A stretch of 47,334 nucleotides of DNA from assembly GCA_028289065.1 (NCBI GenBank), contig JAQGHA010000007.1, positions 1 through 47,334 of the forward strand, given 5' to 3'. The position numbers and the translations under genes are program-made. Origin of the DNA: Candidatus Saccharimonadota bacterium. Its GTDB lineage: Bacteria; Patescibacteriota; Saccharimonadia; Saccharimonadales; Saccharimonadaceae. Position 1 is the stretch's first letter. The number at the start of each line of letters is the position of its first letter. The notes beneath the pieces are model-generated. The model ran no database searches. It was not told where the DNA came from and saw nothing but the letters and a program-made list of their open reading frames with translations. Shown here in pieces: positions 1 through 47,334 of this stretch.

Positions 1-34
1 ATAGCCTTCTCATCTGTTATTATAGACTTTGTAT

Positions 35-112
35 CGCGGGGTGGAGCAGCCCGGTTAGCTCGTGTGGCTCATAACCACAAGGTCGTAGGTTCAAATCCTA
101 CCCCCGCTACCA
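35..112 (+). tRNA. Initiator tRNA-fMet (anticodon CAT)
   Basis: A complete cloverleaf can be drawn. The acceptor 5' strand is CGCGGGG, the anticodon loop is CTCATAA at 68-74 and the T arm is GTAGG-TTCAAAT-CCTAC. The CCA end (110-112) is encoded. The first acceptor pair is a mismatch (C1 against T72), the hallmark of bacterial initiators, although the usual partner is A72. The anticodon stem is TGTGG/CCACA, so only two of the three conserved G-C pairs next to the loop remain; the third is T-A. The body closely resembles known fMet tRNAs, including the D arm and the anticodon arm context. Confidence 0.93.
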
Positions 113-148
113 AGAAAGATTTCGAAGTTGATTCGGAGTCTTTTTTGT
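108..148 (+). repeat. Left copy of an imperfect ~41-bp direct repeat at the tRNA-fMet 3' end
   Basis: It starts at the TACCA end of the tRNA and includes the terminator. By eye, about 32 of 41 positions match a second copy at 1111-1150. The pair brackets the unknown membrane gene at 205-1002, as expected for an old insertion at a tRNA 3' end. Two unrelated terminators could also look partly alike. Confidence 0.5.
118..146 (+). terminator. Intrinsic terminator after tRNA-fMet
   Basis: A 9-bp stem with two G-T pairs (118-126 with 132-140) and a 5-nt loop is followed by six Ts (141-146). It lies 6 nt after the tRNA CCA end. Confidence 0.75.
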
Positions 149-204
149 TTATAGACAAACAATAGTTCTTCTATACTGGAAGTATGATGTAGAATCAAGA
201 TATC

Positions 205-1002
205 ATGGATATTGATAAAGACAGCAAAACTACACCTTTTTGGAAGAAGATTGATTTATATCAAACAGTGTTAATAGCCCTGTCTCCAGTGGCAGTTTAT
301 ATAATTAAATTCACATACGATATGGGATATGGTGCATATTTCGGAATACCCCTACAATTCGTCTCATTTTCCCTGCCCTCCATATTTGCTACAGGTTTAG
401 TTCTATTAATAATCTTATGGGTAATAGCGGGATATTTAGGTACCTACTTCACGAGCACTAAAGTGAAACCGCACCCTGTAAGGACACTTTTTCGAAACTT
501 TTCGGTACTGTTAACTTTCTGCGCGCTGTTTTTCTTGATACGGGAATCTAATTACATTGCTCCAATCTTTGTATGGACTCTTACGTTTTATGTGGCTATT
601 AGACATATCATGATTCCATCAATTTATTTCAGAAAGACAAAAGGTGTTGAAAATAAATACCTTTTACACATAGAAAAAGTTAAAGAGCGTACAGAAACAT
701 ACAATGACTTCGCATTCAATTTTGCAGTGTATAGTGTCTCAACAAAAATAATTATTACGTTATTAAGTTTGCTATTTATATATCAATACGCAAGCAGCGT
801 AGCTTCAAATCAAACCAAGTTCTATACATACACAGAAGGCAACAAAAATTACGTAGTATTGCGTCAGTTAGATGAAAAAGTAGTATTAGCCGATTATTCC
901 AAGCAAGTCATCGGTAACCAAATAAGACTTTTGGACTTAACTAATGAAGGTGTAGTTCTCGAATACAAAGAATTAGGTAAGCTTCAAACATCGTCTCCAT
1001 AG
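205..1002 (+). CDS. Hypothetical multi-pass membrane protein
   Basis: 265 residues; family not recognised. It has about five hydrophobic segments: roughly residues 20-40, 55-80, 98-115, 120-140 and 175-197. A soluble C-terminal part rich in beta-type sequence (NYVVLRQL, GNQIRLLDL, GVVLEYKEL) follows the last segment. This suggests a membrane sensor or transport accessory protein, but no motif fixes a function. A TAGAAT box lies 9 nt before the ATG. The gene is visibly richer in A and T than its neighbours and lies between two tRNA-terminator-like repeats, so it may have been acquired. Confidence 0.7.
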   Translation: MDIDKDSKTTPFWKKIDLYQTVLIALSPVAVYIIKFTYDMGYGAYFGIPLQFVSFSLPSIFATGLVLLIILWVIAGYLGTYFTSTKVKPHPVRTLFRNFSVLLTFCALFFLIRESNYIAPIFVWTLTFYVAIRHIMIPSIYFRKTKGVENKYLLHIEKVKERTETYNDFAFNFAVYSVSTKIIITLLSLLFIYQYASSVASNQTKFYTYTEGNKNYVVLRQLDEKVVLADYSKQVIGNQIRLLDLTNEGVVLEYKELGKLQTSSP

Positions 1003-1110
1003 ACACCAGTCCTACTGATGTATAAAAGTAACTACTTTCTATACTCGTTATAAATTACCGTTTATCATCAGTTAGCCTATAAGGAAGGCTCCGATACATA
1101 TTGCTTGAGA

Positions 1111-1150
1111 TACCAAAACAGGTTTCGATGCAATTCGAAGCCTTTTTTGT
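1111..1150 (+). repeat. Right copy of the imperfect direct repeat
   Basis: Begins TACCAA and ends in CTTTTTTGT like the left copy at 108-148. It lies immediately before the promoter of the lipid gene at 1162, so the DNA between the copies may be an insertion into the original tRNA-to-lipid-gene spacer. Confidence 0.5.
1121..1148 (+). terminator. Intrinsic terminator upstream of the lipid gene
   Basis: Stem GGTTTCGA (1121-1128) pairs with TCGAAGCC (1135-1142) around a 6-nt loop, followed by six Ts (1143-1148). It would end transcription from the unknown membrane gene upstream. Confidence 0.75.
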
Positions 1151-1155
1151 ATAAT
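1150..1155 (+). promoter_or_regulatory. -10 box of a leaderless promoter
   Basis: TATAAT is followed by exactly 6 nt and then ATG at 1162. With the hexamer at -12 to -7, the A of ATG is +1. This excludes the longer reading frame from 1105, whose first 19 codons would lie upstream of the transcript start and inside a terminator. Confidence 0.7.
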
Positions 1156-1161
1156 GGACTA

Positions 1162-1776
1162 ATGAGCTTACACCGCGCCTCCAAAAAACCCGACTGGGAA
1201 TCTATCCCAGCGGCCGAGCAAACTTCCTTTCAGAGAATCGCCGCTAATAGTGGTGGTGTTTTGACGCCGGCTAATTTAATTACCGTTATTGGGTTTGCCA
1301 TCGTGATATACGGTTTAACCTTTATTATGAGTGGTCATTATTGGATCGGCCTCTTACTACTCGCCTTTGGTCGCTTGCTCGATATCGCTGATGGCTTAGT
1401 CGCTGAAGGTACTGGTACCAAATCTCATTTAGGAGAAATTTTTGACGCAGCGGCTGACAAAATCGGCACACTCTTAACTATTCTTGTATTCGTCGTGGCC
1501 GGTATTACGAGTTGGTGGGTTATTGCCGCACTGGTTATTCCGCAAATTATCATCCCCCTCGTCATCTTGTATAAAAAGCAAAAAGGTATTGCCGTTCATC
1601 CTACTCGCCCAGGAAAAGTCAGCATGGCTTTAACATGGGTGGGAATTGTCGGATTGCTGGTTGTAAAAGCCTTTGGCGACCCTGTTGCGCTTGCAACCGG
1701 TATTTATGTAATTATTGGCTTATCGCTACTTCTCGGCCTTTATGCACTATGGCAGTATTCAACCGGCCGCGACTGA
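1162..1776 (+). CDS. CDP-alcohol phosphatidyltransferase family protein
   Basis: 204 residues from the ATG chosen by the leaderless promoter. An integral membrane enzyme expected to transfer a phosphoalcohol headgroup onto CDP-diacylglycerol (PgsA-like). The CDP-alcohol motif D-x2-D-G-x2-A-x-x8-G-x3-D-x3-D is visible as DIADGLVAE, then GEIFDAAAD. All four Asp are present, but the Arg that usually follows the Ala is Glu. Hydrophobic segments surround the motif and continue to the C-terminus. It is convergent with a CDP-archaeol-synthase-like gene 3 nt away, which suggests a shared role in phospholipid synthesis. The substrate cannot be read from the sequence. Confidence 0.85.
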   Translation: MSLHRASKKPDWESIPAAEQTSFQRIAANSGGVLTPANLITVIGFAIVIYGLTFIMSGHYWIGLLLLAFGRLLDIADGLVAEGTGTKSHLGEIFDAAADKIGTLLTILVFVVAGITSWWVIAALVIPQIIIPLVILYKKQKGIAVHPTRPGKVSMALTWVGIVGLLVVKAFGDPVALATGIYVIIGLSLLLGLYALWQYSTGRD

Positions 1777-1779
1777 TTA

Positions 1780-2337
1780 TTAAATTGGGTCTTTTTTCAG
1801 TCCAAGTAAGTAGCCGATGTAACTGGCGACTAAGTGCATTACAAACCAGATAATAAATATCCATAGGTATTGCATTGGTGTGAGGATAACGAAGAACAGC
1901 GTAACAAATACGCTACCGATAATATAGTCTAGTTGGTCAAATGGTACCCAAGAACCGCCAGATTTAATGTTTCGTTGGCGCTTAAAGAAACTTTCAATTG
2001 CATCACCACCAAGTGCTCCAATTGCGAATAGTGGGCCTAGAATTAATACCGGTAAACTAGTGTAATCAATACCATCGGTTATTGCTCTTGCCCAATCATA
2101 GTTGGCCGCTAAATATTGTTGTAGCCACAAAACAAATGTAGCAATAATAATACCAGCGATAATTCCCCGCCAAGTTTTATGCGGGCCTAAAAGTTCATGG
2201 CCACGCCAGGTACGGCCGCCATCAATTGGGGCGTCATATTTTTTTAAAGCTGGAATAGCAGCGGCAAAAATAGGTATCATATTAGCGGCCGCAGCCGGAA
2301 GTAGAAACCAAATAGCAAATAAAATGTCTTGTAGCAT
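1780..2337 (-). CDS. CDP-archaeol synthase-like (CarS/CdsA-type) cytidylyltransferase
   Basis: 185 residues with about five membrane segments. It resembles the DUF46/CarS family, which activates a lipid phosphate with CTP to give a CDP-lipid. Family-like blocks seen are GGRTWRGHELLGPHKTWRG (about 40-58), GDAIESFFKRQ (about 112-122) and WVPFDQLDYIIG (about 130-141), the last two carrying the acidic and basic residues expected at the metal and CTP site. The start lies 6 nt after a TATACT box, so the mRNA is predicted leaderless. It is divergent from the lipid-kinase-like gene across only 20 nt and shares a palindromic promoter with it. Whether its substrate is phosphatidic acid or an ether lipid is open. 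Confidence 0.8.
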   Translation of the reverse strand: MLQDILFAIWFLLPAAAANMIPIFAAAIPALKKYDAPIDGGRTWRGHELLGPHKTWRGIIAGIIIATFVLWLQQYLAANYDWARAITDGIDYTSLPVLILGPLFAIGALGGDAIESFFKRQRNIKSGGSWVPFDQLDYIIGSVFVTLFFVILTPMQYLWIFIIWFVMHLVASYIGYLLGLKKDPI

Positions 2338-2341
2338 TACT

Positions 2342-2353
2342 CTAGTATACTAG
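2342..2353. promoter_or_regulatory. Palindromic bidirectional -10 element
   Basis: CTAGTATACTAG is a perfect 12-bp palindrome in the 20-nt gap between two divergent genes. It contains TATACT on both strands (plus 2346-2351, minus 2349-2344). Each copy is exactly 6 nt from its ATG (2358 plus, 2337 minus). One symmetric element therefore appears to serve both genes, each leaderless. No good -35 box is seen on either side. Confidence 0.75.
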
Positions 2354-2357
2354 ATAT

Positions 2358-3242
2358 ATGAATTACACCACCGTTGCTATCATCTATAACCCAAATAGTA
2401 CTGGCTCGAGCAAAACTTTGGCTGAAGAATTTCAAAAAAATCTTCTAAAAAAACTGCCTAACCAAAAGGTTGAATTAATTGCGACCGAATATGCCGGCCA
2501 TGCTGAAAAGCTAGCTTATAAAATTGCTAAGGCTTCAAAAAAACCACTAATCTTTTCATCCAGTGGCGACGGTGGCTACAATGAAGTCGTCAACGGTATT
2601 ATGAAAGCCCAAAACAAAGGCTACAAGCCAACTGCGGGGCTGCTACCTGCTGGTAATGCTAACGACCACTATCATAACGTTCACACCAAGAATGTTATTA
2701 ATTTAATAGTTGCCGGTGAAACAAAACAAATTGACCTACTGCGTATTTCTTATCGCTCAAAATTAATGAAGACTCATCGCTACGCTCACTCGTACATTGG
2801 TTTTGGAATTTCATCCATGGTCAGTGAAGAGCTGAACAAGACGAAACTCAATCGTTTTAAAGAAACCTGGCTGGTTGCCCGAACACTATTCACCCACAGC
2901 CCAGTGAAATTAAAAATCGGCTCTGAACCAAAAAAATACGATAGCGTCATTGTCAGTAATGTCGACCGCATGTCTAAATACTTAACCGTTTCACGCCCAT
3001 CACGTATGGACGATGGGTTATTTGAAGTTACCATCTCTACACATGAAAACAAATTAAAGTTAATTGGATTAATTTTGCGAGCTTCGCTAATTAAGTTGAA
3101 AGAAGATAAGCAAACTGACAAGTTTTCATTTGATACAGTTGATAAAACGTTGGCTCAAACTGATGGTGAACTTTTGACCATCAACGCAAAAACCCACGTA
3201 GACATTACTATCGAAAAACAAGTTTTGAACTGTTTAGTATAA
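2358..3242 (+). CDS. Diacylglycerol/lipid kinase-like protein (DAGK catalytic domain)
   Basis: 294 residues. The N-terminal nucleotide-binding fold starts IIYNPNSTG (about 9-17). The kinase loop is SSGDGGYNEVVNG (about 68-80) and the second signature is LPAGNANDHYHNV (about 97-109), matching the GGDGT and GT/NAND motifs of DAGK/YegS/NAD-kinase-fold enzymes. The first Gly of GGDG is Ser. A C-terminal beta domain follows, with RPSRMDDGLFEV (about 213-224). It probably phosphorylates a lipid that feeds the divergent CDP-lipid synthase. Its stop is 1 nt from the stop of the convergent DivIC-like gene. Confidence 0.82.
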   Translation: MNYTTVAIIYNPNSTGSSKTLAEEFQKNLLKKLPNQKVELIATEYAGHAEKLAYKIAKASKKPLIFSSSGDGGYNEVVNGIMKAQNKGYKPTAGLLPAGNANDHYHNVHTKNVINLIVAGETKQIDLLRISYRSKLMKTHRYAHSYIGFGISSMVSEELNKTKLNRFKETWLVARTLFTHSPVKLKIGSEPKKYDSVIVSNVDRMSKYLTVSRPSRMDDGLFEVTISTHENKLKLIGLILRASLIKLKEDKQTDKFSFDTVDKTLAQTDGELLTINAKTHVDITIEKQVLNCLV

Positions 3243-3243
3243 A

Positions 3244-3711
3244 TTAACTTTCGTCGTTACTATTGATACTTTTACTGTTACCGCCGAATAGGAAATTCAA
3301 CCACTGCTGTAAGTTAGGTACAGCTTGTTGAACTGCAGCCGTTTGCTGAACCGGCGCATCAGCAGCTTTGGCTTGGTCGGTATTATCTGGTAAAATCAGT
3401 AGCTTTTCGCCCGGCTTAACCAACCCCAAAGTATCGCGAACGGCCAATTCTTTATATTCATCCGTTTGATAATATTTCTTTTGTAACTCAAGGCTGTCAC
3501 GTTGCAACTTTGTTAATTGCAGTTGCCTTTGCTTAATGTCTACTTCCTTTTGGAGGGCATAATTTCGTTGCATCACCTCGAGAGAACCCCATACCCAACT
3601 GGCCGCAATCAAAAAAGCCGCCGCAATCACAACGTTATTAAACGTCAAATATTTATGGCGTAAAGTATATATAATTTTATGAATGTTTATATCAGGCATA
3701 AGCACCTTCAT
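3244..3711 (-). CDS. DivIC/FtsB-like septum formation initiator protein
   Basis: 155 residues. One membrane segment (about 26-42) is followed by a coiled coil (about 45-82). The family block YYQTDEYKELAVRDTLGLV with PGEKLLILP (about 80-108) follows. These are the marks of the bitopic division proteins FtsB/DivIC. The C-terminus is a Gln/Ala-rich tail of about 45 residues. A TATAAT box (minus strand, 3721-3716) lies only 4 nt before the first ATG, so translation might instead begin at a downstream GTG or ATG (codons 3 or 5). Confidence 0.85.
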   Translation of the reverse strand: MKVLMPDINIHKIIYTLRHKYLTFNNVVIAAAFLIAASWVWGSLEVMQRNYALQKEVDIKQRQLQLTKLQRDSLELQKKYYQTDEYKELAVRDTLGLVKPGEKLLILPDNTDQAKAADAPVQQTAAVQQAVPNLQQWLNFLFGGNSKSINSNDES

Positions 3712-3744
3712 ACTTATTATATCTCAACAGATTGAAATACATAG

Positions 3745-3750
3745 TATAAT
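3745..3750 (+). promoter_or_regulatory. -10 box for the CAT tRNA
   Basis: TATAAT ends 9 nt before the tRNA 5' end. A recognisable -35 box was not found at 16-18 bp. Confidence 0.5.
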
Positions 3751-3759
3751 AGCTCGTGC

Positions 3760-3835
3760 GGGGCTGTAGCTCATCGGTCAGAGCAGGCGGCTCATAACCA
3801 CTTGGTAGATAGTTCAACTCTATCCAGCCCCACCA
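3760..3835 (+). tRNA. tRNA with anticodon CAT, probably tRNA-Ile2 (lysidine type)
   Basis: Complete cloverleaf: acceptor GGGGCTG/CAGCCCC, T arm GATAG-TTCAACT-CTATC and an encoded CCA. The anticodon loop is CTCATAA. The arm from GAGCAGGCG to ACTTGGT closely matches bacterial tRNA-Ile2 rather than elongator Met, so the C34 is probably converted to lysidine and reads AUA. The anticodon stem contains a C-A mismatch at 29-41. The 3' end is the attachment site of the downstream integrative element, and its antisense strand encodes the last codons of the recombinase. The Met alternative cannot be excluded. Confidence 0.85.
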
Positions 3836-5376
3836 GAATTTAATAAAGAACTTCCGACTAGATCGTTGAATGGCTCTCTCCAGAGGTAATCAACGATTTT
3901 TTCGTTATCAACACGTAGGTTCAAAAACAAAATACGGCATAAGGCATCTTTTTCCACGGCAGACCCAGCGACCATCTTATCTTTTGCTGTTTTGAGAAGG
4001 TTCAAAAACTCTTCTTTATTAAGCTTAATCCTAGAAGGATTCTCAATTTTCTTGTTGTGTTTTGCAATTTGAGCTTCTAATGACATCTGGTCATTAGATA
4101 GATCCTCAAGCCGTTTCATACTCGATACGAAAACAGGAGAACCCTCATCAAAGCGACCAATAGCTAGCGTACGTTCGTTAATCTCACTCTTAATATGATT
4201 GAGTGAACCATTCAAGCTATAGACCTCTTCTTTGATCTTGATAATCTTCTCGTCAGTCATATCATCAATAGCCTTGCCGTAACGCTCGTACATCTCATCT
4301 GAGATAGTAATCGTTTCAAGGTACTCGTACAGAGACCTAAAGATATGCTTAGCACGGATAGACCTAGGTTTACGAGTACAGTCCCTATTGTTACAACGAT
4401 AAGACAGTACACTTTTACCGCTACCGTTCTTGTTCTTACCAACTATCATATGGTTCGGACCCTTACAAACTGCGCAGTATACAAATGCATGTAGTGGGTA
4501 GAAAGTGACCCTCTTTTTGGTGTTTCTATCTCGTGTTCTGCCACGACTCATAGCCTGTATAGCCTCGTACATTTCTTTAGTTGCAACAGCCTGAAGCCCA
4601 TGAAGTTCCACTAGATTCACGGTCTGGTTAGCCTGTAATAATATTCCGTAATAAAAGGGATCTCTAAACATCTTACTAACGGTTGTAAGTATTGGATGAA
4701 TCTCTCTACGCCTTCTCACGTCCTTCGTAATCCTCTTCACACCACGATCCTTAAGGAATTGTGTAATACCCGAAAGACTCTCACCTTGATATCGCATTTG
4801 CCACGCCTGTTTAACAAGCTCATGATGGCCATTTGGCTCATATAGGCCGCTAACCTCACTACGGTTATAGCCCCACTTAGGCGTACCTGCAGACTTCCCC
4901 TCATCAAGGTTTCCCGACACCCCTCGATTGACCTTGTCAGATAAATCATCCGAATACTGCTTCGAGAAGACAAAAAGCATTCCAAGCAACATCTTGCCAT
5001 TGGCATCATTGCTGAACTGGTGACTATGAAAACGGATATCTTGTAGTGTGCGTTCATCTAGCATATTGATAATGTACCCGCCCTCAAGCATGTTACGACT
5101 CAATCTATCAGGATGCCAACAAAGAATTGCATCATACTTTTTGTCTTCCAATGCTTTAATCATTTGATTAAACACTGGCCGTTGGTTTGGAAGTTTAGCC
5201 GACTTCGTCTCCTTAAGCACCTCCACTACGTTCAAGTCGAGGTCCTTAGCTAACCGTTGGCAGTCTTTAATCTGATCATCGATTGAACGGACCTGACGAT
5301 TCTCATCTTCTGTGGATTTACGTACATACAAAACGTAACGTAATCTTTTAATGTCTGTGGCTTGATGACGTACCAT
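3820..5376 (-). CDS. Large serine recombinase (integrase), C-terminus replaced by tRNA sequence
   Basis: 518 residues. The resolvase domain holds catalytic Ser21 in YVRKSTED and the HPDRLSRN block near residue 94. A recombinase domain follows (about 165-270), then a zinc ribbon with CAVC (about 308-311) and CNNRDC (about 331-336), and a coiled coil (about 380-440). The last residues GGAG and the TAG stop are read from the antisense strand of the tRNA 3' end, so this terminus exists only in the integrated state. The matching 42-codon extension lies at 11327-11465; the circular form would encode about 559 residues. TAGAAT at 5388-5383 lies 6 nt before the ATG, giving a leaderless start. Confidence 0.95.
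   Translation of the reverse strand: MVRHQATDIKRLRYVLYVRKSTEDENRQVRSIDDQIKDCQRLAKDLDLNVVEVLKETKSAKLPNQRPVFNQMIKALEDKKYDAILCWHPDRLSRNMLEGGYIINMLDERTLQDIRFHSHQFSNDANGKMLLGMLFVFSKQYSDDLSDKVNRGVSGNLDEGKSAGTPKWGYNRSEVSGLYEPNGHHELVKQAWQMRYQGESLSGITQFLKDRGVKRITKDVRRRREIHPILTTVSKMFRDPFYYGILLQANQTVNLVELHGLQAVATKEMYEAIQAMSRGRTRDRNTKKRVTFYPLHAFVYCAVCKGPNHMIVGKNKNGSGKSVLSYRCNNRDCTRKPRSIRAKHIFRSLYEYLETITISDEMYERYGKAIDDMTDEKIIKIKEEVYSLNGSLNHIKSEINERTLAIGRFDEGSPVFVSSMKRLEDLSNDQMSLEAQIAKHNKKIENPSRIKLNKEEFLNLLKTAKDKMVAGSAVEKDALCRILFLNLRVDNEKIVDYLWREPFNDLVGSSLLNSGGAG
3827..3835. other. attL core (GCCCCACCA) at the tRNA 3' end
   Basis: The 9-bp sequence is repeated directly at 11457-11465. Here it closes the tRNA gene. 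On the minus strand it is read in frame by the recombinase gene as part of its final codons before the tRNA-encoded stop. Confidence 0.8.
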
Positions 5377-5382
5377 GTTGTG

Positions 5383-5388
5383 ATTCTA
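5383..5388 (-). promoter_or_regulatory. -10 box of the recombinase gene
   Basis: TAGAAT on the minus strand, exactly 6 nt before the recombinase ATG. It lies 4 bp downstream of the stop codon of the 49-residue gene. Confidence 0.6.
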
Positions 5389-5392
5389 GCAC

Positions 5393-5542
5393 CTAAAGTG
5401 CAATACGTCCTCCATTGTTATCCGATATTGATATGCCGTTCAAGGCTAAAAGAGAGTCTGATACCTCAATACACTCAAGCAGATCAACCAACTCTAATAT
5501 GGTATGGTCCGCTGTATTATTTTGAGCTTTGAGTACTTCCAT
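5393..5542 (-). CDS. Small hypothetical protein, 49 residues
   Basis: ATG at 5542 and TAG at 5395-5393. The peptide begins MEVLKAQNN, has an amphipathic acidic middle (TILELVDLLECIEVSDSLL) and ends GGRIAL. It looks like a folded small protein rather than noise, but no family is recognised. A TATAAA box (minus, 5562-5557) lies 14 nt before the ATG, with an out-of-frame ATG between. It fills most of the gap between the recombinase and the upstream unknown gene, in the same direction. A regulator or accessory factor of recombination is possible but unproven. Confidence 0.5.
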   Translation of the reverse strand: MEVLKAQNNTADHTILELVDLLECIEVSDSLLALNGISISDNNGGRIAL

Positions 5543-5556
5543 GCACTCATCGTAAA

Positions 5557-5562
5557 TTTATA
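5557..5562 (-). promoter_or_regulatory. Possible -10 box for the 49-residue gene
   Basis: TATAAA on the minus strand, 14 nt upstream of the start codon; no clear -35 box seen. Confidence 0.35.
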
Positions 5563-5583
5563 CGAAGGTTACAGGAATGACAG

Positions 5584-6123
5584 CTAAAAAACTCTTTTCT
5601 TGTCCTTTTTGTACGCACTCTTAATACGACCAACTGTCTTAACATCCACTTCATGATTGCTAGCAATAACAATGTTACTGAGCCCCGCATCTATGTCAGC
5701 ACGAATATCTCTGTCACGGTCAGATAAGGGTTTAGTAATTATACGTTTTCTACGATCTAGAGCGTAAGCATCAAGGCCGGGCTTAATACTAGAACGCCAA
5801 TACTTATCTATATAAGCCTTTAGCTCATTCACAGTGATATCGTGCGCAAGGACTAACGATACCGTACCTTTAGGGTTCGCTTCTATGCTGACGTATTCAC
5901 CGATTAAGGACTCATCCCAGACATCCGTTTCAATATAATAACTGATTATCTCCCAGAATGTGCTCGGTAGATGATACTTCTCCAGTATTAACGAGGCGCT
6001 CGCTGCTTGGGCATATACACCCCCTGAATGTCGCACAAGTTCAATCGAGAGACAGAAGTCTCTATCGTTTTTTAATTGCCTTAAAAGCTCCAAACCACGC
6101 ACATCTTCAGACATAACATTCAC
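5584..6123 (-). CDS. Hypothetical protein with C-terminal helix-turn-helix-like region
   Basis: 179 residues, soluble, family not recognised. The C-terminal 45 residues (DRDRDIRADIDAGLSN, IVIASNHEVDVKTVGRI) look like the small helix-turn-helix of resolvases and homeodomain-like regulators, and end in a basic tail KKDKKRVF. The N-terminal two thirds are mixed alpha/beta with no catalytic motif. It lies upstream of the recombinase, in the same direction. A DNA-binding partner of the recombinase, such as a directionality factor, or a regulator is a reasonable guess only. Confidence 0.6.
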   Translation of the reverse strand: MNVMSEDVRGLELLRQLKNDRDFCLSIELVRHSGGVYAQAASASLILEKYHLPSTFWEIISYYIETDVWDESLIGEYVSIEANPKGTVSLVLAHDITVNELKAYIDKYWRSSIKPGLDAYALDRRKRIITKPLSDRDRDIRADIDAGLSNIVIASNHEVDVKTVGRIKSAYKKDKKRVF

Positions 6124-6371
6124 CTCTACTACAATGATACGTTTTTGAGTATTTTTGGTCTACATTCATACAGTAATCTATAGCAAGAATAACCTGTTGT
6201 ACCTATAAAACTGCAGGGCTTAAACTTTTTCCTTGCAGAGACACAGCCAGGTAAGCATGTCGGATAACAATGTTCGGATACTATTTTTATTTTTTTATGC
6301 AGACCACAGGCAAGCTTAATATAGGACTCCCTCCCCTTGCCTGGGAAATTTCGGGTGGTATGGGGGTTCCC

Positions 6372-6599
6372 CTACAAACCCTGGAAGAATTTATCAACAT
6401 CAATACGCAAAGCCTGGGCAATTCTATAAACCGTAGTAACAGTAGGCCGCCTTTTGCCGGTCTCAATGTTAGCAATAGCAACTCGGTCTAGTGAAGCCTC
6501 GCTAGCGAGCCTCTCTTGAGTAAAGCCCCTAGCTTTACGTAACTCAGCAATACGCTTGCTAAGCTGATTTAAAAAGGCTTCTTCGCTTCCGATAGACAT
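6372..6599 (-). CDS. XRE-family transcriptional regulator
   Basis: 75 residues, essentially one Cro/C1-type helix-turn-helix domain. ISKRIAELRKARGFTQERLA-type helices are followed by the recognition region ASLDRVAIANIETGKRRPTVTTVYRIAQAL. A short tail DVDKFFQGL closes it. No ligand or oligomerisation domain is present. Its ATG lies 6 nt after TATGCT (6611-6606), and paired inverted repeats lie between it and the divergent gene at 6677. It probably represses itself and the divergent small operon. Confidence 0.92.
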   Translation of the reverse strand: MSIGSEEAFLNQLSKRIAELRKARGFTQERLASEASLDRVAIANIETGKRRPTVTTVYRIAQALRIDVDKFFQGL

Positions 6600-6612
6600 G
6601 CTCTAAGCATAT

Positions 6613-6649
6613 GTAGTCATAAGACTACGGACCATAATCATTTGACTAC
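6613..6649. promoter_or_regulatory. Paired operators and divergent promoters for the XRE regulator
   Basis: Operator 1 is a perfect inverted repeat, GTAGTC-ATAA-GACTAC (6613-6628). Operator 2 is a weaker copy with the same 4-nt spacing, ATAATC-ATTT-GACTAC (6634-6649). Their centres are 21 bp apart, two helical turns. Operator 2 overlaps TTGACT (6642-6647), which is a -35 box exactly 17 bp from TACATT (6665-6670) and serves the plus-strand gene. Operator 1 adjoins the -10 of the regulator gene itself. Binding could block both promoters. Confidence 0.7.
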
Positions 6650-6676
6650 AATTTAAAACTGATCTACATTAGGCAT

Positions 6677-6925
6677 ATGAACACAAAGACCTACCAGAAT
6701 AAGCCTCTAGTAATCACTCTCTCGGTAATCTTTATCCTGTCTATATTCTTTATTGTGGGTGACAGGGTATACAGCTCTAACGCAAAGCGAGATTGCTTCA
6801 CAAAGGCACGTTCTGCATTAGGTATTAGTACTGGTGAAAAATTGAAACTTGGCGAAAGCGCAACCGCTGCAGTTGCGTACTCAACCTACAACGATATGTG
6901 CTTGGCAAATGAATATGGACTCTAA
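6677..6925 (+). CDS. Small single-pass membrane protein
   Basis: 82 residues. A hydrophobic segment (about 12-30, TLSVIFILSIFFIVGDRVY) is followed by a soluble extracellular-type part with two Cys (about 39 and 75). Promoter TTGACT-N17-TACATT is followed by 6 nt and the ATG, so the message is predicted leaderless and under the XRE operators. It overlaps the next small ORF by 11 bp, forming a compact three-gene unit with the FtsK-like ATPase. No family is recognised. Confidence 0.65.
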   Translation: MNTKTYQNKPLVITLSVIFILSIFFIVGDRVYSSNAKRDCFTKARSALGISTGEKLKLGESATAAVAYSTYNDMCLANEYGL

Positions 6926-7007
6926 GCACAGTTCCGAGGACCTGCGGTCCCTTGTTGAATACTTCAAGATACTAATTGAGATTGACCAGCGCATCAATCA
7001 CTCATGA
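6915..7007 (+). CDS. 30-residue ORF, translationally coupled
   Basis: ATG at 6915, stop TGA at 7005-7007. The peptide begins MDSKHSSEDLRSL and continues VEYFKILIEIDQRINHS, predicted to be one amphipathic helix. Its start lies inside the end of the upstream gene, and its stop overlaps the ATG of the ATPase gene as ATGA. That overlap pattern favours a real gene, or a coupling ORF that delivers ribosomes to the ATPase start. No family is recognised. Confidence 0.45.
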   Translation: MDSKHSSEDLRSLVEYFKILIEIDQRINHS

Positions 7008-7594
7008 ATATTACGTCGGCTGATTACTTTACCTTTAATGTAAACTACTCTCTACTTTTGTTAGGCCAGACAGGCTCAGGTAAGAGTTTCCTTGTAGAAA
7101 GGCTCATAGCTAGCCGCCTAGCAGCCTTAGACCCTAAGAAGATACAGTTCGCCATATTTGATCTGAAGCAATGCTTTTCTTCGTCATTAGACATTAAGCC
7201 AGAGTATCTACTATTTGATATAGAGCGTAACGGTGATGAAAAGACATTTCAGAGACTAGAGGACCTTGCACAGCTTTGTACTGAACGAGTTCTTAGTCAC
7301 AGCACCCAACCTCAAGTCTTTATATACATAGAAGAGAATGACTTGGCTCGTATGGACCAGGAGCGCTTCGATAAGGCGATTCTCACTATCAACAGGGATG
7401 CTCGTAGAACAAACATGAAGCTTATCTACTCAACCTCAAGTCCGAGTGGTTCAAGTGTCTCAGAAGGCCTGAGGGATAGTTTTGAGTTAATTCTTGCGGG
7501 GCCACTACTTATGACAGACCATGATGTCCTCAGGTTGCCGTACACTGCTCACTTGAAGCCGTTGTCTTTTGTTGTTACTGAGAACCGTTCTTAA
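7004..7594 (+). CDS. Minimal FtsK/HerA-like ATPase
   Basis: 196 residues, the size of a lone motor core. Walker A is GQTGSGKS (21-28) and Walker B is VFIYIEEND (105-113). The following block INRDARRTNMKLIYSTSSPS matches the FtsK/SpoIIIE pattern of a sensor strand ending in an (A/S)T-x-x-P segment. There are no membrane segments, no gamma DNA-reading domain and no HAS extension. In this family the motor moves DNA, or acts in conjugation or packaging. Here it lies in a mobile element behind a small membrane protein, so it may help transfer or copy the element. The start is fixed by the ATGA overlap with the preceding ORF. Confidence 0.75.
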   Translation: MNITSADYFTFNVNYSLLLLGQTGSGKSFLVERLIASRLAALDPKKIQFAIFDLKQCFSSSLDIKPEYLLFDIERNGDEKTFQRLEDLAQLCTERVLSHSTQPQVFIYIEENDLARMDQERFDKAILTINRDARRTNMKLIYSTSSPSGSSVSEGLRDSFELILAGPLLMTDHDVLRLPYTAHLKPLSFVVTENRS

Positions 7595-7708
7595 GGAACC
7601 AATCAAAGATAGGTAGTTTCTTTAAAACGAAGGACTAGGATTCCGTTCATAACATTAACAAATATAAAGCTCGAGTTTTTGCGCGATTTTTGCTAATCTA
7701 GATACAGG

Positions 7709-8770
7709 ATGATAAAGCAAAAGCAAAAAATTAAGGTTGTTGACCTATTCTGCGGAATTGGTGGCTTGACACATGGTCTTCAACTAGAAGGCTTTAACGT
7801 TGTAGCGGGTATAGATAACGATGTGACATGTAAATTTGGCTATGAAGCAAATAACAAAGCTCGATTTGTAGCCAACGACATCTCTAACGTCAGCTCTTCT
7901 GAGATATCTGAGATGTTCAAAGGAGCTGACATTAAAGTTCTCGTTGGTTGTGCGCCGTGTCAGCCATACTCAGGTCTTAATCGAAAGGGTCCAACCGAAG
8001 ATAAGATGACGCCTCTTAAGAAGTTCGGGGAATACGTTGCTACCCTGAAGCCGGAAATTGTTTCTATGGAAAACGTAAGAGGTTTGGCAAAAGAAAATAA
8101 GTACCCAGTATTTCAAGAGTTTCTACAAACACTCACGGACCACGGGTACCAGTACGAGTACGTCATCGTAGATACTTCTGATTACGGAATTCCCCAAAAA
8201 AGGCACAGGCTTGTCTTACTAGCCTCACGTCTTGGACCTATCTCACTGATAGCACCTACGCATACAACTGCGAAAGTCACAGTGAGGGACGCCATCTCGG
8301 ATTTACCCCCAATAGAAGACGGCGTCATTAGTGCCTTTGATCCACTACATCGTGCGGTAAAAATGAACGACCTAAATAAAAAGCGTATCAAAGCGACCCC
8401 CTCAGATGGCGGTGACGCCTCGGCATGGGATCGCTCGCTACTACCAGCCTGTTACCTTAAGGAGTCAGGAAAATCATACATGCATACCGTATACGGGCGT
8501 ATGCGATGGGACGAACCAGCCCCAACCATGACAACCAACTGTACAGGTTTGGGTAACGGCCGCTTTGGCCATCCAGAGCAGCACAGGGCTATTACACTGC
8601 GAGAGGCAGCACGTATACAAACCTTTCCTGATACATACAAGTTCACTGAGAACACCGAAAAAGTACCGACTACACACATCGCTAAATTCATTGGCAATGC
8701 GGTTCCAGTAGACCTTGGTCGTGTTATTGGCAAAAGCATTAGCCAACACCTGGCCTTGGCTGGATATTAA
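7709..8770 (+). CDS. DNA (cytosine-5)-methyltransferase
   Basis: 353 residues, full length. AdoMet motif I is VDLFCGIGG (11-19). The catalytic PCQ loop has Cys84 in GCAPCQPYSGLN. Motif VI is ENV (121-123) and motif VIII is QKRHR (163-167). The target-recognition region (about 190-285) is followed by REAARIQTFP and the closing motif IGNAVP. All elements of an active enzyme are present; the target sequence cannot be read. It is convergent with the Z1 gene and the two stop codons overlap in one TTAA. In known systems, C5 methylases next to Z1 proteins belong to restriction-type defence, and methylation would mark self DNA. Confidence 0.95.
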   Translation: MIKQKQKIKVVDLFCGIGGLTHGLQLEGFNVVAGIDNDVTCKFGYEANNKARFVANDISNVSSSEISEMFKGADIKVLVGCAPCQPYSGLNRKGPTEDKMTPLKKFGEYVATLKPEIVSMENVRGLAKENKYPVFQEFLQTLTDHGYQYEYVIVDTSDYGIPQKRHRLVLLASRLGPISLIAPTHTTAKVTVRDAISDLPPIEDGVISAFDPLHRAVKMNDLNKKRIKATPSDGGDASAWDRSLLPACYLKESGKSYMHTVYGRMRWDEPAPTMTTNCTGLGNGRFGHPEQHRAITLREAARIQTFPDTYKFTENTEKVPTTHIAKFIGNAVPVDLGRVIGKSISQHLALAGY

Positions 8771-10911
8771 CTTTTATTGAAGATGTATGGATTCAGCGAT
8801 TCAGGGCCAACAATCGTTGGATAGTAGAAGCTCGTATCATCCCATTTACTCAACTTAGCGCCCTTCATTTTAGCAATGAACAAGGTCGGCTCTTTAGCTT
8901 TCTGCCAACGATTTAATTCACCGTTTTTACCACCAAAGTGAACACCATTGTCGATATATCCCCCGACCGTATCATCGGCTTTACGATCAGATTCACGCCA
9001 TTCCAACATAACAGTATCGTCTCCTAGCTGCTGTGCAAAGGTCTTCAAATAACTAGAAACATGCTTGTCGGACCAAGAGTTTGTCGCGTGAGTTTTTAAC
9101 GCCTTAGCAAGTCGTTGCGCGTCTTCTAACGAAATCTTTTTACTGTTCTTGGGTGAAGTTAGAAACTCAGGTGCCACTTGCTTCATGATTTTGTTCACAG
9201 CTGCCGTAACCTTGTCCGCCTCATCCTTCTTGTATACAGGATAATTTGGATAAATGGCACGACCCGGATATAAGACCTTCACCTTATCTGCATCAAGTAC
9301 GTTTGGACGAGTTGGCCTTAAGCCTACACCGGGCATTACCGTCTTTAAAAGTAAGGCACCTTTTTCATCAAAACCGTTCTGCTCGATGTACTTTCGCGCA
9401 TCTTCATCACCCTTATAAATCTCACGAAAACGCCTATAGAGTGTTCGTGACAAGAAGACACGAGTATATGCGAGTGTATCCTTACGATATCCAAACATTC
9501 GAGCATGCTGATACATGGTATCTGCCATCGAGTTCTTCGGAAGCCTTGTATAGTAAGTTACTAAGAGCTTCTTTATAGCCAGCCCTCGACCTACTGTATT
9601 GCCGCCAATCAAAAAGTTATATGATTTACTATAACGCATTTCATCATTTGTCGACTTAGCATTTACAGTGAATAGCTTCCGATGTAGGATACGTGTCTTT
9701 GCTTCTTTCAGAATGTCATCAAAGGACGGCGCATCCGTGCATGTCAGCAGAAGTTCATCGTACGCCTTCCTAAGCTGAGTAATAATTAAAGCGTTAGCTA
9801 CATCGTTCGGCGCCCTAAGCGCACCAATAATATTCGACACAAAGCCATCGACTAAATCTTTTACCGCTGAGTGATCGCTCTGCTTCACGCTAGTGTGACA
9901 AAGCATTTTGTACTCTTGCCATTTACCCGTAGTAATACCTATGGCAGTGGCTGATACGATAAAGAAACATACCGCAGCCTGAAGGCCTTCAGGTACTAAA
10001 CTTTCGTCTTCGTGCAGCTTAATATTCTCATTCTCATCCACAAGCCGAATGTATGGAACGTCAGCCGGTGATGACTCGCCGAAAAATACTTTTCCTCCAA
10101 CGTACTGCTCACCTGCTTCCAGCAAATGAACGAATGAAAGTCGCGAACGTGAGTCAGTATTTTGCAAAAAGATACCTTGCGGAGTACCCGTAACACTAAC
10201 AAATACCCCGTAAGGCATCACCTTACGTAACGAAACACTTTCGCTACTATGCACTAAGCTATGAATTGTGCTTGGTGGTGCTTCTGGGTCAGACTTCGAT
10301 CGCTTACCCGTATTGGTATCTAGTGTCGCTTGATCACCCTCATCATCGAAGATGATAGTGGGATACTTCTCGGCACCAATCTTAGTTAGAAACTCAGTAA
10401 GCTGCTGAAGTACTTGCGGGCCCTTTGAGCCTACTATTACAACACCAAAATCTTTATCCTCAAGTGCACGTGCAATATGCGCAGCTTCTGTAGTAAGCCC
10501 ATTACCCTTTAGGTCAGCCTTTGAGTAAATCTGTACCGTTGGCATTCCATCAATGAAGTCCTGGTGAGTTTGTCCTACTAGGCGGTTAATGTTCGAGGTC
10601 AAAATTACCGCGATACGGAAATGATTGTCGAGTGCTAATGCTGCTGTTAGAATCATTGCTCGAGTCTTGCCACTTTGAATGCGACCGTAGAGCAAGCCTA
10701 CTGGCGCCACATTAGTATTGTCGGTTACCTCACCGACTCCATCAACGCCAACGTATCCAGTGCCAACGGTTGTTTCGTATTTATCAACAATCGTGCGGAG
10801 GATATTTGTTGTGTTTTCCGTCATAGCTTCATGTTCCTCGCTACTCTCGTCTATTACCGAGAGTGCTTGCTGGAAGTGAGTTCCAGGTTGTATTTCTGCT
10901 GGTTTATTCAT
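8767..10911 (-). CDS. Z1-domain superfamily 2 helicase-like ATPase
   Basis: 714 residues. Walker A is GRIQSGKT (76-83), the DEAD-like box is FDDEGD (187-192) and the motif III-like step is TGTP (240-243). The Z1 signature follows in the 430-490 region: GGNTVGRGL, then MADTMYQHARMFGYR, with the Arg finger-like residues of the family. Known family context (C5 methylase, MORC/MutL-type ATPase, AIPR, PD-(D/E)XK proteins) points to restriction-type defence. Here only the methylase accompanies it, and no nuclease motif is visible in the C-terminal third. The gene appears to be transcribed with a ~311-nt leader from a perfect-consensus promoter at 11257-11229. Confidence 0.9.
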   Translation of the reverse strand: MNKPAEIQPGTHFQQALSVIDESSEEHEAMTENTTNILRTIVDKYETTVGTGYVGVDGVGEVTDNTNVAPVGLLYGRIQSGKTRAMILTAALALDNHFRIAVILTSNINRLVGQTHQDFIDGMPTVQIYSKADLKGNGLTTEAAHIARALEDKDFGVVIVGSKGPQVLQQLTEFLTKIGAEKYPTIIFDDEGDQATLDTNTGKRSKSDPEAPPSTIHSLVHSSESVSLRKVMPYGVFVSVTGTPQGIFLQNTDSRSRLSFVHLLEAGEQYVGGKVFFGESSPADVPYIRLVDENENIKLHEDESLVPEGLQAAVCFFIVSATAIGITTGKWQEYKMLCHTSVKQSDHSAVKDLVDGFVSNIIGALRAPNDVANALIITQLRKAYDELLLTCTDAPSFDDILKEAKTRILHRKLFTVNAKSTNDEMRYSKSYNFLIGGNTVGRGLAIKKLLVTYYTRLPKNSMADTMYQHARMFGYRKDTLAYTRVFLSRTLYRRFREIYKGDEDARKYIEQNGFDEKGALLLKTVMPGVGLRPTRPNVLDADKVKVLYPGRAIYPNYPVYKKDEADKVTAAVNKIMKQVAPEFLTSPKNSKKISLEDAQRLAKALKTHATNSWSDKHVSSYLKTFAQQLGDDTVMLEWRESDRKADDTVGGYIDNGVHFGGKNGELNRWQKAKEPTLFIAKMKGAKLSKWDDTSFYYPTIVGPESLNPYIFNKS

Positions 10912-10964
10912 TTATTTTTATTGCCGGTCCTTTACCGGATTAAATTAAATTGAACCAGGGGATT

Positions 10965-10992
10965 TTGACATCGCGAGCGTTTACGCTATTAT
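10965..10992 (+). promoter_or_regulatory. Promoter for a short antisense RNA
   Basis: TTGACA (10965-10970), 16-bp spacer, TATTAT (10987-10992), pointing away from the Z1 gene. No convincing coding sequence lies downstream before the terminator at 11046-11068. Confidence 0.7.
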
Positions 10993-10998
10993 TGATAT

Positions 10999-11068
10999 AT
11001 GGCTTATGGTGAAAACCATATGCAATAAATCGATTTACCGACAAGAAAGGACCGAAAGGTCTTTTTTT
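10999..11068 (+). ncRNA. Candidate ~70-nt antisense RNA opposite the Z1 leader
   Basis: Starts about 7 nt after the -10 box and ends at an intrinsic terminator. Hairpin 1 is TATGGT-GAAA-ACCATA (11005-11020), extended by two outer G-C pairs across a T-T mismatch. The terminator hairpin also has a GAAA loop. The whole RNA is complementary to the leader expected from the opposing promoter at 11257-11229. By analogy with counter-transcribed RNAs of plasmids and antisense control in some restriction systems, it could limit Z1 expression. This is inference from promoter, fold and geometry only. Confidence 0.55.
11046..11068 (+). terminator. Terminator of the antisense RNA
   Basis: Stem 11046-11053 with 11058-11065 around a GAAA loop (core GACC/GGTC), followed by Ts to 11068. 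On the other strand it leaves only a weak T stretch, so leader transcripts towards Z1 could pass. Confidence 0.7.
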
Positions 11069-11083
11069 GTTGGAGCGCGATGC

Positions 11084-11103
11084 TATACCTATGAATAGGT
11101 ATA
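11084..11103. repeat. Perfect inverted repeat in the Z1 leader region
   Basis: TATACCTA-TGAA-TAGGTATA, an 8-bp perfect palindrome with a 4-nt centre. It could be a regulator operator or an RNA hairpin in the leader. Its half sites do not match the XRE operators. Confidence 0.5.
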
Positions 11104-11228
11104 CTTAAAAGAACGTTTGCACAAATAAGTCGATTTACCGGATCTTGTCATGTGTGCTGGCGACAGGCTTCTGTCTGGCTGAAGTTTTGGACCCCCTGGC
11201 CACTTACCCTCACTTGCAGTTAACGGGG

Positions 11229-11257
11229 ATTATATCAGATGACTGGCACTCTGTCAA
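11229..11257 (-). promoter_or_regulatory. Perfect-consensus sigma-70-type promoter directed at the Z1 gene
   Basis: On the minus strand TTGACA (11257-11252), exactly 17 bp, TATAAT (11234-11229). Transcription would start near 11222 and run about 311 nt before the Z1 ATG at 10911. It lies just past the severed recombinase tail and has no long ORF directly after it. It is the strongest promoter match in the window. Confidence 0.8.
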
Positions 11258-11326
11258 TGCGAGTGCTAGCAGCATCAAAGTGCTACGAAGGTTCAAAAAC
11301 TTTCAGGCAGTACACTAAACCGCTGT

Positions 11327-11465
11327 CTAGTAGGTGTAGCTCGACTCCATTAAACTACTTGAGGCTACCTCAAGTTCGTAACTCCAATCTTGCACCGGGT
11401 TACTCATAAACCAATCGACAAGGGAGGGAAGATTTCGTTCAAAAAACCTCTCTTCTGCCCCACCA
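11327..11465 (-). pseudogene. Severed 3' end of the recombinase gene
   Basis: Reading the minus strand from the attR core, the frame that matches the recombinase (GGT GGG GCx) stays open for 42 codons after the shared GGA. It begins GGAEERFFERN, passes NPVQDWSYELE and ends MESSYTY before TAG at 11329-11327. In the integrated copy this frame has no start or upstream gene. In the excised circle it would be fused to the recombinase at 3820. It is therefore not a decayed gene but the displaced C-terminus of a functional one. Confidence 0.8.
11457..11465. other. attR core (GCCCCACCA)
   Basis: Second copy of the tRNA 3' end sequence, marking the right end of the element. The DNA to its right (AAAACTTATTTTAC...) is presumably the original sequence that followed the tRNA. 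Confidence 0.8.
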
Positions 11466-11599
11466 AAAACTTATTTTACAATATACATCAATATGAAAAA
11501 TTGAAGATATTACAATCTTCCTACCTCACCTATACTTAAACCATAAGCATACCTAGACATTTAAATCATTTTCCCCTACTATAGGGGCAAGGAGAGTCT

Positions 11600-12049
11600 A
11601 TGGGATTTATTGGAGCTAACTCAAATTTAAGTGGAGCGAGTGATGTCGCATTAAGCGCACCAGCGGATAATCATGTTTTGTCTTACAATTCAGCTACTAG
11701 CAAGTGGCGAAATGCCGTATTAAACGATATTATAAGTAATATCACAGGAGCATCGGGTGCCACTACGCTCAACCTAGCCATAGCAAATGTATTCAACGTT
11801 AACCTCACCGCAGCAGTAACTTTTAGTTTTGCAGGTGCAGTAAACGGTACTTCTTCGTCATTTGGTTTGCATATCACCCAAGGAAGTGGCGGTAACTATT
11901 CTGTGTCATGGCCGGCATCAGTGAAATGGCCCGATGGCACCGCCCCTACGCTTTCAACTCAAGCAGGATCTACGGATATTTTAGTATTTGAGTCCATTAA
12001 CGGTGGTACTACGTGGTTCGGTTCTTTCGTAGGCGCAAATTACTCGTAA
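11600..12049 (+). CDS. Phage tail-fibre-like / surface protein
   Basis: 149 residues. The N-terminal block DVALSAPADNHVLSYNSATSKWRN is the repeat seen in many phage tail-fibre and tail-spike proteins. The C-terminal half (NVNLTAAVTFSF, YSVSWPASVKWPDGTAPTLS, DILVFESINGGTTWFG) matches the beta-rich end domain found in the same proteins. AAGGAGAG lies just before the ATG, so this start is conventional. It stands alone next to the right end of the element, with no other tail or capsid gene, so it may be a cellular adhesin or a leftover. No signal peptide is visible. Confidence 0.65.
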   Translation: MGFIGANSNLSGASDVALSAPADNHVLSYNSATSKWRNAVLNDIISNITGASGATTLNLAIANVFNVNLTAAVTFSFAGAVNGTSSSFGLHITQGSGGNYSVSWPASVKWPDGTAPTLSTQAGSTDILVFESINGGTTWFGSFVGANYS

Positions 12050-12061
12050 CTATTCATCGGT

Positions 12062-12721
12062 CTACTGACCGTACTTATTGGCCAAAAGGCTGTAATCAAG
12101 AAAATTAACTGTACCATCCAAGTTAATATCGGCGCGGCCAAGCGAAGCACCTGATTGGTTATACTTTGATGCCAATTGGCTAAAGTCAAGAAAGTTAACA
12201 TTGCTGTTTTGGTCAATATCGGCAGCTAGATAAATAGTAATGCAATTATCACCCACGCCCTTTGGCGTACAACCAGTGTCACCGGTAAGAATAAGGCGAT
12301 CGACCACTACCCCCTGAGAAGAACCAATAAGTTTAAAAGTATGACTTGCAGCAGTTAAAGATACGTCGATGGGGGTACCGGTGCTGGTGGTACTAATCCA
12401 TCCAGTAGTATTGTTTGCAAAGTGGGTTGTTGCGCCACTTGTATAGGTTGGAACGTTTGAACCCCCGACGATATAACAAGTATTCCCATCAATTTCGAGT
12501 AAAAAGCTATCGTCAGTAGTATTCAAAGCTGCCATTCGCGCCCAAATACGGTAGGTACCGGCAGTAGAGACAGTACTTGTTTGGGTAACAGTGCCGTAGT
12601 CGCTACCAGGAGCCGTACACGCAACCGCCTGGGCTGAATCCACACTATAGATTGCGATACTTGAAGATACCACCAATGCGATGGCAAAAAAGTACGAAAG
12701 GTTTTTAATTCTTAACTTCAT
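12062..12721 (-). CDS. Secreted protein with carbohydrate-binding-like region and dockerin
   Basis: 219 residues. Signal peptide about 1-33 (KNLSYFFAIALVVSSSIAIY, then AQAVA). Residues ~35-150 look like a galactose-binding-fold carbohydrate-binding module (TAGTYRIWARM, SHTFKLIGSSQGVVVDRLILTG). The C-terminus is a type I dockerin of two calcium-loop repeats, DIDQNSNVNFLDFSQLASKY and DINLDGTVNFLDYSLLANKY. Dockerins bind cohesins, and two cohesin-like proteins follow immediately upstream in the same operon. Its start overlaps the end of the membrane-anchored cohesin gene by 17 bp, which implies coupled translation. Confidence 0.85.
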   Translation of the reverse strand: MKLRIKNLSYFFAIALVVSSSIAIYSVDSAQAVACTAPGSDYGTVTQTSTVSTAGTYRIWARMAALNTTDDSFLLEIDGNTCYIVGGSNVPTYTSGATTHFANNTTGWISTTSTGTPIDVSLTAASHTFKLIGSSQGVVVDRLILTGDTGCTPKGVGDNCITIYLAADIDQNSNVNFLDFSQLASKYNQSGASLGRADINLDGTVNFLDYSLLANKYGQ

Positions 12722-13334
12722 GATGGGCCCTTTTCTTTTTTACTTTTGTTCTTAAGATGTTCCACAGTAAGCCAAGTAGAACTATAAACACTATAGTAGT
12801 GATGGCAGAAAACAGCCATACAGTAGTTTTTTCATTAGTATCGAACTGTAGTTGTGGGTTGGTGGCAATGCCATCATTGGCTGCATTACCTTCGCTTATT
12901 TTGAGGTTTGCGTTGTCATCTTTCAAGGAGGTAAACGTCACCGAAGCAACTTTCACGTCGCCCTTAACTGTTTCGCCACCCAACTTTGCAACTTGAACCG
13001 TTACGGTATCGTCTTTTACGACAGGCGGGATGTATGATCCAAATGGAGAATTTTCATTATCAATTGATTTATAAGCCAACTGGCTAGCATCGTAATTAAT
13101 TGTTGCTGTAACAGTATCGATAGGTTCCTCTGAGGAGATTTGAATAGTTGCCGTAACATCAGTGCCTTTTTTTATTGCAAAGGTTGAGGAATCGAGTGAT
13201 AAGGTGCTTGCTTTCTCGGTATTGGTACTCAATTGTCGCCAAAGTAAGCTAGTATACAAAGCTAGCCCTATAAAGGCCATGGCTACTATCGCAATAACAA
13301 TAGGAACTAGTTTCGGTCGCCTAAAATGTGCCAT
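12705..13334 (-). CDS. Membrane-anchored cohesin-like protein
   Basis: 209 residues. An N-terminal membrane segment (about 12-32) may act as signal anchor. A cohesin-like beta-sandwich (about 45-160) contains the pattern KKGTDVTATIQISS, IDTVTATINYDASQLAYKSI and VKVASVTFTSL. A second membrane segment (about 175-196, LFSAITTIVFIVLLGLLWNIL) is followed by a basic KVKKKRAHH tail. It could hold the dockerin protein encoded next to it on the cell surface. An AAGGAT ribosome site lies before the ATG. Confidence 0.8.
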   Translation of the reverse strand: MAHFRRPKLVPIVIAIVAMAFIGLALYTSLLWRQLSTNTEKASTLSLDSSTFAIKKGTDVTATIQISSEEPIDTVTATINYDASQLAYKSIDNENSPFGSYIPPVVKDDTVTVQVAKLGGETVKGDVKVASVTFTSLKDDNANLKISEGNAANDGIATNPQLQFDTNEKTTVWLFSAITTIVFIVLLGLLWNILRTKVKKKRAHHEVKN

Positions 13335-13359
13335 AGGTATTACTTGTTATCCTTCATAA

Positions 13360-13809
13360 TTATGTAATGGTATACGTTGCGCCAGTAGTACTTTGAAGTA
13401 CGTCGGAAGAAGTGTTTGCATCGGCAACCCCTGAACCTGCTGCAAACGTGATAGCCACTGAACCAACGCCCGATGCGGTGAAGGTGACAATTGCTACAGT
13501 TTTAGTACCGCTCGTTGACCCGCCTAAGATACCGCTTCCCAATCGTACCGAGCCACTCCCACCACTACTTTCAATAACAGTAGTAAAGGGGCTACCAGAA
13601 GTACTAATAGATTGAAATGAAAGCCTGTTAGTTGGATACGTTAAGTTTGCTTGGACGGTATTGACCTCCGTGCTCCCGGTTTTAACTAAAATCGTTACTG
13701 TTACAGTCGCGCCATTACTATAGCTGCGACTAGCTGGCGATAGCACTAATGATATAGAAGTGCGTGCTCCCTGGGCGGCCGCTTGTAATCGTCTTCCAGT
13801 CCTACTCAT
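13360..13809 (-). CDS. Cohesin-like domain protein
   Basis: 149 residues, almost all one cohesin-type beta-sandwich: YSNGATVTVTILVKTG, EVNTVQANLTYPTNRLSFQSI, VAIVTFTASGVGSVAITF. The first ~18 residues (MSRTGRRLQAAAQGARTS) are basic and not hydrophobic, so no normal signal peptide is present. That is odd for a protein expected outside the cell; it may be exported by another route, or the true N-terminus may be lost. GGAAGAG precedes the ATG. It lies 25 bp upstream of the anchored cohesin gene in the same direction. Confidence 0.75.
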   Translation of the reverse strand: MSRTGRRLQAAAQGARTSISLVLSPASRSYSNGATVTVTILVKTGSTEVNTVQANLTYPTNRLSFQSISTSGSPFTTVIESSGGSGSVRLGSGILGGSTSGTKTVAIVTFTASGVGSVAITFAAGSGVADANTSSDVLQSTTGATYTIT

Positions 13810-13889
13810 TTTATATCTCTTCCAAATTATCTATAAAAAGTTAATGTTAACTAATGAAAGTATAGCTTTGTAAGGCGAAAGAAACAATA

Positions 13890-15899
13890 TTACTTCCACG
13901 TTACACCGTAATGTCGCGTTCCAGCCATAATGAACATATTCATATCAGCGTTGGCTGGAACAGCTACCGCCGACCCATGTAGCCCAGCTAGCGATGCGGT
14001 GGGTGTACCATCTGATTGGACATAGCTATTGCCGTATCGGCCCGCTGATTCAAACCCCGAGATTGAGACTGGGCTACCAGCCATAGCAGTAGAAAATGCG
14101 CTGGTAGTCGTATAGCGTCCCGACGGTTCGTTAATACTAAATATATAGCTACTACCGTTGGCGTACACATTACCGTTGATCTGCGTCCGAGGAATTCCTC
14201 GAGAACTGTCAGCAACATGTATGGTTGTTTGTATCGGAACATACGCATCGGTATTGCGCTGGGTAATACAGACAGGTGTTACTACCCCACAGTAGCCTGC
14301 ACTCGTTGGGTAGGCGATGATGTTATTGAACATACTATCAATTCGTGGAATCCAATCCAGGGTATCTGGGGTTGGTAAATGATACGAATCACGCATATTT
14401 CCCCATGGTCCACACGGCGGATTTTCCGGGTTGGAACAGCCCGCCATTGAGCGCTCGTCCGTATACACCCCAACTGGATCCGTACCGCCTATAATTGTGT
14501 TGTTAATCAGTTTTAATCCAGACGAGCCAGCTAATTTAACAGGCTGACCAGTGCTCGAGGCAATGTAATTATCAATTAATAATAAATCATCCGATATTTC
14601 ATAAAATACCGTTGAGCCGGCATTATTGGTCATAGAGTTGCTCGCAATAATTGTGTGATAATTACTAATATCGAACCAAATTCCATGGCTGTTATTCCCC
14701 GACACGACATTGCTAAGAATCTTAGTATGCCAAGTACGCGCAGCTTTAACTGCGCCCGATTGCGGACTAAACGTAAATTCGTTAAAACTATTCATATTCG
14801 TAAGCCTTGAATTTTGGATAGTGAAGTTATCCGTGCCATTGAGGCTCATCCCCATCCAATTAGAGTTATTCAACGTTACGTGGTCCATAAGACTTCCATT
14901 GTTACGGTTACTGCTGCCGTCATACAGCACGGCTAGATAGGCCGAATCACTGATTTCTACATTACGCATAACTGTATTGTCGGCAGTTGTCGCAAAAATC
15001 ATCACACCGTAGTCCGCGCCGTTGTTTGAGTAGCGAGTCACCTTAACGCCTTCAACTGTTGTATTCGGTGCATCAACATAGAGGAAACGGTTTCCGTCAG
15101 ATACTTCAATATTAGCTTGGGCGGCATTTGTCGCAGTCATGTATAGGCGGTCGTTAGTCTGATCTACCCAAAAAGTTCCGTTCACTACTGAAGCGCGTGC
15201 GCTAACCTGTCGAAGTTGAGTGCTGCCAATCCAGGCCTGATCCGGGTATTTACCTACTCCATCCCCTGTGAGGTTTTGACCTGTTGTGAAAGATATACCA
15301 CTCCCATCTGCCACAGGGCGTGGCGTGTAAGCGATATACCTAAGCGAACCATCCGTAACCCATCCGCCACTAACAGTTTGAGCGCCGTTAAATACAGGCG
15401 TTTCTCCTGGATACGCAATTAACTTTAAAGTCTTAGTAAGGGGGACTTTGACATTTACATGATCGCGGTAGGTACCGCCCCTAATAACAATATTGCTTCC
15501 ATTCGAAGCTGTACTTATTGCTTTAGCAAGTGTAGCGAAAGGCGAACCAACCGTACCGCTATTGGTATCGGAGCCTGTGGGTGCAATATATACTGATGAA
15601 CCGCTTAATGAGGCGAGGCTATAGCTAATTGGTAATTGCGCGCCCGCCCCCGCCGTAGGATCGTTCGTGCAGTCACCGAATCGTATTGCACCACCTGCGG
15701 ATGCGGCTGTGTCGGCAATGGATGTCGTACAGCCCGCAAGTGTTCCATTTTCAGTCTGTATAGTTACAGTCGGGTTACCAGCGTAAGCGCTTACGAATAA
15801 ATAACTACCTAAGGCGGCGAAGGCGGTTACGATAATAAAAGCCCAAGCATTGAACCCAGTAGACATTAGCTTTCTCAAAAACAAACTCACAACATTCAT
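13890..15899 (-). CDS. Exported right-handed beta-helix protein (DUF1565 / pectate-lyase-like fold)
   Basis: 669 residues. Signal or anchor segment about 17-38. A low-complexity linker leads to VYIAPTGSDTNSGTVGSPFATLAKAI (about 107-132), the typical start of DUF1565 beta-helix proteins, followed by GGTYRDHV. Repeated short strands with Asn ladders (TVMRNVEISDSAYLAV, LMDHVTLNNSNWMGM, FTIQNSRLTNMNSF, LKLINNTIIGG) run from about 290 to 480. Such proteins bind or cleave polysaccharides; catalytic residues cannot be assigned. It heads the cohesin/dockerin gene run. TATAGT lies 7 nt before the ATG, close to the leaderless pattern. Confidence 0.85.
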   Translation of the reverse strand: MNVVSLFLRKLMSTGFNAWAFIIVTAFAALGSYLFVSAYAGNPTVTIQTENGTLAGCTTSIADTAASAGGAIRFGDCTNDPTAGAGAQLPISYSLASLSGSSVYIAPTGSDTNSGTVGSPFATLAKAISTASNGSNIVIRGGTYRDHVNVKVPLTKTLKLIAYPGETPVFNGAQTVSGGWVTDGSLRYIAYTPRPVADGSGISFTTGQNLTGDGVGKYPDQAWIGSTQLRQVSARASVVNGTFWVDQTNDRLYMTATNAAQANIEVSDGNRFLYVDAPNTTVEGVKVTRYSNNGADYGVMIFATTADNTVMRNVEISDSAYLAVLYDGSSNRNNGSLMDHVTLNNSNWMGMSLNGTDNFTIQNSRLTNMNSFNEFTFSPQSGAVKAARTWHTKILSNVVSGNNSHGIWFDISNYHTIIASNSMTNNAGSTVFYEISDDLLLIDNYIASSTGQPVKLAGSSGLKLINNTIIGGTDPVGVYTDERSMAGCSNPENPPCGPWGNMRDSYHLPTPDTLDWIPRIDSMFNNIIAYPTSAGYCGVVTPVCITQRNTDAYVPIQTTIHVADSSRGIPRTQINGNVYANGSSYIFSINEPSGRYTTTSAFSTAMAGSPVSISGFESAGRYGNSYVQSDGTPTASLAGLHGSAVAVPANADMNMFIMAGTRHYGVTWK

Positions 15900-15906
15900 G
15901 CTATTA

Positions 15907-15912
15907 ACTATA
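15907..15912 (-). promoter_or_regulatory. -10 box of the beta-helix gene
   Basis: TATAGT on the minus strand, 7 nt before the ATG at 15899. Confidence 0.5.
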
Positions 15913-16001
15913 GCATTAAGGCATAATGTCGCATCAATATTATTTTTATACTAACGTAATTCATTGGTCGTTTATGCGACATAAGTGTTAGATTTTCAAA
16001 A

Positions 16002-16322
16002 TTAAGAGTGGCGAGTTCTATGTCGATTTTCTCGTATAAGCATAAGGCGGTATTCTTGAGAATCAGTATCAATTCCCTTGGCCTTATCAAATGCAATCAT
16101 AGCCTCTCGATTTTCTTCTCCGCCGGCTTTATCTACTATGTTCTGTGCGGCATCAATTATGAGCTTTTCAGCATATTGCGCATCTCGATTGCGTGCCTCG
16201 ATTCGTGCACGAAATCCTTTATCTCCATATCCTTGGTCGTACAGCGCCTGCTCTTTATCTGAAGTTAATTCCGAAGGAGTGTTACCGCCTAGCTCTTCAT
16301 ATGCGTTGTATTGTTCACCCAT
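16002..16322 (-). CDS. Conserved-looking hypothetical protein, 106 residues
   Basis: Soluble, highly charged and mainly helical (EARNRDAQYAEKLIIDAAQNIVDKAGG). It begins 3 nt after the ABC permease gene in the same direction, so it is probably in that operon. No family or catalytic motif is recognised. The strong charge and Asp/Glu/Lys content fit a small cytoplasmic protein. Confidence 0.55.
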   Translation of the reverse strand: MGEQYNAYEELGGNTPSELTSDKEQALYDQGYGDKGFRARIEARNRDAQYAEKLIIDAAQNIVDKAGGEENREAMIAFDKAKGIDTDSQEYRLMLIRENRHRTRHS

Positions 16323-16325
16323 TTT

Positions 16326-17447
16326 TTACTCCCATCTAAATACCTTAAAAGCAACAATGTATATAACCACCGTCCAAACCGCTATTAAGCCTATCTGAGG
16401 CAGGATATCGATGAAATGCAGGCCTTCAGTAGTAATAAGGCGAATGCCATCGATAACGGGCGTGAGTGGCAAGAACGCTGATATATTCTGTAGCCATTCT
16501 GGCATCAAGAATCGTGGGAAGAATGTTCCGGATAAAAACATCATCGGAAAAACGATAATATTGGCAAGCGGCGCTACTTGGCGTTCATTTTTCGCCCAGC
16601 CACCAAGTGCCAACCCAATTCCAAGGATCATGATAATACTAAAGATGACAAATATAGTCAGCTCCGCCCAATTGCCCACTACCTCCAAATGAAAGACACT
16701 AATAGCCACCGCGAACATAACAGCAATTGCCACTAAACCAATAATTGCTTGGCCAATCATGGTTGATACGAAGTACTGCCACACCTTTAGCGGCGTAGTG
16801 CTCAAGCGGCGCAAAATTCCCATCTTCTTGAGCTCTGGGAAGACGTTAATCGGCCCAAAGATACCCATCCCGATAATCGCGAAACCAAGCAGACCAGCGA
16901 AGGTGTAATCGAAGGCAGACAGGCTTTTTTCGTTCAGCTGTTCACCCTTTACGGTAAATGGCGTGACGGAAGGTACGATAGTGTCGTTAATTTGCCTAAA
17001 TTGACCCTCAAGAATAGATGTTAGGGCGATTGCAGATTGCTGGTTATTTTGGGTATAGAGTACTTTTAGCTCACCACTAGGATAGCCTTGGCCATCAACT
17101 GTTTCCCCGAATGCTTCTGGCAATATTAACGTAGCGTCCAGTTCCGATCGATTCATCTTCTGTTTGGCGTCGTCGAGGCCTGTAACCTCTTCGTTAACTA
17201 CAAGGACGTCGCTTTCGTTAGCAGTATTTACAAACTCCCTCGCAAAATTCGACTGTGAGTTGTTGATGATAGCCACATTAAACGAAACTTCACCACCGCC
17301 ACTATTTAAGCTTCCAAATACGAATAAGAAAATGAGCGGAAAAAGAATAGTAAAAAAAATTGCTGTACGATCGCGAAAGAAACGCTTCGTATTAATCCGT
17401 ACGAACGTGAGAACTGTAAACCAACTCTTTTTAAAATTAGACTTCAT
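16326..17447 (-). CDS. ABC-2 type exporter permease
   Basis: 373 residues. One membrane segment near the N-terminus (about 29-47), a large extracellular loop (about 50-180), then five hydrophobic segments to the C-terminus. This is the YhgE/YbhR/NatB-like ABC-2 layout. The membrane half contains the PLTPVIDGIRLITTEG block near residue 330, typical of this family. Its ATG overlaps the end of the ATPase gene by 4 bp, so the two form one transporter. The cargo is not evident; family members export drugs, sodium or lipids and glycans. Confidence 0.9.
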   Translation of the reverse strand: MKSNFKKSWFTVLTFVRINTKRFFRDRTAIFFTILFPLIFLFVFGSLNSGGGEVSFNVAIINNSQSNFAREFVNTANESDVLVVNEEVTGLDDAKQKMNRSELDATLILPEAFGETVDGQGYPSGELKVLYTQNNQQSAIALTSILEGQFRQINDTIVPSVTPFTVKGEQLNEKSLSAFDYTFAGLLGFAIIGMGIFGPINVFPELKKMGILRRLSTTPLKVWQYFVSTMIGQAIIGLVAIAVMFAVAISVFHLEVVGNWAELTIFVIFSIIMILGIGLALGGWAKNERQVAPLANIIVFPMMFLSGTFFPRFLMPEWLQNISAFLPLTPVIDGIRLITTEGLHFIDILPQIGLIAVWTVVIYIVAFKVFRWE

Positions 17448-18208
17448 TCAGAGCTATCCCTCAGGCCCTTACCGGTTAAATCGATAAAAACATCTTCAAG
17501 GCTAGCTTGTTGAACAAGCTTCTTCTTTCTAAAGCCGCGGGCCAGTAATTGATCGATAAGGTTTCGAGGGGTATCAATGGCGACAATTTTGCCATTATCC
17601 ATAACAGCAATTCGGTCACAAAGAATTTCTGCTTCGTCCATGTAGTGGGTAGTCATAATAACGCTTATTCCCTTTTCGCGAACTTTCTCAATTAAGTCCC
17701 ATAGGTGGCGGCGAGCTTGAGGGTCAAGGCCGGTAGTCGGTTCGTCAAGAAAGAATACCTTTGGGCCATGCACTAAGGCAGTCGTAATACTTAATCGCTG
17801 TTTTTGACCGCCAGACAAATTTTCAACATAACTCTTTGCTTTGTCTTCAAGGTCAACGTCGCGAAGGAACTGCATAACATCTACCTTTTCCCCATATGCG
17901 GCCGCAAACATTTCAATAACTTCAGTAAGCCGGGTTTTGTCTTGGAAGGCAGGGCTTTGCGGTTGCACACCAATAATGTATTTAATTTTTTGCGGGTTCG
18001 TAGCAACATCGATACGGTCAATCTTAACGCTTCCACCATCAATTGGCCGCAACGTTTCCATCATTTCAAGGGTAGTTGTTTTGCCGGCACCGTTCGGGCC
18101 AAGGATTCCAAAGATTTCGCCCTTTTCAACATAAAAACTAATGCCATCAACGGCCTGCTTATCGCCGTAACGTTTTTTAAGATTTTTCACTACTACCATG
18201 TGAGTCAT
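17444..18208 (-). CDS. ABC transporter ATP-binding protein
   Basis: 254 residues. Walker A GPNGAGKTT (about 38-46), Q loop GVQPQSPAF (about 80-88), signature LSGGQKQRLS (about 134-143) and Walker B VFFLDEPTTGLD (about 154-165) are intact. The H loop is TTHYMDEAE (about 190-198). It is of the drug/daunorubicin-exporter subgroup that pairs with ABC-2 permeases, here the overlapping gene. TAGAAT lies 8 nt before the ATG. Confidence 0.95.
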   Translation of the reverse strand: MTHMVVVKNLKKRYGDKQAVDGISFYVEKGEIFGILGPNGAGKTTTLEMMETLRPIDGGSVKIDRIDVATNPQKIKYIIGVQPQSPAFQDKTRLTEVIEMFAAAYGEKVDVMQFLRDVDLEDKAKSYVENLSGGQKQRLSITTALVHGPKVFFLDEPTTGLDPQARRHLWDLIEKVREKGISVIMTTHYMDEAEILCDRIAVMDNGKIVAIDTPRNLIDQLLARGFRKKKLVQQASLEDVFIDLTGKGLRDSSE

Positions 18209-18251
18209 GTTCTTCTATTCTAGCCCTCGGTCGACCCCAATACAACCCCAT

Positions 18252-18285
18252 AAAAAAAGAAATACCCCCGGGGAAGGGGGGTATT
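18252..18285 (-). terminator. Terminator of the 68-residue gene
   Basis: Stem AATACCCCC (18261-18269) pairs with the GGGGGTATT ending at 18285. On the minus strand it is followed, after two bases, by a run of Ts (opposite 18252-18258). It separates the small gene from the ABC operon. Confidence 0.8.
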
Positions 18286-18351
18286 CCAGCACCTGTTTGT
18301 TTGACCTAAGTATAGGATCAAACCGCTTACGGTGCAATAGTGATTTAAAGA

Positions 18352-18558
18352 CTATTTTTTCTTTGAAACGGTCAAAAAGCCGTTACGTGGGTTTTCTTTA
18401 ACAATGCGGTCTTCAGGTAGTTCTACTGGTTGACCCTTTGCATTCTTCTCAACTTTTGCGAAGAAGTAAATGGTTTGTGGTTTGCCACCACGAAGTGTAA
18501 CTTCGGTGCTGTGCAAGTAGTAAGTAACGCCCTTTGAGTTAGTGTGACTGTAAGCCAT
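18352..18558 (-). CDS. Small conserved-type hypothetical protein, 68 residues
   Basis: Soluble and basic at the C-terminus (TVSKKK). The sequence has short alternating strands (GVTYYLHSTEVTLRGG, QTIYFFAKVEK, RNGFLTVSKKK) and looks like a compact beta protein. AGGAGGT lies 13 nt before the ATG, an unusually strong but distant ribosome site for this genome. It has its own terminator, so it is a single-gene unit that may be well expressed. I recall similar small proteins in Saccharibacteria, without known function. Confidence 0.7.
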   Translation of the reverse strand: MAYSHTNSKGVTYYLHSTEVTLRGGKPQTIYFFAKVEKNAKGQPVELPEDRIVKENPRNGFLTVSKKK

Positions 18559-18630
18559 GATAAGTATTTATACCTCCTATTAATGCTATACGAGTGTAAG
18601 CGTACAGCCTGACCGGGGGCGCTGTCAATA

Positions 18631-19263
18631 TCAAATAGATTTATAATGCTTACGCAACAGCAAGGCTAGCACACCAAGGCTAGCAAAACGCACCACGATG
18701 AGCCCTAGGATGAGGATAAATAACAACACCGACCACCCGGCGAAGTCAGGGCTCCAGAGGGGTGAAGAAAATGCATGAATGTAGGCTTCTTGCCGAGGCT
18801 TGCTAGTGTCGGTTGCAGGGTCAGCTGCAGCTGGATATTTTGCCAATTCACTAGTGGTACACTGCAGGTACGCCGCTGAATAACTCCTAAACCGAGGGGC
18901 ACAAACTTCTTGAGCTTTTTTATAAATATTTCCGTTAGGATTTCCGTCTCCATATTGCGAAGATTGCCAGTCCTGAAGGTCACGCGCATAGCTTGACTCA
19001 AGGTACACTCCCCTGCCAAGGTCAGTATTCATATGAGCACTGACATGTCGCTGTAAATCATACAACCTTTGAATAAGAACTTGCTCGTCACCATGCTTGT
19101 CGGCGCTTAAAACAGCATCACGACGTTCAACCATACCAATGTTATTTAAGCGTAAAAAAGTTGCTGATATAAACCCAGCAATTATGAGCAAAACAATAAG
19201 CTGCCACGTTTTAATACGTTGCAGGTCTTTAATACTTTGCTTTATTCTGCCTTTATCAGCCAC
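18631..19263 (-). CDS. Hypothetical two-pass membrane protein
   Basis: 210 residues from a GTG start. Hydrophobic segments at about 21-40 and 173-203 flank an extracytoplasmic region of ~130 residues with three Cys. No enzyme motif or family is recognised. The start is uncertain: no clear ribosome site precedes the GTG, and a TACAAT box lies some 40 nt upstream. Confidence 0.65.
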   Translation of the reverse strand: MADKGRIKQSIKDLQRIKTWQLIVLLIIAGFISATFLRLNNIGMVERRDAVLSADKHGDEQVLIQRLYDLQRHVSAHMNTDLGRGVYLESSYARDLQDWQSSQYGDGNPNGNIYKKAQEVCAPRFRSYSAAYLQCTTSELAKYPAAADPATDTSKPRQEAYIHAFSSPLWSPDFAGWSVLLFILILGLIVVRFASLGVLALLLRKHYKSI

Positions 19264-19313
19264 AATTCTCGAGGTGTCCCACCTTATGTTCTACCCTAAT
19301 TGTACCATGAGCA

Positions 19314-20534
19314 TTATCTTTTAAAGAGAGAGAAATGCGCGGTCAATACCAGTAGTACAACCACGCCCGCGACGAAGAAATAATTTGTTAACGCAAACGT
19401 ATCACCGGCAACAAAAGTAAGCCCAGCCAGAAACGCAGCCCCAACAAAGGCACCAAAGTTAGCAAGCACATCAACCATTCCCAAATAGGTTGTTCGGTGG
19501 CCTGATAAGTCGGCATTGTCGAACACCGCTCGTGTATACGGCATCGTGTAGCCAGTTGTGGCAACCTCGTTAACCGCGTTGACACCAGCTACGGTTATAG
19601 GCGAGGTAATGAAAGGTCGCACTAAGTGCGTTAACCCGTTAGCGATAATACTAGCCTTCATGAGCAACCTACCGCCCTTTTTGTCGATAATTTTGCCATA
19701 AATATATGACGAGATTAAGGCCGCTACCAACACAACTGAAAGTAAAACACCGCTAATAGCATACACGTCGTTATTGGTAGAGCTTATACCAATAATTAAC
19801 ACTGCCGTATACAGTGTCCACACAGTTCCTGATGTAAAGATATCAAACCCAACCGCCGCTTGTGCCATCCAGTGCTCTCGGACCAACCTCCATGGAAAGC
19901 CTCGAAACTGCAATTTAACACCGGTTCGGACTTGTTCGCCGCTTTTAAATAGCGGAACGGCTGCTAAAGCAAATAATAAGGCAGCAATGACAATGATAAT
20001 TTGTGGGCCAAAGAAATATGCCAAAATACCGCCGATAAGTGGGCTAATGCTCGCCGTAACTTTTTCAATAATATTCATGTAAGCAATTTCCTTACCGGCA
20101 TGCTCAATGCTTTTTACTTTTGAGAAATCAATCGTATAGGCAATTGAATACATCGATGCAGAAATACCTTGGAAGATAACGGTTGGGAGCAATAGCCATG
20201 GCCCGAGCTGCGGTAAAAACGCAAAACATATCATAGATGGAATATATAGGAGGTTAGAAACTAGAATTCCGTGCTTCGGACCAATCCGACCGATTACGGA
20301 TGCAGTCGGTAGGGCAATCAATGTCTTAAATAGGTAAAAAGCAGCCCAAAATAAAGCAATTTGCCCAATACTGTAGCCAACTTGGTACATGTAAATTGAC
20401 ATAAATGCACCAGCAATATTAAGGGCCGCCAAGCGCAACATGCGAGACGCATACAGTTCAGCAACTTCACTTAAAGTAGCGTGACGCCAAAAATGACGAC
20501 GCAAAAGCATTTGATGAAATAAGTTTTGTAACAT
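19314..20534 (-). CDS. Major facilitator superfamily transporter
   Basis: 406 residues with about 12 membrane segments. The cytoplasmic loop after segment 2 reads GRIGPKHG, an MFS motif A variant, and the equivalent loop in the second half is YGKIIDKKGG. The substrate cannot be told. The N-terminal ~30 residues (LFHQMLLRRHFWRHATLSEV) are basic, so a start at the second Met (codon 9) is possible. Confidence 0.85.
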   Translation of the reverse strand: MLQNLFHQMLLRRHFWRHATLSEVAELYASRMLRLAALNIAGAFMSIYMYQVGYSIGQIALFWAAFYLFKTLIALPTASVIGRIGPKHGILVSNLLYIPSMICFAFLPQLGPWLLLPTVIFQGISASMYSIAYTIDFSKVKSIEHAGKEIAYMNIIEKVTASISPLIGGILAYFFGPQIIIVIAALLFALAAVPLFKSGEQVRTGVKLQFRGFPWRLVREHWMAQAAVGFDIFTSGTVWTLYTAVLIIGISSTNNDVYAISGVLLSVVLVAALISSYIYGKIIDKKGGRLLMKASIIANGLTHLVRPFITSPITVAGVNAVNEVATTGYTMPYTRAVFDNADLSGHRTTYLGMVDVLANFGAFVGAAFLAGLTFVAGDTFALTNYFFVAGVVVLLVLTAHFSLFKR

Positions 20535-20595
20535 TTTTGTGTGCGGCCCAACCTTTTTCTCTATTACATCACACCACCTCTATTGTTACAAGTGA

Positions 20596-20601
20596 TATAC
20601 T
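20596..20601 (+). promoter_or_regulatory. -10 box of the MurC-like gene
   Basis: TATACT followed by six bases (GGGGGT) and ATG at 20608; predicted leaderless despite the G-rich spacer, which would be upstream of +1. Confidence 0.65.
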
Positions 20602-20607
20602 GGGGGT

Positions 20608-21870
20608 ATGAATGTATATTTTTCCGGTATTGGTGGAGTTGGAATTGGCCCATTAGCAGAAATCGCCCGCGATGCTGGCCACACTATTTTAGGCTCAGAT
20701 TTGGTGGAAGGCCTCGTTACCGAAGAACTGCGACAACAAGGTGTTACTGTCAATATTGGCCAAGATGGCACGTTTTTAAAGGCAAGCCACGAAGCAACGC
20801 CGCTGGATTGGTTTGTTTACACCGCTGCCCTACCCGACGATCACCCGGAATTAGTAATGGCGAAGCAACTTGGCATTCGCATGGGCAAACGTGACGAATT
20901 TTTAGCTGACTTTATTGAAAAACACAACTTGAAACTGATTGCGATTGCCGGTACGCACGGTAAAACGACAACAACTGGCATGGCGGTGTGGGCCTTTCAA
21001 CAACGCGGCATACCCGTCAGTTATTCGATTGGCTCAACGGTTAGTTTTGGACCAAGCGGCAAGTACGACCCCGAAAGTGAATATTTCATTTACGAATGCG
21101 ATGAGTACGACCGAAACTTTCTGCACTTCAACCCATCAATTTCGCTTATCACTTCGGTTGACTATGACCACCCGGATACTTTCCCAACTGAAAAGTCGTA
21201 CTTCGATGCCTTTAACGAATTTATCAGCCAGTCAAAACTAGTTATTTGCTGGAACAAAGACATTAACCTGGATAGCTTAGGTAAATACGGAATTGTTCAC
21301 CTTATCGACCAAGACAAACGAGATGTTAGTTTCATTGATTTAGACGGACTTCACAACCGTCAAAATGCATTCTTAGTGTTTACACTTTTGGTTGACCATT
21401 TAGGTGCTGCCGGTGACGAAGAAGCGATTGTTAAAATCCTTAATGCATTCCCAGGCACCGACCGTCGCTTCGAAAAATTAGCTGATAATATTTACAGTGA
21501 TTATGGCCACCATCCAGAAGAAATTGCCGCCACTTTACAAATGGCCCACGAACTTTCTGATGATGTTGTTTTAGTGTATCAACCACACCAAAACTGGCGA
21601 CAATATTTTATTCATGAACAGTACACTAACCAGTTTGAATTTGCTCGTAAGATTTACTGGACCCCGACATACTTAACCCGTGAAAACAGCGACTATGCAA
21701 TCTTAACCCCGCAAGAATTAACAACAAACATTACGAATAAAGACTCGATTGTTTACACAGATTTGAACGACAAGCTTTGGGAGGAAATAGTAGCCGCTCG
21801 CGACGCTGGCTCACTCATTCTTTTCATGGGTGCTGGCACAATTGACGCTTGGGTACGCAGCAAACTTTAA
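20608..21870 (+). CDS. murC: MurC-like UDP-N-acetylmuramate-alanine ligase
   Basis: 420 residues. N-terminal Rossmann-type block YFSGIGGVGIGPLAEI (3-18), ATP loop GTHGKTTTTGMA (about 114-125), the central VDYDHPDTF block and the C-terminal domain beginning SDYGHHPEEI with VYQPHQNWR. These match Mur ligases, best MurC, which adds L-Ala to UDP-MurNAc in peptidoglycan synthesis; the Mpl recycling enzyme is the main alternative. It is shorter than typical MurC (about 450-490). It shares the TTAA of its stop codon with the convergent Nudix gene. Confidence 0.88.
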   Translation: MNVYFSGIGGVGIGPLAEIARDAGHTILGSDLVEGLVTEELRQQGVTVNIGQDGTFLKASHEATPLDWFVYTAALPDDHPELVMAKQLGIRMGKRDEFLADFIEKHNLKLIAIAGTHGKTTTTGMAVWAFQQRGIPVSYSIGSTVSFGPSGKYDPESEYFIYECDEYDRNFLHFNPSISLITSVDYDHPDTFPTEKSYFDAFNEFISQSKLVICWNKDINLDSLGKYGIVHLIDQDKRDVSFIDLDGLHNRQNAFLVFTLLVDHLGAAGDEEAIVKILNAFPGTDRRFEKLADNIYSDYGHHPEEIAATLQMAHELSDDVVLVYQPHQNWRQYFIHEQYTNQFEFARKIYWTPTYLTRENSDYAILTPQELTTNITNKDSIVYTDLNDKLWEEIVAARDAGSLILFMGAGTIDAWVRSKL

Positions 21871-22556
21871 TCGCCGTTGTCACTTTCCCAATTTTCATAA
21901 AACTCTTCAAAGAAATGCGGGTCGTTAAAAAAACTACGGGCAATAATTTGCTCTACCGCCGGAGCCAACTTGTATTGGGTAATTTTATGAGGCTTAACCC
22001 AAATAAGGTTATCGTGTGTAGCGATATCATCACGTTCAAATCGAAATACGTGCGCTAGCGTAGTTGATAATAATTGACCATTTGTATTAACGTGAATATA
22101 GCAATCACCGACATGTCGCACATCTTGGTTTGTAAGGGCTAGTTTCTCGCTCAGCTCTCGCTTGGCAGCTTGTTCTATGCTTTCATCCTCCGTATGCAAC
22201 TTTCCATAAGGTAAAGTCCAGGCATTAATGTATGGCTGCCGTTTTCGACGCCACAGTAATATATCACCATCGCTATTTTGAACGACGAGCATTGTTATAA
22301 TTTTTGGCTGGGTTCGTACAGCCTTACTGACGACGCTTACTCTATCCACATATGCTAGGCCGTGAGTACTAAGGGCATACCCGGTAGTAAGTTTCCTCAC
22401 AATATCATTCTTTATCAGGAGTTTGAGGTGGTACGAGAACAGGTTTGTATCGACCTTGGGCGGCCGCAGGTCACGAAAACGAGCCACTTCTTTAAACATC
22501 AGCACATCGAGAATGTGCTTTTGAATGTGATGCGTAATAATAGCTTGCTCAATCAT
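21867..22556 (-). CDS. Winged-helix plus Nudix domain protein
   Basis: 229 residues. The N-terminal ~75 residues resemble a winged helix (ILDVLMFKEVARFRDL, YHLKLLIKNDIVRKL, YALSTHGLAYV). A Nudix fold follows (about 85-220). The Nudix box is atypical: GKLHTEDESIEQAAKRELSEKL has one extra residue before the first Glu, and Lys replaces the second Glu of REUxEE. Domain order is opposite to NrtR (Nudix then winged helix). It may be a regulator that senses a nucleotide rather than a hydrolase. TATAAT lies 11 nt before the ATG. Confidence 0.8.
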   Translation of the reverse strand: MIEQAIITHHIQKHILDVLMFKEVARFRDLRPPKVDTNLFSYHLKLLIKNDIVRKLTTGYALSTHGLAYVDRVSVVSKAVRTQPKIITMLVVQNSDGDILLWRRKRQPYINAWTLPYGKLHTEDESIEQAAKRELSEKLALTNQDVRHVGDCYIHVNTNGQLLSTTLAHVFRFERDDIATHDNLIWVKPHKITQYKLAPAVEQIIARSFFNDPHFFEEFYENWESDNGD

Positions 22557-22655
22557 ATTTGACTCAAATTATACTTTCTATCTACCAACAGAATAGCACG
22601 CTATAGTGAAAATGTAATCAGTAAATAACGCCACATCGGCCGACTGGATATAATC

Positions 22656-23342
22656 ATGTATACATTATTGCCTACAGAAATTGACTTAAATAAGCTTGAT
22701 ACTAATGAAACACTTTCAGAACATTCAAACCATTCTTCCGTTGCTTCGCTTACTCTTGAACTCGGTGGCATAGCAATTAAATTTGCACAGGTTGAACGAG
22801 CTCCGCGTTTCAACGAGACCCATAAAGAGAATGATGCCGAACACAGCTTCATGCTTGCATTAACTGCCGGTGAACTAGCCGCCCGCTACTATCCTAATAT
22901 GGATACCGGTATGATAACTCAGTTCGCCATTGGTCATGATTTGATTGAATTGGTTGAAGGAGATATTCCTACTTTCCAATTTACCGCTTCGCAAATGGCC
23001 GACAAGCAAGCAGCCGAGCATGCCGCTTTATCAAAACTACTAGCTATACTCCCGCCCCATACTGCCCAATTGGTATATGAATATGAACAACAGCAAGCAG
23101 TCGAGGCCCGCTTTGTTAAAGCCGTTGATAAGCTACTGCCAGTAGTCACTGATATATTAGGCGCTGGTCGACAGGTTATGAAAGAAGATTATGGAGTAAC
23201 AACCCTCGAACAGCTTAAAGATAGCCACAAAAAACTCCACACTCGCATTGCCGCCAGTTTCCAGGAGTTCCCGCTCATCGTTCAAGCTCACGCAGCTTTA
23301 TGTCAGCTATTTCAAGAAGAATTTGAACTAGCTATTCGTTAG
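22656..23342 (+). CDS. HD-domain phosphohydrolase (YfbR-like)
   Basis: 228 residues. Metal ligands are visible as His in ENDAEHSFMLAL (about 67), the HD pair in IGHDLIELVEGD (about 92-93) and a later Asp in AVDKLLPVV (about 161). This is the layout of YfbR-type 5'-deoxynucleotidases and related HD enzymes. A TATAAT box ends 1 nt before this ATG, so if it is the promoter the real start is downstream; no better ATG is near, while TTG at 22668 is possible. It overlaps the convergent gene at its 3' end by 11 bp. Confidence 0.82.
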   Translation: MYTLLPTEIDLNKLDTNETLSEHSNHSSVASLTLELGGIAIKFAQVERAPRFNETHKENDAEHSFMLALTAGELAARYYPNMDTGMITQFAIGHDLIELVEGDIPTFQFTASQMADKQAAEHAALSKLLAILPPHTAQLVYEYEQQQAVEARFVKAVDKLLPVVTDILGAGRQVMKEDYGVTTLEQLKDSHKKLHTRIAASFQEFPLIVQAHAALCQLFQEEFELAIR

Positions 23343-23703
23343 CTGGAGAGCCGAATTCCAATATTTCTGGGTTAAGCGGGTCACCATTAAAAGCATCGAC
23401 CGCTTTGGCTTTAACCGCTTGAGCATCGTATAGTTTTACAAATTCATCAATAGAGTCTTTATCGACTGAGCCAAAGGCACTGTATTCTGTAATCTTGTCA
23501 GTCCGATCAACCTTGTCGCTAACCGAAGAGTAACCTGGACGACTTAGGTCAAGCTGGGCTGTACCGCTTACGTTGTAGGCTACCATACTAACTACTGTCA
23601 AAGTGAGAGCTATAAGTACGGTAATAATTAGTAGTAACGATAGTCGGTGACGATCCCAAAAAGTCATATCAGCGTCGGGCTGGAAAGTAATTGGTTCAGC
23701 CAT
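23332..23703 (-). CDS. Small single-pass membrane protein
   Basis: 123 residues from ATG at 23703 (MAEPITFQ), which lies 1 nt after the upstream stop and 9-14 nt after GAAAGGA. The alternative start at 23724 would overlap the upstream gene by 20 bp. One membrane segment (about 24-45) precedes an outside domain of ~75 residues. No family is recognised. It forms a two-gene unit with the secreted protein upstream. Confidence 0.65.
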   Translation of the reverse strand: MAEPITFQPDADMTFWDRHRLSLLLIITVLIALTLTVVSMVAYNVSGTAQLDLSRPGYSSVSDKVDRTDKITEYSAFGSVDKDSIDEFVKLYDAQAVKAKAVDAFNGDPLNPEILEFGSPANE

Positions 23704-23704
23704 A

Positions 23705-24241
23705 TTATTCCGATATCCTTTCAAAGTTTAGCTTGAAATCACCAACTGCCGAGCGATAATCATCAATATAACGATGCAGCTTCAAGACATCGGTATGCAC
23801 CTTAGTGCGCAGTAAGCGCGCTTCTTCGGTAGTATTATAAAAAACCTCAGGCTCGTTTATACAATCAACCCGGATTGCACTGGTGAGCTTTACGTCGTAA
23901 TCTTTATAGTCATCACGAAAAGTATTTAATGCCGTTCGGTAACTTTCGGTTACTACTACGGTTGCTTTGGCATCAAGGCGATTATTACCTAAACGTGAAT
24001 TAAAGGGATCCATTAATTTACTGGCCATTGATTCGTAAATTTGGCCTCGGTTAACACGTAACAAAGCGTCACTTACGTGGAGTTGATTCAGTGTACTTTT
24101 GATAGTTGTGCAGTTGCTACGAATCCGCTCAATTTGATCAGCAGTAAGCGCCGTCGATTGAGCATGCACCGTTTGAGCAACAAACCCCGACAAGACCGTC
24201 AGAGTAGCCACAGCAACGAGCAAAAAAAGAAAGCGTTTCAT
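23705..24241 (-). CDS. Secreted hypothetical protein
   Basis: 178 residues. Clear signal peptide (KRFLFLLVAVATLTVLSGFV, cleavage after VHA-Q near 28). The mature part is helical and charged with two Cys (about 45 and 127), consistent with a disulphide. No family is recognised. TATAAT lies 9 nt before the ATG. The next gene encodes a membrane protein, so the two may act together at the cell surface. Confidence 0.7.
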   Translation of the reverse strand: MKRFLFLLVAVATLTVLSGFVAQTVHAQSTALTADQIERIRSNCTTIKSTLNQLHVSDALLRVNRGQIYESMASKLMDPFNSRLGNNRLDAKATVVVTESYRTALNTFRDDYKDYDVKLTSAIRVDCINEPEVFYNTTEEARLLRTKVHTDVLKLHRYIDDYRSAVGDFKLNFERISE

Positions 24242-24277
24242 AATGTATTTATTATAGCATTGAGCGGTAATTACTTT

Positions 24278-25078
24278 TTAGCGCTTTAAGTGATACTTCT
24301 GTTCGGTTTGAGCAATTAAACCTTCTTTTTGTAACGACAGTAGCGCCGGTTCGAAGCGGTCGTCGGCTTGGAGCTCGACTCGTAGTTCTTTTTCTTCAAA
24401 ATCAGTCACCGTTAAAAGCTTTAGGATTTGCCCGCGTACCTCACGAACACTTCCCTTTAATGGGCTCTGTTTTTTATAATGACGGCTTTTATTATTTTGG
24501 CCAATACCTTGGCGTTTTAAATAGCTTCCATAATCCATTAACGCCCAGTACCATTCGCGGGGGTGTTCGGTATCGACAGTAGCTTCAACAACTGCCCTAA
24601 GCTCAACATCACTTACTTCTTCGTGATTTATAAAAAAATGATAAAAATAAACCGTTCGAATATTCGTTTCAATAAAAATTGTTGGTTGGTTAAAACTATA
24701 AGCTAAAATTGCACCGGCTGTATTAACGCCAATACCCGGCAGACTAACTAGTTCGGCTTGGGTTTGCGGGAACTGTCCGGCAAACTCGGTCATTATTTTT
24801 TGAGCCGCTTCGTGTAAAAATTTGGCACGACGGTTGTAACCAAGGCCACTCCATAGTTGCAATACATCCGCTAGCGTTGCCTGCGCTAACATTTCAATTG
24901 TTGGAAACCGTTCAATAAAAGCTTCAAATTTAGGCACTACTCTATCAACCTGGGTTTGTTGCAGCATAATTTCACTGACCATTACGTAATACGGCTGCGT
25001 ATTAGCACGCCAAGGCATGTCGCGAAAAAGTTCGCGACTCTTTTGCCAAATGATTTCTTGAAATTCGAGTATATCCAC
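24278..25078 (-). CDS. MutY-like A/G-specific adenine glycosylase homologue, altered
   Basis: 266 residues from GTG at 25078 (268 from GTG at 25084). The HhH-GPD fold is clear: SEIMLQQTQVDRVVPKF (keeps the MutY Glu), GLGYNRRAKFLHEAA and LPGIGVNTAGAILAYSF. Two key differences from MutY stand out. The catalytic Asp of the (L/V)DGNV segment is Glu (FIETNIRTV). The four Cys of the iron-sulphur loop are absent (DYGSYLKRQGIGQNNKSRHYKK). It may excise a different base or be structural. The later GTG is preferred because the TATACT box ends only 1 nt before the first. Confidence 0.8.
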   Translation of the reverse strand: MDILEFQEIIWQKSRELFRDMPWRANTQPYYVMVSEIMLQQTQVDRVVPKFEAFIERFPTIEMLAQATLADVLQLWSGLGYNRRAKFLHEAAQKIMTEFAGQFPQTQAELVSLPGIGVNTAGAILAYSFNQPTIFIETNIRTVYFYHFFINHEEVSDVELRAVVEATVDTEHPREWYWALMDYGSYLKRQGIGQNNKSRHYKKQSPLKGSVREVRGQILKLLTVTDFEEKELRVELQADDRFEPALLSLQKEGLIAQTEQKYHLKR

Positions 25079-25084
25079 GTTCAC

Positions 25085-25094
25085 TAGTATACTA
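25085..25094. promoter_or_regulatory. Second palindromic bidirectional -10 element
   Basis: TAGTATACTA, a perfect 10-bp palindrome between divergent genes. The plus TATACT (25088-25093) is 6 nt from ATG 25100. The minus TATACT (25091-25086) is 7 nt from GTG 25078 and 1 nt from GTG 25084. Confidence 0.65.
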
Positions 25095-25099
25095 AGAGT

Positions 25100-25732
25100 A
25101 TGAAATTAACAAAGTTCCAACATGCCTGTTTTGTAGTTGAAAAGGGAAACACTAGCGTTGTCGTTGACCCTGGCGCCTTTACCCACGATTTTATTATGCC
25201 AAAACATGTGTCGGCGGTCTTCATTACCCACAACCACCCGGACCACCTGGATAGCCAGCTGGTTATTACAATTTTGCGAGAACACCCCCAAGCAGTACTA
25301 CTAGCCGATGAAAGTATTTTGCAGGATTTTAAAAACGAACACACCCAAGCAATTAGCGTCGGCGAGGCAGTTGATGCCGGCGGTATAAGCCTGCAATTTG
25401 TTGGCGGCAACCATGAGCCAATTGATACCAGCGTACCGACTCCCGTGAACATTGGTATCATTATAGAGGGGCATTTATACTACCCGGGCGATTCATACTT
25501 CGCACCATCTCAACAGATTAAAGAATTACTCCTTCCGGTCAGCGCACCTTGGCTGACAATTGGCAGGGCTATGGATTTAGTCAGAACCCTAAAACCATCA
25601 GCGGTATTCCCAACACACGATGCAATTTTATCAGCCGAAGGCCAAACCTTAATTGATACGATGGTTACTAATATCAGCAAAGACCTCAACGTTACCTATC
25701 AACGTATCAACGGAAAGACAATTGAGCTATAG
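25100..25732 (+). CDS. UlaG-like metal-dependent hydrolase (metallo-beta-lactamase fold)
   Basis: 210 residues. The metal motif is THNHPDHLD (about 53-61) and a later His in NHEPID lies near 112. The fold is completed by YPGDSYF (about 131-137) and PTHDAIL (about 173-179). It belongs to the small MBL/UlaG-type hydrolases whose substrates vary (sugar lactones, phosphoesters, RNA). Its stop TAG overlaps the GTG of the next gene by one base, so it is in an operon with the AlkA-like glycosylase. The start is leaderless. Confidence 0.87.
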   Translation: MKLTKFQHACFVVEKGNTSVVVDPGAFTHDFIMPKHVSAVFITHNHPDHLDSQLVITILREHPQAVLLADESILQDFKNEHTQAISVGEAVDAGGISLQFVGGNHEPIDTSVPTPVNIGIIIEGHLYYPGDSYFAPSQQIKELLLPVSAPWLTIGRAMDLVRTLKPSAVFPTHDAILSAEGQTLIDTMVTNISKDLNVTYQRINGKTIEL

Positions 25733-26370
25733 TGCCTGAACTTGCTTCTAGCGAAAGCTTTCAAAAAGCTGCTGACCATTTGCAAAAGCATGACCCGATT
25801 TTAGGCCAAGTCATTAAAAACGCTCCACTACCTTCATTCATTCCACATAGAAATTATTATCAAGAATTAGTAGAAAGTATTATTTCTCAACAATTAAGCG
25901 TAAAAGCCGCCGATACAATTTTAAAGCGCTTCAAAGAACTCTTTTCTACAAACTTTCCAACTCCAGAAGATATTTTAGCTACTGATATTGAAGTGCTTCG
26001 CAGTGTTGGTTTATCTCGTCAAAAAGCTTCGTACATAAAAGACTTAGCCAGCCGAGTGCTAGAAGGTTCTGTGCAATTTTCACACCTTGATTCGTTAAGT
26101 AACCAAGAAGTAATCGATGAATTAATCCAGGTTAAGGGTGTTGGTGTCTGGACGGTACATATGTTTTTATTATTTTGTATGGGCCGTTTAGATGTTTTAC
26201 CAACTGGTGACTTAGGTATCAAAAATGGCATCTTTAAATTATACGAACTTACCGAAAAGCCGACGCCACAAGACATGGAAATGATTGCACTTAACAATAA
26301 CTGGCATCCTTACGAATCAGTCGCTAGTTGGTACTTATGGCACTCACTTGATAACAAGCCAGCGCTTTAA
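25732..26370 (+). CDS. AlkA-like DNA-3-methyladenine glycosylase
   Basis: 212 residues from a GTG that overlaps the previous stop by one base. The HhH hairpin is VKGVGVWTVHMFLLF (about 137-151) and the catalytic Asp lies in LPTGDLGIKNG (about 158-168), as in AlkA-type GPD glycosylases that remove alkylated purines. It lacks the N-terminal AlkA domain, as do the short bacterial and archaeal forms. It ends 3 bp before the convergent TM2 gene. Confidence 0.9.
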   Translation: MPELASSESFQKAADHLQKHDPILGQVIKNAPLPSFIPHRNYYQELVESIISQQLSVKAADTILKRFKELFSTNFPTPEDILATDIEVLRSVGLSRQKASYIKDLASRVLEGSVQFSHLDSLSNQEVIDELIQVKGVGVWTVHMFLLFCMGRLDVLPTGDLGIKNGIFKLYELTEKPTPQDMEMIALNNNWHPYESVASWYLWHSLDNKPAL

Positions 26371-26373
26371 AGT

Positions 26374-26862
26374 TTATAAACCGAGTTCTTGTTGTAAGTC
26401 CGAAGGTAAACCCGAACCACCATTTAGGCTATCGAAGCCTGGAATACTACCGTTTTGTACTGCGTCAAAAAGTTGAGAGATACCGAGAATAATAAGAATA
26501 CCGTTTACTAAAACAATTACTCCTAAAGCAATGGCAAAATAAAGAACCGTTCGGTAAGCGAACTTCTTATACTCAGCAACTTGTAGCATTTCGCGTCCCT
26601 GTTTATCGCGCATCGAGCCGCCCATAATAAGTATTAGGTCAACAATCACCCATATACCGAAACCACCAAGCGTTAAGAGCTTTACAATACCAATCCCCCA
26701 ATAGCCCATGTACATTCGGTCAACTCCAAACACACCCCACATAAAGCTTATAAAGAAAGCAGCTAAAAAATGCCGTTGGCGAGGCGCACTTTTAACTATC
26801 GTAATTGGCGTGGCCACAGGTTGGGCCGGTTGTGTTGGTTCTAGTGTAGTTTCAGGCTGCAT
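26374..26862 (-). CDS. TM2-domain membrane protein
   Basis: 162 residues. The TM2 domain (about 30-85) has the FFISFMWGVFGVDRMYMGYWG first helix with the DRM/Y-x-G motif and the second helix LLTLGGFGIWVIVDLILIM, followed by MRDKQGREM. A third membrane segment (about 107-130) follows. The N-terminal 30 residues are Pro/Thr-rich. Function of TM2 proteins in bacteria is unknown. TATAAT lies 8 nt before the ATG. Confidence 0.88.
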   Translation of the reverse strand: MQPETTLEPTQPAQPVATPITIVKSAPRQRHFLAAFFISFMWGVFGVDRMYMGYWGIGIVKLLTLGGFGIWVIVDLILIMGGSMRDKQGREMLQVAEYKKFAYRTVLYFAIALGVIVLVNGILIILGISQLFDAVQNGSIPGFDSLNGGSGLPSDLQQELGL

Positions 26863-26885
26863 ATGTTGGTATTATACGCTTAAGC

Positions 26886-27281
26886 TTAGGCGTTCGGCCA
26901 GTTCTCGAGGACAAAGCGTGTATATTCTGATGCCATAACAATGTCGGCAACTTCATCTTTAGCTACCCATACGCCATATTCGAAATGCGGTCGGGTGGGT
27001 TTGACGACAACATCGATGGGTGCAACTGCCGTATAGGCTAAAATGACGCGCCCATGATCGCCATCACTTAAAAAGAAATCGGTCCGGTGGATATCATCGA
27101 GACTCACAGTCAGTTCTTCTAAAAGTTCGCGCTTCATCGTTTCGTCCGGGCGTTCATTCAATTCAACATGCCCGCCTGGCAAACCGTACAAGCCACGAAT
27201 CGGGTAATGCATAATCAGCACTGTTTTTAAATCATGACTATACAGTGCCAGCTTGGTTGAAACAGCATGCTTAGGGCGCAT
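26886..27281 (-). CDS. Nudix hydrolase
   Basis: 131 residues. Canonical Nudix box GGHVELNERPDETMKRELLEEL (about 36-57 in the protein), with all required Gly, Glu and Arg residues, so it should be an active diphosphohydrolase. The substrate is unknown; the small size fits MutT-type or ADP-sugar enzymes. It begins 2 nt after the stop of the AspRS gene in the same direction, so the two are co-transcribed. Confidence 0.93.
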   Translation of the reverse strand: MRPKHAVSTKLALYSHDLKTVLIMHYPIRGLYGLPGGHVELNERPDETMKRELLEELTVSLDDIHRTDFFLSDGDHGRVILAYTAVAPIDVVVKPTRPHFEYGVWVAKDEVADIVMASEYTRFVLENWPNA

Positions 27282-27283
27282 GA

Positions 27284-28600
27284 CTAAGGGTTTAAGCGGT
27301 TAATGTCTCGTGGGAACAAAGTAGCTTCTTTAACATTACTAAGGCCAATTGTCTTTTGAACAACTCGGTCAATACCCATACCAGCACCACCATGGGTAGG
27401 TAGGCCGTATTTAAAGGCTTGTAGGTAGTGTTTGAAACCTTCGTGGGTAACATCAAGTCCAGCCCGTTTCATTTGAACCAGCATTTTTTCGTAGTTGTTT
27501 TCACGAAGTGGCACGGTAGCAATTTCGAGGCCACGGAAAAGTAAGTCAGCCCAAGCGACAGTTCCCTCTTCGTCCTTAAACTTGTGATAAAACTTGCCGG
27601 CTTCTGCAGGAAAATCAGTAGCGTAGACTAAGTCGCTGCCATGGTTTTTACGAGCATATTCAGCAATCCATCGTTCTTCGTCAGGAATTAAGTCTTTTTC
27701 TTTAGTAGTATCGGTGTTGTTCGCCTTTGAATATAGTTCGTGAATTTCCGCTACGGTAAATTTAGGGATAGAACCGTCTTCAGCTAAGAATAGTTGTGGT
27801 GCGTTAAGGCTTTTAAGGTCATCAGCGTGGTCGGTATAAATTTTATCTAAAACTTCTCGCACCATATTTCCCACCATGTCCATAACTTCTTGGTGTGATT
27901 CTACGAAGCCCATCTCAATATCAAGCATAGTCAGTTCGGTTAAGTGGCGAGTGGTTGCACTTGGCTCGGCGCGGTAGCTATGCCCAATTTCGTACACGCG
28001 TTCAAACGCACCAACCATAATTTGTTTATAAAATTGTGGGCTTTGGGCTAAGGTTGCAGTTTTGCCGAAATAATCTAATTTAAATACTTCTGCACCACCT
28101 TCGGTTGCTTCGGCGAGTAGTTTAGGCGTATCGATTTCCATAAATTCGTTACGGTATAAGTAGTCACGCATAGCCCGAACAATACTGGCTCGAATTTTAA
28201 AGATTTTTTGCTCTTGCAGGTTACGAATGTTCAGTACACGATATTCAAATAATGTATCAAGGTTTTCGGCTTTGTGATTAATTGGCTTATCAATTTCAAT
28301 TGGTGGTTCATCGGTAACTGGAACCATTACTTCCACTGTTACATCGTGAAGTTCAGCCCCGCCCGGTGCACGTTCGTCAGCAGTAACTACACCGGTTAAA
28401 GCTAAAACGGTACCAATTTGCATACCGCGCAATTTTTCGAGTTCATCTTTACTATCAACCAAACTTTGAGCTACGCCGCTTCGGTCGCGAAGCGTAATAA
28501 AGTTAAGTCCACCCATAAGGCGCTTTTTGTGAAGCCAGCCTTGGATGGTAATTGTTTCGCCAATTTGTTGAGCTAAATCTTTTGTAAGTACACGTGTCAT
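27284..28600 (-). CDS. aspS: Aspartyl-tRNA synthetase, archaeal/non-discriminating type
   Basis: 438 residues. The OB-fold anticodon domain (about 17-95, ITIQGWLHKKRLMGGLNFITLRDRSG) is followed by the class II core. Motif 2 region QSPQFYKQIM, then FERVYEIGHSYRAEPSATTRHL, and motif 3 region GGAGMGIDRVVQ are clear. There is no bacterial GAD insertion, so it is the short archaeal-type enzyme. Such enzymes often charge both tRNA-Asp and tRNA-Asn, with GatCAB amidating Asp-tRNA-Asn. TAGAAT lies 10 nt before the ATG. Asparaginyl-tRNA synthetase is a less likely alternative. Confidence 0.9.
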   Translation of the reverse strand: MTRVLTKDLAQQIGETITIQGWLHKKRLMGGLNFITLRDRSGVAQSLVDSKDELEKLRGMQIGTVLALTGVVTADERAPGGAELHDVTVEVMVPVTDEPPIEIDKPINHKAENLDTLFEYRVLNIRNLQEQKIFKIRASIVRAMRDYLYRNEFMEIDTPKLLAEATEGGAEVFKLDYFGKTATLAQSPQFYKQIMVGAFERVYEIGHSYRAEPSATTRHLTELTMLDIEMGFVESHQEVMDMVGNMVREVLDKIYTDHADDLKSLNAPQLFLAEDGSIPKFTVAEIHELYSKANNTDTTKEKDLIPDEERWIAEYARKNHGSDLVYATDFPAEAGKFYHKFKDEEGTVAWADLLFRGLEIATVPLRENNYEKMLVQMKRAGLDVTHEGFKHYLQAFKYGLPTHGGAGMGIDRVVQKTIGLSNVKEATLFPRDINRLNP

Positions 28601-28636
28601 AATGTAGCCTATTCTACCACCTCTGGTAGCTCAGGG

Positions 28637-29644
28637 CTAGACGTCAGTATGGCCGGTGGGCGTATTGTTATGACGGGCTTCGTGTTCCGCGACTGAACGT
28701 AGGTCAGCATGGTTATCATCTTCATCGATAATTCGACGACCAAGCAGCGCTTCAATGGTATCTTCAATTGTTAGCAAGCCAACGGTTTCACGTTGTTTGT
28801 TGATGACAATAAACAGGTGGTGACGGTTCTTTAAAAAAGCAGCTAAAGCATGTTCTAAGGTTTGGTCTTCACGAACGTAGTAGACATGTGTATCCATTAC
28901 CTTTTCGGCTGTAGCAGACTTCCTAACATCAAGTGATAGTAGGTCGCGTAGATACAGAATACCAACCACTTGGTCCAAGGTTTCATTTATCACCGGCAAA
29001 CGGCTATGGCCGAGCAAATGTAATTCACTTAATACTAATGGACCGAGGAATTCCCCTTTATTAATAAAATCGATAACTGACTTTGGCGTCATGATACTTG
29101 AGACCGGTTTATCGTTAAAATCTAAAGCGTTAACAATCACTTTTCGTTCGATTTCAGTCAGCGCCATACCAGATCGTTCAATCAATTCTTGAAACTCTTC
29201 TCTGGAATGAACCCGGTGGTCAGCCTGCAAACTGCTATCGCTAAGGAATAAAAAGGTTTTAGGAAACTTATGAACGAGTATTAATAATTTCGGTTCAATT
29301 TTTCGATAAAGCTTCTGGGAGGTCCGAGAAATTTGAGCAGTGTGAGCTAGCGGTACGTATAGCACCGTTACAATTACAGCCACAATAATGCCTACCGCCC
29401 ATTGAAAGGTTACTATTAATAAAATAATCGTAAACACTAATAACAAAGCGCTGGTTATGGTAATAATCGCCTGCAGTTGCGGTAGTGCCAGTTCACGTTG
29501 CAACTCGGCCTGACCGGCTGCAGAATGCTTGGCTCGGCGCTTAAGTTCAGGAAGGCTATATAAAGAATACTGCGGTTTCATTCCGCTAATCACAAGCAAA
29601 GTAACAAATACGAGCACTGTCACGATTACTAAAAACGTAAACAT
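28637..29644 (-). CDS. CBS-pair membrane protein (CNNM/HlyC-CorC-like)
   Basis: 335 residues. Hydrophobic segments at about 2-20, 55-80 and 82-103 form a reduced membrane part. A tandem CBS pair follows (about 178-298: VSSIMTPKSVIDFI, LGHSRLPVINETLDQVVGILYLRDLL, VYYVREDQTLEHALAAFLKN, TVGLLTIEDTIEALLG). The order matches CNNM/CorC proteins linked to magnesium homeostasis, but the DUF21 part is shorter than usual and no CorC/HlyC C-terminal domain is present. It is divergent from the DsbA-like gene. Confidence 0.82.
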   Translation of the reverse strand: MFTFLVIVTVLVFVTLLVISGMKPQYSLYSLPELKRRAKHSAAGQAELQRELALPQLQAIITITSALLLVFTIILLIVTFQWAVGIIVAVIVTVLYVPLAHTAQISRTSQKLYRKIEPKLLILVHKFPKTFLFLSDSSLQADHRVHSREEFQELIERSGMALTEIERKVIVNALDFNDKPVSSIMTPKSVIDFINKGEFLGPLVLSELHLLGHSRLPVINETLDQVVGILYLRDLLSLDVRKSATAEKVMDTHVYYVREDQTLEHALAAFLKNRHHLFIVINKQRETVGLLTIEDTIEALLGRRIIDEDDNHADLRSVAEHEARHNNTPTGHTDV

Positions 29645-29704
29645 CTTACCTCAATTGTACCCTACCATCTGATACAATAGTACTAGTAATTTTGGAGGAA
29701 TAAA

Positions 29705-30397
29705 GTGAATAAAATTGGTTGGATTATTTTCAGTGCTGTAGTTGTTTTATTACTCGGCGGCTTGATTGTTTGGACACGCGTCAGTAACCCATCCGTCGAT
29801 GTTTCAAAAATCGATAGTAATGTGGTTTTAAAGGCATCAGCGGAAAGCGGCAATATCGCTGATCACGTTGAAGGTAAAGCAGATAGCAAAGTAATACTTG
29901 TAGAGTACGGTGATTTTCAATGCCCAAGTTGTGGCAATGCACACCCTAACGTTAAAGCACTTATGGAAGAATACGGTGACCGTATTGGTTTAATTTTCCG
30001 TAACTTCCCACTAACAAGTATTCACCCGAATGCTCGAGCAGGTGCCGCGGCTGCTGAAGCCGCTGGCTTACAAGACCGTTTCTGGGATATGCACGACTTG
30101 TTATACGCTAACCGCGATAGCTGGATTAACCTTGATGCTGCGCAACGAACTGATATGTTTGCATCTTTCGCCAATCAACTTGGTCTTGATGCTGCTAAGT
30201 TTAAAACCGACTACGCCAGCGCAGACGTAAACAAGAAAATATCATTTGATATTGCCGTTGGTAAAGCTAAAAAAGTTGATGCTACCCCTACCTTCTTCCT
30301 CAACGGCGAAAAGCTTGATGAGAAGACCGCTGGAGGCATTGTACAAGGTGACCTAACAGCCGTTAAAGCCAAGTTCGACAAACTATTGGCTGAATAA
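29705..30397 (+). CDS. DsbA-family thioredoxin-fold protein
   Basis: 230 residues from GTG at 29705, fixed by GGAGGAAT 4-11 nt upstream. A single N-terminal membrane segment (about 7-25) anchors it outside the cell. The active site is FQCPSCGNAHP (Cys about 75 and 78) and the cis-Pro loop is DATPTFFLNG (about 196-205). The helical insert (SIHPNARAGAAAAEAAGLQDRFWDMH) is typical of DsbA/BdbD. It probably makes disulphides in exported proteins, many of which in this window carry paired Cys. A strong terminator follows. Confidence 0.92.
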   Translation: MNKIGWIIFSAVVVLLLGGLIVWTRVSNPSVDVSKIDSNVVLKASAESGNIADHVEGKADSKVILVEYGDFQCPSCGNAHPNVKALMEEYGDRIGLIFRNFPLTSIHPNARAGAAAAEAAGLQDRFWDMHDLLYANRDSWINLDAAQRTDMFASFANQLGLDAAKFKTDYASADVNKKISFDIAVGKAKKVDATPTFFLNGEKLDEKTAGGIVQGDLTAVKAKFDKLLAE

Positions 30398-30430
30398 CTT
30401 CTAGCTGATACGGCTTATTTAAAGCCAATT

Positions 30431-30468
30431 AAAAACACCCCGGTGCCCTGGGGTGTTTTTCGTTTTTT
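30431..30468 (+). terminator. Terminator of the DsbA-like gene
   Basis: AAAAACACCCC (30431-30441) pairs perfectly with GGGGTGTTTTT (30450-30460); further Ts follow. Confidence 0.9.
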
Positions 30469-30499
30469 GCTTGTTTAAAGATATCGCGCTTTCCACTTG

Positions 30500-30592
30500 T
30501 TAGTGGGCGATAAAGATTCGCCATTCGGCGGGCACCACATCCACTGCTATCTTCTTGCGCCGTGATGGCACAAACTCGATGGCTATTGGCAT
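30500..30592 (-). CDS. Possible 30-residue small protein
   Basis: Found in the 335-nt gap between the terminator at 30460 and the efflux gene. ATG at 30592, TAA at 30502-30500. The peptide (MPIAIEFVPSRRKKIAVDVV, then PAEWRIFIAH) is basic in the middle. AAGGAG lies 11 nt upstream, and TTGGAC-N16-TATATG further upstream on the same strand is a fair promoter. The rest of the gap shows short hairpins (CCAC/GTGG at 30493-30506, GGCGA/TCGCC next to it) but no other gene. It could be a small protein, a leader peptide or chance. Confidence 0.35.
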   Translation of the reverse strand: MPIAIEFVPSRRKKIAVDVVPAEWRIFIAH

Positions 30593-30795
30593 GTGATTAT
30601 TCACTCCTTGTACTATGTACAGTCCCTTGCACTCCGACCTTTAATTATAGTTTTGGCGTAGGACACATATACAATACTATCAATATTGTCCAAACCAGTC
30701 AAGAATGCACCGCGTTGCGGAGCCCGTATACCAATCATAATTCATAGCGCTAACACTTAGCAATAAGCTATAGCGAGATTATGTAGTAATATGGT

Positions 30796-32484
30796 CTACG
30801 CTTCGCCAGGAGTTGCTTCGGGTGAAGCCGCGTTCAGCTTACGTTCTTTGATAGTAAACACCAGAATGGTGGCAGTACCAATTAATACGGAGGCGACGAT
30901 AAAGATAGTACGAAGGCTTTCAGAGAATGCATGGGTTACCTTACTACCAAATTCATCTTGCTGAGCGGTAAACTCATTACGAGCTTGGGTTTGCATAGGC
31001 TCTGGGAGGGCATCAAACTGCTTGTCAGCGCTTGTAGTGATTGCATTCTTAATATCAGGCATGTTCAAGGTAAGGAGCGTGTTAGGGTCGGTTACTGCGC
31101 CAATCTTAGACACTTCGGCATTTTGCGAAATTGATTGTACGTAGGCAGTGTCACGAATTTCGTTAACATTGGTTAGAATACCAGCGGTTAGCATTGCACC
31201 AAACACAGCCGTACCAATAGTCGAACCAAGGCTTCGGAATAGTTGGTTCGAGCTGGTAGCAATACCAAGTTCGTGTTGTTCAAACTCATTTTGAACTGCC
31301 AGGTTAAGCACTGGCATAGCCACACCCATACCTAAACCAAGTACTACCATAATGATTGCTTCGTATAAGTAGGTACTTTCAGGAGTTAAAGTTGAAAGGA
31401 AAATCATTGCGACAGTAGCAACAGCGAAACCAACTTGCATGAAAATCTTGTAACGACCTATGCGGGAAATGAGCTGCCCGGCACCAATACTACTAAGCAT
31501 GATACCGCCGACCATTGGAAGTAACATCAACCCAGAATCGGTTGGTGAAGCACCGAAGACCTGTTGGTTAAACTGCGTAAGGTACAGGATTGAACCCATA
31601 AAGGCTGAACCAAATAACATAGCAATAATGATAATCTTTACAAAGTTAGCATTTTTAAAGAAACGCATTGGTAGGATTGGCTCTTTAGCTTTATGCTCTA
31701 CATAAATGAATGCAGCGGCAGCAATAGCAACAATCGAGAACAGGATAGCCCGCAACCCAACCACACTTAAGCCTGTAGCTTCTAGGAAGCCGGCGAAAAT
31801 TGTTTCAGTATTATCCACTGAAATAATAAGTACTGCGAGTGATACTGAGAGTAAAGCGGCACCAAGGTAATCAATGACAGCTTTAGCAGCTCGGCGAAGT
31901 GGCGGGCAGTATATAGAAATTAGTACAAAGGCAACAATTCCAATTGGTACATTTATATAAAATGTCCAGCGCCAGTCAGTAGTCAGGCCAAATAGGTGTT
32001 GCCCATCAGTCAACCAACCACCAAGTAGTGGGCCTACAACCGAAGCCAGCCCAAAGACAGCACCAATCAAACCTTGCCAACGGCCACGCTCACGGGCAGC
32101 GAACAAGTCACCAACAATCGTAAATGCGTTGGCGGTTATAATACCACCACCAATACCCTGCAAGGCACGCCACATAATAAGTTCGTTTACACTTCCGCTG
32201 ATTCCACTTAACAGCGAACCGGCTACGAATACGGCCACACCAATAAGCAGAATGCGACGGCGACCGTAAAGGTCAGATAACTTACCAGCGATTGGAACGG
32301 TAATCGTAGTCGTGATTAAGTACGCTGTAACAATCCAACTCAATGAACTGAATGCGTTAAATTCTTCGACAATCTTTCCAAGTGCCGTAGCGATAATAGT
32401 CTGATCAAGCGCAACCAAAAACAGGCTGGCCATGACAGAAATCATAATAATAAGCTTACGCTTCAAACTTAAGTGGTGATGCAT
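30796..32484 (-). CDS. DHA2-family (14-TM) multidrug MFS transporter
   Basis: 562 residues with about 14 hydrophobic segments. The first helix reads SLFLVALDQTIIATAL, matching the LDxTIVN-type motif of EmrB/QacA proteins. Motif A is GKLSDLYGRRRI (about 66-77) and motif C-like GLASVVGPLLGGWLTD is near 144-159. A large outside loop (about 440-520) precedes the last helix. It follows the AbrB-like regulator gene in the same direction by 20 bp and is likely controlled with it. Confidence 0.92.
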   Translation of the reverse strand: MHHHLSLKRKLIIMISVMASLFLVALDQTIIATALGKIVEEFNAFSSLSWIVTAYLITTTITVPIAGKLSDLYGRRRILLIGVAVFVAGSLLSGISGSVNELIMWRALQGIGGGIITANAFTIVGDLFAARERGRWQGLIGAVFGLASVVGPLLGGWLTDGQHLFGLTTDWRWTFYINVPIGIVAFVLISIYCPPLRRAAKAVIDYLGAALLSVSLAVLIISVDNTETIFAGFLEATGLSVVGLRAILFSIVAIAAAAFIYVEHKAKEPILPMRFFKNANFVKIIIIAMLFGSAFMGSILYLTQFNQQVFGASPTDSGLMLLPMVGGIMLSSIGAGQLISRIGRYKIFMQVGFAVATVAMIFLSTLTPESTYLYEAIIMVVLGLGMGVAMPVLNLAVQNEFEQHELGIATSSNQLFRSLGSTIGTAVFGAMLTAGILTNVNEIRDTAYVQSISQNAEVSKIGAVTDPNTLLTLNMPDIKNAITTSADKQFDALPEPMQTQARNEFTAQQDEFGSKVTHAFSESLRTIFIVASVLIGTATILVFTIKERKLNAASPEATPGEA

Positions 32485-32504
32485 GTTACAAAATCCTTTT
32501 TAGA

Positions 32505-32732
32505 TTATTTTTTTAATATGTCTTTATATTGCTCAATGTTATTAGTAAGGTGATCTAATATATCTCGAAGTTGTTCTTCTTTAATGAACCCCACCCACTT
32601 CTTTTCTTGTGAACCAACTACGTATAGCCGGTCACCGGCTTGAATATCAAGCGCATCACGAGCATCAGCCGGTATTACTACCTGCCCTTTTGTCCCAACG
32701 GTGGCTGTTCCATAAAGCTGCTTGTCATGCAT
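32505..32732 (-). CDS. AbrB/SpoVT-type transcriptional regulator
   Basis: 75 residues from ATG at 32732. The swapped-hairpin domain is clear: YGTATVGTKGQVVIPADARDALDIQAGDRLYVVG. A short helical C-terminal tail follows. The upstream ATG at 32744 overlaps the -10 box CATAAT, so it cannot be in the transcript; the second Met (MHDKQLYG) is chosen. Three tandem AGTATG sites overlap its promoter, which suggests self-control. It probably regulates the downstream efflux pump. Confidence 0.88.
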   Translation of the reverse strand: MHDKQLYGTATVGTKGQVVIPADARDALDIQAGDRLYVVGSQEKKWVGFIKEEQLRDILDHLTNNIEQYKDILKK

Positions 32733-32742
32733 ATCGGTTACC

Positions 32743-32776
32743 ATTATGGCTCAGTATGAAAAGTATGTCAAGTATG
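32743..32776 (-). promoter_or_regulatory. Promoter with three tandem 9-bp operator repeats
   Basis: Minus strand: TTGACA (32771-32766), 17-bp spacer, CATAAT (32748-32743). On the plus strand AGTATG occurs at 32753, 32762 and 32771, exactly 9 bp apart, covering the spacer and the -35 box. This fits a cooperative binding site for the AbrB-like protein encoded just downstream. Confidence 0.75.
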
Positions 32777-32838
32777 ATTAGCGGGTTTGTACCCTTTTAA
32801 CCTATACATTGTAGCGTGCTTATTCTATAGTTATAGAT

Positions 32839-33843
32839 ATGACAGAACCGCAAAACCGGATTATCCTTACCGGCATTAAACCTACCGGCACCCCGCATAT
32901 TGGCAATTATCTTGGCGCAATCGAACCAGCTCTTCGTCGAGCTGACGAATATTCTGAAGCCTTCTTTTTTATAGCTGATTACCACGCCTTGAACTCAGTG
33001 CAAGACGGCGAGACCATGAAAGAGCTCACCCGTAACGTTGCGGCCACTTGGTTAGCAGCTGGGTTAGACCCATCAAAAATTCATTTTTATCGACAGTCTG
33101 ACGTGCCAGAGATTTTTGAACTCGAAACCATTTTGAACAACTTCGTTCCAAAAGGCTGGATGAATAAAATGCACGGCTATAAAGCAGCGATTGATAAAAA
33201 CCGCGCCGCTGGTAAGCTTGATGATTTTGAAGTAAATATGGGCCTATACAACTACCCTATCTTGATGACATCTGACATCATTATCTTCAATGCAACTCAC
33301 GTACCAGTTGGCCGTGACCAAACCCAACACGTTGAAATTGCCCGTGACATTGCGCAGCGATTCAACAACCAATTCAACGATGCCGTATTTATATTACCTG
33401 AACATGTAATTGCCGACGGAATTGCTGAGCTCCCTGGGCTCGATGGACGCAAAATGAGTAAAAGCTATAACAATACAATTCCCCTTTATGCTGGCCGTGA
33501 AGTTTGGGAACAAGCGGTTCGTAAAATTGTGACTGATTCAATTGAACATACTCATGAAACTATCCGCGAAACAGTCTTATTTAAGCTGTATTCTACGCTG
33601 GTTACTGAAGACCAAGCGAATGACATGGCAAGTCAACTAGTCGAAAAAACTATCGGTTGGAAGCAAGCCAAAGATTTATTGCTTGAAGCCGTCGAAAGCC
33701 GCTTTAGTGACCAAGCTCGAAAATATAACGAGCTGTTACAAAATCCGGACCATATCGATACTGTCTTAGCCGAAGGTGCTGCCAAAGTTCGCCCTATCGC
33801 CCAGGCGCAATTGGCTCACGTAAAACAAGTACTCGGAATTTAG
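32839..33843 (+). CDS. trpS: Tryptophanyl-tRNA synthetase
   Basis: 334 residues, usual bacterial length. The class I HIGH motif is TGTPHIGNYLG (about 15-25) and the KMSKS motif is GRKMSKSYNN (about 192-201). YNYPILMTSDI and PVGRDQTQHVEIARDIA are characteristic of TrpRS. TATAGT lies 7 nt before the ATG. It is convergent with msrA, whose stop begins on the next base. Confidence 0.96.
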   Translation: MTEPQNRIILTGIKPTGTPHIGNYLGAIEPALRRADEYSEAFFFIADYHALNSVQDGETMKELTRNVAATWLAAGLDPSKIHFYRQSDVPEIFELETILNNFVPKGWMNKMHGYKAAIDKNRAAGKLDDFEVNMGLYNYPILMTSDIIIFNATHVPVGRDQTQHVEIARDIAQRFNNQFNDAVFILPEHVIADGIAELPGLDGRKMSKSYNNTIPLYAGREVWEQAVRKIVTDSIEHTHETIRETVLFKLYSTLVTEDQANDMASQLVEKTIGWKQAKDLLLEAVESRFSDQARKYNELLQNPDHIDTVLAEGAAKVRPIAQAQLAHVKQVLGI

Positions 33844-34311
33844 TTAACGCGTTCGTTCATAGTGGCAAGTGTAGCCACCGATATTCTTTTGTAAATAATC
33901 TTGGTGGTAGTCTTCGGCTGGCCAAAAAGTAGTTAACGGCTCGACACTCGTGACGATTGGCTGCTCCCAATACACTTGGTTGCGTGCAATGGCATCAACT
34001 GCAGCCGCTTTTTGGTCGTCATCGGCATAAAAGATAGTTGAACGATAACTCGAGCCGACATCATTCCCCTGACGGTTCATAGTTGTCGGGTCGTGAATTT
34101 GAAAATGATAATCAAGTAGCTCAGCTAAGTTCGTAACCGATGGGTCATACGTAAGCTTTAAAGACTCGGCGTGACCAGGGTGGTTTTCATAGGTTGGATT
34201 ATCATTAGAGCCGCCGGCATAGCCTACTTCGGTATCGACAATACCAGGCTGATCCCTAAACAACTCTTCCATTCCCCAAAAACATCCACCGGCAATTACT
34301 AATGTATTCAT
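33844..34311 (-). CDS. msrA: Peptide methionine sulfoxide reductase MsrA
   Basis: 155 residues from ATG at 34311 (MNTLVIAGG). The active site is GGCFWGMEE (about 7-15); Glu and Tyr residues of the methionine pocket appear in VGYAGG and YEN(H)PGHAE. TATAAT (34323-34318) is exactly 6 nt before this ATG, which rules out the 9-residue extension from 34338. It repairs Met-S-sulfoxide. It is divergent from msrB, each with its own leaderless promoter. Confidence 0.95.
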
Positions 34312-34317
34312 ACTTAT

Positions 34318-34348
34318 ATTATACTCCGTTCGCAACATCCTTTATAAT
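34318..34348. promoter_or_regulatory. Divergent leaderless -10 boxes of msrA and msrB
   Basis: Minus TATAAT at 34323-34318 is 6 nt from ATG 34311. Plus TATAAT at 34343-34348 is 6 nt from ATG 34355. The two genes have only 43 nt between starts. Confidence 0.75.
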
Positions 34349-34354
34349 AGTTAT

Positions 34355-34720
34355 ATGAAGAACCCGAATTTATCCAAAGAACAACAAGAAGTGCTTTTCG
34401 ATAAAGCCACTGAGATGCCGTTTAGCGGCGCCCTGTTGAACGTCCACGACGAGGGTGAGTATTTATGCGCCAACTGCAATAAACCGCTCTTTCGCTCCAA
34501 CAATAAGTTTGAGAGCGGTTCTGGCTGGCCAAGCTTCGATGATGCCATTGAAGGTGCCATCAACTTTACTACCGACACCGAACTAGGCATGGTACGAACC
34601 GAAATTACCTGCGCCAACTGTGGCGGGCACTTAGGTCATGTGTTTGAAGACGGGCCAAAAGATACTACTGGATTACGCTACTGCGTGAATTCCCTCTCCT
34701 TAGACTTTAAGAAGAAATAA
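34355..34720 (+). CDS. msrB: Peptide methionine-R-sulfoxide reductase MsrB
   Basis: 121 residues. Zinc ligands CANC (about 36-39) and CANCGG (about 86-89), the substrate block [10 protein letters not shown] (about 50-59), GHVFEDGP (about 94-101) and the catalytic Cys in [10 protein letters not shown] (about 110) are present. It repairs Met-R-sulfoxide and complements the divergent MsrA. A bidirectional terminator follows. Confidence 0.95.
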
Positions 34721-34733
34721 ACTTTGTATATAA

Positions 34734-34760
34734 AAATGCCCCGCTAGTTGCGGGGTATTT
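34734..34760. terminator. Bidirectional terminator between msrB and the surface locus
   Basis: 11-bp stem AAATGCCCCGC (34734-34744) with GCGGGGTATTT (34750-34760), loop TAGTT. A-rich and T-rich flanks suit both strands. Confidence 0.88.
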
Positions 34761-34772
34761 GTTTGTTCGTTT

Positions 34773-35798
34773 TTAACGACGACGAGCGCGTGGCATATGT
34801 CGACGTTTACGAGACTTTCGAATGAGCATGATGGTTAAGAAGATTAAGCCAAGTAGAACAACTAGGGCAATAATCGCGCCGACAATGAGGAATGGTGGAA
34901 CCACCCAGAATGATTGAGTCGCTTCAATTGTTTCATTCTTATCACCATAGGTGAAAGTTGAAAGAACTGTGTAGTGACCAAATGTCCCGATGTTCTTTAA
35001 TTCAATGTCCCATACACGGGCGCTATCAGGAAGCACCATGTCGCGTTGATCTTTATTATTGAAGTCAGTTTCGTAAACAATTTTGTCACCATTTTTAACA
35101 GACACCCGGCCAAACGGACCAACTTGCACATTACCCTTATTTTCAAACCGTACCTTAGCAGTAATAGCATCAGGAGTTGGAAAGCTTGAACCGGTAGTGC
35201 CGCGTTGCTGGATATTAAATTCAGTTAAGTTTAGCTTTTGGATAATGTCACCAGGTACCGTCAGTAGAATGAGTGACGCGACACTTGGGCTTAAGTTAAC
35301 TTGACCGCCCGTGTCACTATCGGCTGGGGCAAAACGAACAGCTCCAAAATAACCACCAGCTTGTGCATTAGCAGGTACGCTCACTACTACATCTAACGTT
35401 TTTGCCTGGCCAACTGGTATGGTGACGTTAGCAAGTGGTGAGATAAAGCGCTTAAGACTGTGTGATGGAGCAAACTTGTTTTCATCAAGGATAAGTGCCG
35501 GTGTACCGCGCTCGTCACCTGATACAAAGTCATTAACACTTGGATGTACGATGATAGATGAACCGGTAAGGTTTGAAACAGTAATTTGAACTGTTTTGCT
35601 AGTTCCAGGTAATATTTGGATGTCGGAACGGATTGGCGAAACCTTAAGGGTGTTTGCTGTTTGAGCAGCCGCAAACGATGTGTGCGAAACAGCTAATAAG
35701 ATTGATGCTAATGCAAATATTGTCGCTATCCTAATATTCGTTTGAAAACGTCGTTTCACCAGTACACCAAGTTCCCTATTTATATAAACTACTTTCAA
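34773..35798 (-). CDS. DUF916-like (WxL-interacting) membrane-anchored surface protein
   Basis: 341 residues from the first ATG; GTG at 35759 (VKRRFQTN) is a likely alternative because TATAAA lies inside the first codons. Signal segment about 24-44. The N-terminal beta domain starts LKVSPIRSDIQILPGTSKTVQITVSN, the pattern of DUF916. A second beta domain (about 205-300) corresponds to DUF3324. A membrane segment (about 304-327) and a very basic tail RKSRKRRHMPRARRR close it. In Firmicutes such proteins bind WxL-domain proteins and peptidoglycan. Here it flanks genes for proteins with WxL-like C-termini. Confidence 0.8.
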   Translation of the reverse strand: MKVVYINRELGVLVKRRFQTNIRIATIFALASILLAVSHTSFAAAQTANTLKVSPIRSDIQILPGTSKTVQITVSNLTGSSIIVHPSVNDFVSGDERGTPALILDENKFAPSHSLKRFISPLANVTIPVGQAKTLDVVVSVPANAQAGGYFGAVRFAPADSDTGGQVNLSPSVASLILLTVPGDIIQKLNLTEFNIQQRGTTGSSFPTPDAITAKVRFENKGNVQVGPFGRVSVKNGDKIVYETDFNNKDQRDMVLPDSARVWDIELKNIGTFGHYTVLSTFTYGDKNETIEATQSFWVVPPFLIVGAIIALVVLLGLIFLTIMLIRKSRKRRHMPRARRR

Positions 35799-35832
35799 TC
35801 ATAACAGATACGCTTAGTATTTGGAATGCTAT

Positions 35833-35868
35833 AAAAAGAAATAGCACCCCTGTTAAAGAGTGCTATTT
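35833..35868 (-). terminator. Terminator of the 377-residue surface protein gene
   Basis: AAATAGCAC (35839-35847) pairs with GTGCTATTT (35860-35868). On the minus strand the T run lies opposite 35833-35837. Confidence 0.8.
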
Positions 35869-35886
35869 TTTAAACAAGACTAGTTT

Positions 35887-37020
35887 TTAGAATTTACCAG
35901 TTGCAATTAATCCGAGGTCTACAGAGTAGAGACCAGCTGGAGTTGTGTTGCTGATACTTGCACCAAATGTTAACTTAACATTCTTATTGTTAACTGGGGC
36001 ACCGTTAGTGTCGAGGAAAGGGTCACCGTATGTGCTAGTTACACCGGTAGACTCATCTGTATCATTGTAATTGAGCGCGTATGTACCTGTGTTGTAGCCA
36101 GTGCCAGCTTTTGCTTGGAAAGCACCTGAGGCAGTTGAGACACCGCTAGTACTGGTAGCTGCTTCGGTTTTTACACCGAACAACGCTTGACCGGCAGTAA
36201 TTCCAAGTTGTTGGGCAGGGCCAATGTTACATGCACTTGGAGCACCAGCTCGAATCAACCCACCACAGCCAATTGCACTACTTTTCAAACTCACTACCGC
36301 GCCGGTAACAGCGTTGGTTGAAATTTGGGTATAGATATCACCTGTACTTAGGCTACTTGCCGATAGTGCGATCACTGTACCGGTTGTCTCACCTAACTTA
36401 AGTGTTGGTGCTGTGACTGCAGCACAGTCAGCCGTAATAATTGCGCCTGATACACAGAAAGTCATGCTTTCAAGTACGGCCGCAGATACACCAATAGTAT
36501 TCGTGATATTGATAGCTGCTCCACCTTGGTCAACAGTTCCAGCACCTAAGGAAGTAGCAGAGGTGTAGTTAGCAAGGTCGCCACTTGTTGCATAGGTCAC
36601 AATACGGACATAGAGTGGACCGACTGATGATGGGTTTGTAATTCCATCAAGGTCAACCGTAATTGCCGTTGTTGCTGCAATAGCGCCAGCAACCTTAACG
36701 GTGTTAGCGTCAACTACAGTTACAGTACCAAAAGCCGAAGTAGCCCCGGTTGCTGCAAATCCAGCTGGTGAATCACAAGTTGCGTTAATAAGTGGCGAGT
36801 TGCTACAAAAGTCAATGACGACTCCCCCGGCAGCTCCGTCAGAAGTAAAACCGACATTGTAGTTTACGCCTGTAGCGTTAATAGAAGAGCTACTTAGCTC
36901 AACTGAACGCGCAGTTAACTGCGCAGCCGAAGCAATTGTCGGTGCGACAACTGCAAGTACTAGTGCGACGAGCGCAATAATAGACCCTGTTTGACGATTA
37001 AATAATCTAAAAGACTTCAT
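35887..37020 (-). CDS. Exported surface protein with WxL-like C-terminus
   Basis: 377 residues from ATG at 37020 (MKSFRLF); the GTG at 37035 contains the AAAGGG ribosome site and is not used. Signal peptide to about ASA-A near 32. The N-terminal part has the locus motif LTARSVELSSS and Cys-containing strands (VIDFCSNSP, NATCDSPAGF). The C-terminus ends ISNTTPAGLYSVDLGLIATGKF, shared in pattern with three other proteins here and similar to the end of WxL domains but without W-x-L. Ser/Thr/Ala-rich, no anchor. It probably attaches to the surface through a DUF916-like partner. Confidence 0.78.
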   Translation of the reverse strand: MKSFRLFNRQTGSIIALVALVLAVVAPTIASAAQLTARSVELSSSSINATGVNYNVGFTSDGAAGGVVIDFCSNSPLINATCDSPAGFAATGATSAFGTVTVVDANTVKVAGAIAATTAITVDLDGITNPSSVGPLYVRIVTYATSGDLANYTSATSLGAGTVDQGGAAINITNTIGVSAAVLESMTFCVSGAIITADCAAVTAPTLKLGETTGTVIALSASSLSTGDIYTQISTNAVTGAVVSLKSSAIGCGGLIRAGAPSACNIGPAQQLGITAGQALFGVKTEAATSTSGVSTASGAFQAKAGTGYNTGTYALNYNDTDESTGVTSTYGDPFLDTNGAPVNNKNVKLTFGASISNTTPAGLYSVDLGLIATGKF

Positions 37021-37148
37021 TTTCCCTTTATCCACTCACATTCTCTGTTTACTATTTGTCTTGTTTAAGTAACGAGTCTAGTGTACCACGATATTACTTA
37101 TGCTTGTCAAGCTATTTATTGTAAAGTTTTCCACAATCTAAGCTCAAT

Positions 37149-38069
37149 TTAAACTTCTTTAATTTTCTCGCGCTCTTTCAACATCTTATTACGAAGTGAC
37201 ACTATCTGGCTACGTCGTCCTAACCAATAAGCAGCTGGTAATAATACGAGTGATACGGCGGCGGGTATCCAAAGAATTTTCGTCACCTCTCCCCCGTTGG
37301 AAGTGTCTGGCGCGGCCGGAGTCGTATCAACTTTACCGTTAGCAACGGCAATCACTTGCAAAAAGGCACTAACACCATTCACGTCGGTAACTTTAATATT
37401 TGCTTGATAAATACCGGCTTTTTTATAAACATGGGTAATAGCCACTAAACCTGCCAGTGACTGACTTTTCAGTTCAGTAGCCGAACCGTCTCCCCAATCG
37501 ATGCTAAAAGCGTACGGGCCTGTACCACCGGATAATTGTAATGGCCAGCTCAATTCACTCCCGGCTGCCGCTGAACGGCGCCCATATGAGCTAGTTAAGG
37601 TAATAAGCGCGCCAAAGGCAGTGAAGTTCGTATCGGTATAATTAACGGTTATGGTATTAGAACCCGGCCCCGCTTGTTCGAGGCTGTCATACACAATCGC
37701 TGTTAATTCGTTGATTCCGGCGAATAAGCTTACCTGCACACTAAAGCTACCACCCTTACACATCACCGCTCCCACCATCACGTTGTTGTTATAGACCTGA
37801 ACTAGCAAATCGGTTGGACAGATACCATTCACGGTCACCGGTGAGGTATTAAAAGACGCGCCATTGCCAGGAGTAGTGATAGTTGCACCCTGTGTAGGGG
37901 GATCTTGGGTTTTGGTTGCCTCTAAACCAAACGAACCAGGCTTTGGCTCTGGATTAGGTATAGGTGTAATAGCCGACGTTGGCCGCACTAAAACAAACAG
38001 CGCCAGTAGGCATGAACCGATAATAATCGGTATCACCCACTGCGCGCTTGTTTGTAATTTTCCTACCAT
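37149..38069 (-). CDS. Membrane-anchored Ig-like/PKD-domain protein
   Basis: 306 residues. N-terminal anchor (about 12-30), Pro-rich stalk, an Ig-like domain (about 60-145, FNTSPVTVNGICP, GINELTAIVYDS), then a PKD domain (about 165-245) with FSIDWGDGSATE and HVYKKAGIYQANIKVTDVNG. A C-terminal membrane segment (about 265-285) and basic tail KMLKEREKIKEV follow. It may form the scaffold or base of the surface assembly in this locus. A TACAAT box lies 10 nt before the ATG. Confidence 0.8.
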   Translation of the reverse strand: MVGKLQTSAQWVIPIIIGSCLLALFVLVRPTSAITPIPNPEPKPGSFGLEATKTQDPPTQGATITTPGNGASFNTSPVTVNGICPTDLLVQVYNNNVMVGAVMCKGGSFSVQVSLFAGINELTAIVYDSLEQAGPGSNTITVNYTDTNFTAFGALITLTSSYGRRSAAAGSELSWPLQLSGGTGPYAFSIDWGDGSATELKSQSLAGLVAITHVYKKAGIYQANIKVTDVNGVSAFLQVIAVANGKVDTTPAAPDTSNGGEVTKILWIPAAVSLVLLPAAYWLGRRSQIVSLRNKMLKEREKIKEV

Positions 38070-38118
38070 AGTTGTGCTTATTGTAACGTGCTTGCGCTAC
38101 TTTCTAAAGTGATTCAGA

Positions 38119-39180
38119 TTATTTTCGGCGACGTGATAGTTTTCGACGTTGATTGGCGAAGTTACGACCCTTAATTTTTTGGACTAAGCGCCAGATGCCA
38201 TAGGTTGCAGCTGCAAGAACTAGGATGAACGCTATGACGAACCACCAGGGTAAATACCAAAAATGTGTAGTATGGTTAATTTCTTGTGTATTATTACCGT
38301 TCTGACCGTAGTATAGGTCCAGAGTAGCTGTATATAAACCAGGCCATAAATCTGGCTCAACACATGACCTTGACTGAGTTGTTCCACCGTTAAACTCAAC
38401 TTCTTCAGAAGCTAGTTTTATACAAGTACTAAAAGTACGCGTTTGACCAATGAGAGCCAACGAGCTATTTGGGTTTATGTTGTCAATATTCTGTTCTTGA
38501 CCAAACATATTTTTCAATGTGATACTTCCGACCGGAGACTCGGTTACATTACCTTCATTCTTGAGAGTGTAGGCAATAAAGCGAGGCTTGGCTTCGGTGA
38601 TAAACATGTAGCCTCCTTTGTCAGTCGTAGTAGGGGGATTATAAGCACCGAAATGTTCAAGTGTTAAGTCCTCTTTTACGTCACCTGGAACAGACACAAA
38701 CGCCAGGGTAACACCTGATGCACTCAAACCAACATTACCACCGTCTGCTGAACCTGCAGCATATAAAATCGCACTGTAATAGCTACCCGCTCCTAATTTA
38801 GCTGGTATGGAAGCTGAGATATTTAATGTTTTTGTACCATTAGGAGCAATCGATACTGACTTAGGGATAGTAAGATACGGCTTCAGAGACCACGTTGTTT
38901 GTGGTGCATCCTCTGCCAACATAAGCTTTGGTGTACCGCCGTCATCGGTATAAGAAAAATCTACTACACGAAGTGTTAGCTCTAACGTTTTTTCACTATC
39001 CAAGTTTCGAATGGTTAGCGTGTCTTTAATAGACTTGCCTGGTTCAATTACATAATTCTTTTTAGGCACAATACTTAGTGCAGCTGACGACTGAGCGGAA
39101 GCTGATGCAGCCGGCAAAACAGCTGCTGCAAAAACAAGTACCGAAAGACCGGCAATAACAATGCTTTTAAAGCGTTTCAT
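38119..39180 (-). CDS. Second DUF916-like (WxL-interacting) membrane-anchored protein
   Basis: 353 residues from ATG at 39180 (MKRFKSIV); the GTG at 39198 contains the AGGGAAAAGAG ribosome site. Signal peptide to about ASA-Q near 28. DUF916-type beta domain beginning LSIVPKKNYVIEPGKSIKDTLTIRN, then a DUF3324-like domain. Membrane segment about 312-330 and basic tail RRKLSRRRK. Domain layout is the same as the protein at 34773, so the locus holds two paralogues, probably each serving particular surface proteins. Confidence 0.8.
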   Translation of the reverse strand: MKRFKSIVIAGLSVLVFAAAVLPAASASAQSSAALSIVPKKNYVIEPGKSIKDTLTIRNLDSEKTLELTLRVVDFSYTDDGGTPKLMLAEDAPQTTWSLKPYLTIPKSVSIAPNGTKTLNISASIPAKLGAGSYYSAILYAAGSADGGNVGLSASGVTLAFVSVPGDVKEDLTLEHFGAYNPPTTTDKGGYMFITEAKPRFIAYTLKNEGNVTESPVGSITLKNMFGQEQNIDNINPNSSLALIGQTRTFSTCIKLASEEVEFNGGTTQSRSCVEPDLWPGLYTATLDLYYGQNGNNTQEINHTTHFWYLPWWFVIAFILVLAAATYGIWRLVQKIKGRNFANQRRKLSRRRK

Positions 39181-39238
39181 TTTTCTCTTTTCCCTCACGT
39201 TTTACTTTCATTTTATAAGTATAAACAGTATTGTACCA

Positions 39239-40312
39239 TTAAAACCTACCACTGGCTATGAAGGTCATTGTTGTTGTATACACACCGGCACGAAGCGATG
39301 GGCTTGCATTCAATATATAGCTAACTGTAAACTTCTTCATCAAACTTACATTAGGTGAATATGCGACAACATCTCCTGGCACATACATATACATATTAGG
39401 TACACTGTAGTTTGGCGACGCAATCGCATTAGCCCACTGACCTTCTGGGTTTTCACCAACGTCAGGGTCATTATTTTCAACAAGATTCATACCGAATTGG
39501 TTTGTACCGGGCTTACTTTCCGTAGGGGTTGAAGGAGCATCAATAACATTTGTAGCCGCGCTCATCGGCGTACCATTTGCTGTAATTGCAAAACCACCAC
39601 TCGCATTAGTACCCACTGCCATTTGCGACTGGGCAGTGAGTGTCGATTGTGAATTTAATGTGCCCATATCAGTATAAAATGTGTCATTCGTATCAATACA
39701 GTTCTCTTCTACTTCTTGGGCAAGACAGAATATAAGCATTGGCGGCACTTGAGTTTCAATTATGACACCGTCGGTAACCTGCCCTTTTATTGACCCAAAG
39801 TCTATTTGTGCCCCAGTACCATTGACTGACGTAAGACTCTTTAGGCGAATCGAGAAAGACTGCGAAGTATCAGTTGGATTGATAATGTTATCAAATTTAT
39901 ACGATGATGCATTTGTAGTAATTGCACTTGTGGTACGGCTCAGCAATATATGGTTAGAGTTTTTAGACAATATAGCAAAATTAGATTCACCGGTTTGAGT
40001 GCTTAAAGTAGCATTAGACACATCGAGACCCGGAGGAGTAACACAGGCATGATACGGGATAGGATCCACGCAAAATAACATGTCAACCGACCCAACTGGC
40101 TGAGGACTCATATACCTAAACGACACCGTATATGATGTTGTTGCACCCGGTACGGTGCTATTCATGTAAAGACTGCGCTCTTGAAAACGCATAGCCGCTG
40201 AGGCAGGGGCAATGAAAATAAATAGTACCAGTACCAGGGCTACTAATTCCTCAGTAAATATATGGCGCCAATTAAACACAAACGCATGAAGGCGAAACAA
40301 CTTATGCTGCAT
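39239..40312 (-). CDS. Exported surface protein with WxL-like C-terminus
   Basis: 357 residues. Long N-terminal signal region (hydrophobic about 22-38, cleavage near ASA-A). Locus motif RFQERSLYMNSTVPG, then Cys-containing strands (MLFCVDPIPYHACVTPPG). A second Cys pair is in LIFCLAQEVEENCID. The C-terminus VSYILNASPSLRAGVYTTTMTFIASGRF matches its neighbours' ends. TACAAT (40324-40319) is 6 nt before the ATG, so it is predicted leaderless. Confidence 0.77.
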   Translation of the reverse strand: MQHKLFRLHAFVFNWRHIFTEELVALVLVLFIFIAPASAAMRFQERSLYMNSTVPGATTSYTVSFRYMSPQPVGSVDMLFCVDPIPYHACVTPPGLDVSNATLSTQTGESNFAILSKNSNHILLSRTTSAITTNASSYKFDNIINPTDTSQSFSIRLKSLTSVNGTGAQIDFGSIKGQVTDGVIIETQVPPMLIFCLAQEVEENCIDTNDTFYTDMGTLNSQSTLTAQSQMAVGTNASGGFAITANGTPMSAATNVIDAPSTPTESKPGTNQFGMNLVENNDPDVGENPEGQWANAIASPNYSVPNMYMYVPGDVVAYSPNVSLMKKFTVSYILNASPSLRAGVYTTTMTFIASGRF

Positions 40313-40318
40313 AGGGTT

Positions 40319-40324
40319 ATTGTA
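40319..40324 (-). promoter_or_regulatory. -10 box of the 357-residue surface protein gene
   Basis: TACAAT on the minus strand, exactly 6 nt before the ATG at 40312. Confidence 0.55.
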
Positions 40325-40354
40325 CTAAAGAATGAGCGTTATGCGTAGGGGCAG

Positions 40355-40385
40355 TAAAAAAGCCGACCCTGTTTAGGGTCGGCTT
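40355..40385 (-). terminator. Terminator of the 552-residue surface protein gene
   Basis: AAGCCGACCCT (40360-40370) pairs perfectly with AGGGTCGGCTT (40375-40385) around GTTT. The minus-strand T run lies opposite 40355-40360. Confidence 0.9.
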
Positions 40386-40421
40386 AATTCTACGTTGGTA
40401 GCTTTCGTCTAAGATTAAATC

Positions 40422-42080
40422 TTAGTATTGAGGAGCTGCAAGGTAGTTGATTTTAGTTGTGTATACACCCGCTGGTGTGTCTGCTGCGATGTTACCTACG
40501 TAACGCATCTTGGCAGTTGCACAACGGACAACTTCTGTATTTTGTTGAGCGATTGGCTCTGGAGTAGTTAAGCTTGTTTCAAGGAACTTAAACTTAGCTG
40601 TTCCAGGCGATGCATTTGGACTATAGAGGTCAGAACCTGTAGTCACGTTTGGCGTACCTGACGCTTCATCGTAGGCTGCAGCTGCATTCTGCCCGACAGG
40701 GAAACCAGCTCCGCTTTGCCCAAGAAGTGTTACAAACGGCACGCTTGTTGGAGTAAGGCCGGGTCGTTGTGTTTGGAATTCTGTAGAGCCTGCTTCAGGA
40801 GCTACAAAACCAAGTCCAAATTGTTCAGTACCAGGAGTACTAAGTGTTTCGGTCTCAACATCATCAATTGAGTCACCTACAGTGTTACGGAGTGTGTCAC
40901 CAGAGTAGTACACAGTCGCACCACCGGATGAGTTGGATGATAGACGCCAGTATGATGAAACATCCCATGCTCGGCTTGTTTCAAGTGAGTACTCTGCGTC
41001 TGGGTTACCGAGGTTCAATCGGTTATTATTAACATTTTGAACTGGAGAACAGGTACCGTGAGCGGCGCCTGATGCTGCCTCACAACCAGCAGGTTGCGAG
41101 GGTTGACCAAAGTCTGTATCACAGTTCAAAGTAAGCGTATCTCGGTTACGAGTACCTACTGAGAAAGCCATGGTTTCCAGAACCTTGGTAGTAATGTGGA
41201 TTGAGTCGGTCATAACGTTCGCAACAGTTACACCACCATCAATCACTGTGTGACTTGGTGTGTCTGTATTAATCGCTGGAGTGGCATCGTTATGAGAGCC
41301 AATGAGACTCGATTCGCTACTGTAAGTATTTAATTTTACAAAGAACGAACCTGTACCTGGGTTAGTGATGAAAACACTTTCTGATGGTCGGAAGACAACT
41401 TTGACTTCGTTTCCGTCAGTCAAAGCTTCACCAGCTGCACTTACTAGTGTAATATAGTTATCTTTTCCAGTTAATGTACCAGAGTGTTCGAAGTCTTCTA
41501 GGTTTGCAGCGACCAATGTCCATGCGCTGCTAACAGCTGTAGAAACACCAGCTACTTCTGTATAAATCTGGTATTGTCCTGGACCCGTACCTTGAGTCCA
41601 CGCACCTGTGAAGTCAAAGTCACTTTTATTAAGTGCCCAACCACCGGTTGTAGCGGTCTCGTTGGCGATACGAGTTGAGTCGGCTGTACTGCCGTCATTA
41701 TTAGGGTCAGCGTCACCGGTATTGTTACCAGGCGCCTGGCAGTTACCTGCCGCAGTCGTACAGTATTGAAGCGAAAATCCCTTTACAGTAGCATTGCTAC
41801 TAACTGTGAAAGTAAATGTTTCACCGGTTTTTTTACCGTTCGGACCAGATCCGGCAGGTGCGTAGTTTTGGTTGATTGAGTTCGGCGATGTAGCTGAGTT
41901 TCCAGAACCATCTGTATCGATGAATCCCGGAGCCGAGCTACTGAGCATCAAGGAACGCTCTGTTAACGGGTTTAACGCATCCGCAAAAGCCGCAGCCCCT
42001 GGCAGAATTGTCGCTACAAGCAAGGCGCCCGCAGCACCGAGCAAAGCTCCCCGCTTAGTTAATGACTTGAGTGTATACAT
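40422..42080 (-). CDS. Large exported surface protein, likely abundant
   Basis: 552 residues. Signal peptide to about AFA-D near 33. Locus motif PLTERSLMLSSSAPG is followed by Cys-containing strands (LQYCTTAAGNCQAPG). It is acidic and rich in Ser, Thr, Gly and Asn. The C-terminus ends NIAADTPAGVYTTKINYLAAPQY, the shared WxL-like pattern. An unusually good ribosome site (AAGGAGA, 8 nt before the ATG) and a strong terminator suggest high expression, as for a main surface protein. No sortase motif or membrane anchor is seen. Confidence 0.78.
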   Translation of the reverse strand: MYTLKSLTKRGALLGAAGALLVATILPGAAAFADALNPLTERSLMLSSSAPGFIDTDGSGNSATSPNSINQNYAPAGSGPNGKKTGETFTFTVSSNATVKGFSLQYCTTAAGNCQAPGNNTGDADPNNDGSTADSTRIANETATTGGWALNKSDFDFTGAWTQGTGPGQYQIYTEVAGVSTAVSSAWTLVAANLEDFEHSGTLTGKDNYITLVSAAGEALTDGNEVKVVFRPSESVFITNPGTGSFFVKLNTYSSESSLIGSHNDATPAINTDTPSHTVIDGGVTVANVMTDSIHITTKVLETMAFSVGTRNRDTLTLNCDTDFGQPSQPAGCEAASGAAHGTCSPVQNVNNNRLNLGNPDAEYSLETSRAWDVSSYWRLSSNSSGGATVYYSGDTLRNTVGDSIDDVETETLSTPGTEQFGLGFVAPEAGSTEFQTQRPGLTPTSVPFVTLLGQSGAGFPVGQNAAAAYDEASGTPNVTTGSDLYSPNASPGTAKFKFLETSLTTPEPIAQQNTEVVRCATAKMRYVGNIAADTPAGVYTTKINYLAAPQY

Positions 42081-42190
42081 TATGTATATCTCCTTTGTGG
42101 TGAATTTTTATTTTTAATCCTTAAAAAAGGCTTACATGCGCATTTTACCACTAGCATTATCAACTACGCAATAAGAATCTTATCCACAGC

Positions 42191-42922
42191 TCAGAACGAA
42201 GGTATCACAACTGCCATAAAATCACCTGAATATTTGCCGGCTGGTGTTGAGCTGGAAATATTCACAATCATACTAATTGTGTAGTCGGTTCGGCCCGAGT
42301 CCTTATCGCTGTGTGCAATTACATCTTGGCTGAGGTATTTATATAAGTTTGAAAAGTGATAATCGGTATTCACCAACCCATACGTTTGCTGGTTGTCTGG
42401 TACTTGCACTGGGTTCGCTCCTACGACTGGGGCTGTATTGGCAACGGCATTAACCGCAAACTGTTCAACCCCTGGGGTAGAAGCAGTTGGTTCATTTGGT
42501 GTACGCAGCGTATGGTCACCAAACTTTGGAGCATCACCAATTAATTGCAAAGTATAGCCACCGGTTAAATAATTACGAATCTTAATGCTGGTAGTTTTTG
42601 TAGCCGTGGTTTCGGTGCTTAATACCCCTAGGTTAGACGCACCAGCTTCAATCACCACATCCAACAAAGGTTCGTTATCGATAACATCTTGAAATTCAGC
42701 CGTGCTGCTTGCTATAGTTTTACCATCGGTCGCTTCACCGATGGAAGTTTGGGCACAGTACTGCCCAGAGCAGCTTTTCTGGCTTGAGCCAAACTGCGTT
42801 TCGGTCATTTGATAGTTATTCGAGCTAGAAGTAATTGCAAATGCCGTACTGGCACCGCCAATAACAATTGACACAGTCAACCCGATGAGCAACACGTATC
42901 CCAATAATCTGCGTTTTTGCAT
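42191..42922 (-). CDS. Exported surface protein with WxL-like C-terminus
   Basis: 243 residues from ATG at 42922 (MQKRRLLGY), which directly precedes the signal sequence; the ATG at 42964 would add 14 atypical residues. Signal segment about 5-30. It contains the paired Cys CSGQYC and SIGEATDGKTIASSTAEFQD. The end IVNISSSTPAGKYSGDFMAVVIPSF follows the family pattern. It is the smallest member of the group and lacks the N-terminal RSxxLSS motif. Confidence 0.75.
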   Translation of the reverse strand: MQKRRLLGYVLLIGLTVSIVIGGASTAFAITSSSNNYQMTETQFGSSQKSCSGQYCAQTSIGEATDGKTIASSTAEFQDVIDNEPLLDVVIEAGASNLGVLSTETTATKTTSIKIRNYLTGGYTLQLIGDAPKFGDHTLRTPNEPTASTPGVEQFAVNAVANTAPVVGANPVQVPDNQQTYGLVNTDYHFSNLYKYLSQDVIAHSDKDSGRTDYTISMIVNISSSTPAGKYSGDFMAVVIPSF

Positions 42923-43039
42923 AAGCTTTATTCGTATATTATCCCCTACAGACGGTAAAAACACAACCTAGCGCCAAGCTGTTATATATAGTAAGCTGTA
43001 CATAAGCATAAACGTAAACTCTTAAAGATTTTCATAGCC

Positions 43040-44065
43040 ATGGAACCAGACAAAAATTCATCCCCCGATGCTGCCAGCCAGCCACCCAAGAATGACGAGC
43101 CTCAGGCTCCGGTTGATGCATTAAGTTTGACTCCTGATGAATTGCAAAAAGAACAGTCTGAACAAGCAGCGGCTAACCCTAGCCCAAGTACACCTACTGA
43201 CCCAACGGCCAAGAAGGTTTCGCCTTTAAAGAAGTTCTTCAAAAAAATAAATGTTTATTTGTTAATCTTCATTATATTGGTAGTCGTTGCGGCAGCGATT
43301 GCAGCCGTTAACTATTTAAATAGCCAAAAGGCTCCGGTTGAACCTACCATCGCCAGCCAAGAACTAACCGAAGACGCTTTAAAGGACCTCGCCAATACCG
43401 ATGCTTCTGTTGGTAGCGCTTCGCAAACACTGACCATTCAAGGTAACGCTATTATTTCTGGCCAAACTTTAATGCGCGGTAATTTAAACGTCGCTGGTAA
43501 TATTCAAAGTGGTGGCAGCATTCAAGGGCCTAGCCTTACCATCTCCGGTGCTTCGAACCTTGGGCAAGCTCAAATTAACAGCCTGCAAGTAGCAACCAAC
43601 GTTGCTGTTCAGGGCAGTACAACACTTCGCGACTTAAACGTTGCTGGCACGTCATCATTTAGCGGGCCAATAACTGCGTCACAAATTACCGTCACTCGAA
43701 TTATTATGAGTGGTAATGCAGTTTTGCAGATTCCTAACCATATTAGCTTTACCGGTGCTTCTCCAAGTCGTACAGCTAATGCCAGCGTTTTAGGCTCTGG
43801 TGGCACAGCTTCCATTAACGGTTCTGACACAACCGGAACGGTAAGTATTAATACCGGTAACAACCCAACTCCTGGTTGTTTCGTACGTGTTAACTTCCAA
43901 CAAAGCTTCAGCAATGCTGCCCATGTGCTTATTAGCCCAGTTGGAGCTGGTGCTGGTGCAACCGACTACTACGTTGACCGTAACAATAGCGGCTTCAGTA
44001 TTTGCACCGTCAATGCTTCGCCTGCTAACCAAGCATTCGCCTTTGATTACTTTGTCACAAACTAG
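43040..44065 (+). CDS. Membrane-anchored beta-solenoid protein
   Basis: 341 residues. A cytoplasmic Pro/Glu/Ser-rich N-terminus (about 1-70) leads to a membrane segment (about 73-95). A beta-solenoid of short hydrophobic/Gly repeats follows (ITIQG-type: LTIQGNAIISGQTLMRGNLNVAGNIQSGGSI, LTISGASNLGQAQINSLQV). The C-terminal domain (about 270-341, GCFVRVNFQQSFSNAAHVLISPVG) resembles end domains of tail-fibre-like proteins. Probably an adhesin or surface filament. It is divergent from the surface locus and convergent with the ATP synthase operon. Confidence 0.7.
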   Translation: MEPDKNSSPDAASQPPKNDEPQAPVDALSLTPDELQKEQSEQAAANPSPSTPTDPTAKKVSPLKKFFKKINVYLLIFIILVVVAAAIAAVNYLNSQKAPVEPTIASQELTEDALKDLANTDASVGSASQTLTIQGNAIISGQTLMRGNLNVAGNIQSGGSIQGPSLTISGASNLGQAQINSLQVATNVAVQGSTTLRDLNVAGTSSFSGPITASQITVTRIIMSGNAVLQIPNHISFTGASPSRTANASVLGSGGTASINGSDTTGTVSINTGNNPTPGCFVRVNFQQSFSNAAHVLISPVGAGAGATDYYVDRNNSGFSICTVNASPANQAFAFDYFVTN

Positions 44066-44068
44066 AAC

Positions 44069-44382
44069 TTAAACGTCCACGAATACAACAACCCGGTTGG
44101 CTTTAACATGCATTAAAGCTCGGGATATTTTAATAATCTTTTCACCTTCTAGGGTTTGGATTTTTAAATCGCAGGGGACTAACATACATAAAAAGTTATG
44201 GTGCTTCGGTAAAACATCGAAAGGCCCTGTTTCATTAACAGCACTTAAGCTATAGCCAACACCTTCGTAGTACACTTTAAACGGGGCATATACCTTAATA
44301 TCAATCGTTGGCTTTTTAGGGTCAGCAACTGCAGCAAGTTGTTCAGTTTCGGACGGTACTTCGGCTGGAGTATCTTCGGCCA

Positions 44383-44383
<1 letters not shown>
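44069..44383 (-). CDS. atpC: ATP synthase epsilon subunit, lacking the C-terminal helical domain
   Basis: 104 residues. After an acidic N-terminal extension of ~25 residues (EDTPAEVPSETEQ) comes the epsilon beta-sandwich (IDIKVYAPFKVYYEG, FDVLPKHHNFLCML, ALMHVKANRVVVFVDV). It stops where the two-helix regulatory domain of normal epsilon (130-140 residues) would start. That domain restrains ATP hydrolysis in many bacteria, so this form should lack the brake. Its start overlaps the atpD stop by one base. Confidence 0.85.
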
Positions 44384-46735
<2,352 letters not shown>

Positions 46736-46736
<1 letters not shown>

Positions 46737-47334
46737 TACTTCTTCTCCTCTTTAGCTTTATCGTCCGTCTTACCATCGACAGGTGCACCAGCAGGAGCAT
46801 TAGTAGCAGCTTCGGCTGCGGCGGCTTCTTCGGTCTGGCGCTTCTTCTCTTCTTCGGCTTTGGCTGCCTTTTCGATGGCAGCTTTTTTAACTTCATCGAT
46901 AGTCATTACTTCCGCTTTCAGTGCTGCTTCCAGTTCGTCGTAATTTCCGGCCATATCTTTATCTTCTTTTAGCTTAGGCGCGTAGTCGTGGACTTTTTTC
47001 TTTAGCTGGTCGACATTAATAATTTCCTCGGGGCTGCTACCAAGAACGATACTCATTAAGAATTGTTGTTCAGCAAAGCTATAAATTTCACCAATCCCCT
47101 GGTTCATCATTTTAAATAGCACCTTACCCTTGTCGTAATCAGCTTGGGCTTGCGGGCTCAATTCAGTACCGAAGTGAGCGTATTCTTCAGCGGTTCGATA
47201 CCCGGCGAGGGTTAAGTTCAATTTGTCTGCGAAACCTTTTTGACGCTTGTTTTGGCCAACACCACCTACACGGGTCACCGAAAGGGCCGTACTAACTGCT
47301 GGGCGCATGGTATCTTTGAAAATTTTCTCATCCA
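46736..47334 (-). CDS. atpA: ATP synthase alpha subunit, C-terminal part (cut by window edge)
   Basis: The reading frame is open to the window end; the ATG at 47308 is internal. Visible: KIFKDTMRPAVSTALSVTRVGGVGQ, matching the alpha RPA(I/V)N-x-G-x-SVSRVGG block with the arginine finger, then YAHFGTELSPQAQADYDKG. The last ~45 residues are an Ala/Glu/Lys tail (KAAKAEEEKKRQTEEAAAAE) beyond the usual end. The order alpha, gamma, beta, epsilon is standard. Confidence 0.94.

Follow-up and report, generated by a model that had tools for sequence, protein, structure and literature searches.

Integration into a tRNA gene detaches a conserved C-terminal tail from a predicted large serine recombinase in Saccharibacteria

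Introduction

Integrases whose attachment site lies inside a coding sequence have been described for tyrosine enzymes. In the SSV-type 'suicidal' archaeal integrases, the recombination site is located within the integrase gene, which is partitioned upon integration, and a review calls such enzymes exclusively archaeal (PMC8371274). In Myxococcus phage Mx8, attP lies inside the gene of the integrase IntP, and integration gives the integrase a new C-terminus, which was reported as a regulatory switch with changed activity (PMC6070905; Tojo 1996, cited therein). In mycobacteriophage BPs, attP lies inside the repressor gene, so that integration into a tRNA gene truncates the repressor and removes a C-terminal tag (PMC9262239). 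Classical large serine integrases such as those of Bxb1, phiC31, SPbeta and A118 share an architecture of N-terminal domain, RD, zinc ribbon and coiled coil, and papers from 2014 and 2022 state that serine integrases do not target tRNA genes (PMC4383910, PMC9262239). Here, we compare these systems with a mobile element in a Saccharibacteria-type genome whose large serine recombinase gene ends antisense within a tRNA gene. The original prediction held that the gene is split by its own integration, its last 42 codons lying 7.6 kb away.

Results

Anatomy of the integrated element

We analyzed a window of 47,334 nucleotides from a genome of 0.93 Mb in 17 contigs. tRNA genes were predicted with ARAGORN, and open reading frames were annotated using Pfam, PADLOC and TIGR00675. 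The relevant features are as follows.

3760-3835, plus strand: tRNA-Met(CAT), the target gene, complete after integration
3827-3835, plus strand: core copy at the tRNA end (attL side), GCCCCACCA, reading TGGTGGGGC on the gene strand
3820-5376, minus strand: large serine recombinase in its integrated form, 518 aa, with its last codons and stop read from the antisense of the tRNA
3836-11465: integrated element, 7.63 kb from core to core
5584-6123, minus strand: element gene of unknown function, 179 aa
6372-6599, minus strand: HTH (Xre-type) regulator (Pfam HTH_3)
7004-7594, plus strand: FtsK/HerA-like ATPase fragment, 196 aa (Pfam)
7709-8770, plus strand: DNA cytosine-5 methyltransferase, cargo (Pfam; PADLOC MTase_II; TIGR00675)
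8767-10911, minus strand: Z1-domain protein, type II RM-associated helicase-like, cargo (Pfam Z1; PADLOC Helicase_II)
11457-11465, plus strand: second core copy (attR side)
11327-11465, minus strand: detached C-terminal tail of the recombinase, comprising the core GGTGGGGC, 42 codons and TAG: GGAEERFFERNLPSLVDWFMSNPVQDWSYELEVASSSLMESSYTY

The core GCCCCACCA occurs only twice in the window, and its first copy forms the last 9 nt of the tRNA (acceptor stem, discriminator and CCA). The recombinase (PF00239, 1.7e-23; PF07508, 1.7e-5) terminates in NSGGAG followed by a TAG at 3822-3820, inside the antisense of the tRNA. From the second core, the same frame stays open to a TAG at 11329-11327, and joining the two cores yields one continuous protein of 559 aa. 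All coordinates of the original prediction are correct. Besides the genes listed above, the element encodes an 82-aa protein, and we saw no phage structural gene. The cargo looks like a small defence module, the methyltransferase and Z1-domain protein (7709-10911) resembling a type II RM-like or MZA-like system. To the right of the element, host-side genes at 12062-15899 look like dockerin/cohesin-type and parallel beta-helix surface proteins, judging from their translations.

To examine the target site, we inspected same-genus genomes and found that the orthologous tRNA-Met beside the same FtsL-like gene is complete in nearly all of them, with other sequence and no recombinase following it. 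This supports the tRNA end as attB, although these genomes belong to other species and the exact junction of the tRNA with AAAACTTATTTTAC was not found.

A homologous tail accompanies related recombinases

A single open frame of 42 codons is weak evidence, as we estimate that it would arise by chance in about 13% of cases. We therefore turned to homologues. A first search of genome contigs with the window protein alone found nothing, whereas a search with a family alignment found 79 loci, the named relatives being mostly Candidatus Saccharibacteria. Sixty-six of 394 family genomes hold relatives at E<=1e-60. In most of those examined, the recombinase ends antisense in a tRNA 3' end (Leu, Lys, Pro, Met, Ile, Gln, Ser and others). 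Rejoining short cores in independent elements located in tRNA-Leu, tRNA-Met, tRNA-Ile and tRNA-Lys gave similar tails, such as PDYVKPELLYYITDWWFLHPNYEFKPKELERSKYPRIEEFIY and PGEQTFELMDQIAEWLLQNLVDSSFATPKLSVTERISHLSQQVYTY; many other short repeats are chance matches and were ignored. The latter tail belongs to a second element of the family in the same genome (G000:C1:48720-50264; L022 in our numbering of recombinase loci), which resides in tRNA-Leu(TAA) with its own detached tail 10.35 kb away.

A hidden Markov model (HMM) built from the first ten tails found more, nearly all on the gene strand and behind a TGGTG or TGGC core. In a leave-one-out analysis, the predicted stretch scored best in its own locus, or second only to another tail (L062, L075), for all 18 tails tested; in the window, it ranked first of 1,879 open stretches. 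As these loci were chosen because a tail had been seen, we consider a count over 91 distinct loci to be fairer. Of these, 61 end inside an antisense tRNA, and of 46 with more than 5 kb upstream, 24 have an HMM-detectable tail upstream on the gene strand, none on the other strand and none downstream. The remaining 22 have no HMM-detectable tail, either because the element is longer than the stretch read, because the tail is too diverged, or because it is absent. Further same-order genomes yielded additional tails behind TGGTG cores (L230, E=2.5e-16; L232, E=1.8e-9). In total, we collected 36 distinct tails, most of them 44 or 48 residues long from the core and most ending in [YF]-x-[YFLIVC]. 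The central inference of the original prediction, that attP lies inside the coding sequence and that integration swaps the C-terminus, implies that other members carry the same hidden extension, and they do; the alternative it raised, that homologues end before the core with no relation to the tail, clearly fails.

The reading phase across the CCA end is likewise conserved. In 51 of 61 loci, the complement of CCA (TGG) sits in the same phase, with T closing one codon and GGN forming the next. In seven of the other ten, the tRNA ends without an encoded CCA (start GTCGGG or ATCGGG) and, by our reading, the phase is kept once that offset is counted. Exceptions are the two Uhrbacteria tRNA-Glu loci and one frameshifted gene.

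Recombinases ending antisense in tRNAs also occur in Woesebacteria, Roizmanbacteria, Shapirobacteria, Uhrbacteria and others. While the tail HMM does not reach most non-Saccharibacteria CPR loci, a core-guided search recovered diverged tails ending in YxY (L139, L143, L146, L158, L240, L072; enrichment p=1e-7, with one duplicate locus), for example RIYTY in L139, KIYAY in L240, LYVY in L072 and YEY in L146 from Shapirobacteria, as well as a Uhrbacteria pair ending in AVTY (L163/L164, E=2.5e-8).

The tail is conserved as protein and co-diverges with the recombinase

We investigated how the tails evolve. In tail pairs, differences fall at codon positions 1/2/3 as 34/35/84, and synonymous changes exceed the neutral share (p=1.3e-13; one of the seven pairs is saturated and two come from one tail clade). 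Tail similarity follows body similarity (24 elements, Mantel 0/9999). Notably, the nearest tail to that of the window, found in the related element L102 at a different tRNA (tRNA-Pro), aligns at z=10.8, the two ending in SYTY (window) and SYDY (L102). Because many tails lack a start codon of their own, they can be translated as protein essentially only when joined to the gene. The selection therefore acts on the circle (or on tandem arrays) and is itself indirect evidence that circles exist and express the enzyme.

Direct evidence of a circle was not obtained. IMG/VR gave only two distant relatives, and plasmid and phage collections gave only hits of about 22-26% identity. A search for assembled full-length cognate genes in 393 same-order genomes gave only integrated forms plus one tandem chimera with stops (G175:C30). 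Some loci do carry contiguous, full-length genes (L096; a partly degraded copy in L070/L108), yet these appear to be tandem-array joins. In L096, the cognate-type tail lies 3.8 kb upstream (close to the tail of its sister L097), while the tail actually joined to the recombinase is of the type found with another recombinase clade (L092/L132). This is what insertion of one element beside another at a shared core would give, and shows that tails can be exchanged. Tandem arrays with such chimeric genes were also noted in L088 and L075. In L121, L075 and L079 (L119), several detached tails of one clade lie kilobases apart upstream of one tRNA-Lys, suggesting repeated insertions and losses at the same tRNA.

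The tail begins beyond the canonical integrase fold

An AlphaFold2 (AF2) model of the homologue L096 (mean pLDDT 83) shows the standard serine-integrase domains, including zinc ribbon and coiled coil, to about residue 515, followed by a disordered linker around the core (residue ~518), a low-confidence helix at 526-538 and a disordered end. Solved integrases align over model residues 8-514 (SPbeta integrase 9dxh, Z 17.9, model residues 8-510; Bxb1 9iu2, Z 15.1), and no counterpart of the tail was aligned in these structures. According to this model, integration removes nothing from the canonical enzyme, and the tail is an addition. The low confidence of the tail means that no docking site is suggested.

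Discussion

Our analysis points to an element that integrates with a large serine recombinase whose attP lies inside the 3' part of its own gene. In the circle, the gene would encode a 559-residue protein, a canonical body plus a conserved tail of ~45 residues. Crossover with the CCA end of a tRNA gene leaves an intact tRNA on one side and moves the tail codons to the far end of the element, so that the integrated gene is stopped by the antisense of the tRNA and yields a 518-residue body that keeps all canonical domains. We are highly confident in this split-gene anatomy. That excision regenerates the full gene, and that the tailed and tail-less enzymes differ in activity, are inferences, and we hold the explanation as a whole with moderate confidence. 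The most likely role, which we regard as about as probable as not in the absence of biochemical data, is that the tail licenses or favours integration (attP x attB) and that its loss locks the integrated state or makes the remaining enzyme excision-biased, since the tail is translated essentially only from the circle or from tandem arrays, where integration is the enzyme's main task. Known serine integrases are held one-way by coiled-coil autoinhibition on attL/attR (PMC3783163), and a factor fused to the C-terminus can reverse direction (PMC5737554), making a C-terminal appendage a plausible place for such control. More tentatively, a CPR-wide class of serine integrases may use loss and regain of a C-terminal peptide, driven by its own crossover, as a hard-wired directionality switch in place of a separate directionality factor.

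The main rival is that the tail acts as a degron or stability tag, with the circle producing a short-lived recombinase that is stabilised by integration, as for the BPs repressor. In its favour, the extreme C-terminus is the most widely kept feature, also in diverged CPR tails. However, the amphipathic middle (FE...I..WL) is conserved too, the lengths fall into two tight classes, which is more than a degron needs, and destabilising the enzyme in the one form that must integrate seems counter-selected; we consider this reading possible but unlikely. It is very unlikely that the tail is neutral read-through of an attP that happens to overlap the gene end. Although the open frame would be unsurprising at a single locus, length, sequence and C-terminus are conserved over many elements, substitutions are biased towards synonymous changes, and the tail co-diverges with the body.

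Equally improbable is a DNA feature (attP arm) rather than protein. The first ~25 bp must belong to attP, as serine integrases contact a 25-bp half-site (PMC3783163), but conservation runs ~130 bp from the core, changes concentrate at third codon positions, and frame and stop are kept. Finally, half of the tails have some in-frame ATG, GTG or TTG upstream, which would allow a separate small gene expressed in the integrated state. This too is very unlikely, as 18 of 36 tails, including that of the window, have no in-frame start between the preceding stop and the core, often with only 1-5 open codons before it, and the conserved part begins at the core itself.

These findings imply that most database entries of this family are the truncated, integrated form with a spurious antisense-tRNA ending (GARERT, GGTRTHDTKLKRLVL and the like, e.g., in L116 and L121), so that enzymes cloned from annotation would lack a conserved part. 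If the tail sets direction, it would offer a one-protein switch for a tool class that now needs an added directionality factor.

An attP inside an integrase gene is itself known, but we found no precedent among serine integrases in our searches of open-access literature, which did not cover subscription journals and preprints. The family extends self-splitting integrases from tyrosine enzymes to large serine recombinases across a bacterial group and gives a case of serine integrases that use tRNA 3' ends. In phage phiFC1, by comparison, the attP core (1445-1447) lies beyond the integrase stop (1426). In the BPs system, the truncated protein is the repressor and the integrase is a tyrosine integrase, whereas here attP is in the recombinase gene itself. 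SSV-type integrases are tyrosine recombinases whose catalytic domain is separated, leaving the integrated gene dead; here, the catalytic and DNA-binding body stays whole and only a tail is lost. Mx8, which also gives its integrase a new C-terminus upon integration, is a single phage with what appears to be a tyrosine integrase (PMC4383910), while the present case is a large serine recombinase family spread over CPR bacteria, with a short conserved tail beyond the catalytic and DNA-binding fold, targeting tRNA CCA ends.
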